Below are positions 1-49,673 of a stretch of 49,673 bases of DNA, in pieces. Source of the stretch: Anaerolineales bacterium (GTDB taxonomy: Bacteria; Chloroflexota; Anaerolineae; Anaerolineales; UBA11579); contig JAJTXV010000008.1 of NCBI GenBank assembly GCA_021463845.1, positions 1 to 49,673 on the forward strand, given 5' to 3'. How positions within the stretch are numbered: the stretch's first letter is position 1; the number at the start of each line of letters is the position of its first letter. Position numbers and translations under genes: made by a program. Below the pieces are notes generated by a model. That model saw nothing but the letters and a program-made list of their open reading frames with translations. It did not search any database and was not told the DNA's origin.

Positions 1-247
1 GGGCGGCCAGCACGCCGCGGGCCAGCTGCCATAGATTGCGCGGCAGATGAGCCAGCCCGACGCCGTGCAAGCCGGCGGCGGGCAGCGTGGTGAGGGAGTA
101 GCCGGCACGCGTCACCAGCTGCTCCTCCATGCCGCCTTCGCCGCCCACCCACAGCAGCTCAAGGTCAGTTGCGCCCAATTCTTGAAGCGCGGCGAGCGCG
201 GGATAAACCCCACCCCCGCTCGCCCCGGCGGCCACGAGTAGTCGCAT
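1..247 (-). CDS. murG: UDP-GlcNAc:lipid-I GlcNAc transferase MurG, N-terminal part
   Basis: The gene runs off the left edge, so only the first 82 codons are visible. MurG adds GlcNAc to lipid I to make lipid II on the inner face of the cytoplasmic membrane. The start is the ATG at 247, preceded by GAAAGGATC as ribosome binding site. The protein opens with a beta strand and a glycine-rich loop (residues 8-17, AGASGGGVYP) that matches the first G-loop of the family, followed by a second strand (ELLWVGGEGGMEEQLV) also typical of MurG. The usual His of the G-loop (GGTGGH in E. coli) is Gly here. The gene is last of the visible dcw cluster and its start lies inside the ftsW reading frame. Confidence 0.9.
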   Translation of the reverse strand, partial: MRLLVAAGASGGGVYPALAALQELGATDLELLWVGGEGGMEEQLVTRAGYSLTTLPAAGLHGVGLAHLPRNLWQLARGVLAA

Positions 248-1463
248 CCAAGATCCTTTCGTTGTTGTGACTCTTTACGCTTGATGTGCGCGAAACGCTC
301 ATCACAATGCCCAGCGCGCCCAGCACAGAGACCAGGCTGGAGCCGCCAAAGCTGATGAGCGGCAGAGCGTTGCCCGCAAACGGTAGCAAGCCCACCATCA
401 CGCCCATGTTGATGAAGGCTTCCATGGTGATCCATACGGTGATGCCGCCCGCGATCAGCGCCCCCAGCATGTCTGGGGCGCGGTGGGCGATGACCATGCC
501 GCGCCACAGCACCACGCCGTACAGCAGGGCCAGGATGGCGCAGCCCACCAGGCCTAGCTCTTCACCCACGACGGCGAAGATGCTGTCGGTGGGCGGCACG
601 GGCAGGCCGGTCAGCTTGGTGTCGGCCAGGCCGATGCCCACGCCGAACCAGCCGCCCTTCACGAAGGCTTCAAAGGAGCGCAGCACGTGGCTGTTGGCCT
701 GGGTGGGGTCCTGCAAGCTATCCAGGTAGCTGCTGATACGCACCTGGCTGGTGGTGCTGACGCTGACGAACAGGGCGCTCAACAGGCTGGCACCCACGAA
801 CATGAAGGCGATCTGCTTGATGCTGCCGCCGGCCAGGAAGAACATGAGGCCGCCCAGCACCACCATGGTGGCGGCAGCGCTGAAGTCCGGCTGGAGCAGG
901 ATCAGGCCGGCCATCAGGCCCACGATGGCGCCCAGCGGCACAATGCCGCGGCCCACCTGGGCCAGCTGCTCACGCTTGGAGCTGAGCCAGACGGAGAGGT
1001 ACAGAATGGTGGCCACCTTGGCTACCTCGCCGGGCATGTACGAGCCGCCGCTGAGGGCGCGCGCCGAGCCGAAGCGGACTTCGTTGACCACCAGCACCAC
1101 CAATAGGCTAAGCACCGTGCCGGCAATAAGAGGAATGGCGTACTTGCGCCAGAAGCGGTAATCGATGAAATAGGCCGCCACACCACCGACCAGACCGATG
1201 CTCATCGTGAGCAACTGGCGGCGGAACATGAAGGTGGGATCGTCATATTCGCTCAGCGAGAAGTCCCAACTGGCCGAATAGACCATCAGCAGGCCGAGGA
1301 CCAGCAGTGCGAAGATGGCCAGGGCCATGGGCACATCAAAGTTGAGCTCCAGCTGGGGCCACAGGCTGGCGCCTTTGCGGCGGCCGCGGCGGCGGGAGCG
1401 CCGCTCCGGCTGCTCGAAGGTTTCGGGCGTGGTTTCGAACTGGTCAAAGGTTTCTTCGGTCAT
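165..1463 (-). CDS. ftsW: Lipid II polymerase / cell division protein FtsW
   Basis: SEDS-family glycosyltransferase that polymerises lipid II at the septum together with its class B penicillin-binding protein. The 432-residue protein has a short basic, charged N-terminus (RRSRRRGRRKG around residues 21-31), then about ten hydrophobic segments, and the family's periplasmic signature near residues 270-300 (KGGWFGVGIG, PTDSIFAVVGEELGLVG). The start ATG at 1463 overlaps the murD stop as ATGA. The last ~35 residues are Arg-rich, unlike a natural FtsW tail, and run 83 bases into murG. A TAA in another frame at 275-277 would end the protein just after the usual SVSR tail, so a frameshift or stop loss is possible. 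FtsW is favoured over RodA because of the dcw context. Confidence 0.93.
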   Translation of the reverse strand: MTEETFDQFETTPETFEQPERRSRRRGRRKGASLWPQLELNFDVPMALAIFALLVLGLLMVYSASWDFSLSEYDDPTFMFRRQLLTMSIGLVGGVAAYFIDYRFWRKYAIPLIAGTVLSLLVVLVVNEVRFGSARALSGGSYMPGEVAKVATILYLSVWLSSKREQLAQVGRGIVPLGAIVGLMAGLILLQPDFSAAATMVVLGGLMFFLAGGSIKQIAFMFVGASLLSALFVSVSTTSQVRISSYLDSLQDPTQANSHVLRSFEAFVKGGWFGVGIGLADTKLTGLPVPPTDSIFAVVGEELGLVGCAILALLYGVVLWRGMVIAHRAPDMLGALIAGGITVWITMEAFINMGVMVGLLPFAGNALPLISFGGSSLVSVLGALGIVMSVSRTSSVKSHNNERILDATTRGRRGERGWGLSRARRASRIGRN

Positions 1464-2830
1464 AGTTCACTCACCAATTGGCGAAAGCGTTCGCCGCGGG
1501 CTTCAAAATCCTTGAATTCGTCAAAGCTGGTGGCGCCGGGCGCCAGCAGCACCACCTCGCCCGGGCGGGCTTCGGCGGCGGCCAGGCGCACGGCTTCGTC
1601 GAAGCCTTGCGCGGTATGGCGCGGCAGCTGCGGCGCCTGGCTGGCGAACAGCTCATCCAGCATGGGCGCGGCCTGGCCGAACAGCACCACCCGGCTGGCG
1701 CGCTGGGCGACCAAGTGGGCCAGGCCGCTCCAGTCGAGCTGCTTGTCACGCCCGCCCAGCAGCAGCACCAGCGGCTGGCCGAAGGCTTTGACGGCGGCCT
1801 CGGCGCGCTGGGGCGCAGTGGCGATCGAGTCGTTGTAATACTCCACGCCGCGCAGGCTGCGCACAAATTCCAAACGGTGCGGAGCGCCGTGGAAGCCCTG
1901 CAGCCCGGCCAGCATGTCTTGCGGGCGGGCGCCGGCCGCGGCGGCCAGGGCGCAGGCGGCCAGCACGTTCAGCAGGTTGTGCTCGCCGCGCAGCTCAATG
2001 GCGTTGAGCGGCAGCAGCTCGTGCTCGCCGCGCTCGTCACGCAGCCAGATGCTGGCGCCGCGCACGAACACGCCGTGCTGGCCGGCGGCCAGCAGGCCGC
2101 GGGTGAACCACAGCAAGCGGCCGCGGACACGCTCGGCCAGTGGCCAGGAGCGCGAGTCTTCACGATTGAGCGCGGCCACATCGTTGGCGGTCTGGTACTC
2201 GAGAATGCGCGCCTTAGCGGCGATGTATTCATCCATATCCGCATGGCGGTCCAGGTGATTGGGCGCCAGGTTGAGGATAGCGGCCACCTGTGGGGCGCGG
2301 GTCATCCACTCCAGCTGAAAACTGGATAGCTCCATCACGGCCAGGTCGTCGGCCTGCATCTCATCCACATCGGCCAGCAACGGGCGGCCAATATTGCCGC
2401 CCACCCACACCTTGCGCACGCCCTGCCCTTCCAGGCCAGCCAGCATGCGCCCCACCAGCGTAGTGGTGGTGGTCTTGCCAGCCGAGCCCGTAATGCCGAC
2501 GACGCGGCAAGGGGCCACATCCAAAAATAATTGCGAGTCGTTGGAGATGGGGATGTTGCGCTGCTTGGCTACACGCACCAGCTCAATATCACTGGGCACG
2601 CCGCCCGAGAGGCAGACCAAGTCTGCGCCATCCAGCAGGCTGAGTGGATGCCCGCCCAGCGCCCACTCCACCGGTAGGCCAGCCAGCGCGGCCTGCGCCT
2701 CGCCCAGCTGCTCGGCCGAGCGCGCATCAGTGAGCACGGGGCGCGCGCCGTGGTTCGCCAGGTATTTGGCGGTGGCCACTCCCTGTCTTGCTGCGCCCAC
2801 GATCACCACTTTGCGCTCCTTCCAATCCAT
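1460..2830 (-). CDS. murD: UDP-N-acetylmuramoyl-L-alanine--D-glutamate ligase
   Basis: Cytoplasmic ATP-dependent ligase that adds D-Glu to UDP-MurNAc-L-Ala. At 456 residues it has the normal MurD length. Visible parts are an N-terminal Rossmann-like UDP-binding domain (VVIVGAARQGVATAKYL, residues 8-24), a Mur-ligase P-loop (GITGSAGKTT, residues 112-121), the central motif NLAPNHLDRH with the catalytic-domain His/Asp, and a C-terminal domain with the family's YYNDSIATAP stretch and DKQLDW. It starts two bases past the mraY stop and ends in an ATGA overlap with ftsW, so translation is probably coupled through the operon. Confidence 0.96.
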   Translation of the reverse strand: MDWKERKVVIVGAARQGVATAKYLANHGARPVLTDARSAEQLGEAQAALAGLPVEWALGGHPLSLLDGADLVCLSGGVPSDIELVRVAKQRNIPISNDSQLFLDVAPCRVVGITGSAGKTTTTTLVGRMLAGLEGQGVRKVWVGGNIGRPLLADVDEMQADDLAVMELSSFQLEWMTRAPQVAAILNLAPNHLDRHADMDEYIAAKARILEYQTANDVAALNREDSRSWPLAERVRGRLLWFTRGLLAAGQHGVFVRGASIWLRDERGEHELLPLNAIELRGEHNLLNVLAACALAAAAGARPQDMLAGLQGFHGAPHRLEFVRSLRGVEYYNDSIATAPQRAEAAVKAFGQPLVLLLGGRDKQLDWSGLAHLVAQRASRVVLFGQAAPMLDELFASQAPQLPRHTAQGFDEAVRLAAAEARPGEVVLLAPGATSFDEFKDFEARGERFRQLVSEL

Positions 2831-2832
2831 CG

Positions 2833-3822
2833 CTACAACACCGCCAGGGCCACGCCCACCATGGCGAACAACAAACTCATCAGCCAGAAACGCTGCACGA
2901 TCTGGGTCTCAGACCAGCCGGAGAGCTCGAAGTGCAAATGCAGCGGGGTCATTTTGAATACGCGCCGCCCGCCGGTGAGCTTGAAGAAGCCGACCTGCAA
3001 AATAACGCTGAGAATTTCGCTGACCGGAATGACCGCGATCAGCGGCAGCAGGATCCACTGGCCGGTCATCAGCGCCACCACGCCCAGGCAGGCGCCCAAC
3101 GCCATCGCGCCGGTGTCGCCCATGATGAGTTGGGCCGGGTGGACGTTGAACCACAGAAAGCCGAACAGCGCGCCGACCAGCGTGAAGCAGAACTGCGCCA
3201 GAAAGGTCTGGCCTTGCAGTAAAGCCACGCAGCCGAAGGTGGCGAAGGCGGTGGCGCTGATCAGGCCGGCCATGCCGTCCAACCCATCAGTGAAGTTGAC
3301 GGCATTGGCCGCGCCCACAATGATGAAGATGGCGACGGGGTAAAACAATAGCCCCAGATCGAATTCAGTGCTGGCGCCCGGCAGATACATATCCGGCACA
3401 TGCAGCAGCTCACGCAGGGCGATGGCCAGCACGGCGGCCAGCGCTACCTGCAGCAGCAGCTTGTTGCGGGCGCGCATGCCCTCGCCTATCCTGCGCTGCA
3501 GCTTGCGGATGTCATCCAGGCTGCCGAGGGCGCCGAAGGCGATCATGGCGCCCATCGGCACCAACACCGAGAGGCCCACGCCGCTCAAGCCAATCAGCGA
3601 GACGGCGTTGAGCAGCACGGTGACCAGCAGCACGGGCAGAATGAACATGACGCCGCCCATGGTGGGCGTGCCCACTTTGACGATGTGGCGCTCGGGCGCC
3701 TCGACCCGAATGCTGTCGCCGACTTCAAGACGGCGCAAAATACGAATGAGCGGGCCACCCCAGATCACGGTGAGGATAAAACTCACCCCGGCCAGCACCA
3801 AAGCGGTGGCGCTACCGTTCAT
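2833..3822 (-). CDS. mraY: Phospho-MurNAc-pentapeptide transferase MraY
   Basis: Integral membrane enzyme that moves phospho-MurNAc-pentapeptide from UDP to undecaprenyl phosphate, giving lipid I. The start at 3822 (MNGSATALV) is chosen because GGAGGAAAG lies just upstream and because the longer open frame overlaps murF out of register. The 329-residue protein has about ten hydrophobic segments, the Asp-rich NFTDGLDGMAG motif that binds Mg and substrate, an early cytoplasmic SLDD motif, and the C-terminal motif PLHLHFELSGW. Most MraY proteins have three consecutive His in this last motif (HHH), whereas here it is His-Leu-His. The first 11 bases overlap the end of murF. Confidence 0.95.
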   Translation of the reverse strand: MNGSATALVLAGVSFILTVIWGGPLIRILRRLEVGDSIRVEAPERHIVKVGTPTMGGVMFILPVLLVTVLLNAVSLIGLSGVGLSVLVPMGAMIAFGALGSLDDIRKLQRRIGEGMRARNKLLLQVALAAVLAIALRELLHVPDMYLPGASTEFDLGLLFYPVAIFIIVGAANAVNFTDGLDGMAGLISATAFATFGCVALLQGQTFLAQFCFTLVGALFGFLWFNVHPAQLIMGDTGAMALGACLGVVALMTGQWILLPLIAVIPVSEILSVILQVGFFKLTGGRRVFKMTPLHLHFELSGWSETQIVQRFWLMSLLFAMVGVALAVL

Positions 3823-5248
3823 TTCTTTCCTCCAGATCGGGCACGATCTTGTCCATATGCACGCCGCGCGAGCCCTTGACCAGCACCACATCGCCAGCTT
3901 TGAGGGCATCTTTCAAATACGCCAGGGCAGTTTCAGTATTCTCGAACTCGCTGACCATGCTGGCCTGCAAACCGGCCACGCGGGCGGTCTCGGCGATGGT
4001 GTGGGCGCGCGGCCCAACCGTCACGAGCACATCGGCCACACGGGCGGCCAGGTTGCCCACCACGCGGTGGCCCTGCTCCTCATATTGGCCGAGCTCTAGC
4101 ATATCCCCCAGCACAGCCACTTTGCGGCCCTCGAGCTCGCTGAGCAGATTGAGCGCCGCCACGGTGGATTCGGGCGAGGCGTTGTAGGTGTCATCCAGCA
4201 GCAGCGAGCCATTGCGGCCGGGCACGGCCATCAGGCGCAGCTGGGCGTTGCCCATGCGCAGGCCGCTGATGATTGCGCCCCAATCCAACCCTTCGATGAC
4301 GCCCACGGCGGCGGCGCGCAAGGCGGTGTGGACCGAGTGGCGGCCGATCAAGGGAATGCGCACATGCAGGGTCTCGCCCTGGTAGTGCAGGCGGAAGCGC
4401 ACGCCATCCAGCCCCAGGCCTTCGATCTCATCAGCCCATAGGTCGGCAACAGGGTCGAGCCCGTAGAAGAAGACGCGGGCCTTGGTTTCCTCGGCCATGC
4501 GCTTGACGAAGGGGTCGTCATAGTTGAGGATGGCCACGCCCTCACTGCTCAAATTCTTGACCAGCTCAGCCTTGCCCTGGTAGATAGCTTCCTGCGAACC
4601 AGCGCGTGAGGCGTGCACCGTCCCAATGTTGGTGACCACGCCGATCTCAGGCACGGCAATATCGGCCAGCAGCGCGATCTCGCCGATGACGTAGAAGCCC
4701 ATCTCGAGCACGGCGCGCTCGGTATCCGGCGTAATGCTGAGCACGCTGAGCGGCAGGCCGATCTCATTGTTGTAATTGCCGGCCGACTTGAAGGTGCGGT
4801 AGCGCTGGCCCAGCACATCGGCGGTCAGCTCCTTGGTGGTGGTCTTGCCGACGCTGCCAGTGATGCCGACGACACGCAGATCACTGAGCTTGCGGCGCCA
4901 GAAGCGAGCGGCTTGCTGCAGCGCCAGCAAGCCGTCATCCACCACGATGCACAGCGGCGTTACGGGCGCAAAGTCTGCGGCGGGCTGCTGGCCGCCGCGC
5001 AAGTCGAGCGCGGCGATGCCATCCAGCGGGCGCTCGACCAGTGCGGCCACGGCGCCGTTGGCAAAGGCGGCCTGGACGTACTCATGCCCGTCGACGTGCT
5101 CGCCGCGCAAGGCCACGAACAGGCTGCCAGGTTTGGCCTCCCGCGAGTCGTGCACCGCTCCGCTGAGCGCAAGCTGCTCCGCCGCGGCCGGGCGCACGCC
5201 GCTCAACGCTTCGATAATGTCAGCCAGGGTCAGTGTCTGCGCGCTCAT
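3812..5248 (-). CDS. murF: UDP-MurNAc-tripeptide--D-Ala-D-Ala ligase MurF
   Basis: Cytoplasmic ligase that completes the UDP-MurNAc pentapeptide by adding D-Ala-D-Ala. The 478 residues show an N-terminal substrate domain (DSREAKPGSLFVALRGE, residues 34-50), the Mur P-loop (GITGSVGKTT, residues 128-137), a central ATPase domain with NYNNEIGLPLSVL and NIGTVH, and a C-terminal domain with LLDDTYNASPES and VLGDMLELG. MurE shares the fold, but the DTYNASPES and MLELG motifs and the EIGLPLS segment indicate MurF. Its ATG overlaps the ftsI stop (ATGA at 5245-5248), and no murE lies between the two genes. Confidence 0.95.
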   Translation of the reverse strand: MSAQTLTLADIIEALSGVRPAAAEQLALSGAVHDSREAKPGSLFVALRGEHVDGHEYVQAAFANGAVAALVERPLDGIAALDLRGGQQPAADFAPVTPLCIVVDDGLLALQQAARFWRRKLSDLRVVGITGSVGKTTTKELTADVLGQRYRTFKSAGNYNNEIGLPLSVLSITPDTERAVLEMGFYVIGEIALLADIAVPEIGVVTNIGTVHASRAGSQEAIYQGKAELVKNLSSEGVAILNYDDPFVKRMAEETKARVFFYGLDPVADLWADEIEGLGLDGVRFRLHYQGETLHVRIPLIGRHSVHTALRAAAVGVIEGLDWGAIISGLRMGNAQLRLMAVPGRNGSLLLDDTYNASPESTVAALNLLSELEGRKVAVLGDMLELGQYEEQGHRVVGNLAARVADVLVTVGPRAHTIAETARVAGLQASMVSEFENTETALAYLKDALKAGDVVLVKGSRGVHMDKIVPDLEERNER

Positions 5249-7029
5249 TGCTGCCCACCTGCCCCGCTATTGGATACCGTGCCGATGTTCTGATAATTGG
5301 GCGGAATGCCCTGCAGCACCACCAGCCGCTCGACAATATCGGCGAACAGCGGCGACGCCACTTCAGACGCCCAGGTGGAGGTCTCCGGTCGCTCCAGCCA
5401 CACGAACACGATAAAGCGCGGGTTCTCGACCGGACCCCAGCCAATGAACGAGGTGTTGGTCTGGTTCTCTTCGTAACCGGTGGGCACGGGGATCTGGGCC
5501 GTGCCGGTCTTGCCAGCCAGGCGGTAACCGGAGACCATGGCCAGCGAGCTTTCGCCCTCCAGCGAGGTGGCCAACATCTCGGTCATGGTGCGGGCGGTCT
5601 CGGCCGAGATGGGCTGCCCGGCGTACTGCGTGGATACGTTGTACTGCGAACCATCCTGAATGACGGCTTTGACAATATGCGGAATGACCATCTGGCCATC
5701 GTTGACGAAGGCCGAGACCGACATGACCATTTGGATGGGCGTGACGGCAATGCCCTGGCCGAAGGTGTTGGCGCCCAGGTCAGCCAGATACCAGTTGGGG
5801 TCGCCGGGACGCTTGACGGTGCCGCTCTGCTCGCCGGCCAGGTCAACCCCGGTCTGGTGGCCGAAGCCGAAACGATCGATGTACTCGTAGAACTTCTCCT
5901 GGCCGAGCTTCTCACCCATCCAGGCCAGACACACGTTGAGCGAGTGCTGCATGCAGCCCTGCACGGTCTGCAAACCCCAGGCGCGGTTGTTCCAGTTGCG
6001 GATGGTGATGCCGCCGATGGTGTAGACGCCGCGGTCTTCGTATTCGGTTTCGGGCGTCACCACGCCCTGGTCGAGCGCGGCGGCGGCGGTGATGACCTTG
6101 AAGATGGAGCCAGGCTCGTAGATCTCACCCACGGCGCGGTTGTACGGCACCTCGTTGGTGTAGATGTCGCCGTAGTTCTGGAATTCGTTGAGGTCCATGC
6201 GCGGCGTGCTAGCCATGGCCAGCAGCTCGCCGGTCTTGGGATCCATGACGATGGCGGTGCCTGACTCAGCGCCGGTGCGGGTGATGTGGGCGTCCAGCGT
6301 GTCTTCCACCATGGCCTGGATCTCGCGGTCAATGGTCAGCACCAGGCTGGCGCCGGCCGGCACTTCAGGGCGGGCCTGCACTTGGGTTGGCGCCACCGGG
6401 ATCCAGATGCTCTCCGGCTCGCCGGCCAGCAGGCTCTGGTACTGCTGCTCCACGCCGAAGTAGCCGAGGCTCTCGCGGTTGACGAAGCCCAGCAGGTTGG
6501 AAGCCAGGTCACGCTCCGGATAGCTGCGGGCCAGCTGCGCCTCGCAGCGCAGGGCGTACAGCGCCGGGTCATTGGAGCATCGCGTGCTGTCCATCGGCTC
6601 GGCTTCGCGGGTCACATCGTAGCTTTTGAGCAGATTGACCTTCTCAGGCAGCACGTAGCTGGCCAGCACGACGTAGACAGAGGTGGGCGAGGCCGGGATG
6701 CTGGCGCGCTCCAGGACGGTGTTGTAATCCGCCCCCACCAGCGCGCTGAGCGCCAGGGCGATGGCATGCGGGTCACGCACCGAGGCCAGATCCACGCCGA
6801 TCTCGTACACAGTGCGGTTGCCGGCCAATATGTTGCCATTGCGGTCATAGATGATGCCGCGCGGCGGCTGGATGATGCCGCGCTCGCGGCTATAGAACTC
6901 GCCCTGGCGCAGGAAGACCTCAGCCTGCGGGCTGGTCTGGATGCTGTAGGTTTTGTACAGGATCAGCGCGCCGAAGATGGCGAAGAAGCCCGCCATCACC
7001 AGGTAGCGCCACATGTGCTCGCGCGGCAT
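5245..7029 (-). CDS. ftsI: Class B penicillin-binding protein (septal transpeptidase)
   Basis: Membrane-anchored D,D-transpeptidase that cross-links septal peptidoglycan and normally works with FtsW. The 594 residues contain one N-terminal membrane helix (about residues 8-25), the pedestal start with the PPRGIIYDRNGNILAGN stretch (55-71), and the three active-site motifs: SxxK at S308-K311 (EPGSIFKV), SxN at S363-N365, and KTGT at 507-510. The nucleophile is therefore predicted to be Ser308. No PASTA repeats follow the transpeptidase domain. The start at 7029 is one base after the ftsL-like stop, and the end overlaps murF. Confidence 0.94.
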   Translation of the reverse strand: MPREHMWRYLVMAGFFAIFGALILYKTYSIQTSPQAEVFLRQGEFYSRERGIIQPPRGIIYDRNGNILAGNRTVYEIGVDLASVRDPHAIALALSALVGADYNTVLERASIPASPTSVYVVLASYVLPEKVNLLKSYDVTREAEPMDSTRCSNDPALYALRCEAQLARSYPERDLASNLLGFVNRESLGYFGVEQQYQSLLAGEPESIWIPVAPTQVQARPEVPAGASLVLTIDREIQAMVEDTLDAHITRTGAESGTAIVMDPKTGELLAMASTPRMDLNEFQNYGDIYTNEVPYNRAVGEIYEPGSIFKVITAAAALDQGVVTPETEYEDRGVYTIGGITIRNWNNRAWGLQTVQGCMQHSLNVCLAWMGEKLGQEKFYEYIDRFGFGHQTGVDLAGEQSGTVKRPGDPNWYLADLGANTFGQGIAVTPIQMVMSVSAFVNDGQMVIPHIVKAVIQDGSQYNVSTQYAGQPISAETARTMTEMLATSLEGESSLAMVSGYRLAGKTGTAQIPVPTGYEENQTNTSFIGWGPVENPRFIVFVWLERPETSTWASEVASPLFADIVERLVVLQGIPPNYQNIGTVSNSGAGGQQ

Positions 7030-7030
7030 G

Positions 7031-7504
7031 CTAGTAGCCCCCCAGCAGGCCGAAGCCGTATTCGTCGAAGAGCTTGCCGACCCAGTCGAGCAGGGATTCG
7101 GTGTAGGCTTCGGGCAGGCGCGGCACGCCGGTGAACTGGCCGCCGGCCCGCGGGGCCAGCTGCAGGCTGGCGCGGCCGCGGTAGCCCTCCACGGTCAGGT
7201 AGGTGACCGCGGCCGGCTGCACCGGGGCGAAGCCGCTCTGCTCGGCACGCGCCTGCATGGCCTCGTTGGAGGTCAGCGAGGCGAGCTGGCTCTCCATGTT
7301 CTCGATCTGCTGCTGCAGACGGATGCGCTCATTTTGCAGGCTCTGCACGTGGCGGCCAATGGTGGAGGCGCGGGCCGTGACGTTTAAATACAAACCGGCC
7401 AGTAGCGCCAGAGCCGCTACGGCCGCTGCAAAGAAGCCGATCATTTGCATTTGGCGCCGCCAAGGGGTCTGGCTGTGCGCTTGTATATAGCTTTTGTTTC
7501 GCAT
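7031..7504 (-). CDS. ftsL: FtsL-like septum protein with coiled coil
   Basis: Small bitopic membrane protein in the ftsL position of the dcw cluster, between rsmH and ftsI. The start at 7504 (MRNKSYIQAH) follows a TGGAGGC ribosome binding site, while a longer in-frame extension would run through a palindrome and looks non-coding. The 157 residues comprise a basic cytoplasmic tail (1-20), one membrane helix (about 21-41), a heptad-like coiled coil (about 50-80, LQNERIRLQQQIENMESQL), then an unusual extension of ~75 residues with Pro/Gly and an amphipathic end. FtsL/DivIC proteins recruit the FtsWI synthase. Sequence identity within this family is always low, so the assignment rests on topology and context. 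Confidence 0.72.
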   Translation of the reverse strand: MRNKSYIQAHSQTPWRRQMQMIGFFAAAVAALALLAGLYLNVTARASTIGRHVQSLQNERIRLQQQIENMESQLASLTSNEAMQARAEQSGFAPVQPAAVTYLTVEGYRGRASLQLAPRAGGQFTGVPRLPEAYTESLLDWVGKLFDEYGFGLLGGY

Positions 7505-7538
7505 GTTTTGCTGGCGCCTCCATCCAGCGAATTGCTTA

Positions 7539-7567
7539 GGCAATACCGCAGTTCCTGCGGTATTGCC
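7539..7567. repeat. Perfect palindrome between rsmH and ftsL
   Basis: Two 13-base arms (GGCAATACCGCAG at 7539-7551 and its exact complement at 7555-7567) enclose a TTC triloop. The hairpin lies in the only sizeable gap (7505-7615) of the dcw operon. No T-run follows on the minus strand, so it is more likely an RNA-processing or translation-modulating hairpin, or a small mobile palindrome, than a terminator. Confidence 0.7.
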
Positions 7568-7615
7568 ACGCTTGCAAAACGGTGCAAAGCCTGTGCCTAA
7601 CGGCACCTTGTTTCC

Positions 7616-8569
7616 TTAAAGTTTCTGCGCCTCCAGGCGCACTACCACTCGCAGGCGGGCGCTGCGTGAGCGCGGATTAGCCTGAATTTCCTGCTCGCCG
7701 GGTTGCACCGGCTTGCGGGTCAGCTCCCGCAGGCCGGCGGTGTGCCCGCAGGTGCACACCGGCTGGCCGGGCGGGCAAATGCAGTCCCGGCTCTCCTGGC
7801 GGAAATATTGCTTGACCAGGCGGTCCTCCAGCGAGTGAAAGGAGATCACCGCCAGCCGCCCACCCGGTTTGAGCGCTGCCACAGCCTGCGGCAGCACCTG
7901 GGCCACCGCATCCAGCTCGCTGTTGACGGCGATGCGCAGCGCCTGGAAGCTGCGGGTGGCCGGGTGCACTCCCGTGCGCTTGCCGCCCAGCGCTTTGGCC
8001 ACCACCGCGGCCAGCTCCGTGCTGGTGTGCAGCGGGCGGGCCGCCACAATGGCTTTGGCGACCCGGCGGGATTGGCGCTCCTCGCCATATTCGTAGAGCA
8101 GGTCGGCCAGCTCGCCTTCCGGCAGAGTATTGACCAGATCGGCAGCGCTGCGCCCGGCAGCCGGGTTGAAGCGCATATCCAGCGGGCCTTCCTTCTGGAA
8201 GGAGAAGCCGCGCTCGGCCTGGTCAAACTGCATCGACGATGCGCCCAAGTCAAGCAGGATGCCGTCCACCGCGCCCCAGCCCAGCGCCGCCAGGTGCTGG
8301 GCCAGGTCTGCGTACGAGCCCTGGCGGATGTGCGCCCGTTCACCGAAGGGCGCCAGCCGCTGGGTGGCGAGAGCCAGCGCAGCGGGGTCAACATCCAACC
8401 CCAGCAGCTGGCCGTCTGGGTGGCTGCCCTCCAGCAGCCCCCAGGCGTGCCCACCCGCCCCCAGCGTGCCGTCGACATAACGGCCACCGGGCTGCGGGGC
8501 GATTGCTTCCAGTGTTTCTTTGTAAAGTACAGAGAGATGTGCGGGCTGGCCGCGACCATCTGCATTCAT
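7616..8569 (-). CDS. rsmH: 16S rRNA (cytosine1402-N4)-methyltransferase RsmH
   Basis: SAM-dependent methyltransferase that modifies C1402 in the decoding centre of 16S rRNA, long known as MraW. The 317 residues show HLSVLYKETLEAI at the N-terminus, the SAM-binding GTLGAGGHAWGLL loop (residues 34-47), DLGASSMQFD (105-114), the RFNPAAGRSAADLVN segment, and the C-terminal VISFHSLEDRLVKQYF signature. All are diagnostic. The start ATG at 8569 lies three bases after the mraZ stop, with no strong ribosome binding site of its own, so coupling to mraZ is likely. Confidence 0.97.
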   Translation of the reverse strand: MNADGRGQPAHLSVLYKETLEAIAPQPGGRYVDGTLGAGGHAWGLLEGSHPDGQLLGLDVDPAALALATQRLAPFGERAHIRQGSYADLAQHLAALGWGAVDGILLDLGASSMQFDQAERGFSFQKEGPLDMRFNPAAGRSAADLVNTLPEGELADLLYEYGEERQSRRVAKAIVAARPLHTSTELAAVVAKALGGKRTGVHPATRSFQALRIAVNSELDAVAQVLPQAVAALKPGGRLAVISFHSLEDRLVKQYFRQESRDCICPPGQPVCTCGHTAGLRELTRKPVQPGEQEIQANPRSRSARLRVVVRLEAQKL

Positions 8570-8572
8570 GCG

Positions 8573-9016
8573 TTAGTTCTTCGAAGCCAGGTCCACGCCG
8601 GAGAAGCTGCCCGGGTCAGTCTTCATGGCCTGGTCAATGCGGCTGCGGACTTTGACCCAGGTCTCCTGCGGCCAGATCTCGAACTGGTCACTGATGCCGA
8701 CCAGCTTGACCTCGGAGCCGAGCTTGAACTCATCCCGCAGGAACTGCGGGATGAGGATGCGGCCGCTGCCATCGGGCTCCACGCGCTCGGCCTGGCCTGT
8801 GATGACGCGGCGCAAGTCACGCACCTTGGGATCGGTGATGCTCAGCGCCTCCAGGTTGCGCACCATGGCAGCGAAGGCATCCGGCAGCATGACCACCAGG
8901 TTGCCATCCAGCCCGCGCGTAATGACCCCGCCCTGCGCGAGCAGCTGGCGGAAGCGGGCCGGCACGGTGAGGCGGCCCTTGTCATCGATGGAGTGAGAAT
9001 ATTCGCCCAGAAACAT
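8573..9016 (-). CDS. mraZ: Transcriptional regulator MraZ
   Basis: DNA-binding regulator at the head of the dcw cluster. It forms a ring of AbrB-like beta-beta-alpha-beta folds and represses its own operon in several bacteria. The start at 9016 (MFLGEYSHSIDDKGRL) is the conserved family N-terminus, so in-frame sequence further upstream, which runs through the operator, was rejected. At 147 residues it has normal length. Both SpoVT/AbrB-type half-repeats are visible: DDKGRLTVPARFR near residue 12 and PDGSGRILIPQFLRDEF near residue 90. Likely binding repeats lie 50-85 bases upstream. Confidence 0.95.
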   Translation of the reverse strand: MFLGEYSHSIDDKGRLTVPARFRQLLAQGGVITRGLDGNLVVMLPDAFAAMVRNLEALSITDPKVRDLRRVITGQAERVEPDGSGRILIPQFLRDEFKLGSEVKLVGISDQFEIWPQETWVKVRSRIDQAMKTDPGSFSGVDLASKN

Positions 9017-9044
9017 AAGTTCTATTTGTGGGTTAATGGCAGAA

Positions 9045-9064
9045 CGCCGGGATAGTTCCCGGCG
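9045..9064 (-). promoter_or_regulatory. Stem-loop in the mraZ leader
   Basis: CGCCGGGA (9045-9052), a TAGT loop and TCCCGGCG (9057-9064) form a perfect 8-bp stem. It lies in the untranslated leader between the GTGG repeats and the mraZ start. It could stabilise the transcript or modulate translation. No T-run follows. Confidence 0.55.
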
Positions 9065-9100
9065 CTCCACTTTATGCCACTTCGTCCCACAAGTCCCCAC
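9065..9100 (-). promoter_or_regulatory. Probable MraZ operator: four GTGG repeats at 10-bp spacing
   Basis: On the minus strand GTGG starts four times, complementary to CCAC at 9067-9070, 9077-9080, 9087-9090 and 9097-9100. That is exactly one helical turn apart (GTGGGGACTT, GTGGGACGAA, GTGGCATAAA, GTGGAGCGCC). MraZ proteins are known to bind direct repeats of TGGG-type boxes separated by 5 bp ahead of their own gene. The array begins right after the -10 element, so bound MraZ would block transcription initiation or early elongation. Confidence 0.82.
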
Positions 9101-9128
9101 AGTATACGCTAAATCCCCCACAATGCAA
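9101..9128 (-). promoter_or_regulatory. Predicted sigma-70-type promoter of the dcw operon
   Basis: On the minus strand TTGCAT (9128-9123) and TATACT (9106-9101) are separated by 16 bases. The start site would fall in the first GTGG repeats, about 80 bases before the mraZ start codon. An extra TGGGG lies inside the spacer and another at about 9137-9141. Confidence 0.6.
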
Positions 9129-9172
9129 GCATTTGGCCCCACGCAGAATTAATCCATTGGTACTAGCAACCT

Positions 9173-9315
9173 AACCACAAGGCACAAAGAACACAAAGTC
9201 AAATCTTTAGAGATTGCTTTTATCTGTGTCCATCTGTGGAGGATTTGCCTTTGAAGTGGCGGCTTAACCGCAAGAGCACAAAGGAATGCTTTGTGCTCTT
9301 TGTGTCTTTGTGGTT
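9173..9315. repeat. Inverted pair of CACAAAG-type intergenic repeats
   Basis: AACCACAAGGCACAAAG... (9173-9198) reads back, inverted and imperfectly, as ...CTTTGTGTCTTTGTGGTT (9289-9315). Inside the right copy GAGCACAAAG/CTTTGTGCTC forms a 10-bp hairpin (9274-9298, loop GAATG). A stretch at 9221-9240 (ATCTGTGTCCATCTGTGG) resembles a second common intergenic motif. No gene is seen between 9143 and 9327. Confidence 0.6.
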
Positions 9316-9327
9316 GCTTTTCCGTAG

Positions 9328-10383
9328 CTAGCCTACATCACGCGTGCCGGGGCCGCGGCGGGCCACGTCGTACAGCTCCTGCTCGTAGGCATTGCGCAAG
9401 AGCGTCGGCACGTTGGTGGTCTGCCCCGCCTGGCGGAAAGCGGCCTTCTCGGCCCAGATGCGCTGGACGATAAAGGGCACATCCCGCTGCAGGTCCTGCG
9501 TATCGTAGAACAGGCCGAGCCAAGGATAGCGCTGGCGGATGTCTGCCAGCAGCTTGCGCGAGATCCCATTGCCCGAATATGGGAACGAGAGGGTGACGCG
9601 GTATTGGCCGGTGATCGCTTGCACCTCGCGAGCCGAGGTGACGATCTCGCTCTCGATCTCGGCATCGCTCAAGGTGGCCAGCTTGGCGTGGCGCACGGTG
9701 TGAGCGCCGATGGTGAAACCATCGGCGTGCAGGGCGCGCACCTGCTCGCGGGTCAAGTACGGCGAGCGTTCTTGCAAATAAGCCTTCACATCCACGCCAA
9801 GCATCTTGGCGGTCATATCGATCACGCCTTCTTCGGCGGCTTGCTGGGTCTTGATCCAGCGCTCAAAACTGGCCGCGTCGCTCAGGCTGAGGCCTAGGGC
9901 GTTATTGAGGCTGGTCAGCACCATTTTGGCCGCATCGCGTTCCAAGGTGCGCATCTGCTCAATGCATAGCGAGGTCTTGTTGCGATAGAACATGCTCGCA
10001 TTGTCGAGCCAGCCGGTGGTCACATAAAAAGTGCAAGGGATGCTGTGCTTCAGCAGCAGTGGGCGCACCACGCTGTAGCATTCGCTGAAGCCATCATCAA
10101 ACGAGAGGTGCATGGCGCGGCGGGGCAGCGGTTTGCCTTCCACACGGTGGGCTTCGATCTCGCCGTCGGTGACGGGGTGATGATGCCGCTTGATGTACTG
10201 CAGCGCGGCCTCAAAGCGCGCCACGGGCTCCGGCGCGTAGAGGTGCTGCACGTGCGGCAGCGGCGCATCCGATACGGAATGATAGAAGAGCCCGACCACA
10301 TCACGCCGGAAGAGGGCCTGGTATGCACCCAACGGCAGCGCCCGCCCCACCCCGCGCAATACTTTGCCGGCCAGCCGCCTCAT
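9328..10383 (-). CDS. Polysaccharide deacetylase family protein (NodB domain)
   Basis: Carbohydrate esterase family 4-like enzyme, expected to remove N-acetyl groups from a cell-surface or exported polysaccharide. The 351 residues carry the metal and catalytic motif SFDDG (residues 94-98, D96/D97) and a His motif H228-T-V-R-H232 (HxxxH), both hallmarks of the NodB fold, within a segment from about 90 to 330. No clear signal peptide is seen, only a short N-terminal amphipathic stretch. The start at 10383 overlaps the stop of the upstream acetyltransferase gene as ATGA. Together the pair suggests modification of a surface glycan. The substrate cannot be read from sequence. Confidence 0.83.
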   Translation of the reverse strand: MRRLAGKVLRGVGRALPLGAYQALFRRDVVGLFYHSVSDAPLPHVQHLYAPEPVARFEAALQYIKRHHHPVTDGEIEAHRVEGKPLPRRAMHLSFDDGFSECYSVVRPLLLKHSIPCTFYVTTGWLDNASMFYRNKTSLCIEQMRTLERDAAKMVLTSLNNALGLSLSDAASFERWIKTQQAAEEGVIDMTAKMLGVDVKAYLQERSPYLTREQVRALHADGFTIGAHTVRHAKLATLSDAEIESEIVTSAREVQAITGQYRVTLSFPYSGNGISRKLLADIRQRYPWLGLFYDTQDLQRDVPFIVQRIWAEKAAFRQAGQTTNVPTLLRNAYEQELYDVARRGPGTRDVG

Positions 10384-11516
10384 GTGAACACCATATCGCC
10401 GTCGGTGTAGTGCTGCGTGAACTGCCCGTTGGCGATGGCTTTCGCCAACGGGCTGCTGGCAGTGCGCGGGTGCAGCTGCAGGGTGCGCTGCAGCCGCTGC
10501 ACGAACAGCAGCCGCGCCAGCGGATTCAGTGGCTTGGCCAGCTCGGCCGGGCCTTCGATGATACGGGCGCCGCGGCGCACGGCCGCCCACAGGGCGGTCG
10601 AGAGCAGGCGGCCGGGCGGCAAAGTGCTGTCGAGCACTTTGAGCACGCCGCGCCCGCGTATCTTGGAGAACTGCAGCAGGACATATTCGCGTTCGTCGCC
10701 CACACCGAAGATCTGGAAACCTGAGCGCCAGTCGGTGAACTCGTAGTCTTTCCAGGCGGTCGCGGATTGCCAGGGCGTGACCCAGCGGTGCTCCAACATC
10801 CAGTTGAGCACGGCGCGGTCGCGGTAGAAGCCAGTGCCGGCGGGCGGGGCCACCTCAAACTCCTGCGGTGGCTCGAAGGTCTTGCGCAACGGCAGGTGCC
10901 ACAAGCCCAGCGCGGCGACCAGATAAAACGCCGGGCGCACCAACCAGCCGATCAGGATCTCAAACACATCGTGAAAGAAAGCCATCAGCGGCTCGATATG
11001 AATCTGCTTGCCCACTAAAGCAGCCAGTTTGCGCAGACCGCGCAGCAGCAGATTGAAAGGGTTGTAGCGGCCCAGCACATCAAAATTGATGCGCACATAG
11101 TCCAGTGGGGCTACTTCTTGAAAGCCGAACTTGGCGCTGACCCGGCGGGCCGGTGCGCTGCCCACGATGGCCAGGTCTACGTCAAGATCCAGGGCGGCCT
11201 GCATCAGTTGCGAGCCCAGCCCCTTGCCCAGCATGTCTTTGCTGACCGCCCAGGTGGTGAGCCAGTGCATGCGGTGCAGCTGGCCCGCATGGGCCAGCTG
11301 CACCGCCATCAAGCCAAAGTACCCGACCGGGCGCTCGCCTTGCAAGGCCAGCAGCAGGGCCACGTCATCCGGCGCGGCGTGTGGGTTGTAGCTCATGGCG
11401 ATGGCGCGGTGCGGCGTAATGGGAATGAATGCGCCCCGCGGGGCACGCTCGGCGTAGACAGCCGCGGTCTTGGGCAGGTCTTTGAGCTGGATGCGCTCAA
11501 TACGAATAGAGTCCAT
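10380..11516 (-). CDS. GNAT-family acyltransferase with C-terminal extension
   Basis: The first ~150 residues fit a GCN5-related N-acetyltransferase: a beta strand with GYFGLMAVQL, then WAVSKDMLGKGLGSQLMQAAL (about residues 88-108), which matches the acetyl-CoA-binding V-x3-GxGxG/A helix, then VSAKFGFQEV. Residues ~150-378 form a second region that contains a hydrophobic segment (about 185-205) and another GNAT-like half (YVLLQFSKIRGRGVLKVLDS). The architecture recalls acyltransferases in exopolysaccharide or capsule operons. It overlaps the deacetylase gene by four bases. The substrate is unknown. Confidence 0.7.
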   Translation of the reverse strand: MDSIRIERIQLKDLPKTAAVYAERAPRGAFIPITPHRAIAMSYNPHAAPDDVALLLALQGERPVGYFGLMAVQLAHAGQLHRMHWLTTWAVSKDMLGKGLGSQLMQAALDLDVDLAIVGSAPARRVSAKFGFQEVAPLDYVRINFDVLGRYNPFNLLLRGLRKLAALVGKQIHIEPLMAFFHDVFEILIGWLVRPAFYLVAALGLWHLPLRKTFEPPQEFEVAPPAGTGFYRDRAVLNWMLEHRWVTPWQSATAWKDYEFTDWRSGFQIFGVGDEREYVLLQFSKIRGRGVLKVLDSTLPPGRLLSTALWAAVRRGARIIEGPAELAKPLNPLARLLFVQRLQRTLQLHPRTASSPLAKAIANGQFTQHYTDGDMVFT

Positions 11517-11551
11517 ACAAGCCGTGATGATACCAAAGGGATGCGAACCTA

Positions 11552-11690
11552 GTCATTCCGAGGCGACGTTTAAAAAGCCCATAGACAAGAGCTTACGCCA
11601 GCCGAGGAATCCTTTAGGGCAAGAAACTCGGCCTGATCTTGCTATGCTCTAAAGGATTCCTCCTCGGCCTGCGGCCTCGTTCGGAATGAC
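11552..11690. repeat. REP-like inverted repeat pair, family 1, copy A
   Basis: The element begins GTCATTCCGAGG and ends TCGGAATGAC. Inside, GAGGAATCCTTTAGGGC (11604-11620) faces CTCTAAAGGATTCCTC (11647-11662). Each arm is a unit of the form GTCATTCC-variable part-GAGGAATCCTTTAG, and the two units are inverted relative to each other. It fills the gap between the acetyltransferase start and the kinase stop, ending five bases from the latter. Confidence 0.85.
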
Positions 11691-11694
11691 TACT

Positions 11695-12543
11695 CTAGTA
11701 TCTTCTTACTATCTCCATCACCTGCCCGTGATAGCTGCGGCCAAATAGGTTGAGATGATTGAGCAAGTGATATAGGTTGTACAGCTCCAGCCGTCCGCGC
11801 CAGCCGGGCTCCAGCGGGCGCTCCGCCTCATAGGCGGCGTAGAACTCAGCGGGAAAGCTGCCGAACAGCGTAGTCATGCCGAGTTCGGCCTCGGCCCAGC
11901 CGTAGTAGGCGGCCGGGTCGATCAGCGCCGGGGCTCCGTGCACATCAGCGATGGCGTTGCCCGACCACAGGTCGCCGTGCAGCAGGCTGGCCGGTTGCGG
12001 CGGCACCAGCTGCGGCAGCCGGGCCGCAAGCCGCTCCACGGCGGCGGTCTCGGCCGCGGTCAGCAGGCCACGGCTATGCGCAAAGCGAGCTTGATAGCCC
12101 AGGCGATGTTCGGCGAAGAACGCGTAGCCATCGGCTAGCCAGCCGTTGGGCTGGGGCGTGCTGCCGATGTAATTGTCGTGGGCAAAGCCGAATTCTGGGC
12201 TGGTGTGGGCATGAAGCCGCGCCAAGCGGCGGCCAAAGGCCTGCCAGTAGTCTGCGGCGCGCGCGGCTGGCTGCAGGTCTTCTAAAAGGAGGAAGCCCTG
12301 CCCCACGAGGGAAACTGCGGGCACACGCAATGTGCGCGTGGCCGCCAGCGCACCCAGGCCTTCAGCCTCACGGGCGAACATATCCGCCGGTGCGCGGGAG
12401 TTGGTCTTGAGGAAGAAGCGGGCGCCCGTCTCGGTCTCCAGATGGGCGCCGTTGTTGATGCAGCCGCCCGCTGCCGGGCGGCTGGACACAATGGCGCCGT
12501 GGCCGTGCTGGGCAAGCCAGTTGGCCACATCCTGGGCGATCAT
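11695..12543 (-). CDS. Fructosamine kinase family protein
   Basis: Member of the protein-kinase-like fold that phosphorylates ketosamines (Amadori products) formed by glycation, leading to their breakdown. The 282 residues have an ATP lysine in RFFLKTNS (K46), FLLLEDL (residues 84-90), the catalytic HGDLWSGN (189-196, Asp191 as predicted base) and the metal-binding IDPAAYYG (208-215), all in the fructosamine-kinase form. Aminoglycoside phosphotransferases are the closest alternative, but DLWSGN plus DPAxYYG favours fructosamine kinase. The start at 12543 overlaps the phosphatase stop as ATGA. Confidence 0.88.
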   Translation of the reverse strand: MIAQDVANWLAQHGHGAIVSSRPAAGGCINNGAHLETETGARFFLKTNSRAPADMFAREAEGLGALAATRTLRVPAVSLVGQGFLLLEDLQPAARAADYWQAFGRRLARLHAHTSPEFGFAHDNYIGSTPQPNGWLADGYAFFAEHRLGYQARFAHSRGLLTAAETAAVERLAARLPQLVPPQPASLLHGDLWSGNAIADVHGAPALIDPAAYYGWAEAELGMTTLFGSFPAEFYAAYEAERPLEPGWRGRLELYNLYHLLNHLNLFGRSYHGQVMEIVRRY

Positions 12544-13034
12544 TCGGGCGCAGAAGCGCCAGCTTCCAGCCAGCGCAGGAGGCCACGTACGCTGCGGTCT
12601 ACGATGTCGTAGACGGTCTCGAAGTCCTGCGGGCCGTCGTACCACGGGTCGGGCACGGCTACGGCGCCATCGGCTTCAGGGTCAAAGCTGCGCATCAGGT
12701 GCACCTTGGCGCGCTGCTCCTCAGTGCGGGCCAGGCGGAGCAGGTTATTCATGTTCTCCATGTCCATGGCGATCACCAGATCGAACGCGTCGAGGTCGCT
12801 GGCCTTGACCTGGCGGGCGCTGCCGCCGTACACAAAGCCGCGCCGCTTTGCGGTGCGGCGCATGCGCTCATCCGGCAACTCCCCGATGTGATAGGCCGAG
12901 GTGCCGGCCGAGTCGACTTCATACTTCTCCCCCACCCCAGCCTCGTTGGCGACATGCTCGAAGAGCTTCTCGCTCAAGGGGCTGCGGATGATGTTGCCGA
13001 GGCAGACGAACAGGATGCGGGTGGGAGTGGACAT
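12540..13034 (-). CDS. Low-molecular-weight protein-tyrosine phosphatase
   Basis: Cytoplasmic phosphatase with the N-terminal P-loop CLGNIIRS (residues 11-18), so Cys11 is the predicted nucleophile and Arg17 the phosphate ligand, and the late general-acid motif DPWYD (Asp129). At 164 residues it has the usual length. A translational overlap with a fructosamine-kinase-like gene is a recurring arrangement in bacteria and suggests a joint role in glycated protein or sugar-phosphate repair. That role is an inference. Confidence 0.93.
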   Translation of the reverse strand: MSTPTRILFVCLGNIIRSPLSEKLFEHVANEAGVGEKYEVDSAGTSAYHIGELPDERMRRTAKRRGFVYGGSARQVKASDLDAFDLVIAMDMENMNNLLRLARTEEQRAKVHLMRSFDPEADGAVAVPDPWYDGPQDFETVYDIVDRSVRGLLRWLEAGASAPE

Positions 13035-13126
13035 TGTGAATGATTATATCGAGGGCAATGTAGAAGGCAGAAGGATGAAAGTAGCCGAATAATCGACCAC
13101 TCCGCTAATCGCTGGTTGCGTTTTTT

Positions 13127-13268
13127 GTCATTCCAAGGCGGGATTCTGTTAAGTGCAGAAATCGCGAGAGTAGCTAGCCGAGGAATCCTTTAGGGCAAGG
13201 AAAATCTATCCGTATTGCAATGCCCTAAAGGATTCCTCCTCGCCGCTACGCGGCTCGTTCGGAATGAC
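13127..13268. repeat. REP-like inverted repeat pair, family 1, copy B
   Basis: It starts GTCATTCCAAGG and ends CGTTCGGAATGAC. The inner faces are CCGAGGAATCCTTTAGGGC (13178-13196) and GCCCTAAAGGATTCCTC. The right unit holds a small GCCGC-TAC-GCGGC hairpin (about 13243-13255) in its variable centre. With the following element this fills most of the 445-base gene-free stretch 13035-13479. Confidence 0.85.
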
Positions 13269-13311
13269 AAAAAGGGCGGCCTCAGCCCGCGCCCCCACTC
13301 TAACCATATCT

Positions 13312-13423
13312 GTCTTTGCGAACGATGCGCTACGAAGTAGCGCGAGTGAAGCAATCCCCAACACTACCTTGGGGATTGCTTCGTTGCTCAGCGGCTACGC
13401 CGCCTCACGGCCTCGCAATGACG
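13312..13423. repeat. REP-like inverted repeat pair, family 2, copy C
   Basis: The left unit runs GTCTTTGCGAA, a GCGCTAC-GAA-GTAGCGC hairpin (13327-13343), then GAAGCAATCCCC. The right unit is its inverted relative ending CTCGCAATGAC. The layout is the same as family 1, but the flanking stem is TTGC/GCAA instead of TTCC/GGAA. Confidence 0.8.
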
Positions 13424-13432
13424 ACAAAGCAA

Positions 13433-13457
13433 AAGGGCGGGTCTGAGACCCGCCCTT
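13433..13457 (-). terminator. Intrinsic terminator of the malic enzyme gene
   Basis: AAGGGCGGGTCT (13433-13444) and its exact complement (13446-13457) enclose one base. On the minus strand the stem is followed by TTTTGCTTTG. It lies 22 bases past the maeB stop. Confidence 0.75.
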
Positions 13458-13479
13458 ATCCAGAATCATTTGCGTAGGA

Positions 13480-15747
13480 TTACTTTCCTGGCTGCTGTCG
13501 CCCGTCGGCATCCAGCACGGCGACGGCGGTCATGTTGACGATGTCTTGCACCTGGTCGCCAGTCTGCAGCACTTGGATCGGCGCGCCGAGGCCTAGCAGG
13601 ATCGGGCCGATGGTGTGCGCCCCACCCAAACGGTTGAGCAGCTTGTAGCTCACATTGGCCGACTCCAGCGAGGGGAAGACGAGCACATTGGCGTTCTTGA
13701 CGCGGCTGAAGGGGAAGCGCTTATCCACGATCTCGCCCACCACGGCCGTATCCGCCTGCATCTCACCGTCAATGACCAGCTCCGGGGCGCGCTGGCGCAC
13801 CAGCTGGACGGCCTGGCGCACCTTGTAGGATTGCGGGTGCGGCGTGGCGCCAAAGTTGGAGAACGAGAGCATGGCCACGCGCGGCTCCAGGCCGATCTGG
13901 CGCGCATAGCCCGCCGCCAGAATGGCGATCTCAGCCAGGTCTTCCGCGCTGGGGTCAATGTTCACCGTAGCGTCGGTGAACAGATACACGCGGCGCTCGA
14001 TCACCAAAATATAGACACCGCAGGCTTTGGCCACGCCGGGCGCGGTGTGGTGGATCTGCAGCGCCGGGCGGATCACCTCAGGGTACTCAAAGGTGCGGCC
14101 AGACACCATGGCGTCCGCATCGCCCATTTTCACCATCATGGCCGCGAAGGTGTTGCGGTCACGCAGCTGCTTCTCAGCGCTGACGCGTGAGACGCCGCTG
14201 CGTTGGCGCAGTTCGTAATAGGCCTGGTGGTAGGCTTCCAGCTTGTCAAAGCTGCGCAGGTCCACCAGGTCAGGCTTGTAATCCAGGCCCAGGTCATCCA
14301 GCTGTTGCTGGATGACCTCAGGCCGGGCGATCAGGATGGGATGGGCAATGCCGTCTTCGGCCACCTGCGCGGCGGCACGCAGGATCTTGCTGTCTTCGCC
14401 CTCAGGAAAAACGACGCGGTACTTCTGCTTGAGTGACTTGGCTTTGTTCATAAAATACTGGCGCACCTGCTGGCCGCGGCCCTGGCGCAGCTCCAGCTCC
14501 TGGCGATACGCGTCCAGGTCCACCGGCTGCTGCGCCACGCCGGACTGCATGGCCGCTTCGGCCACGGCCGGCGCCTCCCACAACAGCACGCGTGGATCGA
14601 ACGGCTTGGGGATGATGTAGTCCGGCCCAAACTTCAGGCTCTCGATGCCGTAGGCGCGCAACACACTGTCGGGCACATCTTCACGCGCCAAGGCCGCCAG
14701 CGAGCGGGCCGCGGCCGCCTTCATCTCGTCGTTGATGGTGCGGGCGCGCACATCCAGCGCCCCACGGAAGATGAAAGGGAAGCCGAGCACGTTGTTGATC
14801 TGGTTCGGGTAGTCCGAGCGGCCGGTGGCCACGATCGCATCCGGCCGGGTCTGCTTGGCCAGCTCATAGCCGATCTCGGGGTCAGGGTTGGCCATGGCAA
14901 AGATCAGCGGCTTCTTGGCCATGCTCTTGACCATTTCGGGGGTCAGCAGGCCGCCCACGGAGAGGCCGTAGAACACATCCGCGCCGTTCATGGCATCCGC
15001 CAGCGTGCGCGCCTTCGTCTCCACGGCGAACTCTTCCTTATATAAGTTCATGCCTTCGGTGCGGCCTTTGTAGACCACCCCTTTGCTGTCCACCAGCAGC
15101 ACATTCTCCGGCTTGGCGCCCAGCTTGATGGCCATGCGGGCACAGGTGAGGGCCGAGGCGCCCGCGCCAGAGACCACGATCTTGATCTTCTCGATCTTCT
15201 TGCCCTGCAGCTCAAGCCCATTCAATAGGCCGGCGCTGGCGATGATGGCGGTGCCGTGCTGGTCATCATGAAAGACGGGGATGTCCAGCATCTCGACCAG
15301 GCGGCGCTCGACCTCAAAGCATTCGGGGGCTTTGATGTCCTCCAGGTTGATGCCGCCAAAGGTGGGCGCAATGCCGGCGATGATCCGCACCAGCTCGTCC
15401 ACATCCGTGGCATTGACCTCGATATCGAAGACGTCAATATCGGCGAACTTCTTGAACAGCACGCCCTTGCCTTCCATCACCGGCTTGGAGGCCAACGGGC
15501 CGCGGTCGCCCAGGCCCAAAATGGCAGTGCCATTGGAAACAACCCCCACCAAGTTGCCCTTGGAGGTGTAGGTGTAGGCCAAGCTGGGGTCTTTCTCGAT
15601 CTCGAGCACCGGCTCAGCCACGCCGGGCGAATAGGCCAGGGCCAGATCGCGCTGGGTATCCAAGGGCTTGGTGGGCTGGATGGAGATCTTGCCGGGTTTG
15701 TTGTTGAGGTGGTGGTAATCGAGCGCGTCTTGTCGCAGGTCAGCCAT
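13480..15747 (-). CDS. maeB: NADP-dependent malic enzyme with phosphotransacetylase-like domain
   Basis: Converts malate to pyruvate and CO2 with reduction of NAD(P). The start at 15747 ([13 protein letters not shown]) follows AGGAGAG, and in-frame sequence further upstream looks like promoter. The 755 residues divide into a malic enzyme part (about 1-430: [55 protein letters not shown]-binding [15 protein letters not shown]) and a C-terminal domain (about 440-755) related to phosphate acetyltransferase ([39 protein letters not shown]), which in MaeB enzymes is thought to be regulatory. The gene stands alone, divergent from recA. Confidence 0.95.
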
Positions 15748-16011
15748 GTGGTGTATCTCTCCTGATCGCGGGAAGCAATCCTTGTACAGTTCCGTTGGTA
15801 GGCGGTGTCTGCACAATACAAAGCAAGTCTTGGTGTATCGCAGGCAATCATACTGTAAGAAGACCGGACGAACAGTGATGAGTGACCCCGTCAACAGGGT
15901 GCACAATGACCCCTCTTTTGACCACAGAGGCACAGCTGACAGCTGCACCGCCCTTTTACTAGTGCAAGGCTAACGGCTCTGGTACACTGGCCATGTTCCT
16001 GAAAGAGACCC

Positions 16012-17037
16012 ATGAGCAAAGAAAAAGACAACGCATTGCAGAACGCCCTGGAGCAGATCACCAAGCGCTGGGGCGAAGGCAGCATCATGCGCCTGGGTGA
16101 ATCCGAAAGCATGGAGGTCGACGCCATCCCCACCGGCTCGCTCTCGCTCGACCTGGCGCTGGGCGTGGGCGGCGTGCCGCGCGGGCGCGTGACCGAGATC
16201 TACGGCCCCGAATCCTCCGGCAAGACCACCATCTGCCAGCACATCGTGGCCGAGGTGCAGCAACAAGGCGGCACGGCCGCCTATGTGGACATGGAGCACG
16301 CCCTCGACCCCAACTATGCCGCCAAGTGCGGCGTGGACGTCGAAAAATTGCTGGTCTCGCAGCCCGACACCGGCGAGCAGGCCCTCGAGATCGCCGAAGC
16401 GCTGGTGCGCTCCGGCGCGGTGGACGTGGTGGTGGTCGACTCGGTGGCGGCCCTGGTGCCCCGCTCCGAGATCGAGGGTGACATGGGGGACGCCACCATG
16501 GGCATGCAAGCCCGCCTGATGTCGCAGGCGCTGCGCAAGCTCTCCGGCGTCATTCGTCAGACGAATACGGCGGTGGTCTTCACCAACCAGCTGCGCCAGA
16601 AGATCGGCGTCATGTTCGGCAATCCGGAAACGACCACCGGCGGCATGGCCCTCAAGTTCTACGCCTCGGTGCGCATGGATGTGCGCCGCATCCAGTCTAT
16701 TAAAGAAGGCCAGGATATCGTAGGCAGCCGCACCCGGGTGCGCATCGTCAAAAACAAGGTTTCGGCTCCCTTCCGCACTGCCGAATTTGACATCATGTAT
16801 AATGAAGGCATATCCAAGGCTGGCGACCTGCTTGACTTGGCTAGCCAAATGGACATCATCACCAAGCGCGGCTCGCACTACTTGTACGGCGAGGAGCGAT
16901 TGGGGCAAGGCCGTGAGAATGCGAAAGCCTTCTTGCGGGAGAACAAGAACCTGGCCGCCGAGATCGAACAAAAGGTGCGTGCCCAGGCAGACCCCAACAT
17001 GCTGTTGGGTCCTGCCGAGCCCACTGACGAAGAATGA
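16012..17037 (+). CDS. recA: Recombinase RecA
   Basis: ATP-dependent strand-exchange protein of homologous recombination, which also triggers LexA self-cleavage. The 341 residues contain the Walker A motif GPESSGKT (65-72), the MAW-like [11 protein letters not shown] context, Walker [11 protein letters not shown], loop L1 region [18 protein letters not shown], and the ATTTGG-like [14 protein letters not shown]. The C-terminal tail is short and acidic (PTDEE). Only a weak GAAAGAGA ribosome binding site precedes the ATG. A TACACT at 15983-15988 could be the -10 element, but no convincing -35 or SOS box was found in the 264-base divergent gap. Confidence 0.98.
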
Positions 17038-17044
17038 TCACGGC

Positions 17045-17075
17045 AGCCAGGCCGGCCACAGGCCGGCTGGCTTTT
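17045..17075 (+). terminator. Intrinsic terminator of recA
   Basis: AGCCAGGCCGGCC (17045-17057), loop ACA, GGCCGGCTGGCT (17061-17072) with one bulged G, followed by TTTT. It begins eight bases past the recA stop. Confidence 0.75.
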
Positions 17076-17306
17076 CAACTGACTTCTGGACGATGCCTTC
17101 TCCCTGAACGGAGCGGGCGGGCTGATACGTACAAACGCTAGGCACATGATCTCACTCGCGCACCTGTGTACCGCACTTAAAAGGGACCCCCTGCGCCTGT
17201 AAACGCATCTACACTCGGCCTGGGCCGTAGTGTGCCGTAGCACCATCAGCAACAATCCTCAGAACCAGCCAAAGCAGCCGCGGCCCGGGCCGAACGGCTG
17301 TTTTTT
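17076..17306 (+). other. Structured intergenic stretch ahead of recX, possible small RNA or leader
   Basis: The stretch has no credible gene. It contains several stem-forming segments: CTCC/GGAG at 17100-17114, and ACACTCGGCC paired with GGCC(GT)AGTGT at about 17210-17232. It ends in a terminator-like hairpin with T6 directly before recX. It lies between the recA terminator and that hairpin, the layout of a short independent RNA or an attenuated leader. No known RNA family was recognised. Confidence 0.3.
17275..17306 (+). terminator. Terminator-like hairpin directly upstream of recX
   Basis: CAGCCG (17275-17280) pairs with CGGCTG (17295-17300). The loop contains the self-complementary CGGCCCGGGCCG, and six T residues follow. 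The recX ATG is only seven bases beyond the T-run, so this may act as an attenuator or end an upstream RNA. Confidence 0.65.
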
Positions 17307-17313
17307 GTTTGGC

Positions 17314-17946
17314 ATGGCGACGATAACTGCGATCACTCAACAGAAGCGCAACCCCAACCGGGTCAACATTTACCTGGATGGTATATATGCATTTCCTCTG
17401 GCCAAGATCGTAGCCGCCTGGCTGAAACTGGGCCAGGAGCTCAGCCCCGAGAAGATTGCCGAGCTGCAGGCCAAAGACGGCGTTGAAGCCGCCTTGCAGC
17501 GCGCCCTCAATTTCATCAGCTACCGCCCCCGCTCGGTTGCCGAAGTGCAACGCAACCTCAAAAAGTTTGAGGTTGCGCCCGAGGTGATCGAGGCGGTGGT
17601 GCAGCGCCTGCAGGCCAACGGCCTGCTGGACGATGCCGATTTTGCCCGCCGCTGGGTCGAGGACCGCGCCGCCTTCAAGCCGCGCGGCGCCCGCGCCCTG
17701 CGGATGGAGCTGCGCCTCAAGGGCATGCCAGACTCACTTATTGACGATGCCGTGCAAGATATTGACGAGCACGCATTGGCCAGCCAGGCAGCTGAGCGCA
17801 AAGTGCGCCAGCTGCAGGGGCTGGATTGGGAAACCTTCCGCAATAAGCTTGGCGCGCACCTGGCCCGCCGCGGCTTCGGCTACGACACTGTAGCCGATGT
17901 CTGCCGCGAGGCCTGGCAGCGCGCCCACTCACAAGAAACGAGGTAA
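17314..17946 (+). CDS. recX: Regulatory protein RecX
   Basis: RecX binds and modulates RecA filaments. The 210 residues show the RecX three-helix repeats: ALNFISYRPRSVAEVQRNLKK (about 72-92), LLDDADFARRWVEDRAAFKPRGARALRMELRLKGMP, and a C-terminal FRNKLGAHLARRGFGYDTV unit. The N-terminus (MATITAITQQKRNPNRVNIYLDG) is typical of the Chloroflexota form. The start at 17314 lacks any ribosome binding site because a T-rich hairpin tail sits directly before it. It follows recA and precedes rny by ten bases, so recX and rny are probably co-transcribed. Confidence 0.9.
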   Translation: MATITAITQQKRNPNRVNIYLDGIYAFPLAKIVAAWLKLGQELSPEKIAELQAKDGVEAALQRALNFISYRPRSVAEVQRNLKKFEVAPEVIEAVVQRLQANGLLDDADFARRWVEDRAAFKPRGARALRMELRLKGMPDSLIDDAVQDIDEHALASQAAERKVRQLQGLDWETFRNKLGAHLARRGFGYDTVADVCREAWQRAHSQETR

Positions 17947-17956
17947 CACTAAAAGC

Positions 17957-19477
17957 ATGGATAACCAACTCATCATCATTGGCGTAGCGGTGGTCGCCGC
18001 CGCCCTGGGCTTCGTGGTGCGCCACCTGCAGGTGCAGAGCGCCCGGCGCCGCAATCAGGAGGAGGCCGACCGCATCGTCAGCCAGGCGCGCGAGGAGGCC
18101 AAGAGCGTCGAGCTCAAGGCCAAGAACGAAGCGCTGGAGCTGCGCCAGAACGCCGAAGCCGATATCGAGCGCAAGCGCAAGGATCTCAGCCGCGAAGATG
18201 ACCGGCTGCGCAGCCGCCGCTCTGACCTGGACAGCCGCACCGAGAAACTGGAAGAGCGCGAGCAGACCCTGAACAAGCGCCAGAGCAACCTGGACAAGCG
18301 CAACAACGAGCTTGACCAGCAGCGCGGCGAGATCGTCAAGAAGCTGGAGAGCGTATCCTCCATGACGCGTGACGAGGCCCGCAAAGTGCTAATGGACGAG
18401 GTCGAGAAGGAATCGCGCGGCGACATGGCCCGCATCATCCGCCAGATCGAGGCCGAGGCCAAGGAAGAGGGCGAGAAGCGTGCCCGCAACTTGGTGGCAA
18501 TGGCCGTGCAGCGCGTGGCCTCCGAGTATGTCTCGGAGAACACCACCTCCGTGGTCACCCTGCCCTCGGATGACATGAAGGGGCGCATCATCGGCCGCAA
18601 CGGCCGCAACATCCGCTCTTTTGAGCAGGTGGCTGGCGTAGACGTGATTGTGGACGACACGCCCGAAGCGGTCACCATCTCCAGCTTCGACCCGGTGCGG
18701 CGTGAGGTTGCCCGCCGCACCCTGCAGAAGCTGGTGCAAGACGGGCGCATTCACCCGGCCAGCATTGAAAAGATCCTCAAGAAAGAGCAGGACGAAGTAG
18801 ACAAGACCATGCAGGAAGCTGGTGAGAACGCCGTCTACGAAGCCGGCGTGCCGCACCTGCACAAAGAGATCGTCAAAATGCTGGGCCGCCTCAAGTACCG
18901 CACCTCCTACGGGCAGAACCAGCTGGCGCATGCGGTGGAGGCCGCCGGCCTGGCCGGCGTCATCGCCACCGAGCTGGGCGCCAATGTGGAGCTGGCCAAG
19001 ATGGGCGGCCTGCTGCACGATCTGGGCAAGGCCATGGACCACAACGTAGAGGGCACCCACGCTGCCATTGGCGCCGAGTTTGCCAAGCGCTACGGTGTCA
19101 ACCCGCTGGTGGTCAACGCCATCGCTGCCCACCACCATGAGGTGGAGCAGGAGAGTGTGGAAGCCGTGATCGTGGAAGCGGCCGACGCCATCTCCGGCGC
19201 CCGCCCCGGCGCCCGCCGTGAGAGCCTGGAGCAGTACATCAAGCGCATCAAGGCGCTGGAGGATCTGGCCAACTCGTACAAGGGCGTGACGCAGAGCTAC
19301 GCGCTGCAGGCCGGCCGCGAGGTGCGCATCATCGTGCGCCCTGAGGATGTGGACGACCTGGAAGCGGCCCGCATGGCGCGCGACATCGCCAAGAAGATCG
19401 AAGAGACCATGCAGTACCCTGGCCAGATCAAGGTCACCGTACTGCGTGAAACGCGCGCCAGCGAGTTTGCGAAGTAG
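17957..19477 (+). CDS. rny: Ribonuclease Y
   Basis: Membrane-anchored endoribonuclease that starts mRNA decay. The start at 17957 (MDNQLIIIGVAVVAA) gives an N-terminal membrane helix (about 4-22). It is followed by a long charged coiled coil (about 30-185, rich in EERE/KRQ), a KH RNA-binding domain (RIIGRNGRNIRSFEQ near 213-227), and an HD domain with GGLLHDLGKA near residue 354 and AIAAHHHEVE. At 506 residues it has normal length. It lies ten bases after recX and ends before a strong terminator. Confidence 0.96.
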   Translation: MDNQLIIIGVAVVAAALGFVVRHLQVQSARRRNQEEADRIVSQAREEAKSVELKAKNEALELRQNAEADIERKRKDLSREDDRLRSRRSDLDSRTEKLEEREQTLNKRQSNLDKRNNELDQQRGEIVKKLESVSSMTRDEARKVLMDEVEKESRGDMARIIRQIEAEAKEEGEKRARNLVAMAVQRVASEYVSENTTSVVTLPSDDMKGRIIGRNGRNIRSFEQVAGVDVIVDDTPEAVTISSFDPVRREVARRTLQKLVQDGRIHPASIEKILKKEQDEVDKTMQEAGENAVYEAGVPHLHKEIVKMLGRLKYRTSYGQNQLAHAVEAAGLAGVIATELGANVELAKMGGLLHDLGKAMDHNVEGTHAAIGAEFAKRYGVNPLVVNAIAAHHHEVEQESVEAVIVEAADAISGARPGARRESLEQYIKRIKALEDLANSYKGVTQSYALQAGREVRIIVRPEDVDDLEAARMARDIAKKIEETMQYPGQIKVTVLRETRASEFAK

Positions 19478-19498
19478 CAAGAAGACTGCCGCAGATGT

Positions 19499-19517
19499 GC
19501 GTGGGCGAAGCCCACGC
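19499..19517. repeat. Short palindrome in a CAGATG-type intergenic repeat
   Basis: GCGTGGGC, loop GAA, GCCCACGC form a perfect 8-bp hairpin flanked by CCGCAGAT and CGGATATACGCAGAT. The flanks resemble the motif at 9221-9240 and look like a dispersed intergenic repeat. Confidence 0.5.
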
Positions 19518-19541
19518 AGCGGATATACGCAGATAGAAACC

Positions 19542-19575
19542 AAAAAAGCGGCCTGCAATGCAGGCCGCTTTTTTT
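19542..19575 (+). terminator. Bidirectional intrinsic terminator after rny
   Basis: GCGGCCTGCA (19548-19557), one base, then TGCAGGCCGC (19559-19568), flanked by A6 on the left and T7 on the right. It can serve rny on the plus strand and the convergent membrane-protein gene on the minus strand. Confidence 0.92.
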
Positions 19576-19588
19576 GAACGAGTGGCAC

Positions 19589-20068
19589 TTACGCTTGTGT
19601 GGCCTCAGCAGCCTTGTGAGCCGTCTCGCGGTTGGCCTCGCCGAAGAACAAGCGCAGATGCTCGACCCACAGGGCCACGGTGAGGGCCAGCTTAGCGGCC
19701 TGGCCGGCCAGCTCCCAAGCCGAGGCCTCGTCCAGCCCCATCAGCAGCCCAGTTCCCAGCTCCACCACCGAGGCGGCTTGGAACATAGCCCACAGCGCCA
19801 ACCCAAAGGTTGTCGCAAACAGATAGACCACGGTCAGACCCTGCATACCTGTGCCCAGTTGGCGTAGGCGGCTGCGGTAGGCCCGCCAGTGGAAAAACCA
19901 CAGCAGCCCGGCCGAGACCGCCAGACCGAGCGCAGAAGCAAATGCCTCACCACTGGCAAAGCCAGTGCCGAGCTGCAGTTTGACCAGCGAGTTGACTGCC
20001 TCGCCGGCTGAGCCGTAAAACGTCACCAACGCCAGCCCACTAAGCAAGAATAAGTAGAACGCGACCAT
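19589..20068 (-). CDS. Small four-helix membrane protein of unknown function
   Basis: The 159-residue protein has about four hydrophobic segments (residues 3-22, 45-60, 76-100 and 118-135), a basic cytoplasmic loop (HWRAYRSRLRQLG) and a polar, charged C-terminus. It weakly resembles DUF5671-type membrane proteins seen near Chloroflexota genes, but this is not certain. A clean TATAAT promoter overlapped by palindromes lies just upstream, so it is probably regulated as a single-gene unit. No function is proposed. Confidence 0.7.
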   Translation of the reverse strand: MVAFYLFLLSGLALVTFYGSAGEAVNSLVKLQLGTGFASGEAFASALGLAVSAGLLWFFHWRAYRSRLRQLGTGMQGLTVVYLFATTFGLALWAMFQAASVVELGTGLLMGLDEASAWELAGQAAKLALTVALWVEHLRLFFGEANRETAHKAAEATQA

Positions 20069-20116
20069 GGCAACCGTCCTTTCCCTAAGGCGAAACCGGA
20101 CAAGTCTTACATGTGC

Positions 20117-20145
20117 ATTATATCACAATATTGTGAAATTTCACG
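20117..20145 (-). promoter_or_regulatory. Promoter with overlapping palindromic operator
   Basis: On the minus strand TATAAT (20122-20117) is preceded at 16 bases by GTGAAA. Between them lies the perfect 14-bp palindrome TCACAATATTGTGA (20123-20136), which overlaps a second palindrome TGAAATTTCA (20134-20143). A repressor bound there would occlude RNA polymerase. The promoter serves the membrane-protein gene that starts at 20068. Confidence 0.65.
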
Positions 20146-20324
20146 CATTTGGGGATACGAGGAGCAGTGTCTAATCTTGTCAGCGGCTTGATTTATCCCC
20201 AGATCTGCTCATCCTTCGCACAAGCTATGGCATACAGTCAGGGTCTGCTGGTGAATGCTGTGGCCGGGCAAGGGCCCACCCTGCTACCTAACCACCAGCC
20301 TACTACCCGGGAACCGCAACTTGT

Positions 20325-20390
20325 CAAAGCTACAAAAGCTACAAAAGCTACAAAAGCTACAAAAGTTACAACAGTTACAACAGCTACAAC
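20325..20390. repeat. 9-bp tandem repeat (GCTACAAAA)n
   Basis: About seven tandem units: four to five GCTACAAAA copies, then two GTTACAACA and one GCTACAAC. It lies in the 484-base gene-free stretch 20069-20552, which otherwise holds the promoter above and a hairpin at 20482-20525. An open frame through the repeat would encode (KAT)n but has no good start, so it is treated as non-coding. Confidence 0.8.
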
Positions 20391-20481
20391 GCATTCAAGC
20401 CAGTACAGGCGCCAGCTGCAGGTGGCCGCCTGCTGAGCGCCAGGGAGGCCGATAGCACTACTCACATGAACCGCGAAACCA

Positions 20482-20525
20482 AACAGGCTGCCGGGCGGCG
20501 CTGCTAACGCCGCCTGGCAGCCTGT
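20482..20525 (-). terminator. Large hairpin terminating the dinB-like gene
   Basis: AACAGGCTGCC and GCGGCG pair with CGCCGC and GGCAGCCTGTT around a short CTGCTAA loop. On the minus strand the stem is followed by TGGTTTCG. It lies 28 bases past the DinB-family stop. A second, smaller hairpin covers the stop itself (about 20540-20566). Confidence 0.65.
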
Positions 20526-20552
20526 TGCTGGCAGATCCGCAAACAGCGGCCG

Positions 20553-21050
20553 CTAGGCCGCCTGTTTGCTCATGTAGAACAAGGTGTAGTCGATATTGCC
20601 GGGCGAATGGCCGAACTCGGTCACCATCTGGGCCAGTTCGGCGCGGTGCTGCATGCTGTGGAACAACAGCTGCTTGAGCAGCAGCAGGCGCTGGCGGGTG
20701 AACTCCTCGCCGGTGGAAACTTTGTAGGTCACGCTGCCCTGCAGCTCGTCATCGCTGACGCCGCTAAGGTATTTGCGCATCTCGGCTTCCTCAGCCTGCC
20801 AGCGGGTGCGCACGGCGGCCAGGTCGGCGAAATCCTCCGGCTTGACCGGCTCATAGGGCAAGCCCATGCAGCGCACCCGGTAGGCATACTCCGCTGAAAG
20901 GGTGTGCACCAGGGTCTCTTTGACGCTCTTGATCGGGAAGCGGGTCTCTTCCACAAACTGCTCCGGGGTCAGCTTGGCAGCCTGCTCCAGGATCAAGTCG
21001 CGCCCCCAACAAGTGAAATCATACATATCCAGCAAAAGGTCTTTTAGCAT
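20553..21050 (-). CDS. DinB family protein (putative metal-dependent hydrolase)
   Basis: Four-helix-bundle protein of the DinB/YfiT superfamily, whose members bind a metal through three His and act as thiol transferases or remain uncharacterised. The 165 residues include WGRDLILEQAAKLTPEQF, then ETLVHTLSAEYAYRVR (first His) and LLFHSMQHRAELAQMV (His pair). The start at 21050 follows GAGGAG. It stands alone between two inverted-repeat structures. The substrate is unknown. Confidence 0.85.
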   Translation of the reverse strand: MLKDLLLDMYDFTCWGRDLILEQAAKLTPEQFVEETRFPIKSVKETLVHTLSAEYAYRVRCMGLPYEPVKPEDFADLAAVRTRWQAEEAEMRKYLSGVSDDELQGSVTYKVSTGEEFTRQRLLLLKQLLFHSMQHRAELAQMVTEFGHSPGNIDYTLFYMSKQAA

Positions 21051-21076
21051 GATGCTCCTCAAAAGAGAGATTGGAG

Positions 21077-21120
21077 AATAGAGATTGGAGATTGCTCAAC
21101 ACGAATCTCCAATCTCTATT
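21077..21120. terminator. 17-bp inverted repeat between two minus-strand genes
   Basis: AATAGAGATTGGAGATT (21077-21093) and its exact complement (21104-21120) enclose GCTCAACACG. A partial direct copy (AGAGATTGGAGA) lies just to the left at 21066-21077. It may terminate the metallo-hydrolase transcript whose stop is at 21133, although no T-run longer than three follows. Confidence 0.55.
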
Positions 21121-21132
21121 TCCCAGTTTCTT

Positions 21133-21771
21133 CTACTCCTGCAAAAACGGGTTGTACTCGCGCTCCTGCCCCACCGTGGTCTCCGGTCCGTGTCCGGGCA
21201 GCAGCACCACCTCGTCAGGCAGACTCAATACTTCGCGGAAGATGCTATCGATCAGGGTCTTGTGGTCGGCGCCGGGCAGGTCTGTGCGGCCAATGCTCAT
21301 TTGGAAAATGACATCGCCGCAGAACATCAGCTTCTCGCTGGGCGCATAGAACATCACGCTGCCGCGCGAGTGGCCGGGCGCAAAGCGCACCTCCAGCGCG
21401 GTCTTGCCAACATACAGGGTCTGCCCGCCAGCCAGGTCGATCGTAGGTTCCGGGCCGGGGTCAAAGCTGAGGCCGTAGTTGCGCGCCCCGCCGCCGGCGC
21501 GCCACAGTACGTAGTCCTCCGGATGCAGGGCCACCTGCGGCGGCGTGTCGCTGCCGTCAGCCACGGCGGCCGCGCCGCCGAAGTGATCCCAGTGCGCATG
21601 CGTGAGCCAGATGGCGGCGGTGCGCCAGCCGCGCGCCTTCATCTGCTCCAGAATCAGGTGTCCATCCCACGAAGGATCGATCACCACCGCATCCTGTCCA
21701 CCGTGCTCGGCCACGATGTAGCAATTGGTCTGGGCCGGACCCAGCGTCATCTTGACGATCTCAAGCGCCAT
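21133..21771 (-). CDS. MBL-fold metallo-hydrolase (glyoxalase II-like)
   Basis: Metallo-beta-lactamase fold protein of 212 residues. The metal-binding motif THAHWDHFGG (near residues 57-66) is HxHxDH in form. It is followed by APGHSRGSV, FCGDVIF and LPGHGPETT, the further His and Asp ligands of hydroxyacylglutathione-hydrolase-like enzymes. The C-terminus keeps NPFLQ, common in this subfamily. The start at 21771 lies only ten bases past a TATAAT on the minus strand (21787-21782), so the mRNA may be nearly leaderless. It is divergent from the tryptophanase-like gene. Confidence 0.87.
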   Translation of the reverse strand: MALEIVKMTLGPAQTNCYIVAEHGGQDAVVIDPSWDGHLILEQMKARGWRTAAIWLTHAHWDHFGGAAAVADGSDTPPQVALHPEDYVLWRAGGGARNYGLSFDPGPEPTIDLAGGQTLYVGKTALEVRFAPGHSRGSVMFYAPSEKLMFCGDVIFQMSIGRTDLPGADHKTLIDSIFREVLSLPDEVVLLPGHGPETTVGQEREYNPFLQE

Positions 21772-21834
21772 AGTGAGCGGGATTATACTTTGCGCAGGCG
21801 TTCTGCCTTCTGTCATAGACTCCAAGGAGATTAC

Positions 21835-23205
21835 ATGCCCAAGTACCTGCCGGAACCGTTCCGCATCAAGGTCGTCGAGCCGATCCAGCTCATCAGCCAG
21901 GCGGAACGTGAGAAAGCGCTGAAAGCTGCAGGCTACAACGTGTTCGGCCTGCGGGCTCAAGACGTGTACGTTGACTTCATGACCGATTCGGGCACTGGCG
22001 CCATGAGCCAGGCGCAATGGTCAGCCATGATGTCCGGCGATGAGTCTTATGCCGGAGCGCGCTCGTTCTACCGGCTCAAAGAAGTCATGGAAGACATCTT
22101 TGGCTTCAAGCACTTTGTGCCCACCCACCAGGGCCGGGCGGCCGAGAACATACTGACCGCGGTACTGCTCAAACCCGGCCAGCTCGTGCCTTCCAACATG
22201 CACTTCGACACCACGGAGGGCAACATTCTGGCCCGCGGCGGTGTGCCCACTAATCTCATCAAGCAAGTGGCTTACGAGCCGCAAACCGTGGTGGATTTCA
22301 AAGGCGACATGGACGTAGACACCCTCAAGGCTTGGATTCAGGAAAAGGGCGCCGAGAACATCCCCTTCGGCATGCTGACCATTACCAACAACGCCGGCGG
22401 CGGCCAGCCGGTTTCGCTGGCCAACATCCGCGCCGTTTCTGAGGTGTATCGCAGCTTTAACATTCCCTTCTTCATCGACGCCTGCCGCTACGCCGAGAAC
22501 GCATACTTCATCAAGCTGCGCGAGCCGGGCTATGCTGACAAGACCCCGCTGGAGATCGCCCGCGAGATCTTTGCGCTGGCCGACGGCGCCACGATGAGTG
22601 CTAAGAAGGACGGCATGGTAAACATCGGCGGCTTCCTGGCGATGAACGACGACAAGCTGTTCGAGCGGGTACGCGCTGAGCTGATCCTGCGCGAGGGCTT
22701 CCCCACCTACGGCGGCCTGGCCGGCCGCGATCTGGATGCGTTGGCCGTGGGCCTGCGGGATGGCCTGCAGGAAGACTACTTGGCCTACCGCCTGGCCCAG
22801 ACCGCCTATGCTGCCGACCGCATCCGTGAGGCTGGCATGCCGCTGATCGAACCGACCGGCGGGCATGCCATCTACCTGGATGCAGCCGGCCTGCTCCCGC
22901 ACCTCAGCCGTGAGCAGCTGCCGGGCCAGGCGCTGTCTGTGGCTCTGTACCAGTACGGCGGCATCCGCGCCGTGGAGATGGGCACGGTCGCCTTTGGCCA
23001 GCTGGTGGACGGCCAGTGGAAGTTTCCGCCGCTGGAGCTGGTGCGCCTCGCCATCCCGCGCCGCACCTACACCCAGAGCCACTTTGACTACGTGGCCGAG
23101 GTGATCGGCGAGATCAAGGCGGATGCCGGCAAGATCCGCGGCATGAAGATGACCTATGCGCCCGAGCTGCTGCGCCACTTCACCGCGCAGTTCGAGATGC
23201 TGTAA
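21835..23205 (+). CDS. tnaA: Tryptophanase-like beta-eliminating lyase
   Basis: PLP enzyme of fold type I that splits an aromatic amino acid to pyruvate, ammonia and indole (or phenol). The start ATG follows AAGGAG. The 456 residues contain DSGTGAMS, PTHQGRAAENI, ITNNAGGGQPVS, the PLP lysine in SAKKDG (Lys258 predicted), and EGFPTYGGLAGRD. Tryptophanase and tyrosine phenol-lyase are close relatives. Here Asp125 (FDTT) stands where tryptophanase has Asp and tyrosine phenol-lyase has Thr, and AVEMG stands where the latter has an Arg (MERG). RHFTA near the end keeps the tryptophanase His. Tryptophanase is therefore favoured. No tnaC leader or permease gene is adjacent. Confidence 0.88.
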   Translation: MPKYLPEPFRIKVVEPIQLISQAEREKALKAAGYNVFGLRAQDVYVDFMTDSGTGAMSQAQWSAMMSGDESYAGARSFYRLKEVMEDIFGFKHFVPTHQGRAAENILTAVLLKPGQLVPSNMHFDTTEGNILARGGVPTNLIKQVAYEPQTVVDFKGDMDVDTLKAWIQEKGAENIPFGMLTITNNAGGGQPVSLANIRAVSEVYRSFNIPFFIDACRYAENAYFIKLREPGYADKTPLEIAREIFALADGATMSAKKDGMVNIGGFLAMNDDKLFERVRAELILREGFPTYGGLAGRDLDALAVGLRDGLQEDYLAYRLAQTAYAADRIREAGMPLIEPTGGHAIYLDAAGLLPHLSREQLPGQALSVALYQYGGIRAVEMGTVAFGQLVDGQWKFPPLELVRLAIPRRTYTQSHFDYVAEVIGEIKADAGKIRGMKMTYAPELLRHFTAQFEML

Positions 23206-23236
23206 GAGTGCGTGTTGCTATATCGTCTCAATACCC

Positions 23237-23339
23237 AATGCGCTAAGGGATTCCTCCTTGAGCCTGCGGCCCTCGTTCGGAATGACACGCAATCTGTCAT
23301 TCCGAGGAGCCATAGGCGACGAGGAATCCTTTAGGACAA
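23237..23339. repeat. REP-like inverted repeat pair, family 1, copy D (reverse arrangement)
   Basis: The two units meet at their GTCATTCC ends: CTAAGGGATTCCTCC...CGTTCGGAATGAC, nine bases, GTCATTCCGAGGAG...GAGGAATCCTTTAGGAC. In copies A and B the GGAATCC ends face inward, so here the units are back to back. Confidence 0.8.
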
Positions 23340-23354
23340 AGAAAATCAAAGAGT

Positions 23355-24191
23355 ATGGAAAACAAGGCCTACATCGAAGAGTTGAACACCTGGCGTGCTG
23401 ACATGGGCGAGCGCTTGCGCGCCCCGTACAGTTGGCTGGCGCTCACCGGCCTATTCTGGCTCGAGCCCGGCGCCAACAGCCTGGGCAGCGCGCCCGGCAG
23501 CCGCGTGCAGCTGCCCACCCGCGCCCCAGCCTCTGCTGGTAGCCTGCACCTGGCCAACGGCCAGGTGACGCTGCGGCCAGCCCCGGGCGCGGCGCTAAGC
23601 GCCGGCGCCAACCCCAGCGCGGGCGAGCACGCGGTGAGCGGCGAGATACGGCTGCACGACGATCACAGCCAGCAGCCCACCTTCCTATTCTGGGAGGATG
23701 TGCGCATGCTGGTCCTCAAGCGCGGCGAGCGCTATGCCATCCGCGTGTGGGACCCGCAGCGGCCGGAGCGCCAAAGCGCTACCGGCCGCGTCTGGTTCCC
23801 GCCCGATCCGGACGCCCGGGTGACCGCCCGCATCGAACGCTACGACCCACCTGTGCGCGTACTGCGCGACGACATCGTCGGCATCCAGCAGGAAGCTGAA
23901 ATGTACGCCGCGCTGTATTTTGAATACAACGGTGTGCACTGCGCCCCGCAAGCCGAACTGCTCGACGATGGCAAGTACTACCTGCTTTTCAAAGACGCCA
24001 GCGCTGGCAAGGGCAGCTACGGGGCCGGGCGCTTCCTCACCAGCGAGCTGCCCACCGGCAACGAAGTGGTGCTGGATCTGAACAAGCTCTACAGCCCGCC
24101 GTGCGCCTTCACCGAATTTGCCACCTGCCCGCTGCCACAGGCCAGCAATGTGCTGCCCGTGGCGATCGAAGTGGGCGAACGCTACGAATGA
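23355..24191 (+). CDS. DUF1684 domain protein
   Basis: Uncharacterised protein family. The 278 residues show the family's fixed points: W13...LRAPYSWLALTGLFWLEPGANSLGS near the N-terminus, the central FLFWEDV...LVLKRGERYAIRVWDPQRPER region, and the conserved end with YGAGRFLTSELP, VLDLNKLYSPPCAFTEFATCPLP and EVGERYE. No signal peptide or membrane helix is seen. It is first of a tightly packed row with the LRR gene (ATGA overlap) and a uridine-kinase-like gene. Its function is not known. Confidence 0.9.
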   Translation: MENKAYIEELNTWRADMGERLRAPYSWLALTGLFWLEPGANSLGSAPGSRVQLPTRAPASAGSLHLANGQVTLRPAPGAALSAGANPSAGEHAVSGEIRLHDDHSQQPTFLFWEDVRMLVLKRGERYAIRVWDPQRPERQSATGRVWFPPDPDARVTARIERYDPPVRVLRDDIVGIQQEAEMYAALYFEYNGVHCAPQAELLDDGKYYLLFKDASAGKGSYGAGRFLTSELPTGNEVVLDLNKLYSPPCAFTEFATCPLPQASNVLPVAIEVGERYE

Positions 24192-24997
24192 GCACCGCCA
24201 TACTGCAAGCCCTACAAGGCACTATTAGCCAGCCTATTCCCAGGGTAGAGCGCAGCCAGCTGCACCAGCACAAGATCGCCTATTGCCAGGATGGTGAACA
24301 CATCATCGCCCTCTCGCTGCGCGGCTGCGGCTGGCAGCAAGTGCCGGATGAGCTATGGGAGTTGGCCGAGCTCGAAACACTCTCGCTGGGCGAAGATGGG
24401 CTGTCAGAGCTGCCCGCCGCCGTGGGCCGGCTAGGCAACCTGCGCCAGCTGTTCTTCTTCGGCACCTCAACCAGCCAGATGCCGGCCGAGCTGGGTAGCT
24501 TGAGCAAACTGGAAGTGTTGGACATCGCCCACAACACGCTCACCAGCCTGCCGGATGAGATATGCGAGCTAGACAGCCTCAGGTTCCTCTATATCAGCGA
24601 CAATTCGCTCAGCAGCTTGCCGGTAGCTTTCGGACAACTTCGCAGCCTGGCCTACCTGAGCATGACGGATAACCAATTCAGCCAGCTGCCCGAAGCGGCC
24701 TGCGAGCTACGTAACCTAACCGAGCTACGTATCTACAACAATCGCATCAGCCAGCTGCCGGAGAGCGTAAACAAGCTGGCGCACCTGCGCGAGCTGCACG
24801 CCCGCAGCAACCAGCTGGCCAGCCTGCCCGAAACAATTGGGGAGTTAGCGAAACTGTACTACCTGGACCTGCGCAACAATCAGCTAAGCCAGCTGCCGGC
24901 CAGCCTTGCGAGTTTGAAACAGCTGCGCAAGTTGGACCTGCGCTGGAACCAGCTCAGCTCCGCGCCGGTTATAGAAAATTGTCTGGTGTATCTCTAG
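24188..24997 (+). CDS. Leucine-rich repeat protein
   Basis: The 269 residues hold about nine leucine-rich repeats of ~23 residues (about residues 45-265) of the type LxxLxxLxLxxNxLxxLPxxI, for example LEVLDIAHNTLTSLPDEICELDSL. This form is common in bacterial disease-resistance-like and Roc-linked LRR proteins, but no GTPase, kinase or signal peptide is attached, so it is likely a cytoplasmic protein-binding solenoid. A short N-terminal part (1-40) has no recognised domain. It overlaps the DUF1684 gene by four bases and is three bases from the kinase gene. Confidence 0.9.
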   Translation: MSTAILQALQGTISQPIPRVERSQLHQHKIAYCQDGEHIIALSLRGCGWQQVPDELWELAELETLSLGEDGLSELPAAVGRLGNLRQLFFFGTSTSQMPAELGSLSKLEVLDIAHNTLTSLPDEICELDSLRFLYISDNSLSSLPVAFGQLRSLAYLSMTDNQFSQLPEAACELRNLTELRIYNNRISQLPESVNKLAHLRELHARSNQLASLPETIGELAKLYYLDLRNNQLSQLPASLASLKQLRKLDLRWNQLSSAPVIENCLVYL

Positions 24998-25000
24998 CCA

Positions 25001-25603
25001 ATGGTACACACGCCGCCCCGTCCGCCAGAAGACGAGATCGTTGCCCACATCCAGCAAGCACACAGCCGCGTGGAGCGCCCGCTGGTGGCTGCACTGGATG
25101 GCCGCAGCGGGGTTGGCAAATCCACCCTGGCGCGGCGGGTTTCCGCACGCCTAGACGATTGCTGCCTCATCGAAGGCGATGATTTCTACGCCGGCGGCAG
25201 CGCCGCCGAGTGGGATGCGCGTAGTGCTGAGGATAAGGCCAGGCTGTGTATGGACTGGCAGCGGCTGCAGACTGAAGCCTTGCTGCCCCTGCTGGCGGGA
25301 CAATCCGCCAGTTGGCATCCCTTCAATTTTGAAGCCGGCGCCGGCCTGGCCGAGTTTACCCGCAGCGCAAAGCCAGCCGCCATTGTCCTGATCGATGGAG
25401 TGTATTCAGGTCGGCCTGAACTGTCGCACCTGGTGGATGTTGCTATCTTAGTGGAAGCGGACGATGCCGAGCGTCATCGCCGCCTGTTCGCAAGAGAAGG
25501 CTTAACCCAAGTGGAATGGCAAAAGCGTTGGGACGCAGGCGAAGACTACTATTTTGAGTTCATCAAGCCCAGGCACACGTTCGATCTGCTGGTACGCAGC
25601 TAG
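25001..25603 (+). CDS. udk: Uridine kinase-like P-loop NTPase
   Basis: The 200-residue protein has the Walker A motif DGRSGVGKST (residues 33-42) and LIEGDDFYAGG with the acidic pair expected for nucleoside kinases. It also has VLIDGVYSGRPEL as the uridine-kinase-like third strand, followed by a lid with HRRLFAREG. This matches the Udk/PRK superfamily but is shorter and divergent, so the substrate may be another nucleoside or pantothenate-like molecule. The stop shares CTAG with the stop of the convergent membrane-protein gene. Confidence 0.75.
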   Translation: MVHTPPRPPEDEIVAHIQQAHSRVERPLVAALDGRSGVGKSTLARRVSARLDDCCLIEGDDFYAGGSAAEWDARSAEDKARLCMDWQRLQTEALLPLLAGQSASWHPFNFEAGAGLAEFTRSAKPAAIVLIDGVYSGRPELSHLVDVAILVEADDAERHRRLFAREGLTQVEWQKRWDAGEDYYFEFIKPRHTFDLLVRS

Positions 25604-25980
25604 CCAGCCGCCAGCGCATAGCAGCAGACCGCCAGCAGCAGCGCCACGGGCGTCATCACGTTGCGCTCCGACTTGCTGCGTGAGATGGCGTTCATCAAGA
25701 CGCCAATCGTGAAGTAGATTGCCAGCGCCCAGATGGCGAAGCCCGGAATGCTGAAGCCAAGCGATAGCAGCCCGGCGCGCTCCAAAATGATCACCGCAAA
25801 AACGCCATACAGCAAAATGGAAACCAGGCTGCCCGTGCGCAAGTTTTGCGGCAGCACATCATGCTGCCCGCCCCAGGCAAAGCGGCCCAGCGGCCGCCCA
25901 GCGGCAAGCATGGCCTGGAACACAGCCAGGCCAGCCAAAATAGCTACGGCAAGATAAGCGAAGAAGGTATGGGTGCTCAT
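25600..25980 (-). CDS. Small hydrophobic membrane protein
   Basis: The 126-residue protein has about four hydrophobic stretches (residues 5-24, 47-64, 68-92 and 106-124) and a polar loop (GRFAWGGQHDVLPQNLR). The GGQH-x-LP-x-LR segment looks conserved and may be a family mark, but no family name could be given. It follows a lipoprotein gene on the same strand with a 13-base gap, so the two may form a small unit. Confidence 0.65.
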   Translation of the reverse strand: MSTHTFFAYLAVAILAGLAVFQAMLAAGRPLGRFAWGGQHDVLPQNLRTGSLVSILLYGVFAVIILERAGLLSLGFSIPGFAIWALAIYFTIGVLMNAISRSKSERNVMTPVALLLAVCCYALAAG

Positions 25981-25993
25981 GCCGCAATTGTAA

Positions 25994-26596
25994 TCACGGC
26001 TGCGCTTGGGCAAGCTCAACAGTCAGCACGCCCACAAATACCTCAAAATCCTCTTCGCTGACAAGTGAATATTGTGAGCGGCTCTTGCCCAGCCCACCAG
26101 GCTGGCCTGCGCCGCCGGTGGGGCCAGCGCCGCTGCAATCACCCATTGATCCAGAAGCTGTGCGGCGCACCATGATGTAGAAGTCGCCAGGCTGCGGCTC
26201 GCTGCCATCCATCCAGCCATCCCAACTGACGCTGGGATCATTGACCAGCTGGGCAACCTCTGGCGCATACATATTGAAGAAGGCCAGCACAATGCATTCA
26301 CGATACAGGCGGGCAATGTCGTCTGCATTGGCTTGCGCGGCCGCGGCGCCATCAATGATGATGGCTTCGGCTGGCTGAGTAGCGTGCAGCACCATCAGAT
26401 CGCCCCACTCGCCTACCGCCTGGGCGCCCAGTGCGGTGCGCAGGCGGCCAGGCACCAGCAGGCTGGCTTCCGCGTCGGTGCGGTGCGTAAAGTACAGGAT
26501 GCGTGATTGCGGCTCGGCGCTCGGCGCCTGCGCACAAGCCGCCAGGCTGGCGGCAAACAGTGCGCTCAACAAGAAGAGTACGAATCCCCGTTTCAT
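25994..26596 (-). CDS. Predicted lipoprotein of unknown function
   Basis: The start at 26596 gives a clear lipoprotein signal (MKRGFVLFLLSALFAASLAAC) with the lipobox LAAC and Cys21 as the predicted lipidated residue. The mature part of ~180 residues has no recognised domain. It contains YFTHRTDAEASLLVPGRLR, GDFYIMVRRT and a Gly-rich linker (GAGPTGGAGQPGG) before a final beta-rich segment. Upstream of this start the frame is not convincing. Confidence 0.7.
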   Translation of the reverse strand: MKRGFVLFLLSALFAASLAACAQAPSAEPQSRILYFTHRTDAEASLLVPGRLRTALGAQAVGEWGDLMVLHATQPAEAIIIDGAAAAQANADDIARLYRECIVLAFFNMYAPEVAQLVNDPSVSWDGWMDGSEPQPGDFYIMVRRTASGSMGDCSGAGPTGGAGQPGGLGKSRSQYSLVSEEDFEVFVGVLTVELAQAQP

Positions 26597-26650
26597 AGCT
26601 CTACTATAGCGGATGCAGATCATGCTCCGGCTTACATTCTCTTTGGGGGC

Positions 26651-26696
26651 TTGACATTTCAGCTTGCATACTTTACCATTTAGCTAACTAGCTAAA
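26651..26696 (+). promoter_or_regulatory. Promoter and operator of the arsR-type gene
   Basis: TTGACA (26651-26656), 17 bases, TACCAT (26674-26679). Directly after it lies the near-palindrome TTTAGCTAACTAGCTAAA (26679-26696), which ends one base before the ATG. ArsR repressors usually bind such A/T-rich 12-2-12-like inverted repeats at their own promoter, so autorepression is expected. The predicted transcript start leaves about a dozen bases before the ATG. Confidence 0.7.
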
Positions 26697-26697
26697 C

Positions 26698-27042
26698 ATG
26701 TTTCCCAGAGAGACCGATTCCCTCAGCCTCACTTTTGCCGCCCTGGCAGACCCCACCCGCCGGGCCATGCTGGCACGCCTTGCGCAAGGCCCTGCCACCG
26801 TAAAAGAGCTGGCGGAACCCTTCACGCTCAGCATGCCCACCATCTCCAAGCACCTCAAGGTGCTGGAGCGGGCCGGGCTGATCCAGCGCGGGCGCGAGGC
26901 GCAGTGGCGCCCGGCCCAGCTGCATGCCGCCCCGCTGCGTGAGGTCTCCACCTGGCTGGAAGATTATCGCCAGCATTGGGAAGCCAACTTTGACCGCCTA
27001 CAAGACTACCTACGCAAGATACAAAAAGGAGATGCATCATGA
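26698..27042 (+). CDS. ArsR-family winged-helix repressor
   Basis: The 114-residue protein matches the ArsR fold of the subgroup paired with SRPBCC proteins: LTFAALADPTRRAMLARLAQG, VKELAEPFTLSMPTISKHLKVLERAGLI (recognition helix around residues 47-57), REAQWRPAQLHAAPLREVSTWL. No metal-binding Cys pair (ELCVCDL) is present, so it is unlikely to sense arsenic. There is no ribosome binding site, because the operator sits directly upstream. The stop overlaps the next ATG, and the pair forms a conserved two-gene unit in many bacteria. Confidence 0.92.
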   Translation: MFPRETDSLSLTFAALADPTRRAMLARLAQGPATVKELAEPFTLSMPTISKHLKVLERAGLIQRGREAQWRPAQLHAAPLREVSTWLEDYRQHWEANFDRLQDYLRKIQKGDAS

Positions 27043-27485
27043 GCAACACTGCAGACCGCGAGATCATCGCAACCCGTGTGTTTGACGCCCCGCGTGACAC
27101 CGTCTTTGCCGCCTTCACCGAGCAGCAGCACGCCGAGCAATGGTGGCTGCCGCCCGGCTCGACTACCAAAGAATGGGACGCCAAGCCCGGCGGCACCTGG
27201 CGCTACAGTATGCCCACCCCAGATGGCGCCAGCTATGGCTTCGTCATCACCTTCGTGGAGATCGACAAGCCCAACCGCCTGGTCTATGACTACGGCAACG
27301 AGGGCGAGTACGCCGGTGACCCCGTGCGCACCAACGTCACCTTCGAAGATGAGGGTGGCAAGACCAAGGTAACCCTCCACCTGGTCTTCGCCAGCGCCGA
27401 GGCCTACCAGGAAGCCGCCAGCTACGGCGCCGTGGGCGGCGCCAAGCAGGCGCTGGAAAGCCTGGCCAAGTACCTGGGCGAATAA
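27039..27485 (+). CDS. SRPBCC (AHSA1-like) domain protein
   Basis: START-like hydrophobic-cavity protein of 148 residues. It shows the family's REIIATRVFDAPRDTVFAAFTEQQHAEQWWLPPG opening, GGTWRYSM, DKPNRLVYDY, VRTNVTFEDEGGKTKVTLHL and the C-terminal helix GAKQALESLAKYL. These proteins bind small hydrophobic ligands. Co-translation with the ArsR repressor (ATGA overlap) suggests that the ligand or stress sensed by the pair is linked, although its identity is not known. Confidence 0.92.
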   Translation: MSNTADREIIATRVFDAPRDTVFAAFTEQQHAEQWWLPPGSTTKEWDAKPGGTWRYSMPTPDGASYGFVITFVEIDKPNRLVYDYGNEGEYAGDPVRTNVTFEDEGGKTKVTLHLVFASAEAYQEAASYGAVGGAKQALESLAKYLGE

Positions 27486-27520
27486 CCAGCGCCCGCCCCG
27501 CACGTTTGCATTGATACCAC

Positions 27521-27552
27521 CCCATGCCTGGGCCAAATGGCCCAGGCATGGG
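27521..27552 (+). terminator. 14-bp perfect hairpin after the SRPBCC gene
   Basis: CCCATGCCTGGGCC (27521-27534), loop AAAT, and the exact complement (27539-27552). It lies between the SRPBCC stop and the next gene, 27 bases before that start. Only a short T-containing tail (AGTTACTTT) follows, so it may terminate weakly or protect the upstream mRNA. Confidence 0.6.
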
Positions 27553-27578
27553 AGTTACTTTCAAACCAAGAGGACTGT

Positions 27579-28028
27579 ATGCCCGTCAAGAAGAGCACCA
27601 AGAGCACCAGCGGTTTTACCGCCGAAGAACGCGCCGCGATGAAAGAACGCGCCCGCGAGCTGAAGGCGCAAGAGAAGTACGGCAACGACAAAGCCAAAAG
27701 TGAAAAGGACATGCTGGCCGCCATCGCCAAACTGGCACCCAAAGACCGCGCCATGGCCACCCGCCTGCACGAGATCGTCATGAAGATCGAGCCTGACCTG
27801 CTGCCCAAGACCTGGTACGGCATGCCCGGTTACGCTACCAAAGACGGCAAGAACATTTTCTTCTTCCAGCCAGGTGACAAGTTTGGCACGCGCTATGCCA
27901 CGCTGGGCTTTAGCGATCTGGCCAAGCTGGATGACGGCAACCTGTGGCCGAACGCCTTTGCCCTGCTGAAGATCACCCCAGCCGAGGAAGCCAAGATCAT
28001 CAAGCTCATCAAGAAAGCCCTGAGCTAA
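27579..28028 (+). CDS. DUF1801-like protein (YdhG/iron-chaperone type)
   Basis: The 149-residue protein starts at 27579 behind AAGAGGA. It has a Lys-rich tail, then FTAEERAAMKERARELKAQEKYG, a form seen in many actinobacterial relatives, and the core LHEIVMKIEPDLLPKTWYGMPGYATKDGKNIFFFQPG...RYATLGFSD. The WYGMPxY strand and the cavity-forming sheet place it in the YdhG/DUF1801 superfamily. The function is uncertain, and iron-chaperone activity is only a family-level suggestion. It is one base from a second family member. Confidence 0.8.
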   Translation: MPVKKSTKSTSGFTAEERAAMKERARELKAQEKYGNDKAKSEKDMLAAIAKLAPKDRAMATRLHEIVMKIEPDLLPKTWYGMPGYATKDGKNIFFFQPGDKFGTRYATLGFSDLAKLDDGNLWPNAFALLKITPAEEAKIIKLIKKALS

Positions 28029-28029
28029 C

Positions 28030-28506
28030 ATGTCCGCCAAGCGCAAAGCCGCTCCCAAGAAGGCGGCTGGCAAAAAGCCAGCCGCCAGCAAACCGAAGGC
28101 CGCCGCAGCCGACGCCAAGACTATTGCCAAAGAGGTCGCCGTCATCGTCAAGAAGGCTGAGGGCTGGAAGGGCAAGAAGCTGGCCGAGCTGCGCGCCATC
28201 ATCAACAAAGCTGACTCAGCGCTAACCGAAGAAGTCAAATGGAAGATGCCCTCCAAGCCCGAGGGTGTGATCGTATGGACGCACAACGGCATCGTCTGCC
28301 ATGTCGATATTCTCAAGAATGCGGTGCGCATCAACTTCCACAAGGGCAAGCAGCTCAAAGACCCCAAGAAGCTGTTCAATGCCCGCCTGGATAGCAGCGC
28401 AGTCCGCGCCATTGACTTTGGGGAAGAAGACAGCATCGACAAGGCCGCCCTCACCGCGCTGGTAGCCGGCGCGGTGCACCTGAACCCAGCCAAGACCAGC
28501 AAGTAG
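28030..28506 (+). CDS. DUF1801 protein with Lys/Ala-rich tail
   Basis: The 158-residue protein begins with a ~35-residue Lys/Ala/Pro tail (histone H1-like in composition). The DUF1801 core follows: LAELRAIINKADSALTEEVKWKMPSKPEGVIVWTHNGIVCHVDILKNAVRINFHKG...LDSSAVRAIDFGEEDSIDKAAL. The tail could bind nucleic acid. It lies one base after another DUF1801-like gene, so the two probably arose as related partners and are co-translated. Confidence 0.85.
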   Translation: MSAKRKAAPKKAAGKKPAASKPKAAAADAKTIAKEVAVIVKKAEGWKGKKLAELRAIINKADSALTEEVKWKMPSKPEGVIVWTHNGIVCHVDILKNAVRINFHKGKQLKDPKKLFNARLDSSAVRAIDFGEEDSIDKAALTALVAGAVHLNPAKTSK

Positions 28507-28546
28507 CTTGACAGCCCGCCCAGCGTTCCGCTGGCGGGCTGTCAAG
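28507..28546 (+). terminator. Hairpin after the DUF1801 pair
   Basis: CTTGACAGCCCGCC-C-AGC (28507-28524) pairs with GCTGGCGGGCTGTCAAG (28530-28546), with one bulged base and a five-base loop. It starts at the stop codon of the second DUF1801 gene. There is no T-run, so it may act in RNA stability as much as in termination. Confidence 0.55.
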
Positions 28547-28616
28547 GCATTGCCCTGCCCCATCGCAGCAAAGAGGGTAAACTTCACCCCCTGCCAACCC
28601 AGACCCAAGAGGAATC

Positions 28617-30848
<2,232 letters not shown>

Positions 30849-30868
30849 TATGCTTTACCTACGTAAAC

Positions 30869-31597
30869 ATGGAGACAGGAAAAAGGAGCCAAAAATATGC
30901 CCTTTTGATACTTGATCGAAAATCATTTATCATTTTAGTAGTGAATGAGGATAACGAATTGAGTCTTGTCCCTGCAAGTGCCCTAATTGGCATCCTTCAA
31001 AACGAGGATTTGCAGGATTTAACCACTGATTTTCTAGAAGAGCAGCTTGATGCTCTTCTAGTTGATGGCGTGTTCAAAGAATTACCAGTAATTAAGTCCC
31101 TTATTGCTGTGGGGAAAATCGGAATTACATATTCAAATTACTTGTTCCTCAAGAAACTTTTACGCTTCTTGAAAGGAGCATCTAAAGTCAGTAAAGGGGA
31201 GCGCCAACATTTCTTAGAAACATTGGGAGACAAGAAAACAAGGCTGAAGACTGGAGAAAACCTGCTTCTAATTCTTGACAAGTTGGACAACGGCGATAAG
31301 CCTGAAATGATCGCAAACGTTTTTGTCGCTTACGTTCGCGGCGAGCTTAGTGGATACTGGTTCTACAAACTAAGCAAAATTGTTGACCAAGTTAATCTGA
31401 AAGACATTCCAGCTTTGCAAAACTTCTATGGCAAAAAGGAAGTAGAACCAGATCCGGACTCGAGTATCGAAGACCTGGAAAAGTTAGGTTTAGTTTCCTT
31501 AAAGTATCCTGACGAATTGGTGTTTGGAAGCCAGCAGCCAAGCATAATGAAGAACACAACAGGAGAGTACTTCATAAGATACGCCCTTGAAAATTAA
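30869..31597 (+). CDS. AT-rich orphan protein of unknown function
   Basis: The 242-residue protein is markedly AT-richer than all its neighbours and uses A/T-ending codons, so it was probably acquired. It has a beta-rich start (residues 10-38), a hydrophobic helix pair (about 73-101, VIKSLIAVGKIGITYSNYLFLKKLLRFLK), a charged helical middle (110-185) and an acidic linker (191-206). The middle segment resembles small proteins of unknown function from Firmicutes that share the same KIG/LFLKKLLRFL helix pair. The ATG at 30869 has no ribosome binding site; a TTG at about 30905 behind AAAGGAGC is an alternative. It ends convergently with mazG with a four-base overlap. Confidence 0.75.
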   Translation: METGKRSQKYALLILDRKSFIILVVNEDNELSLVPASALIGILQNEDLQDLTTDFLEEQLDALLVDGVFKELPVIKSLIAVGKIGITYSNYLFLKKLLRFLKGASKVSKGERQHFLETLGDKKTRLKTGENLLLILDKLDNGDKPEMIANVFVAYVRGELSGYWFYKLSKIVDQVNLKDIPALQNFYGKKEVEPDPDSSIEDLEKLGLVSLKYPDELVFGSQQPSIMKNTTGEYFIRYALEN

Positions 31598-32664
31598 TTA
31601 CCCGCCTTACTCGCCTCCCACAGCGCGTTCATCTCGTCCAGCGTGAGCTCCGCCAGCGGGCGCCCCTGCGCCCGCGCCCCGGCTTCCACAAACGCGAAGC
31701 GTTTGCGGAAGCGGGCATTGGCCCCGCGCAAGGCGGCCTCGGCGTCGATCTTGAGCCAGCGCGATAAGTTCACCAGCGCGAATAGCACATCGCCAAACTC
31801 GGCCTCCTGCTCAGCGCTACCAGCCGCCTCGGCGCGGAACTCCTGGATCTCCTCGGCCACATCGCCCAGCACGCCCTCAATGTTCGGCCATTCGAAGCCG
31901 ACCCGGGCGGCGCGGGTGGTGTAAGCCTCGGCCTGGCTGAGGGCCGGCAGCGCCGCCGAGACGCCATCCAGCAAACCCTTCTCGGCGCCTTGCTGCTTGC
32001 GCTCGGCCGCCTTCAGGTTCTCCCAGTTGGCGATGACCGCATCAGCATCGCCCAGCTGCACATCGCCGAAGACGTGCGGGTGGCGGGCGATGAGCTTGGT
32101 GATGATGCCGTGCAGCACATCCGCCATACGGAACTCGCCGGCCTCGCTGGCGATCTGGGCATGCAACGCCACCTGCACCATCAGGTCGCCAAACTCCTCC
32201 TGCATGGCCTTGGGGTCATTGGCATCCAGCGCATCCACGACTTCGTAGGTCTCTTCGATCAGGTTGCGGCGCAGGCTCTGGTGGGTCTGCTCGCGGTCCC
32301 AGGGACAGCCGTCAGGCGCCCTCAGGTGGGCAATGAGCTCCTGGAATTCTTCGAGCGAGGTGTTGGGGCCGAGGGGCGGGATGTAGAGACTGGTTGGGTA
32401 GTCGCTTGGTTGGCTGATCGCGAGGTCAGCGAGCGTAGTCGTCTCATCTCCCAGATGAATGGGGTGTGACGAAGGATAGACAAGCATCAGCAAGCTGTGC
32501 ACCTTGGCCAGCAGTTCAGCCGAGTCAATGCCATGAATAAGCGCAGGCATGTGCGGCGGGAAGGTGGGATGGTATTGCCCGGCCAGCGCAGGGGCGTAGA
32601 TGAGGCTGATGTTCTCGGTGGCGGCGTTGGGCAGTTTGGCGAGCAGGGATGCAATGTCAGTCAT
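31594..32664 (-). CDS. mazG: MazG nucleoside triphosphate pyrophosphohydrolase with N-terminal extension
   Basis: House-cleaning enzyme that hydrolyses NTPs to NMP and pyrophosphate. The 356 residues hold a MazG core from about residue 102 on: LEEFQELIAHLRAPDGCPWDREQTHQSLRRNLIEE, metal ligands E137, E138, E141 and the EEFGD box at 156-160, and a second half with a matching AEFGDVLFALVNLSRW. Residues 1-100 match no known domain here. In Bacillus YabN this position holds a tetrapyrrole-methylase domain, and the segment may be a worn-down remnant. The start at 32664 is the first good Met. Confidence 0.9.
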   Translation of the reverse strand: MTDIASLLAKLPNAATENISLIYAPALAGQYHPTFPPHMPALIHGIDSAELLAKVHSLLMLVYPSSHPIHLGDETTTLADLAISQPSDYPTSLYIPPLGPNTSLEEFQELIAHLRAPDGCPWDREQTHQSLRRNLIEETYEVVDALDANDPKAMQEEFGDLMVQVALHAQIASEAGEFRMADVLHGIITKLIARHPHVFGDVQLGDADAVIANWENLKAAERKQQGAEKGLLDGVSAALPALSQAEAYTTRAARVGFEWPNIEGVLGDVAEEIQEFRAEAAGSAEQEAEFGDVLFALVNLSRWLKIDAEAALRGANARFRKRFAFVEAGARAQGRPLAELTLDEMNALWEASKAGN

Positions 32665-32691
32665 GGGCACGATGATACACCTACTGCAACC

Positions 32692-32811
32692 GTCATTGCG
32701 AGCCACAAGCCGCTTTGCGGCTTGTGCGCGTGGCAATCTGAAGTTAACACCAGATTGCTTCGGGCTAAAAAGTTGCATGAACATGCAACTTTTCAGCATC
32801 CTCACAATGAC
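32692..32811. repeat. REP-like inverted repeat pair, family 2, copy E
   Basis: The left unit is GTCATTGCGAGC, a CACAAGCCGC-TTT-GCGGCTTGTG hairpin (32704-32726), then TGGCAATCTG. The right unit inverted is GTCATTGTGAGGA, a 12-bp hairpin AAAAGTTGCATG/CATGCAACTTTT (32768-32793), then GAAGCAATCTGG. The termini are GTCATTG and CAATGAC. It sits between mazG and the rpsI terminator. Confidence 0.82.
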
Positions 32812-32822
32812 GAGTCAGGAAT

Positions 32823-32851
32823 AAAAAACCGCAGCTTTCGCTGCGGTTTTT
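32823..32851 (-). terminator. Bidirectional terminator at the end of the ribosomal protein cluster
   Basis: AAAAAACCGCAGC, loop TTTC, GCTGCGGTTTTT. On the minus strand the stem ends in six T, 17 bases past the rpsI stop. Confidence 0.92.
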
Positions 32852-32867
32852 GGTTCGCTCGTAGAAC

Positions 32868-33260
32868 TTAGCGCTTCGTGTACGTAGGAGCCTTGCGGGC
32901 GCGCTTGAGGCCGGGTTTCTTGCGTTCCTTGGCACGCGCATCGCGGCGCAGGTGCATGTTCTTGGCCATGGCCGGGTGATAGTCGGGGTTCATCTTCACC
33001 AGGGCACGCGCCAGGCCCATGCGCACCGCGCCGGCCTGGCCGGTGCGGCCGCCGCCGCGTACGATCACGCTGATGTCCACCGTGCCGCCGGCGCCTGCGT
33101 CCTGCAGCACGCTCTGGATCAGGGCGGCGTCACCGATGCGCGGAAAGTATTCGTCCAGCGGCTTGCCGTTCACCATAAAGGCGCCGGCGCCGCTCATTAC
33201 GCGCACGCGGGCGCTGCTGGTCTTGCGGCGGCCTACGCCTTCGTAAAATTGTTCAGCCAT
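32868..33260 (-). CDS. rpsI: 30S ribosomal protein S9
   Basis: The 130-residue protein has the S9 signature GAVRMGLARALV and a long basic C-terminus ending TYTKR. The final Arg reaches the ribosomal P site. It is the last gene of the cluster, paired with rplM 12 bases upstream as in most bacteria. Confidence 0.97.
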   Translation of the reverse strand: MAEQFYEGVGRRKTSSARVRVMSGAGAFMVNGKPLDEYFPRIGDAALIQSVLQDAGAGGTVDISVIVRGGGRTGQAGAVRMGLARALVKMNPDYHPAMAKNMHLRRDARAKERKKPGLKRARKAPTYTKR

Positions 33261-33272
33261 AACTCTCCTACC

Positions 33273-33710
33273 TTACTTCACAGCCAGCGGCTGCGGCTTC
33301 TGGGCGGTGTGCGGGTGCTCACTGCCGGCGTAAATCTTCAGCTTCTTGATCAACTGGCGGCCCAGTCTGTTGTGCGGCAGCATGCCCCACACCGCTTCCT
33401 GGATCACGCGGTCAGGGTGGGTCTCCAGCATGCGGCGCAGGCTGGTTTCCTTCAGACCACTCTGGAAACCACTGTAGCGGTAATAGGTCTTATCGGTCAT
33501 CTTGGTGCCGGTAACCGTGATCTGGCCACAGTTGAGCACGATGACCGCATCGCCCAGGTCAACGCCGGGGGTGTATTCGGGGCGGTGCTTGCCCAGCAAG
33601 ACGGAAGCAATGCGGGAAGCCAGGCGGCCCAAATTCTGACCGGTGGCATCCACAATGTACCATTGACCTTCAACATCACCCGCTTTGGGATAATAGCTTT
33701 TCTGTTGCAT
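33273..33710 (-). CDS. rplM: 50S ribosomal protein L13
   Basis: The 145 residues contain WYIVDATGQNLGRLASRIASVLLGKHRPEYTP, VLNCGQITVTG and the signature AVWGMLPHNRLGRQLIKKLKIYAG. L13 is an early assembly protein of the large subunit. Its order truA-rplM-rpsI is standard. Confidence 0.97.
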   Translation of the reverse strand: MQQKSYYPKAGDVEGQWYIVDATGQNLGRLASRIASVLLGKHRPEYTPGVDLGDAVIVLNCGQITVTGTKMTDKTYYRYSGFQSGLKETSLRRMLETHPDRVIQEAVWGMLPHNRLGRQLIKKLKIYAGSEHPHTAQKPQPLAVK

Positions 33711-33794
33711 CCTAATCCTCAGTTCCTTATTTCATTCACATGGCTGCTTGCGCAGCCGTTCACTGCATCGCCGGCGGCATGTGCTCCGCCTGCG

Positions 33795-34553
33795 CTAATA
33801 CTCCACACTCACCAGCACCAGCCCCTGCGGGGGCGCCAGCTCGCGCACACGCTGGGTGCTGCCCAACGCGGTGCGCACTGCATCTGGCTCGGCCAAGCCC
33901 TGCCCCACTTTCACTTGCAGGCCCACCATGCGGCGGACCATGTGATAGAGGAAGGCATTGGCGCTCACTTCGAAGACGAACTCGTCTCTTTCCGCCCGCC
34001 AGCGGGCGGCGTACACCCGGCGGAGCGTGTGCCCGCCCGGCTGCGGCGCCGTGCCGAAGGCGGCGAAGTCATGCTCGCCGCGCAGCTGCCGGGCGGCGTA
34101 CTGCAGGCGGCGCAGTTGCGGCGCCGGCCAGGCCCGCCATGCGAGCCCCTCCCGAAGTGGGTCTCGCTGCGGCTGGCAGTAGATGCGGTAGCGGTAGGTG
34201 CGCTTGCGGGCATCGTAGCGGGGGTGAAAATCACCCGCCGCCACGCTCACCGCCTGCACCGCCACATCCGGCGGCAGCTTGGCGTTCAGCGCCTTCTGCA
34301 AACTCTCCGTGGAGTGTTTCCACTCCATGTCGAAGGCGGCCACCTGCCCGCTAGCGTGCACTCCGGCATCCGTGCGCCCCGCGATCAATATTGATCGTCC
34401 GGCCCACCCGAGCGCTCGCAAGGCATCTTCCAGCTCCGCCTGCACACTGCGCCGGCGAGCCTGGCGCTGCATTCCACTGAATGCGGCGCCGTAATAAGCC
34501 AGAATAACTTTGTAACGTTCTATCTCCACCTCAACAGGCTGGTGGATATGCAT
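33795..34553 (-). CDS. truA: tRNA pseudouridine(38-40) synthase TruA
   Basis: Makes pseudouridine in the anticodon stem of many tRNAs. The 252 residues hold YYGAAFSGMQRQ, the catalytic Asp in AGRTDAGVHASGQ (Asp62), and the C-terminal ANAFLYHMVRRMVGLQVKVGQG. The start chosen is ATG 34553. A GTG two codons upstream (34559) is also possible, and neither has a clear ribosome binding site. It lies 26 bases after rplQ. Confidence 0.95.
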   Translation of the reverse strand: MHIHQPVEVEIERYKVILAYYGAAFSGMQRQARRRSVQAELEDALRALGWAGRSILIAGRTDAGVHASGQVAAFDMEWKHSTESLQKALNAKLPPDVAVQAVSVAAGDFHPRYDARKRTYRYRIYCQPQRDPLREGLAWRAWPAPQLRRLQYAARQLRGEHDFAAFGTAPQPGGHTLRRVYAARWRAERDEFVFEVSANAFLYHMVRRMVGLQVKVGQGLAEPDAVRTALGSTQRVRELAPPQGLVLVSVEY

Positions 34554-34579
34554 CGGCACAAATGCCGGACATAACGATC

Positions 34580-34957
34580 TTAGTCGACCAGCTCCAGCAG
34601 AACCATGGGAGCGCGGTCGCCCTCACGCTGGCCGAGCTTGGTCAGGCGGGTGTAACCGCCCTTGCGCTCGGCAAAGCGCGGCGCAATGTCGTCAAACAGC
34701 TTCTTGACGATCTTGGCGTCATTCAAGCGCGAGGCGGCCAGGCGGCGGGCATGCACTTTGGCAGAGGCCTGCTCGGCGGCGTTGCCCTTCTTGGCCAGGG
34801 TGATCAGGCGCTCGGCCTGACCGCGGATGGCCTCAGCCTTGGCGCGGGTGGTGGTGATGCGCTCGTGCTCGAAGAGCTGCTTCACCAGAATACGGCGCAG
34901 GGCCGTGCGGGCGCCGACATGGCGGCTGAGTTTCTTGCCAGCTACTTTGTGACGCAT
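34580..34957 (-). CDS. rplQ: 50S ribosomal protein L17
   Basis: The 125-residue basic protein opens with the diagnostic MRHKVAGKKLSRHVGARTALRRIL and ends with the conserved GGYTRLTKLGQREGDRAPMVLLELVD. It lies three bases after rpoA, the usual partner. Confidence 0.97.
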   Translation of the reverse strand: MRHKVAGKKLSRHVGARTALRRILVKQLFEHERITTTRAKAEAIRGQAERLITLAKKGNAAEQASAKVHARRLAASRLNDAKIVKKLFDDIAPRFAERKGGYTRLTKLGQREGDRAPMVLLELVD

Positions 34958-34960
34958 GCT

Positions 34961-35950
34961 CTATTCACCTTCTCCATCTGCAGCAGAGGGCGCCTTGGCG
35001 TCCTGGGGCATGTAGCCCTTCTCCTGCATCTTCTCTACCAGTTCATCCATGCTCTTGTCGCCAAAGTTGCGGATCGACATCACCGCATCCAGGCCCTTGT
35101 CGAGCAGTTCCATCACCTCACCCACAGTGGTGATGCCGGCGCGCTTCAGGGAATTGAACACGCGCACAGACAGGTCCAGGTTCTCAATTGGGGTGTCATA
35201 CACCTCGCTGGAGAGGCGGTTGTCAGTCACTACCTTCTCGGGCGCGGGGCTAAGGGCAATTTCCTTCACGCCGGCAATGTGGCGCAGGTGCTCGATCAGA
35301 ATGCCGGCCGAGGTGCTGAGCGACTCTTCCGGGCGCACCGTGCCATCGGTCCAGATCTCCATGAGCAGCTTGTCATAGTTGGTGCTCTGGCCTACGCGAG
35401 CCTGGGTCACTTCCCAGTTCACGCGGCGCACCGGGGTGTAGATGGCGTCCACCGGCAGCTCGCCGATGGGCAGCTTGCCGGCGCGCTCATTGGCCGGGGA
35501 GTAGCCGCGGCCGCGCTCTACGGTCAGTTCGATCTGCAGCTTGGTCTTGCTGCTGTCCGAGGTGAACAAGTACAGATCGGGGTTGACGATCTCGACTTCG
35601 GCCGGGGCCACAATATCGGCGGCGGTCACGGTGCCCTCACCCTTGACTTCCAGATGCATGCGGCTGGTCTCGCCCTCGTGCAGGATCAGGCGCACCTGCT
35701 TGAGCTGCAGCATGATCTGGATGACATCCTCACGGATGCCCGGGATCTGGCTGTACTCATGCTGGGCGTCGGTCACACGGATGGACGTGATGGCCGCGCC
35801 TTCGAGCGAAGACAGCAGCACACGGCGCAGGGAGTTGCCGAGCGTGTGGCCATAGCCGCGCTCCAGCGGGGCGATGGCAAACTTTCCATAATTGCGCGCT
35901 TCCGCTTCACGTTCAATGCGGGGCGTCACCATATTGCTTAGTACGATCAC
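34961..35950 (-). CDS. rpoA: RNA polymerase alpha subunit
   Basis: Assembles the polymerase core and contacts UP elements and activators. The 329 residues show the N-terminal dimerisation domain (LERGYGHTLGNSLRRVLLSSLEGAAIT) and the C-terminal domain (IENLDLSVRVFNSLKRAGITTVGEVMELLDKGLDAVMSIRNFGDKSMDELVEKM). The GTG at 35950 is chosen as start because AAGGAATG lies at the right distance. ATG 35932 is the alternative but has no ribosome binding site. rpsD, normally just upstream, is not present. Confidence 0.95.
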   Translation of the reverse strand: MIVLSNMVTPRIEREAEARNYGKFAIAPLERGYGHTLGNSLRRVLLSSLEGAAITSIRVTDAQHEYSQIPGIREDVIQIMLQLKQVRLILHEGETSRMHLEVKGEGTVTAADIVAPAEVEIVNPDLYLFTSDSSKTKLQIELTVERGRGYSPANERAGKLPIGELPVDAIYTPVRRVNWEVTQARVGQSTNYDKLLMEIWTDGTVRPEESLSTSAGILIEHLRHIAGVKEIALSPAPEKVVTDNRLSSEVYDTPIENLDLSVRVFNSLKRAGITTVGEVMELLDKGLDAVMSIRNFGDKSMDELVEKMQEKGYMPQDAKAPSAADGEGE

Positions 35951-36012
35951 AGTTTCATTCCTTCCCCAGCCAGGTGGTGTGCGCTTCACAGCGCAGGCCA
36001 CCGGGGAGTTTC

Positions 36013-36045
36013 AGAAGCGCACTTATGTCACGACGAGGCGCTTCT
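36013..36045 (-). promoter_or_regulatory. Hairpin in the rpoA leader
   Basis: AGAAGCGC (36013-36020) and GCGCTTCT (36038-36045) can pair across 17 bases within the 112-base gap between rpsK and rpoA. This is where rpsD is found in most bacteria. It may be a control hairpin of rpoA-rplQ. Confidence 0.4.
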
Positions 36046-36062
36046 TTTTCGTCTACCGCCAA

Positions 36063-36512
36063 TTACATTCTGCGGCGCTTCGGCGGGCGGCAGCCGTTGT
36101 GCGGCAGCGGCGTCACGTCCGAGATGGAGCGTACGCGCATGCCCATGGTCTGCACGGCGCGCACGGCCGATTCGCGGCCGGGGCCGGGGCCCTTCACGTA
36201 CAGCTCCACTTCCTGCATACCCAGGTCCTGAGCCACCTTGACGGCGCGCTCAGTCGCCAGGCGGGAGGCGAACGGGGTGCTCTTGCGAGAGCCCTTGAAG
36301 CCCACCAAGCCAGCGCTGGCCCAGGAGATGGTGTTGCCCTGACCATCGGTCACAGTGACGATGGTGTTGTTGAACGAAGCAAAAATATGGATCTGGCCGG
36401 TAAGAATGCTGGCACGCTTGCCCTTCTTGGAAGAAGAGCGAGCGGCGCGCTTCTCTTTCGGCTCAGAGGCGCCTTCAGTGGCCTGGGGGGTGGTGTCTTT
36501 TTCGTTAGCCAT
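36063..36512 (-). CDS. rpsK: 30S ribosomal protein S11
   Basis: The 149 residues have a ~25-residue charged N-terminal extension, then the S11 core: [44 protein letters not shown] and the C-terminal [42 protein letters not shown]. It lines the platform near the E site. Order rpmJ-rpsM-rpsK is standard. Confidence 0.97.
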
Positions 36513-36533
36513 ATGTGTTCAGTCTCCTGGCGC

Positions 36534-36923
36534 TTACTTCTTGGTGGCGCCACGGCGGCGGCCACGGCCGGCCACAGTCTTGGCCGGGCCCTTGCGGGTG
36601 CGGGAATTGGTGCGGGTGCGCTGGCCGCGCACGGGCAGGCCGCGGCGGTGGCGCAGGCCGCGGTAGCTGCCAATTTCCATCAGGCGCTTGATGTTCAGCT
36701 GCACCTCACGGCGCAGGTCACCTTCCACCTTCAGGTTCTTGGTGATGTATTCACGCAGCTTGCTGACATCCCCTTCGGAGAGGTCCTTCACGCGCGTGTC
36801 AGGATTGATTTCCAGCTCAGACAAAATGCGCTGAGACGTGTTGAGGCCGATACCGTAAATATAGGTCAGCCCGTATTCAACGCGCTTGTCGCGCGGCAGA
36901 TCTACACCTTCAATGCGTGCCAT
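36534..36923 (-). CDS. rpsM: 30S ribosomal protein S13
   Basis: The 129 residues begin [26 protein letters not shown] and contain the signature [28 protein letters not shown]. The second of two adjacent ATGs (36923) is preferred because AAGGTGA lies at proper spacing and MARI is the family start. It sits in the head of the small subunit. Confidence 0.97.
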
Positions 36924-36931
36924 CATTCACC

Positions 36932-37045
36932 TTAACCTTGTCGCTGCTTGTGTTTGGGGTTGCTGCAGATCACATACAGCTTGCCCTTGCGCTTCACAAC
37001 TTTGCAGTTGGCGCAGCGTTTCTTGATCGATGCGGTTACTTTCAT
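36932..37045 (-). CDS. rpmJ: 50S ribosomal protein L36
   Basis: A 37-residue protein. It reads [20 protein letters not shown] followed by a short C-terminal half with one more Cys and a His. The zinc ligands C11, C14, C27 and H32 are intact, so this is the zinc-binding form. It ends eight bases before the rpsM start. infA, usually just upstream, is absent. Confidence 0.96.
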
Positions 37046-37114
37046 TCCAAATTACTCCTGCAGCCCAGCCTTTGGCCGTCACAGTCTGGCGGCGTGCGTC
37101 TGGGCGAACGCGTG

Positions 37115-37143
37115 ATTATATCCTTGCTTTCCTCATCCGTCCA
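37115..37143 (-). promoter_or_regulatory. Internal promoter ahead of rpmJ
   Basis: On the minus strand TGGACG (37143-37138), 17 bases, TATAAT (37120-37115), 70 bases before the rpmJ start. It occupies the place where infA is normally found. The same CTGGACGGAT sequence and spacing occur at the promoter upstream of rplC. Confidence 0.72.
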
Positions 37144-37159
37144 GCGTACTACTCATACG

Positions 37160-37930
37160 CTAGAGGGCGGTTAATACCAACGGACCGTCTTCGGTCACGG
37201 CTACGCTGTGCTCAAAGTGAGCGGTCAGCGAGCCATCAGCGGAAACCACCGTCCACTGGTCCTTGAGGACCCGTGTGCGGTGGGTGCCCACCAGCACCAT
37301 CGGCTCCAGGGCAATGGTCATGCCCGGGCGCAGTTCAATGCCCTGGCCGCGCACCCCGTAGTTGGGCACTTGCGGGCCTTCGTGCATCTTGCGCCCCACC
37401 CCGTGGCCTGTGTATTCGCGCGGCACATGGTAACCGTGCGCTTCCACATGCTCCTGCACTGCGGCGGATACATCCCCAACATGGTTGCCGGGGATCATTT
37501 GGGCAATGCCCAGCCGCAGGGATTCTTGCGTAACTTCCATCAGCTTGTGCGCCTCGGCCGAAACCTCGCCGATGCCCATGCTGAATGCGGAGTCGCCCAC
37601 AAAGCCTTCGTAGACGGTGCCGCAATCCACCGAGAGCAGGTCGCCCTCGCGCAATTCACGCTTGCCCGGCAGGCCGTGCACCAGTTCCTCGTTCACGCTG
37701 GTGTTCAGCGTGGCCGGGTACGGATACGGCCCCGGGTAGTTCAGGAAGGCCGGGGTGGCCCCGTGGTCCCGGATCAGCTGCTCGGCGATCTTGTCGAGCT
37801 GGCCGGTGGTGATCCCCGGGCGTACGTTCTTGGCTACCTCTGCCAGCGCCATGGCGTTGATGCGCCCCGCTTTGCGCATCACTTCGAGCTCGGCTGGGGT
37901 CTTGAGCACAATATTGCGCTCCCAGCTCAT
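37160..37930 (-). CDS. map: Methionine aminopeptidase, type I
   Basis: Removes the N-terminal Met from nascent proteins. The 256 residues contain NTSVNEELVHGLPG, the metal ligands in SVDCGTVYEGFVGDSAFSMG (two Asp), YTGHGVGRKMHEGP (His), TIALEPMV (Glu) and the final VTEDGP (Glu). No N-terminal zinc finger is present, so it is type Ia. Its ATG overlaps the adk stop by four bases. Confidence 0.97.
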   Translation of the reverse strand: MSWERNIVLKTPAELEVMRKAGRINAMALAEVAKNVRPGITTGQLDKIAEQLIRDHGATPAFLNYPGPYPYPATLNTSVNEELVHGLPGKRELREGDLLSVDCGTVYEGFVGDSAFSMGIGEVSAEAHKLMEVTQESLRLGIAQMIPGNHVGDVSAAVQEHVEAHGYHVPREYTGHGVGRKMHEGPQVPNYGVRGQGIELRPGMTIALEPMVLVGTHRTRVLKDQWTVVSADGSLTAHFEHSVAVTEDGPLVLTAL

Positions 37931-38586
37931 TCCGCCTGCCCCGGCAGCGCCTTCAGCAGCTCCTTGGTCACCTCGGCGATCTCCTGCGCCCCGTTGATGT
38001 CCACCAGGCGGCCTTCGCCGCGGTAGTGCTCGATCAGGGGTGCGGTCTGCTCAAAGTAGACCCGGATGCGCTTCTCCACAGTTTCGCGTTTGTCATCATC
38101 GCGCTGGTACAGCTCAGAGCCGTCAATGTCGCAGATGCCGGCCGTTTTGGGCGGGTTGGAGTTGGCGTTGTACACGTGCCCGTGGGCCTGGCACACCCAG
38201 CGGTCAGACAAGCGATCGATCAGCTCAGCCTGCTCCACCTGGATGTAGGGCACCACGTCCACCTTGCCGCCGAACTCGGCCAGCATGCCATTGAGGGCCT
38301 GCGCTTGCGCCGGCGTGCGCGGGAAGCCATCCAGCACTGCGCCGTTGGCGCAGTCTGGCTGCTTGAGCCGCTCACGGATCATGGCGATGGTGACATCATC
38401 GGGCACCAGGTCGCCGCGCTTCAAAATGGCGTCGACCTGCTTGCCCAAGTCCGTTTGGTTTTTAATGTGCTCTCGGAACAGATCTCCAGAGGAGATGTGC
38501 GCCAACCCCGTGGTTTTGGCCACGATGCCCGCCTGGGTGCCTTTTCCTGCACCCGGCGGCCCCAGCAAAACTACATAAACCGGCAC
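37927..38586 (-). CDS. adk: Adenylate kinase with zinc-type LID
   Basis: Balances ATP, ADP and AMP. The 219 residues hold the P-loop GPPGAGKGT (9-17), the AMP-site SSGDLFREH and LDGFPRT (85-91), and a long LID domain. The LID carries C132-x2-H135 and C152-x2-D155, a Cys-His-Cys-Asp zinc site rather than the four Cys of many Gram-positive enzymes. The order secY-adk-map is standard. Confidence 0.97.
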   Translation of the reverse strand: MPVYVVLLGPPGAGKGTQAGIVAKTTGLAHISSGDLFREHIKNQTDLGKQVDAILKRGDLVPDDVTIAMIRERLKQPDCANGAVLDGFPRTPAQAQALNGMLAEFGGKVDVVPYIQVEQAELIDRLSDRWVCQAHGHVYNANSNPPKTAGICDIDGSELYQRDDDKRETVEKRIRVYFEQTAPLIEHYRGEGRLVDINGAQEIAEVTKELLKALPGQAE

Positions 38587-38606
38587 TCAGCCCTCGCTAG
38601 CTTCGC

Positions 38607-39953
38607 TTACCGAACCAGCAGCGACTCTTCGTATCCGTGCAGCTTCAACTCAGCATCAATGTTGAAGAAGGCTTCGCGGATCGTACCCACCATGATGAGC
38701 AAGCCAGACGCACTCACCAGGAACATGCCCTGCCCGCCAGTGGCCAGGAACGGCATGGCCAGGGTCATCAGGAACGGCAGGATGGCGATAAGGCCAAGAA
38801 AAACCGCGCCGGGCAACGTGATGCGGCGCAGCACAGACGTGAGATAGCGCTGGGTAGGAGCGCCGCGGTTGACGCCAGGGATCTGGGCGCCAACCCGCTT
38901 GAGGTTCTCGCCATAGTTCTGCTGGGCGAACAGCACGTCTGTATAGAAGAAGGCAAAGCCCACCACCATGATGAAGTACATGGTCCAGTAGCCCGGGCCA
39001 GCCGGGTTAAAGAACGTGGTCAGCGTGCTTGACAGGCTGGCCACCCACGGCGTGGTGGAGTTGGCGAAGAAGCTGGCCAGGATCGAGGGCAGCTGCAAGA
39101 TCGCCTGGGCAAAGATGAGCGGGATCATGCCGGACATGTTGACCATGAGCGGCAAGGTGCCCTTGACCGGCATGGACATGCGATTGCCCATGCGGCGGCC
39201 CGGATACATGACCGGCACATTGCGGCGGCCTTGCTGTACGTACACGATCACGAAGATGGTGAGGATCATGATCAGCACGATGACCAGCACGGCGATCCAG
39301 CCGGCGGCCTGGTTCTGCAGCAGCGAGGCAAAGTTGCCCGGAATGCGCGAGATGATGCCGGCGAAGATGATCAGCGAGAGGCCCTGGTTGCGGATACCGT
39401 ACTCAGAGATCAGCTCACCCAGCCAGATGGCGAACATGGTGCCAGCGGTCATACTGATGATGATGGTGGCGGAGCGCAACAGCTGGCCCTCGCCAAAGCC
39501 AAAGCCTTGGATCACCGCCCCACCCGCCAGGGTGGAGAAGATGTTGATCTGGCCAATGGCGCTGAGGATGGCCATCGGCACAGCCAGGTAGTAGGTCCAG
39601 CGCTCCATGAACTTGCGGCCCTCACGCGGGTCCTCCTCCATGCGCTTCTGCAGCGAAGGGATGAGCGGCATGAGCAGCTGCAGAATGATCTGCGCTGTAA
39701 TGTACGGGTACACACCCATGGCCAGCACGGAGAACTGCAGCAGCGTACCGCCGGAGATGAGGTCGATCAGACCCACCAGCGTGCTGCCCGCCCCACCCTG
39801 GGCCATAAACTGGGCGATCAGATCACGGTCTACGCCGGGCACAGGGATGTGCGCCACGAAGCGATACAGGATGAGGATCGCCAGCGTGATCAGCAGCTTG
39901 CGGCGAATGTCTGGAGCAGTCCAGAGATAACGCCAGGCGCTACCACGTTTCAT
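38607..39953 (-). CDS. secY: Protein translocase channel SecY
   Basis: Pore subunit of the Sec translocon. The 448 residues have ten predicted membrane helices. Motifs seen are HIPVPGVDRD after the first helix, QILQLLMPLIPSLQKRMEEDPREGRKFMERWTYY, the helix 7 region GTLPLMVNMSGMIPLIFAQAILQLP, and the cytoplasmic loop NYGENLKRVGAQIPGVNRGAPTQRYL. The start overlaps the end of rplO by four bases. Confidence 0.98.
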   Translation of the reverse strand: MKRGSAWRYLWTAPDIRRKLLITLAILILYRFVAHIPVPGVDRDLIAQFMAQGGAGSTLVGLIDLISGGTLLQFSVLAMGVYPYITAQIILQLLMPLIPSLQKRMEEDPREGRKFMERWTYYLAVPMAILSAIGQINIFSTLAGGAVIQGFGFGEGQLLRSATIIISMTAGTMFAIWLGELISEYGIRNQGLSLIIFAGIISRIPGNFASLLQNQAAGWIAVLVIVLIMILTIFVIVYVQQGRRNVPVMYPGRRMGNRMSMPVKGTLPLMVNMSGMIPLIFAQAILQLPSILASFFANSTTPWVASLSSTLTTFFNPAGPGYWTMYFIMVVGFAFFYTDVLFAQQNYGENLKRVGAQIPGVNRGAPTQRYLTSVLRRITLPGAVFLGLIAILPFLMTLAMPFLATGGQGMFLVSASGLLIMVGTIREAFFNIDAELKLHGYEESLLVR

Positions 39954-40423
39954 TTAGCAGACTCCTCGCTGCCCTTCATGGGCAGGATGGTGATGCTGCC
40001 GCCGGCCTTCTCGATCTTGGCCTTGGCCGAAGCCGTGGCGCGGTGCACGCTCACCTTGAGGGCGGCCTTGACTTCACCGCGGCCCAGGAGAACGATCGGG
40101 CGGCTGGTCTTGGGCAGCAGGCGGGCGGCACGCAGGGTGTCCGGCGTGACCTCGCTGTTGTCCTTGAAGTTGGCCAGCTGGTCCAGGTTGATCTCGTTGT
40201 AAGTCACCTGGAACGGCTTGTTGAAACCGCGCTTGAACGGCAAGCGGCGGAAGAACGGCAGGTTGCCGCCCTGGTGGTACGGGCCAGCCCCACCACCGGT
40301 GCGGGCGCCCTGGCCCTTGGTGCCGCGGCCAGAGGTCTTGCCGCTGCCGGAGCCAGTGCCGCGGCCCACACGGGTGCGGCGAGTGATCTTGCCCGGGTTG
40401 GGCTTAAGTTCGTGAAGCTTCAT
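39950..40423 (-). CDS. rplO: 50S ribosomal protein L15
   Basis: The 157 residues open with MKLHELKPNPGKITRRTRVGRGTGSGSGKTSGRGTKGQGARTGGG, the typical Gly-rich extended arm, and end with a globular part containing KVSVHRATASAKAKIEKAGGS. It precedes secY with an ATGA overlap. Confidence 0.97.
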   Translation of the reverse strand: MKLHELKPNPGKITRRTRVGRGTGSGSGKTSGRGTKGQGARTGGGAGPYHQGGNLPFFRRLPFKRGFNKPFQVTYNEINLDQLANFKDNSEVTPDTLRAARLLPKTSRPIVLLGRGEVKAALKVSVHRATASAKAKIEKAGGSITILPMKGSEESAK

Positions 40424-40424
40424 G

Positions 40425-40622
40425 TTACGCCTCTTCCACTTTCAATAAATGCGTAACGCTGTTCACCATGCCGCGCACAGTGGCGTTGTCTTCAGCCACA
40501 ATGCTCTGGTGCATCTTGCGCAGGCCCAGGGCCTTGACGGTGCGCTTGTGGCGCTCCGTAGCCCCGATCGGGCTGCGCACCAGCGTGATCTTGATCTTCT
40601 TGCCAGTGCTCTTAGCTGCCAT
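40425..40622 (-). CDS. rpmD: 50S ribosomal protein L30
   Basis: The 65-residue protein has the L30 core KITLVRSPIGATERHKRTVKALGLRKMHQSIVAEDNATVRGMVNSVTHLLKV. It overlaps the end of rpsE by 11 bases and ends one base before rplO. Confidence 0.96.
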   Translation of the reverse strand: MAAKSTGKKIKITLVRSPIGATERHKRTVKALGLRKMHQSIVAEDNATVRGMVNSVTHLLKVEEA

Positions 40623-41187
40623 TCTTCTTGCCTCGGTCCCAGAAGGGCTTGAGCTCCTTCACATCCTTGCCGCGCATGCGGGCCTGCTCGTCCACAGACT
40701 TGAGCTGGTCCAGCGCGTCCAGGGTGGCCATGACCACGTTGTGAATGTTGCCGCTGCCCATTGATTTGGTCAGAATGTCACGCACGCCCACGGCCTGCAT
40801 CACCGCACGCACACCGCCGCCGGCGATGACGCCGGTACCCGGGGAAGCGGGCTTGAGCAGCACGACCGAGCCGCCTACGCGGCCGATCACGGCGTGCGGA
40901 ATGGTGCCGCCGTATACGTTCATGCGGCGCAGTTGCTTGCGGGCCCGCGTAGTGGCTTTGCGAATCGCCTCGGGCACGGTGGTCGCCTTGCCCACGCCGG
41001 CAGCCACCTGGCCGCTGTGGTCACCTACAACCACAGTGACGCGGAAGGCGAAGCGGCGGCCGCCCTGTACCACTTTGGATACACGGCGGATCTCAATGGT
41101 CTTCTCTTCAAGCTCGAAACCTGCCTCGTATGAGGCCGGAGCTTCGCTCTTGCGATCTTTCTTGGTGCGTTGTTTTGTATCAGCCAT
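40612..41187 (-). CDS. rpsE: 30S ribosomal protein S5
   Basis: The 191 residues show the S5 signature VSKVVQGGRRFAFRVTVVVGDHSGQVAAGVGKATTVPEAIRKA and GTGVIAGGGVRAVMQAVGVRDILTKSMGSGN. S5 acts in decoding fidelity. It carries a ~20-residue charged N-terminal tail. Confidence 0.97.
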   Translation of the reverse strand: MADTKQRTKKDRKSEAPASYEAGFELEEKTIEIRRVSKVVQGGRRFAFRVTVVVGDHSGQVAAGVGKATTVPEAIRKATTRARKQLRRMNVYGGTIPHAVIGRVGGSVVLLKPASPGTGVIAGGGVRAVMQAVGVRDILTKSMGSGNIHNVVMATLDALDQLKSVDEQARMRGKDVKELKPFWDRGKKNGS

Positions 41188-41235
41188 AGGTCAGTATTCT
41201 CCTACTTGAGTTCGCCAGGGTCTGCGCCAGCAGAC

Positions 41236-41601
41236 CTAGAACTCAAGACCTTCCTTGCGGGCGCCATCGGCCAAGGCTTTGATGCGGCCGGCATAGCGGA
41301 AACCGCCGCGGTCCATCACCACTTGCTTGATGCCCTTGGCGACGGCGCGCTTGGCCACCGTTTCGCCTACCAGGCGGGCCTGCTCGGTCTTGTTCTTGCC
41401 CTTCAGCGTGCCGCGCAGCTCCGTATCAATGCTGGAGGCGGACAGCAGCGTGTGGCCGGCGACGTCATCAATGATCTGGACGTAGATGCCGCTCAGGCTG
41501 CGGAACACATTGAGACGCGGGCGCGCCGCAGTGCCGCTGACCTTGCCGCGCACACGCTTGTGGCGCTTCTGACGGGATTGTGCTCGTGTTTTAGTTGCCA
41601 T
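41236..41601 (-). CDS. rplR: 50S ribosomal protein L18
   Basis: The 121 residues contain [47 protein letters not shown] and the C-terminal [28 protein letters not shown]18 binds 5S rRNA. It lies 14 bases after rplF, and a 48-base gap separates it from rpsE. Confidence 0.97.
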
Positions 41602-41616
41602 ATCTCGATCTCAACC

Positions 41617-42165
41617 TTATCCGGAGGCAGCCTTAGCAGCCTTACCAGCCTTGAGGCGCACAAACTCGCCCTGGTAGCGAATGCCCTTGCCCTTGTACGG
41701 CTCGGGCGGACGCACCTTGCGGATGCGGGCGGCGGTTTCGCCAACCAGCACCTTGTCGTGCCCGCTCACAATGATCTGGCCGCCCTCCGCCGTGGCGTAG
41801 GAGATGCCCGCAGGCGGCTCCACTTCCACAGGGTTGGAGTAGCCAACATGCAAGACCAGGTTCTTGCCCTTCACTTCGGCGCGGTAGCCCACGCCCTGCA
41901 CTTCCAGCGTCTTGCTGAAGCCGGTGCTGGTGCCCACTACCATGTTGCTCACCACCGCGCGGGCAGTGCCGTGGATGCTGCGGCCGAACTTCTCTTCGCT
42001 GTTGCGCTTAACCTCAAGGCTGTTGCCTTCCTTGGCAAAGCTGATCTCTGCCGGGAAGGTATGCGAAAGCTCGCCCTTGGGGCCTTTTACTTTAATTGTT
42101 GAGCCATTGATGCTCACTTCCACACCGGAAGGGATCTCAATCGGCAAACGTCCTACTCTAGACAC
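41617..42165 (-). CDS. rplF: 50S ribosomal protein L6
   Basis: The protein starts at a GTG (42165), because GGAGGTTTATAC lies just upstream and VSRVGRLPIEIPSGVEV is the conserved N-terminus. Sequence further upstream does not align. The 182 residues have the two L6 repeats and the signature PEPYKGKGIRYQGEFVRLKAGK near the end. It lies near the factor-binding site of the large subunit. Confidence 0.96.
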   Translation of the reverse strand: MSRVGRLPIEIPSGVEVSINGSTIKVKGPKGELSHTFPAEISFAKEGNSLEVKRNSEEKFGRSIHGTARAVVSNMVVGTSTGFSKTLEVQGVGYRAEVKGKNLVLHVGYSNPVEVEPPAGISYATAEGGQIIVSGHDKVLVGETAARIRKVRPPEPYKGKGIRYQGEFVRLKAGKAAKAASG

Positions 42166-42193
42166 GTATAAACCTCCAAACCTGCGAGCCTGC

Positions 42194-42601
42194 TTACCAG
42201 ACCTTGCACAGGATCTCGCCACCCACGCCCATTTGGCGGGCGCGGCGGCCGCTCATCACGCCCTTGGGCGTGGAGAGGATGGCCGTACCCAGGCCAGACA
42301 GCACCCAGGGGATCTCACTGCGCTTGGCGTAGATGCGGCGGCCAGGGCTGCTGACGCGCTCCAGGCCGGAAATCACGGGGCGGCGTTCACGGCGATCACC
42401 CACATACTTCAGCTGGATGCGCAGCACCTTGAACGGGCCGTCTTCTACAACTTCAAAACCCTCAATGAAACCTTCTTCTTTGAGGATGGCCGCAATCGCC
42501 GCCTTGAGGCGCGAGCTGGGCATGCCCACCAGGGCATGGCCGGCCATCACGCCGTTGCGGATGCGGGTGAGCATATCGGAGATCGGGTCATTCATTGCCA
42601 T
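42194..42601 (-). CDS. rpsH: 30S ribosomal protein S8
   Basis: The 135 residues open [22 protein letters not shown] and carry the S8 C-terminal signature [52 protein letters not shown]. The first ATG (42601) follows GAGGAACG. S8 is a central assembly protein of the 30S platform. Confidence 0.97.
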
Positions 42602-42617
42602 GATCGTTCCTCCGCGC

Positions 42618-42800
42618 CTACCAAGACGCTTTCACTACGCCGGGGATCTTGCCTTCCAGTGCAAACTGGCGGAAGCAAATGCGGCACAAACCAAAGCGGC
42701 GCATATAGCCACGCGGGCGGCCACACACTTTGCAGCGGTTGCGCACCTGGTTGGCGAACTTACGGCGAGTTTCGCGCGTAATGATTGATTTTTTGGCCAT
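42618..42800 (-). CDS. rpsN: 30S ribosomal protein S14, zinc-binding short form
   Basis: The 60-residue protein has C23-x2-C26 and C39-x2-C42, the zinc ribbon of the short type Z S14. The ending [17 protein letters not shown] is diagnostic. Order rplE-rpsN-rpsH is standard. Confidence 0.97.
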
Positions 42801-42803
42801 TGT

Positions 42804-43352
42804 CTAGCCTTCCTTCTTGAAGGGCATGCCCATCAGCTGCAGCAGGGCGCGGCCTTCGTCATCGTTACGGGCGCTGGTCACGATCGTCAGTTCCAGGCCG
42901 CGCACTTGTTCAATATTGTCGTACTGGATCTCAGGGAAGATCAGCTGCTCCGTGAGGCCCAGGGTGTAGTTGCCGCGGCCGTCGAACGCGTCTGGGGACA
43001 CACCGCGGAAGTCACGCATGCGCGGCAGCGCAATGTTCACCAGGCGGTCATAGAACGACCACATACGGTCGCCCCGCAGGGTGACCTTGGCGCCAATGGC
43101 GCGGCCGGCGCGCAGGGCAAAGTTCGCAATGTCCTTGCGAGCCTTGGTGACCAGCGGCTTCTGGCCGGTGATGATGGTGAGGTCGCTCACCGCCCCATCC
43201 AGCGCCTTGGAATCGTCCTTGGACTTGCCCAGGCCGATGTTCAAAACGATCTTTTCAATGCGCGGCACTTGCATCACGTTGTCCAGCCCCAGCGCCTTCA
43301 ACAGGGCCGGGCTGACCTCTTTCGTGTACCGCTCTTTCAAATAATGAGCCAT
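42804..43352 (-). CDS. rplE: 50S ribosomal protein L5
   Basis: The 182 residues contain [57 protein letters not shown] and [30 protein letters not shown]5 binds 5S rRNA and contacts the P-site tRNA. Confidence 0.97.
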
Positions 43353-43389
43353 TCAGTTACTCCTCAGATCAAACTATGCCCTTTTGGGC

Positions 43390-43728
43390 TTAGTCGATAT
43401 CCTTGCCGCAGTTCTTGCATACGCGGTGGGCCACGCCCTTGTCATCCCGCTTGAAGCCGACCCGGGCCGGCTTGCTGCAGGCCGGGCACACCAGCATCAC
43501 GTTGGAGATCGAGAGCGGGCCCTCGAATTCCACAATGCTGGCGGCAACCTGGCGGCCGCCCTGCTGAGTGGCGCGCTGGTGACGCTTGCGCATGTTGACG
43601 CCCTGGACGACCAGGCGGTTGGTCTTGGGCAGCACACGGATGACTTCGGCGCGTTTGCCTTTGTCAACCTGCTTGCCGGTGACCACTTCCACCGTATCGC
43701 CCTTGCGAATTTTCAACTTAATGTTCAC
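43390..43728 (-). CDS. rplX: 50S ribosomal protein L24
   Basis: The 112 residues have the KOW motif near the start ([26 protein letters not shown]), then GVNMRKRHQ and a C-terminal Cys ribbon with C81, C84, C104 and C107. L24 starts 50S assembly. It lies nine bases after rplN. Confidence 0.96.
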
Positions 43729-43737
43729 GCCAAACTC

Positions 43738-44109
43738 CTACAGAACCTCAGGCGCCAGAGACACAATGCGCATGAAGCCTTTATCGCGTAGTTCACGGGC
43801 AACCGGCCCGAAGATGCGGGTGCCCTTGGGGTTGGTGGTGGTGCCTTCCAGGATGACGGCGGCGTTGTCATCAAAGCGAATGTAGGAGCCGTCTTCGCGG
43901 CGCCATTCCTTGGAGATGCGCACGATCACGGCGCGCACCACTTCGCTCTTCTTCACCGCGCCGGCCGGGATGGCGCTCTTCACTGTGCCCACCACAATGT
44001 CGCCAATGCTGGCGTAGCGGCGGCGGGTGCTGCCCACAATGTGCATCACCAGCAGTTCGCGCGCGCCGGTGTTATCGGCCACGCTCAATCGAGTTTCGTG
44101 CTGGATCAT
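43738..44109 (-). CDS. rplN: 50S ribosomal protein L14
   Basis: The 123 residues open [26 protein letters not shown] and end [23 protein letters not shown], both diagnostic. It follows rpsQ with no intervening base. Confidence 0.98.
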
Positions 44110-44370
44110 TTACACAACCTCTTCTTTGACCGAGCTGTTGACGATCTCAACGACCACCCAGCGCTTGGTTTTGGAAAGCGGGCGGCTTTCGATCACGCGC
44201 ACCGTGTCGCCGATCTTGCAGCCCAGTTCATCATGGGCTACCAGCTTGTGCTGGGCCTCCACCACTTTGCCGTACACGGGGTGGCGGAAGCTGCGGGTTG
44301 TACGCAGGACCACGGTCTTCTGCATCTTGTTGCTGGTCACTACGCCTTCAATTTGGCGGCGCTTGTTCAT
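44110..44370 (-). CDS. rpsQ: 30S ribosomal protein S17
   Basis: The 86 residues show the OB-fold core RQIEGVVTSNKMQKTVVLRTTRSFRHPVYGKVV and the signature GDTVRVIESRPLSKTKRWVVVEIV. It overlaps the end of rpmC by four bases. Confidence 0.97.
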   Translation of the reverse strand: MNKRRQIEGVVTSNKMQKTVVLRTTRSFRHPVYGKVVEAQHKLVAHDELGCKIGDTVRVIESRPLSKTKRWVVVEIVNSSVKEEVV

Positions 44371-44612
44371 GCTTCACCTTCTGTCTTTTTCTCCGCGCCC
44401 GCCTTGGCCGGCGCAGGGCCCTTTTCCTTCAAGATCGTCATCAACTGGGCGATCTTGCGGCGCTGGGCGCGCGGTGCGTTTTGGTCTTTCAGCTCGCCGG
44501 TGGCCTTCTGAAAGCGCATGCGCATCAGTTGCTCACGGGCCTCGTCGATCTGCTCGACGATCTGCTGGCTGGTCAGTTTGCGCAGCTCTGCTGCTTTGGT
44601 CGCTTTAGCCAT
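44367..44612 (-). CDS. rpmC: 50S ribosomal protein L29
   Basis: The 81 residues have the two-helix L29 core (ELRKLTSQQIVEQIDEAREQLMRMRFQKATGELKDQNAPRAQRRKIAQLMTIL) and a short Ala/Lys/Glu-rich tail beyond the usual end. L29 lies at the peptide exit. Confidence 0.96.
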   Translation of the reverse strand: MAKATKAAELRKLTSQQIVEQIDEAREQLMRMRFQKATGELKDQNAPRAQRRKIAQLMTILKEKGPAPAKAGAEKKTEGEA

Positions 44613-44617
44613 CTCGA

Positions 44618-45040
44618 TTACTCGCTCAGAAATTCAATGCGCTTGATGATCTTGGTGCGGATCGGCAGCTTGGCAGCCGCCAGCTCCAGGGCGCGGGTGG
44701 CGACCTCGGGCGGCATACCGGCTACCTCGAACAGCACCGTGCCGGGGCGCACGACAGCCGCGTAGAACTCCACGCTGCCTTTGCCCTTACCCATGCGGGT
44801 CTCGGCGGCGCGCTTGGTGATCGGCTTGTCAGGGAAGACGCGGATCCACACCTTACCGCGGCGGCGGGCCTCACGCACGATGGCGCGGCGGCAAGCCTCC
44901 AACTGGCGGCCGGAGATCCAATGCGGCTCCAGCGCCTGCAGGCCGTACTCGCCAAAATGCACTTCAGCGCCGCGGCTGGCTTTGCCACGCATGCGGCCAC
45001 GGTGCATCTTGGGGAACTTGAAACGTTTTGGTTGCAACAT
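44618..45040 (-). CDS. rplP: 50S ribosomal protein L16
   Basis: The 140 residues open [42 protein letters not shown] and contain the signature [46 protein letters not shown]16 helps to organise the peptidyl-transferase region. Confidence 0.98.
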
Positions 45041-45067
45041 ATTCTTGTCCTAATTCCTTGTCGCCAG

Positions 45068-45745
45068 CTATTCGCTGACGTACACGCCTTCGGTAGCCTC
45101 GGGCTCGGCCTCAGTCTCGGCCTTGCCTTCGCCGCGGTACACCCACACCTTGATACCAATGGAGCTGTACTGCGTGTGCGCCTCGGCTACAGCGTAGTCA
45201 ATGTCGGCGCGCAGGGTGTGCAGAGGCACGCGGCCTTCGCGCATCCAAATGCGGCGAGACATGTCCGAACCGCCCAGGCGGCCGGCTACTTCCACTTTGA
45301 TGCCGCCGGCGCCGGCGCGCATGGTCTGCTGCAGGGCGCGGTTGATGGCGCGGCGGTAGCTGATGCGGCGCTCCAGCTGGTCGGCGATATTGACGGCGAT
45401 CAGCTTGGCATCCAGATCGGGTTCCTTGATCTCTTTGATGTCCAGTTCGATCTTCATGCCCACCAGGGCTTCCAGCGACTTGCGCAGTTCCTTGACGCTT
45501 TCGCCCTTCTTGCCGATCAGAATGCCCGGCTTGGCGGTGTGCACGGAGATCTTGACACTGCCGGGGAAGCGCTCAACCTCCACCTTGGAGATGCCGGCCC
45601 GCGGCGCCTTGGTCTGCACCATCTTGCGAATGGCAAAATCCTGGTGCAGGCGGTCCACATAGTCTTTGCCCTCGGCAAACCAGCGGCCGTCCCAGGTCTT
45701 ATTAATCTTGAGGCGGAAGCCTCGCGGATCTACTTTACGACCCAT
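45068..45745 (-). CDS. rpsC: 30S ribosomal protein S3
   Basis: The 225 residues open MGRKVDPRGFRLKINKTWDGRWFAEGKDY, contain a KH domain (KISVHTAKPGILIGKKGESVKELRKSLEAL) and the C-terminal signature AGAGGIKVEVAGRLGGSDMSRRIWMREGRVPLHTLRADIDY. S3 forms part of the mRNA entry site. Confidence 0.98.
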   Translation of the reverse strand: MGRKVDPRGFRLKINKTWDGRWFAEGKDYVDRLHQDFAIRKMVQTKAPRAGISKVEVERFPGSVKISVHTAKPGILIGKKGESVKELRKSLEALVGMKIELDIKEIKEPDLDAKLIAVNIADQLERRISYRRAINRALQQTMRAGAGGIKVEVAGRLGGSDMSRRIWMREGRVPLHTLRADIDYAVAEAHTQYSSIGIKVWVYRGEGKAETEAEPEATEGVYVSE

Positions 45746-45754
45746 CTACGTCTC

Positions 45755-46150
45755 CTACTTCTCGGCCTTGGCCGCAGTTTGCTTGGCGGCCGGGGCGGTG
45801 GTTTGGGCGGCAACGGCGCGCTGGCGCAGGGTAACCGTCACGTGAGAGGTGCGGCGGAACACAGGCTTGAAGCGGCCACGGGCGCCAAAGCGGCGCCACT
45901 TGCGCGTGGGGGCTTCGTCAGCGCTGATGGCATGCACGTACAGCTCCTCGATGGCCACGCCCTGGTTCTTGGCGGCGTTGGCCACGGCAGACTTCACCAG
46001 CTTCAACAGCGGCTGGGCCGCCTTGCTGGGGGTGAAGGTGAGGATGTTGACGGCCTGCTGGGCGCTCTTGCCGCGCACCAAGTCCACCACCAGGCGCATC
46101 TTCTGCGCCGAGACGGAGGTATTGCTCAGGGTTGCTTGAAAGTCAGCCAT
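45755..46150 (-). CDS. rplV: 50S ribosomal protein L22
   Basis: The 131 residues have the L22 core VSAQKMRLVVDLVRGKSAQQAVNILTFTPSKAAQPLLKLVKSAVANAA and the beta-hairpin region PTRKWRRFGARGRFKPVFRRTSHVTV that lines the exit tunnel. A ~20-residue Ala/Lys tail follows. Confidence 0.97.
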   Translation of the reverse strand: MADFQATLSNTSVSAQKMRLVVDLVRGKSAQQAVNILTFTPSKAAQPLLKLVKSAVANAAKNQGVAIEELYVHAISADEAPTRKWRRFGARGRFKPVFRRTSHVTVTLRQRAVAAQTTAPAAKQTAAKAEK

Positions 46151-46158
46151 GCCTTACC

Positions 46159-46440
46159 TTACTTTCCTGTATCCGAGGCTTTCTCGTTAACGTGGCCGCG
46201 GAAGGTGCGCGTAGGCGCAAATTCACCCAGGCGGTGCCCCACCATGTTCTCAGTGATGTAGATCGGCACATGGCGGCGGCCATCATGCACCGCAATGGTG
46301 TGACCCACCATCTGCGGGAAGATCTGGCTGGCGCGGCTCCAGGTGCGGATTACTTTCTTCTCTTTGCGCTCGTTCATGGCCTCGATCTTCTTTAGAAGCT
46401 TCGGCTCTACAAACGGCCCTTTTTTCAGTGAACGTCCCAT
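46159..46440 (-). CDS. rpsS: 30S ribosomal protein S19
   Basis: The 93 residues open [83 protein letters not shown], an almost canonical S19. It lies between rplB and rplV. Confidence 0.98.
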
Positions 46441-46463
46441 ATCAAAAATCTCCAGCCGTTAGC

Positions 46464-47303
46464 TTAGCGGCGCTTGCTCTTGGCGCGGCCACGCAGAATG
46501 AACTTGTCCGTGCGCTTGTTGCGACGGGTCTTCTTGCCCAGAGTGGGTTTGCCCCACGGGCTCTTGGGGCCAGCCATACCGATCGGCTGGCGGCCTTCAC
46601 CACCACCATGGGGATGGTCACGCGGGGTCATGGCGGAGCCACGCACCGTCGGGCGGATGCCGCGGTGGCGCTTGCGGCCGGCCTTGCCCAGCTTGACGTT
46701 GCCGTGGTCCACATTGCCCAACTGGCCAATCGTGGCGTAGCAGTTCTGCCCCACCAGACGCACTTCGCCGGAGGGCATGCGGATCTGGGCGTACTCGCCT
46801 TCTTTGGCGGCGATCTGCGCGCCAGAGCCGGCCGAGCGCACCATCTGGCCGCCCTTGCCCTCTTTGATCTCAATGTTGTGCACGATGGTGCCGGTGGGGA
46901 TGTTGGCCAGCGGCAAGGCATTGCCCACGCGGATGTCGGCGCTGGGGCCGGTTACCACGCTGTCGCCAACCTTCAGGCCCAGCGGCGCCAGGATGTAGCG
47001 CTTCTCGCCGTCGGCGTAGTGCAGCAGCGCCAGGTAGGCCGTGCGGTTCGGGTCATACTCGATGCCGGCGACCTTGGCGGGGATGTCGTGCTTGTCGCGG
47101 CGGAAGTCCACAATGCGCAGGCGCTGGCGATGGCCGCCACCACGATGGCGCACAGTGATCTTGCCGCGTACGTTGCGGCCGCCGCTCTTGGTCTTCTTGG
47201 CCAGCAGCGAGCGCTCAGGCTTTGACTTGGTTATCTCGTCAAACGTGTAGCCACTGGCGCCACGGCGGCCCGGGGTCGTAGGCTTGTAAGTTTTAACAGC
47301 CAT
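46464..47303 (-). CDS. rplB: 50S ribosomal protein L2
   Basis: The 279 residues include the RNA-binding segments [26 protein letters not shown] and the C-terminal signature [44 protein letters not shown], with the His of DHPHGGGEG that lies near the peptidyl-transferase centre. Its start overlaps the rplW stop by one base. Confidence 0.98.
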
Positions 47304-47605
47304 TACTTCACACCTTCAAAGATATCGATGGACTCGCCAGGCATCAGCGTGACCAGGGCTTTCTTGTAGCCGCTCTTGCGGATACGCATCTGGCGGTTGC
47401 GAGCGTGACGACCACGCTTGGGGGCCACCTGGATGACGTTGACGCGCTGCACCTTGACCCCGAACACCAACTCAATGGCGTCCTTGATCATGGCCTTGTT
47501 GGCGTCCTTGTGCACTTCAAACGTGATCTGGCGCAGTTTGCTGGTCTGATAGTTGGTCTTCTCAGTTACCAGCGGGCGAACCAGAATGTCATAAACGGTT
47601 GTCAT
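47303..47605 (-). CDS. rplW: 50S ribosomal protein L23
   Basis: The 100 residues show [55 protein letters not shown], the L23 core. L23 docks trigger factor and SRP at the tunnel exit. It lies 18 bases after rplD. Confidence 0.97.
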
Positions 47606-47623
47606 ATCAGCTCCAACTCCGCC

Positions 47624-48262
47624 TTATTCCAGCGCACTTTCAATTGCCTTGATGGCATCCAGCGGCAGGATGAGCTTGTCGTAACCCAGCAGGTCACGGA
47701 TGTTCAGGTAGTTGGCCAGCAGGGCTTTGCAGCTCTGCAGGTTGCGGCTGGAGCGAACCACACGTGTGTAGGTATCGTCCTTGGCCGGCAGCACGAACAG
47801 CACACTGCCCTCGCCCACCAGCTTGGTGAGCGATTCGGCCACCAGCTTGGTCTTGGGCTCGTCCCAGTTCAGGTTCTCGACCAGCACGATGCCCTGGTCA
47901 GCCGCCTTGGAGGACAGCGCCGAGCGCAGCGCAGCCTTGCGCATCTTCTGCGGCATGTCCTGCTCGAAGCTCTTGGGGCGCGGGGTGTGCACCTTGCCGC
48001 CGCCCACCCACTGCGGAGAGCGGATGGAACCCTGGCGGGCGCGGCCGGTACCCTTCTGCTTCCAGGGCTTGCGGCCACCGCCGCGTACTTCGGCGCGGTT
48101 CTTGGTCTTGCGGGTGCCCAGGTGCGCGTTCGCCATCTGGCGGGTGTACGCCTGGTGCATCAGGTCCACATTGATCGGCGCTTCAAACACGCTGGCCGGC
48201 AGTTCGACCTGCTTGTCCAGCTTGGTGCCTTTGAGAGTGTATACGTCTAGTTTCATCTTCAC
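47624..48262 (-). CDS. rplD: 50S ribosomal protein L4
   Basis: The 212 residues contain the extended loop TRKTKNRAEVRGGGRKPWKQKGTGRARQGSIRSPQWVGGGKVHTPRPKS that reaches into the exit tunnel, and a globular end with DLLGYDKLILPLDAIKAIE. In E. coli L4 represses its own operon, and whether that holds here is unknown. Confidence 0.97.
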   Translation of the reverse strand: MKMKLDVYTLKGTKLDKQVELPASVFEAPINVDLMHQAYTRQMANAHLGTRKTKNRAEVRGGGRKPWKQKGTGRARQGSIRSPQWVGGGKVHTPRPKSFEQDMPQKMRKAALRSALSSKAADQGIVLVENLNWDEPKTKLVAESLTKLVGEGSVLFVLPAKDDTYTRVVRSSRNLQSCKALLANYLNIRDLLGYDKLILPLDAIKAIESALE

Positions 48263-48274
48263 TGTCTCGCAGGC

Positions 48275-48904
48275 TTACGCCTTGCGCGCCTCACGAATGG
48301 TCACGATCGTGCCCTTGCCGCCGGAAACGGCGCCATGCAGGCCGATCAGGTTCTTCTCCGCATCCACGAAGGCAACTTTTAGGTTCAGGGTGGTCACCTG
48401 GCGCACGCCCATGTGGCCGGGCATTGCTTTGCCCTTCCACACACGGCCCGGGTTCGTACCGGCGCCGATGGAGCCGATCGCACGCTGGCGGTCAGACTGG
48501 CCGTGGCTCATAGGGCCGCCACCGTACCCATGGCGCTTCATCACACCCGCGAAGCCTTTACCCTTGCTGACACTGGTGACATCAACCGTGTCACCCACAG
48601 CAAAGCTATCCACCTTGACGGTGTCGCCCTCTTTGAGTTCATTCTGCTTGGTGCGGAATTCACGCAGGTAGCGCAAGGTAGGCGCCTTGACGCGGTTGAG
48701 GTGGCCCAACTGGCCACCGCTCAGGTGCTTCGCCTTGGTTTCGCCAAAGCCCAGCTGGACCGCGCTGTAGCCCTCAACATCCGGGCGGCGGATCTGGGTG
48801 ACAAAGCAAGGCCCAGCTTCGAGGAGCGTGACCGGCACAGCACGGCCTTGCTCGTCGAAAATCTGGGTCATACCGATTTTCTTGCCAATAAGCCCTTTAA
48901 ACAT
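48275..48904 (-). CDS. rplC: 50S ribosomal protein L3
   Basis: The 209 residues open MFKGLIGKKIGMTQIFDEQGRAVPVTLLEAGPCFVTQIR and carry the signature VTSVSKGKGFAGVMKRHGYGGGPMSHGQSDRQRAIGSIGAGTNPGRVWKGKAMPGHMG. It is the first gene of the transcription unit predicted to begin at the promoter 49099-49127, and is preceded by a ~190-base leader. Confidence 0.98.
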   Translation of the reverse strand: MFKGLIGKKIGMTQIFDEQGRAVPVTLLEAGPCFVTQIRRPDVEGYSAVQLGFGETKAKHLSGGQLGHLNRVKAPTLRYLREFRTKQNELKEGDTVKVDSFAVGDTVDVTSVSKGKGFAGVMKRHGYGGGPMSHGQSDRQRAIGSIGAGTNPGRVWKGKAMPGHMGVRQVTTLNLKVAFVDAEKNLIGLHGAVSGGKGTIVTIREARKA

Positions 48905-49098
48905 CTCAGTTTGTCTCCTACAAAAATTTGTCTGGGACTGTCAGTCTGGGCTAGACCGCATCATCCCGAGCAGCGTAGTCAGTTGCCTGCGCGTGGGTGG
49001 CTCTTTACCACCCCGGCCGGCAGCTCTTACACTGCCCCTACTCAAAACTTATGCCTGCCCACCTTTGCGGGTGGGCAGGCGTGTACACACAGCCTGTA
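48905..49098 (-). promoter_or_regulatory. Long untranslated leader of the rplC unit
   Basis: Between the predicted start site and rplC lie ~190 bases without a gene. The leader has an early 11-bp hairpin and further pairing potential, for example GGTGG with CCACC around 48998-49014. Its end, GTAGGAGACAAACTGAG, gives rplC a ribosome binding site. It fits a ribosomal-protein autoregulatory leader, but no known class was recognised. Confidence 0.4.
49053..49080 (-). terminator. Hairpin between rpsJ and rplC
   Basis: GCCTGCCCACC (49053-49063), loop of six, GGTGGGCAGGC (49070-49080). On the minus strand it is followed by ATAAGTTTTG. It could end the tuf-rpsJ transcript, and also lies in the first 40 bases of the predicted rplC transcript, so it may act as an attenuator. 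Confidence 0.6.
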
Positions 49099-49127
49099 AC
49101 TATACCAAACAGTTGGCAATCCGTCCA
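49099..49127 (-). promoter_or_regulatory. Promoter of the rplC-led ribosomal protein unit
   Basis: On the minus strand TGGACG (49127-49122), 17 bases, TATAGT (49104-49099). It begins four bases after the rpsJ stop codon. The decamer CTGGACGGAT and the spacing are shared with the promoter ahead of rpmJ. Confidence 0.7.
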
Positions 49128-49130
49128 GAC

Positions 49131-49445
49131 TTAGATCTTGATCTCAATGTCCACGCCGGCCGGCAGGTTGAGGCGCATGAGCATATCGATGGTCTTGGAG
49201 TCAGGCTCCATCACATCGATGATGCGGTTGTGCGTGCGGATCTCAAAGTGCTCGTGCGAGTCCTTGTCGATGAACGGCGAGCGGCGCACGGTGAACAGCT
49301 CACGCTTGGTGGGCAGGGGAACCGGCCCCACCACGCGGGCGCCCGTGCGCTCCGCCGTCTCGACGATGCGCTTGGCCGACTGATCGATCACGCGGTGATC
49401 GTAAGCCTTGAGACGAATACGAATCTTCTGCTTGGTAGTTGCCAT
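49131..49445 (-). CDS. rpsJ: 30S ribosomal protein S10
   Basis: The 104 residues are canonical: [73 protein letters not shown]10 also serves as NusE in antitermination complexes. It lies five bases after tuf and is cut off from rplC by a 226-base gap with its own promoter. Confidence 0.98.
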
Positions 49446-49450
49446 ATTCC

Positions 49451-49673
49451 TTATTCCAAGATCTGGGTGATGACGCCAGCACCCACGGTCAGGCCGCCTT
49501 CACGAATGGCGAACTTGGAGCCCTGCTCCAGCGCCACCGGGGTCTGCAACTGTACCTGCAGGTTGACGTTGTCGCCCGGCATCACCATCTCAACACCACT
49601 CGGCAGGGTCACTTCACCAGTGACGTCCAGGGTGCGGATGTAGAACTGCGGCTTGTAGCCGGTGAAGAAGGCT
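49451..49673 (-). CDS. tuf: Elongation factor Tu, C-terminal part
   Basis: Only the last 74 codons are present; the gene runs off the right edge. The visible part is the EF-Tu domain 3: [20 protein letters not shown], then [51 protein letters not shown]. The insertion of a Leu-Gln rich stretch is normal variation. tuf-rpsJ adjacency is the usual str/S10 junction. Confidence 0.97.

Follow-up and report, generated by a model that had tools for sequence, protein, structure and literature searches.

The promoter of mraZ in an Anaerolineales bacterium carries four GTGG boxes that lie exactly 10 bp apart on the minus strand, and this array is very probably an operator through which MraZ would repress its own promoter, a reading to which we give a probability of roughly nine in ten. 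It is based on observations within the window (the whole stretch of 49,673 nucleotides analysed here), in the host genome and in related genomes, namely the sequence of the boxes, their uniqueness in the genome, how they are conserved, phased and placed, and the MraZ gene beside them, from which we infer binding and repression by MraZ at the array. Such an operator is of an already known kind, and its fourth box is ordinary. What is added here over the known operator is a composite kept across the order, in which the MraZ array is combined with a covarying stem and a LexA-type box in the mraZ leader.

The array at the mraZ promoter

Read on the minus strand, the region runs as TTGCAT, 16 bp, TATACT, GTGGGGACTT, GTGGGACGAA, GTGGCATAAA, GTGGAG, a stem-loop, TTAA and TAGAAC-TT-ATG (Table 1), the promoter at mraZ and the dcw genes being recognised by sequence only. 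The earlier note had placed CCAC on the plus strand at 9067, 9077, 9087 and 9097, TATACT against the first box and TTGCAT 16 bp further upstream, all of which is correct; the two further G-rich boxes that it reported in and above the promoter are GTGGGG, starting 21 and 42 bp upstream of box 1. Its description of the fourth box as degenerate and notable did not hold, since box 4 (AAAGTGGAG) fully matches the consensus AAAGTGG of 225 aligned boxes from the relatives, and four is the commonest number of boxes in Anaerolineales as well as the number described for the MraZ site of B. cenocepacia (PMC7761207). Box 1 begins 84 nt before the mraZ ATG, so that, with this ATG as the start, the array sits in the core promoter and the leader.

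Table 1. Features of the mraZ promoter, leader and gene, and the best LexA-type site of the window.
Feature	Position	Strand	Basis
Putative MraZ box 1, GTGG	9097..9100	(-)	sequence, spacing, conservation
Putative MraZ box 2, GTGG	9087..9090	(-)	sequence, spacing, conservation
Putative MraZ box 3, GTGG	9077..9080	(-)	sequence, spacing, conservation
Putative MraZ box 4, GTGG	9067..9070	(-)	sequence, spacing, conservation; last G also begins leader stem
-10 TATACT, abutting box 1	9101..9106	(-)	sequence; TANNNW hexamer abuts first box in 53/57 relatives with array
-35-like TTGCAT, 16 bp from -10	9123..9128	(-)	sequence; CTTGC at same place in many relatives (by eye)
Upstream GTGG, 21 bp before box 1, in -35/-10 spacer	9118..9121	(-)	sequence; relatives
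Upstream GTGG, 42 bp before box 1, above -35	9139..9142	(-)	sequence; relatives
Leader stem-loop GAGCGCCGGGA-ACTA-TCCCGGCGTTC	9042..9067	(-)	fold; conservation; covariation
LexA-type box GAAC-TTAT-GTTT straddling mraZ ATG, weakened right half	9011..9022	(-)	matrix score 7.4
mraZ, 147 aa, two MraZ domains, ATG at 9016	8573..9016	(-)	PF02381 9.5e-28, 2 stretches; translation
Best LexA-type site of window, GAACGGCTGTTT	17292..17303	(+)	score 12.3, rank 1; just before recX-like gene, behind recA (genes named by eye)

Within the window the four-box pattern has a single occurrence, and 100 dinucleotide shuffles gave none. Across the 2.33 Mb host genome, the three-box pattern was found at the mraZ site only, as two overlapping matches (reversed control: 0), so that by this pattern the operator has a single target; a MraZ regulon elsewhere in the host genome was rejected, as no other place has three boxes. 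Directly downstream of the array lies a gene with two MraZ/AbrB-like domains, whose sequence matches the structure entries 1n0e, 9qlr, 9sx6 and 9qlg and whose two domains are the only MraZ matches in the host genome (PF02381 profile search). It is followed by mraW, an unassigned ftsL-sized ORF and a penicillin-binding protein gene, which confirms the dcw order. Together with the conservation described below, this gene supports the interpretation as a probable MraZ operator put forward in the earlier note. One relative has a second MraZ-like gene (L092, G033:C1:2401631-2401798), and further partial MraZ matches were found in G003, G039 and G041.

The MraZ operator of E. coli is reported (Eraso 2014) to lie next to the mra promoter and to consist of three direct repeats of TGGG which, separated by 5 nt, likewise recur every 10 bp; the window array shares this period and has four boxes in place of three. 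The operator described for B. cenocepacia lies downstream of the -10, covers the transcription start and has four repeats of 7 nt spaced by 3 nt, and an EMSA of MraZ on the operator fragment is described with it (PMC7761207), and the window array agrees with this operator from another phylum in number, 10-bp period and place. The hairpin and the LexA-type box of the Anaerolineales leader, in contrast, do not appear in the part of the B. cenocepacia operator description consulted (PMC7761207). The Mollicutes site, quoted as the three repeats (AAAGTGKN3)3 and bound by MraZ as an octamer (PMC5282649; site also in PMC8475190), has the same 10-bp period and a core, AAAGTG[G/T], that the consensus AAAGTGG fits. 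In M. genitalium, mraZ is reported to be the one place in the genome that carries the motif, and mraW and ftsZ go up when MraZ is lost (PMC8475190); the single three-box site of the host genome gives the same picture.

Conservation across Anaerolineales and Chloroflexota

A PF02381 match was present in 60 of 61 genomes (the host and 60 others), and the main sample comprised 60 mraZ upstream regions, those of the window and of 59 relatives with such a match. Conserved repeats upstream of mraZ in close relatives, the check named in the earlier note, were found: with one mismatch allowed per box, at least three boxes are present in 57/60 Anaerolineales genomes and in 36/38 genera, and 40 of the 57 arrays have four. 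Counted as chains of exact GTGG, the same 60 regions contain five boxes in 2 cases, four in 23, three in 19, two in 14 and one in 2. Pairs of GTGG at a distance of 10 number 133 against a shuffled mean of 0.62, with 86 pairs at 20 and 39 at 30 (shuffles about 0.6). A period of 9 or 11 bp was rejected, with zero pairs at either distance and no chain of two in any of the 60 regions. Against the operator reading counts that no three-box chain was found in the relatives G031, G056 and G060.

The pattern extends to genera that had not been seen before: of 30 further genera held out, 28 had MraZ (2 gave no match) and 26 were readable (G244 and G336 had no readable start), and at least three boxes were found in 25/26. 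Outside the order, 60 loci from other Chloroflexota served as an outgroup (3 dropped, 57 readable), of which 38/57 have three or more exact boxes; the 10/57 without two exact boxes in register count against the operator reading.

GTGG also recurs above the array. Among 53 relatives with a located -10, it lies 20-22 bp before box 1 in 24 and 40-43 bp before it in 20, and GTGG pair distances of 21, 31-32, 41-42, 51-52 and 62 are likewise in excess (n=60). Lying two and four helical turns from box 1, these upstream boxes face the same side of the DNA as the main array. Both are present in 5/10 members of the host genus (the host, G001, G002, G007 and G008). In one relative (L059, G028), at least seven GTGG boxes are grouped around the promoter, the main array holding five and the -35/-10 spacer two. 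Separately, positions 9165-9325 of the window, between the mraZ promoter and a deacetylase gene, hold dense short CACAAAG/CTTTGTG repeats in both orientations, which look like a small repeat element.

Stem-loop and LexA-type box in the mraZ leader

Folding predicts a strong hairpin whose 5' arm begins in box 4. A stem of at least 7 bp lies within the last 70 nt of 57/60 leaders, compared with 4 to 11 in five shuffled sets, and it ends 23-29 nt before the ATG in 55 of the 57 leaders that have it. In alignment A1, pairing holds in 88.2% of cells over the nine pairs, 7 of which show a change on both sides, and the covariation score of 0.260 exceeds the 0.187 of the shuffles (0/500 as high), a control that ignores relatedness. 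Sliding the pairing by one column lowers the score to 0.155 or 0.104; a slide of +2 gave 32 versus 29 cells with both-side changes, i.e. as many. The stem was found in 23/26 readable held-out genomes and, at about the shuffled rate, in 12/57 leaders of the outgroup. As a structure, the leader stem is thus well supported. Rfam gave no match to the leader up to E 5, and two chance-level matches further upstream. In family f15, G037 and G326 (L337) have neither leader stem nor start-codon box, and G050 has both. Two other ideas about the leader were rejected by eye: a small upstream ORF ending in TAG before the ATG, whose frame is not kept because the loop lengths differ by other than threes, and a pairing between the GTGG boxes and a CCCAC close to the start, which folds of the host genus show but the family does not keep.

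It is quite possible that the stem is an RNA feature with no regulatory role of its own, such as a 5' end stabiliser of the dcw transcript, which would be compatible with the MraZ operator. In the window no U-run follows the stem, which is therefore not an intrinsic terminator there, and its pairing is kept while its sequence changes, both in line with a stabiliser; the nearly fixed distance between stem and start codon, however, suggests a constraint beyond stability.

Across the order, the mraZ start is covered by the motif GAAC-NNAT-GTTY. Bases -6 to -3 are GAAC in 49/60 and GCAC in 8/60 leaders, and bases +3 to +6 are GTTC or GTTT. The core GAAC-N4-GTTC is that of the Gram-positive type of LexA/SOS box in its B. 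subtilis form (PMC4234289), and the identical core is found in the promoters of host lexA, recA and ssb, while most relatives have it at the start of mraZ. Unlike the B. subtilis-type box, the mraZ copy straddles the start codon, and the copy in the window ends in GTTT. GAACnnnnGTTT is among the LexA motifs used for C. difficile (PMC4234289).

The mraZ sites were scored with a LexA matrix built from 46 lexA boxes alone, with no mraZ site included; 50 lexA loci had been fetched, of which 46 were readable and 4 were dropped, and G015, G034, G047, G059 and G060, which have strong lexA matches, are not in the set. Exact GAAC-N4-GTTC occurs in 44 of these 46 promoters. With this matrix, the best score falls at this one offset in 58/60 mraZ leaders, and 43/60 mraZ sites score within the lexA range. 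Among the held-out genomes, 23/26 sites are in that range and 25/26 have GAAC at the same place. In a set of 80 named loci, GAAC occurs in 54 and GCAC in 16, although these overlap the main sample and do not count as independent. The box in the window is weaker: its score of 7.4 ranks second of 49,654 window positions, yet lies below all 46 lexA boxes (12.9-21.4), and this weak form is shared by 6/10 genomes of the host genus. The top-ranking site, before the recX-like gene, supports the matrix.

Host lexA lies at G000:C15:226608, with its box 91 bp upstream of the LexA match, and GAAC-N4-GTTC also lies upstream of recA, at 55 bp, and of ssb, at 84 bp (both named by eye). Two recA-like genes, named by eye from their translations, are present in the host, one in the window at 16012-17037, followed by the recX-like gene, and one at about 166171 on G000:C1 (L096), with the LexA-type box 55 bp upstream. 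The word GAACN4GTTC seems to be avoided in the host genome, which has 21 occurrences on each strand where the reversed control pattern has 55. A LexA_DNA_bind match was obtained in 290/293 Anaerolineales genomes; of the three without, G037 lacks the mraZ box and G031 and G288 have it. With lexA nearly universal, its loss is not usable as a test of the box.

A rather unlikely alternative is that the GAAC before the ATG belongs to an RNA leader element (stem-loop, TTAA, spacer, GAAC, AUG) setting mraZ translation and is not a LexA site, GTTY being only the Met-Phe start. The box's right half does coincide with the Met-Phe codons of MraZ, and TTC:TTT at codon 2 is 40:20 versus 264:175 at the other mraZ Phe codons (P 0.40), so that the right half needs no selection. 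The two leader elements are, in addition, specific to the order (GAAC or GCAC at -6 to -3 in 57/60 inside and 0/57 outside; the stem contrast is given above), the distance from hairpin to GAAC is nearly fixed, and the GCAC of eight leaders is off the LexA consensus. On the other hand, GCAC also occupies the position of the lexA box in one genome (G006), and the mraZ motif with its flanking A matches the lexA promoter box of the same genomes. Neither is GAAC a common feature of start codons: at this place the 45 other ORF starts of the window have GAAC in none and GCAC in one, and of 42 ATGTTY in the window only that of mraZ is preceded by GAAC. In the outgroup, moreover, a complete GAACN4GTTC occurs away from the start codon, within -200 to +12 of mraZ, in 6/57 leaders compared with 0.17 expected, four of the six at most 50 bp from the start. 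Taken at this level, LexA control of mraZ is likely across Anaerolineales, and it is uncertain in the organism of the window itself.

A link between the SOS response and mraZ has been proposed before, for a mraZ homologue from a gut metagenome, where SOS control was predicted and B. subtilis LexA binds the site in an EMSA (PMC3998124). That case likewise has a LexA-type site at mraZ; it concerns other organisms and, in the portion of the report consulted, is not connected with MraZ boxes or with a hairpin in the leader. Counting against the LexA reading, mraZ mRNA of C. glutamicum falls rather than rises on ciprofloxacin (PMC5055667). Searches of the open literature gave, judged by title, nothing on Chloroflexota for LexA, mraZ and SOS, and nothing on mraZ among the matches listed for the Chloroflexi LexA binding motif or SOS response.

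A proposed switch for the dcw operon

For the array itself, a chance G-rich repeat or a site of some other repeat-binding factor is very improbable: GTGG is short and the genome rich in G+C, but the array was absent from all shuffles, is unique in the genome and keeps its register across 15 families of Anaerolineales.

Returning to the MraZ operator, we propose that an oligomeric MraZ ring would grip the DNA from one face, meeting one of the four AAAGTGG boxes at each helical turn. Beginning at the -10 on its downstream side, the contact would span the transcription start, reach into the leader and so block RNA polymerase, and the boxes at -21 and -42, present in under half of the relatives, may extend it across the promoter. 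MraZ would thereby repress its own promoter and hence the first one serving the genes for division and the cell wall, namely mraZ, mraW, the ftsL-sized ORF and the penicillin-binding protein gene. MraZ is described as an activator as well as a repressor in some species, so the sign of the regulation here is not certain.

Downstream of the array follows a second conserved layer, the stem-loop that starts in box 4 and the LexA-type box over the start codon; through the latter, MraZ and its operon would rise on DNA damage. On this basis, we hypothesise, with the odds evenly poised, that the dcw operon of Anaerolineales is a two-regulator switch, with MraZ at the phased operator round the transcription start, LexA over the mraZ start codon and the covarying stem between both. 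Damage would remove LexA, MraZ and the operon would rise until MraZ shuts the operon, and MraZ itself, in place of a separate SOS inhibitor of the SulA or YneA kind, would hold division back.

In summary, the sequences settle that a large part of Chloroflexota retains the MraZ repeat of one helical turn. Should the LexA reading hold, the SOS response would have a conserved and direct connection with the master operon of cell division, in a group for which hardly any genetics exists, and the reading would add a second lineage to the one earlier SOS-mraZ prediction found, that from the gut metagenome (PMC3998124). It would also offer a testable role for MraZ, the physiological signal of which is unclear.
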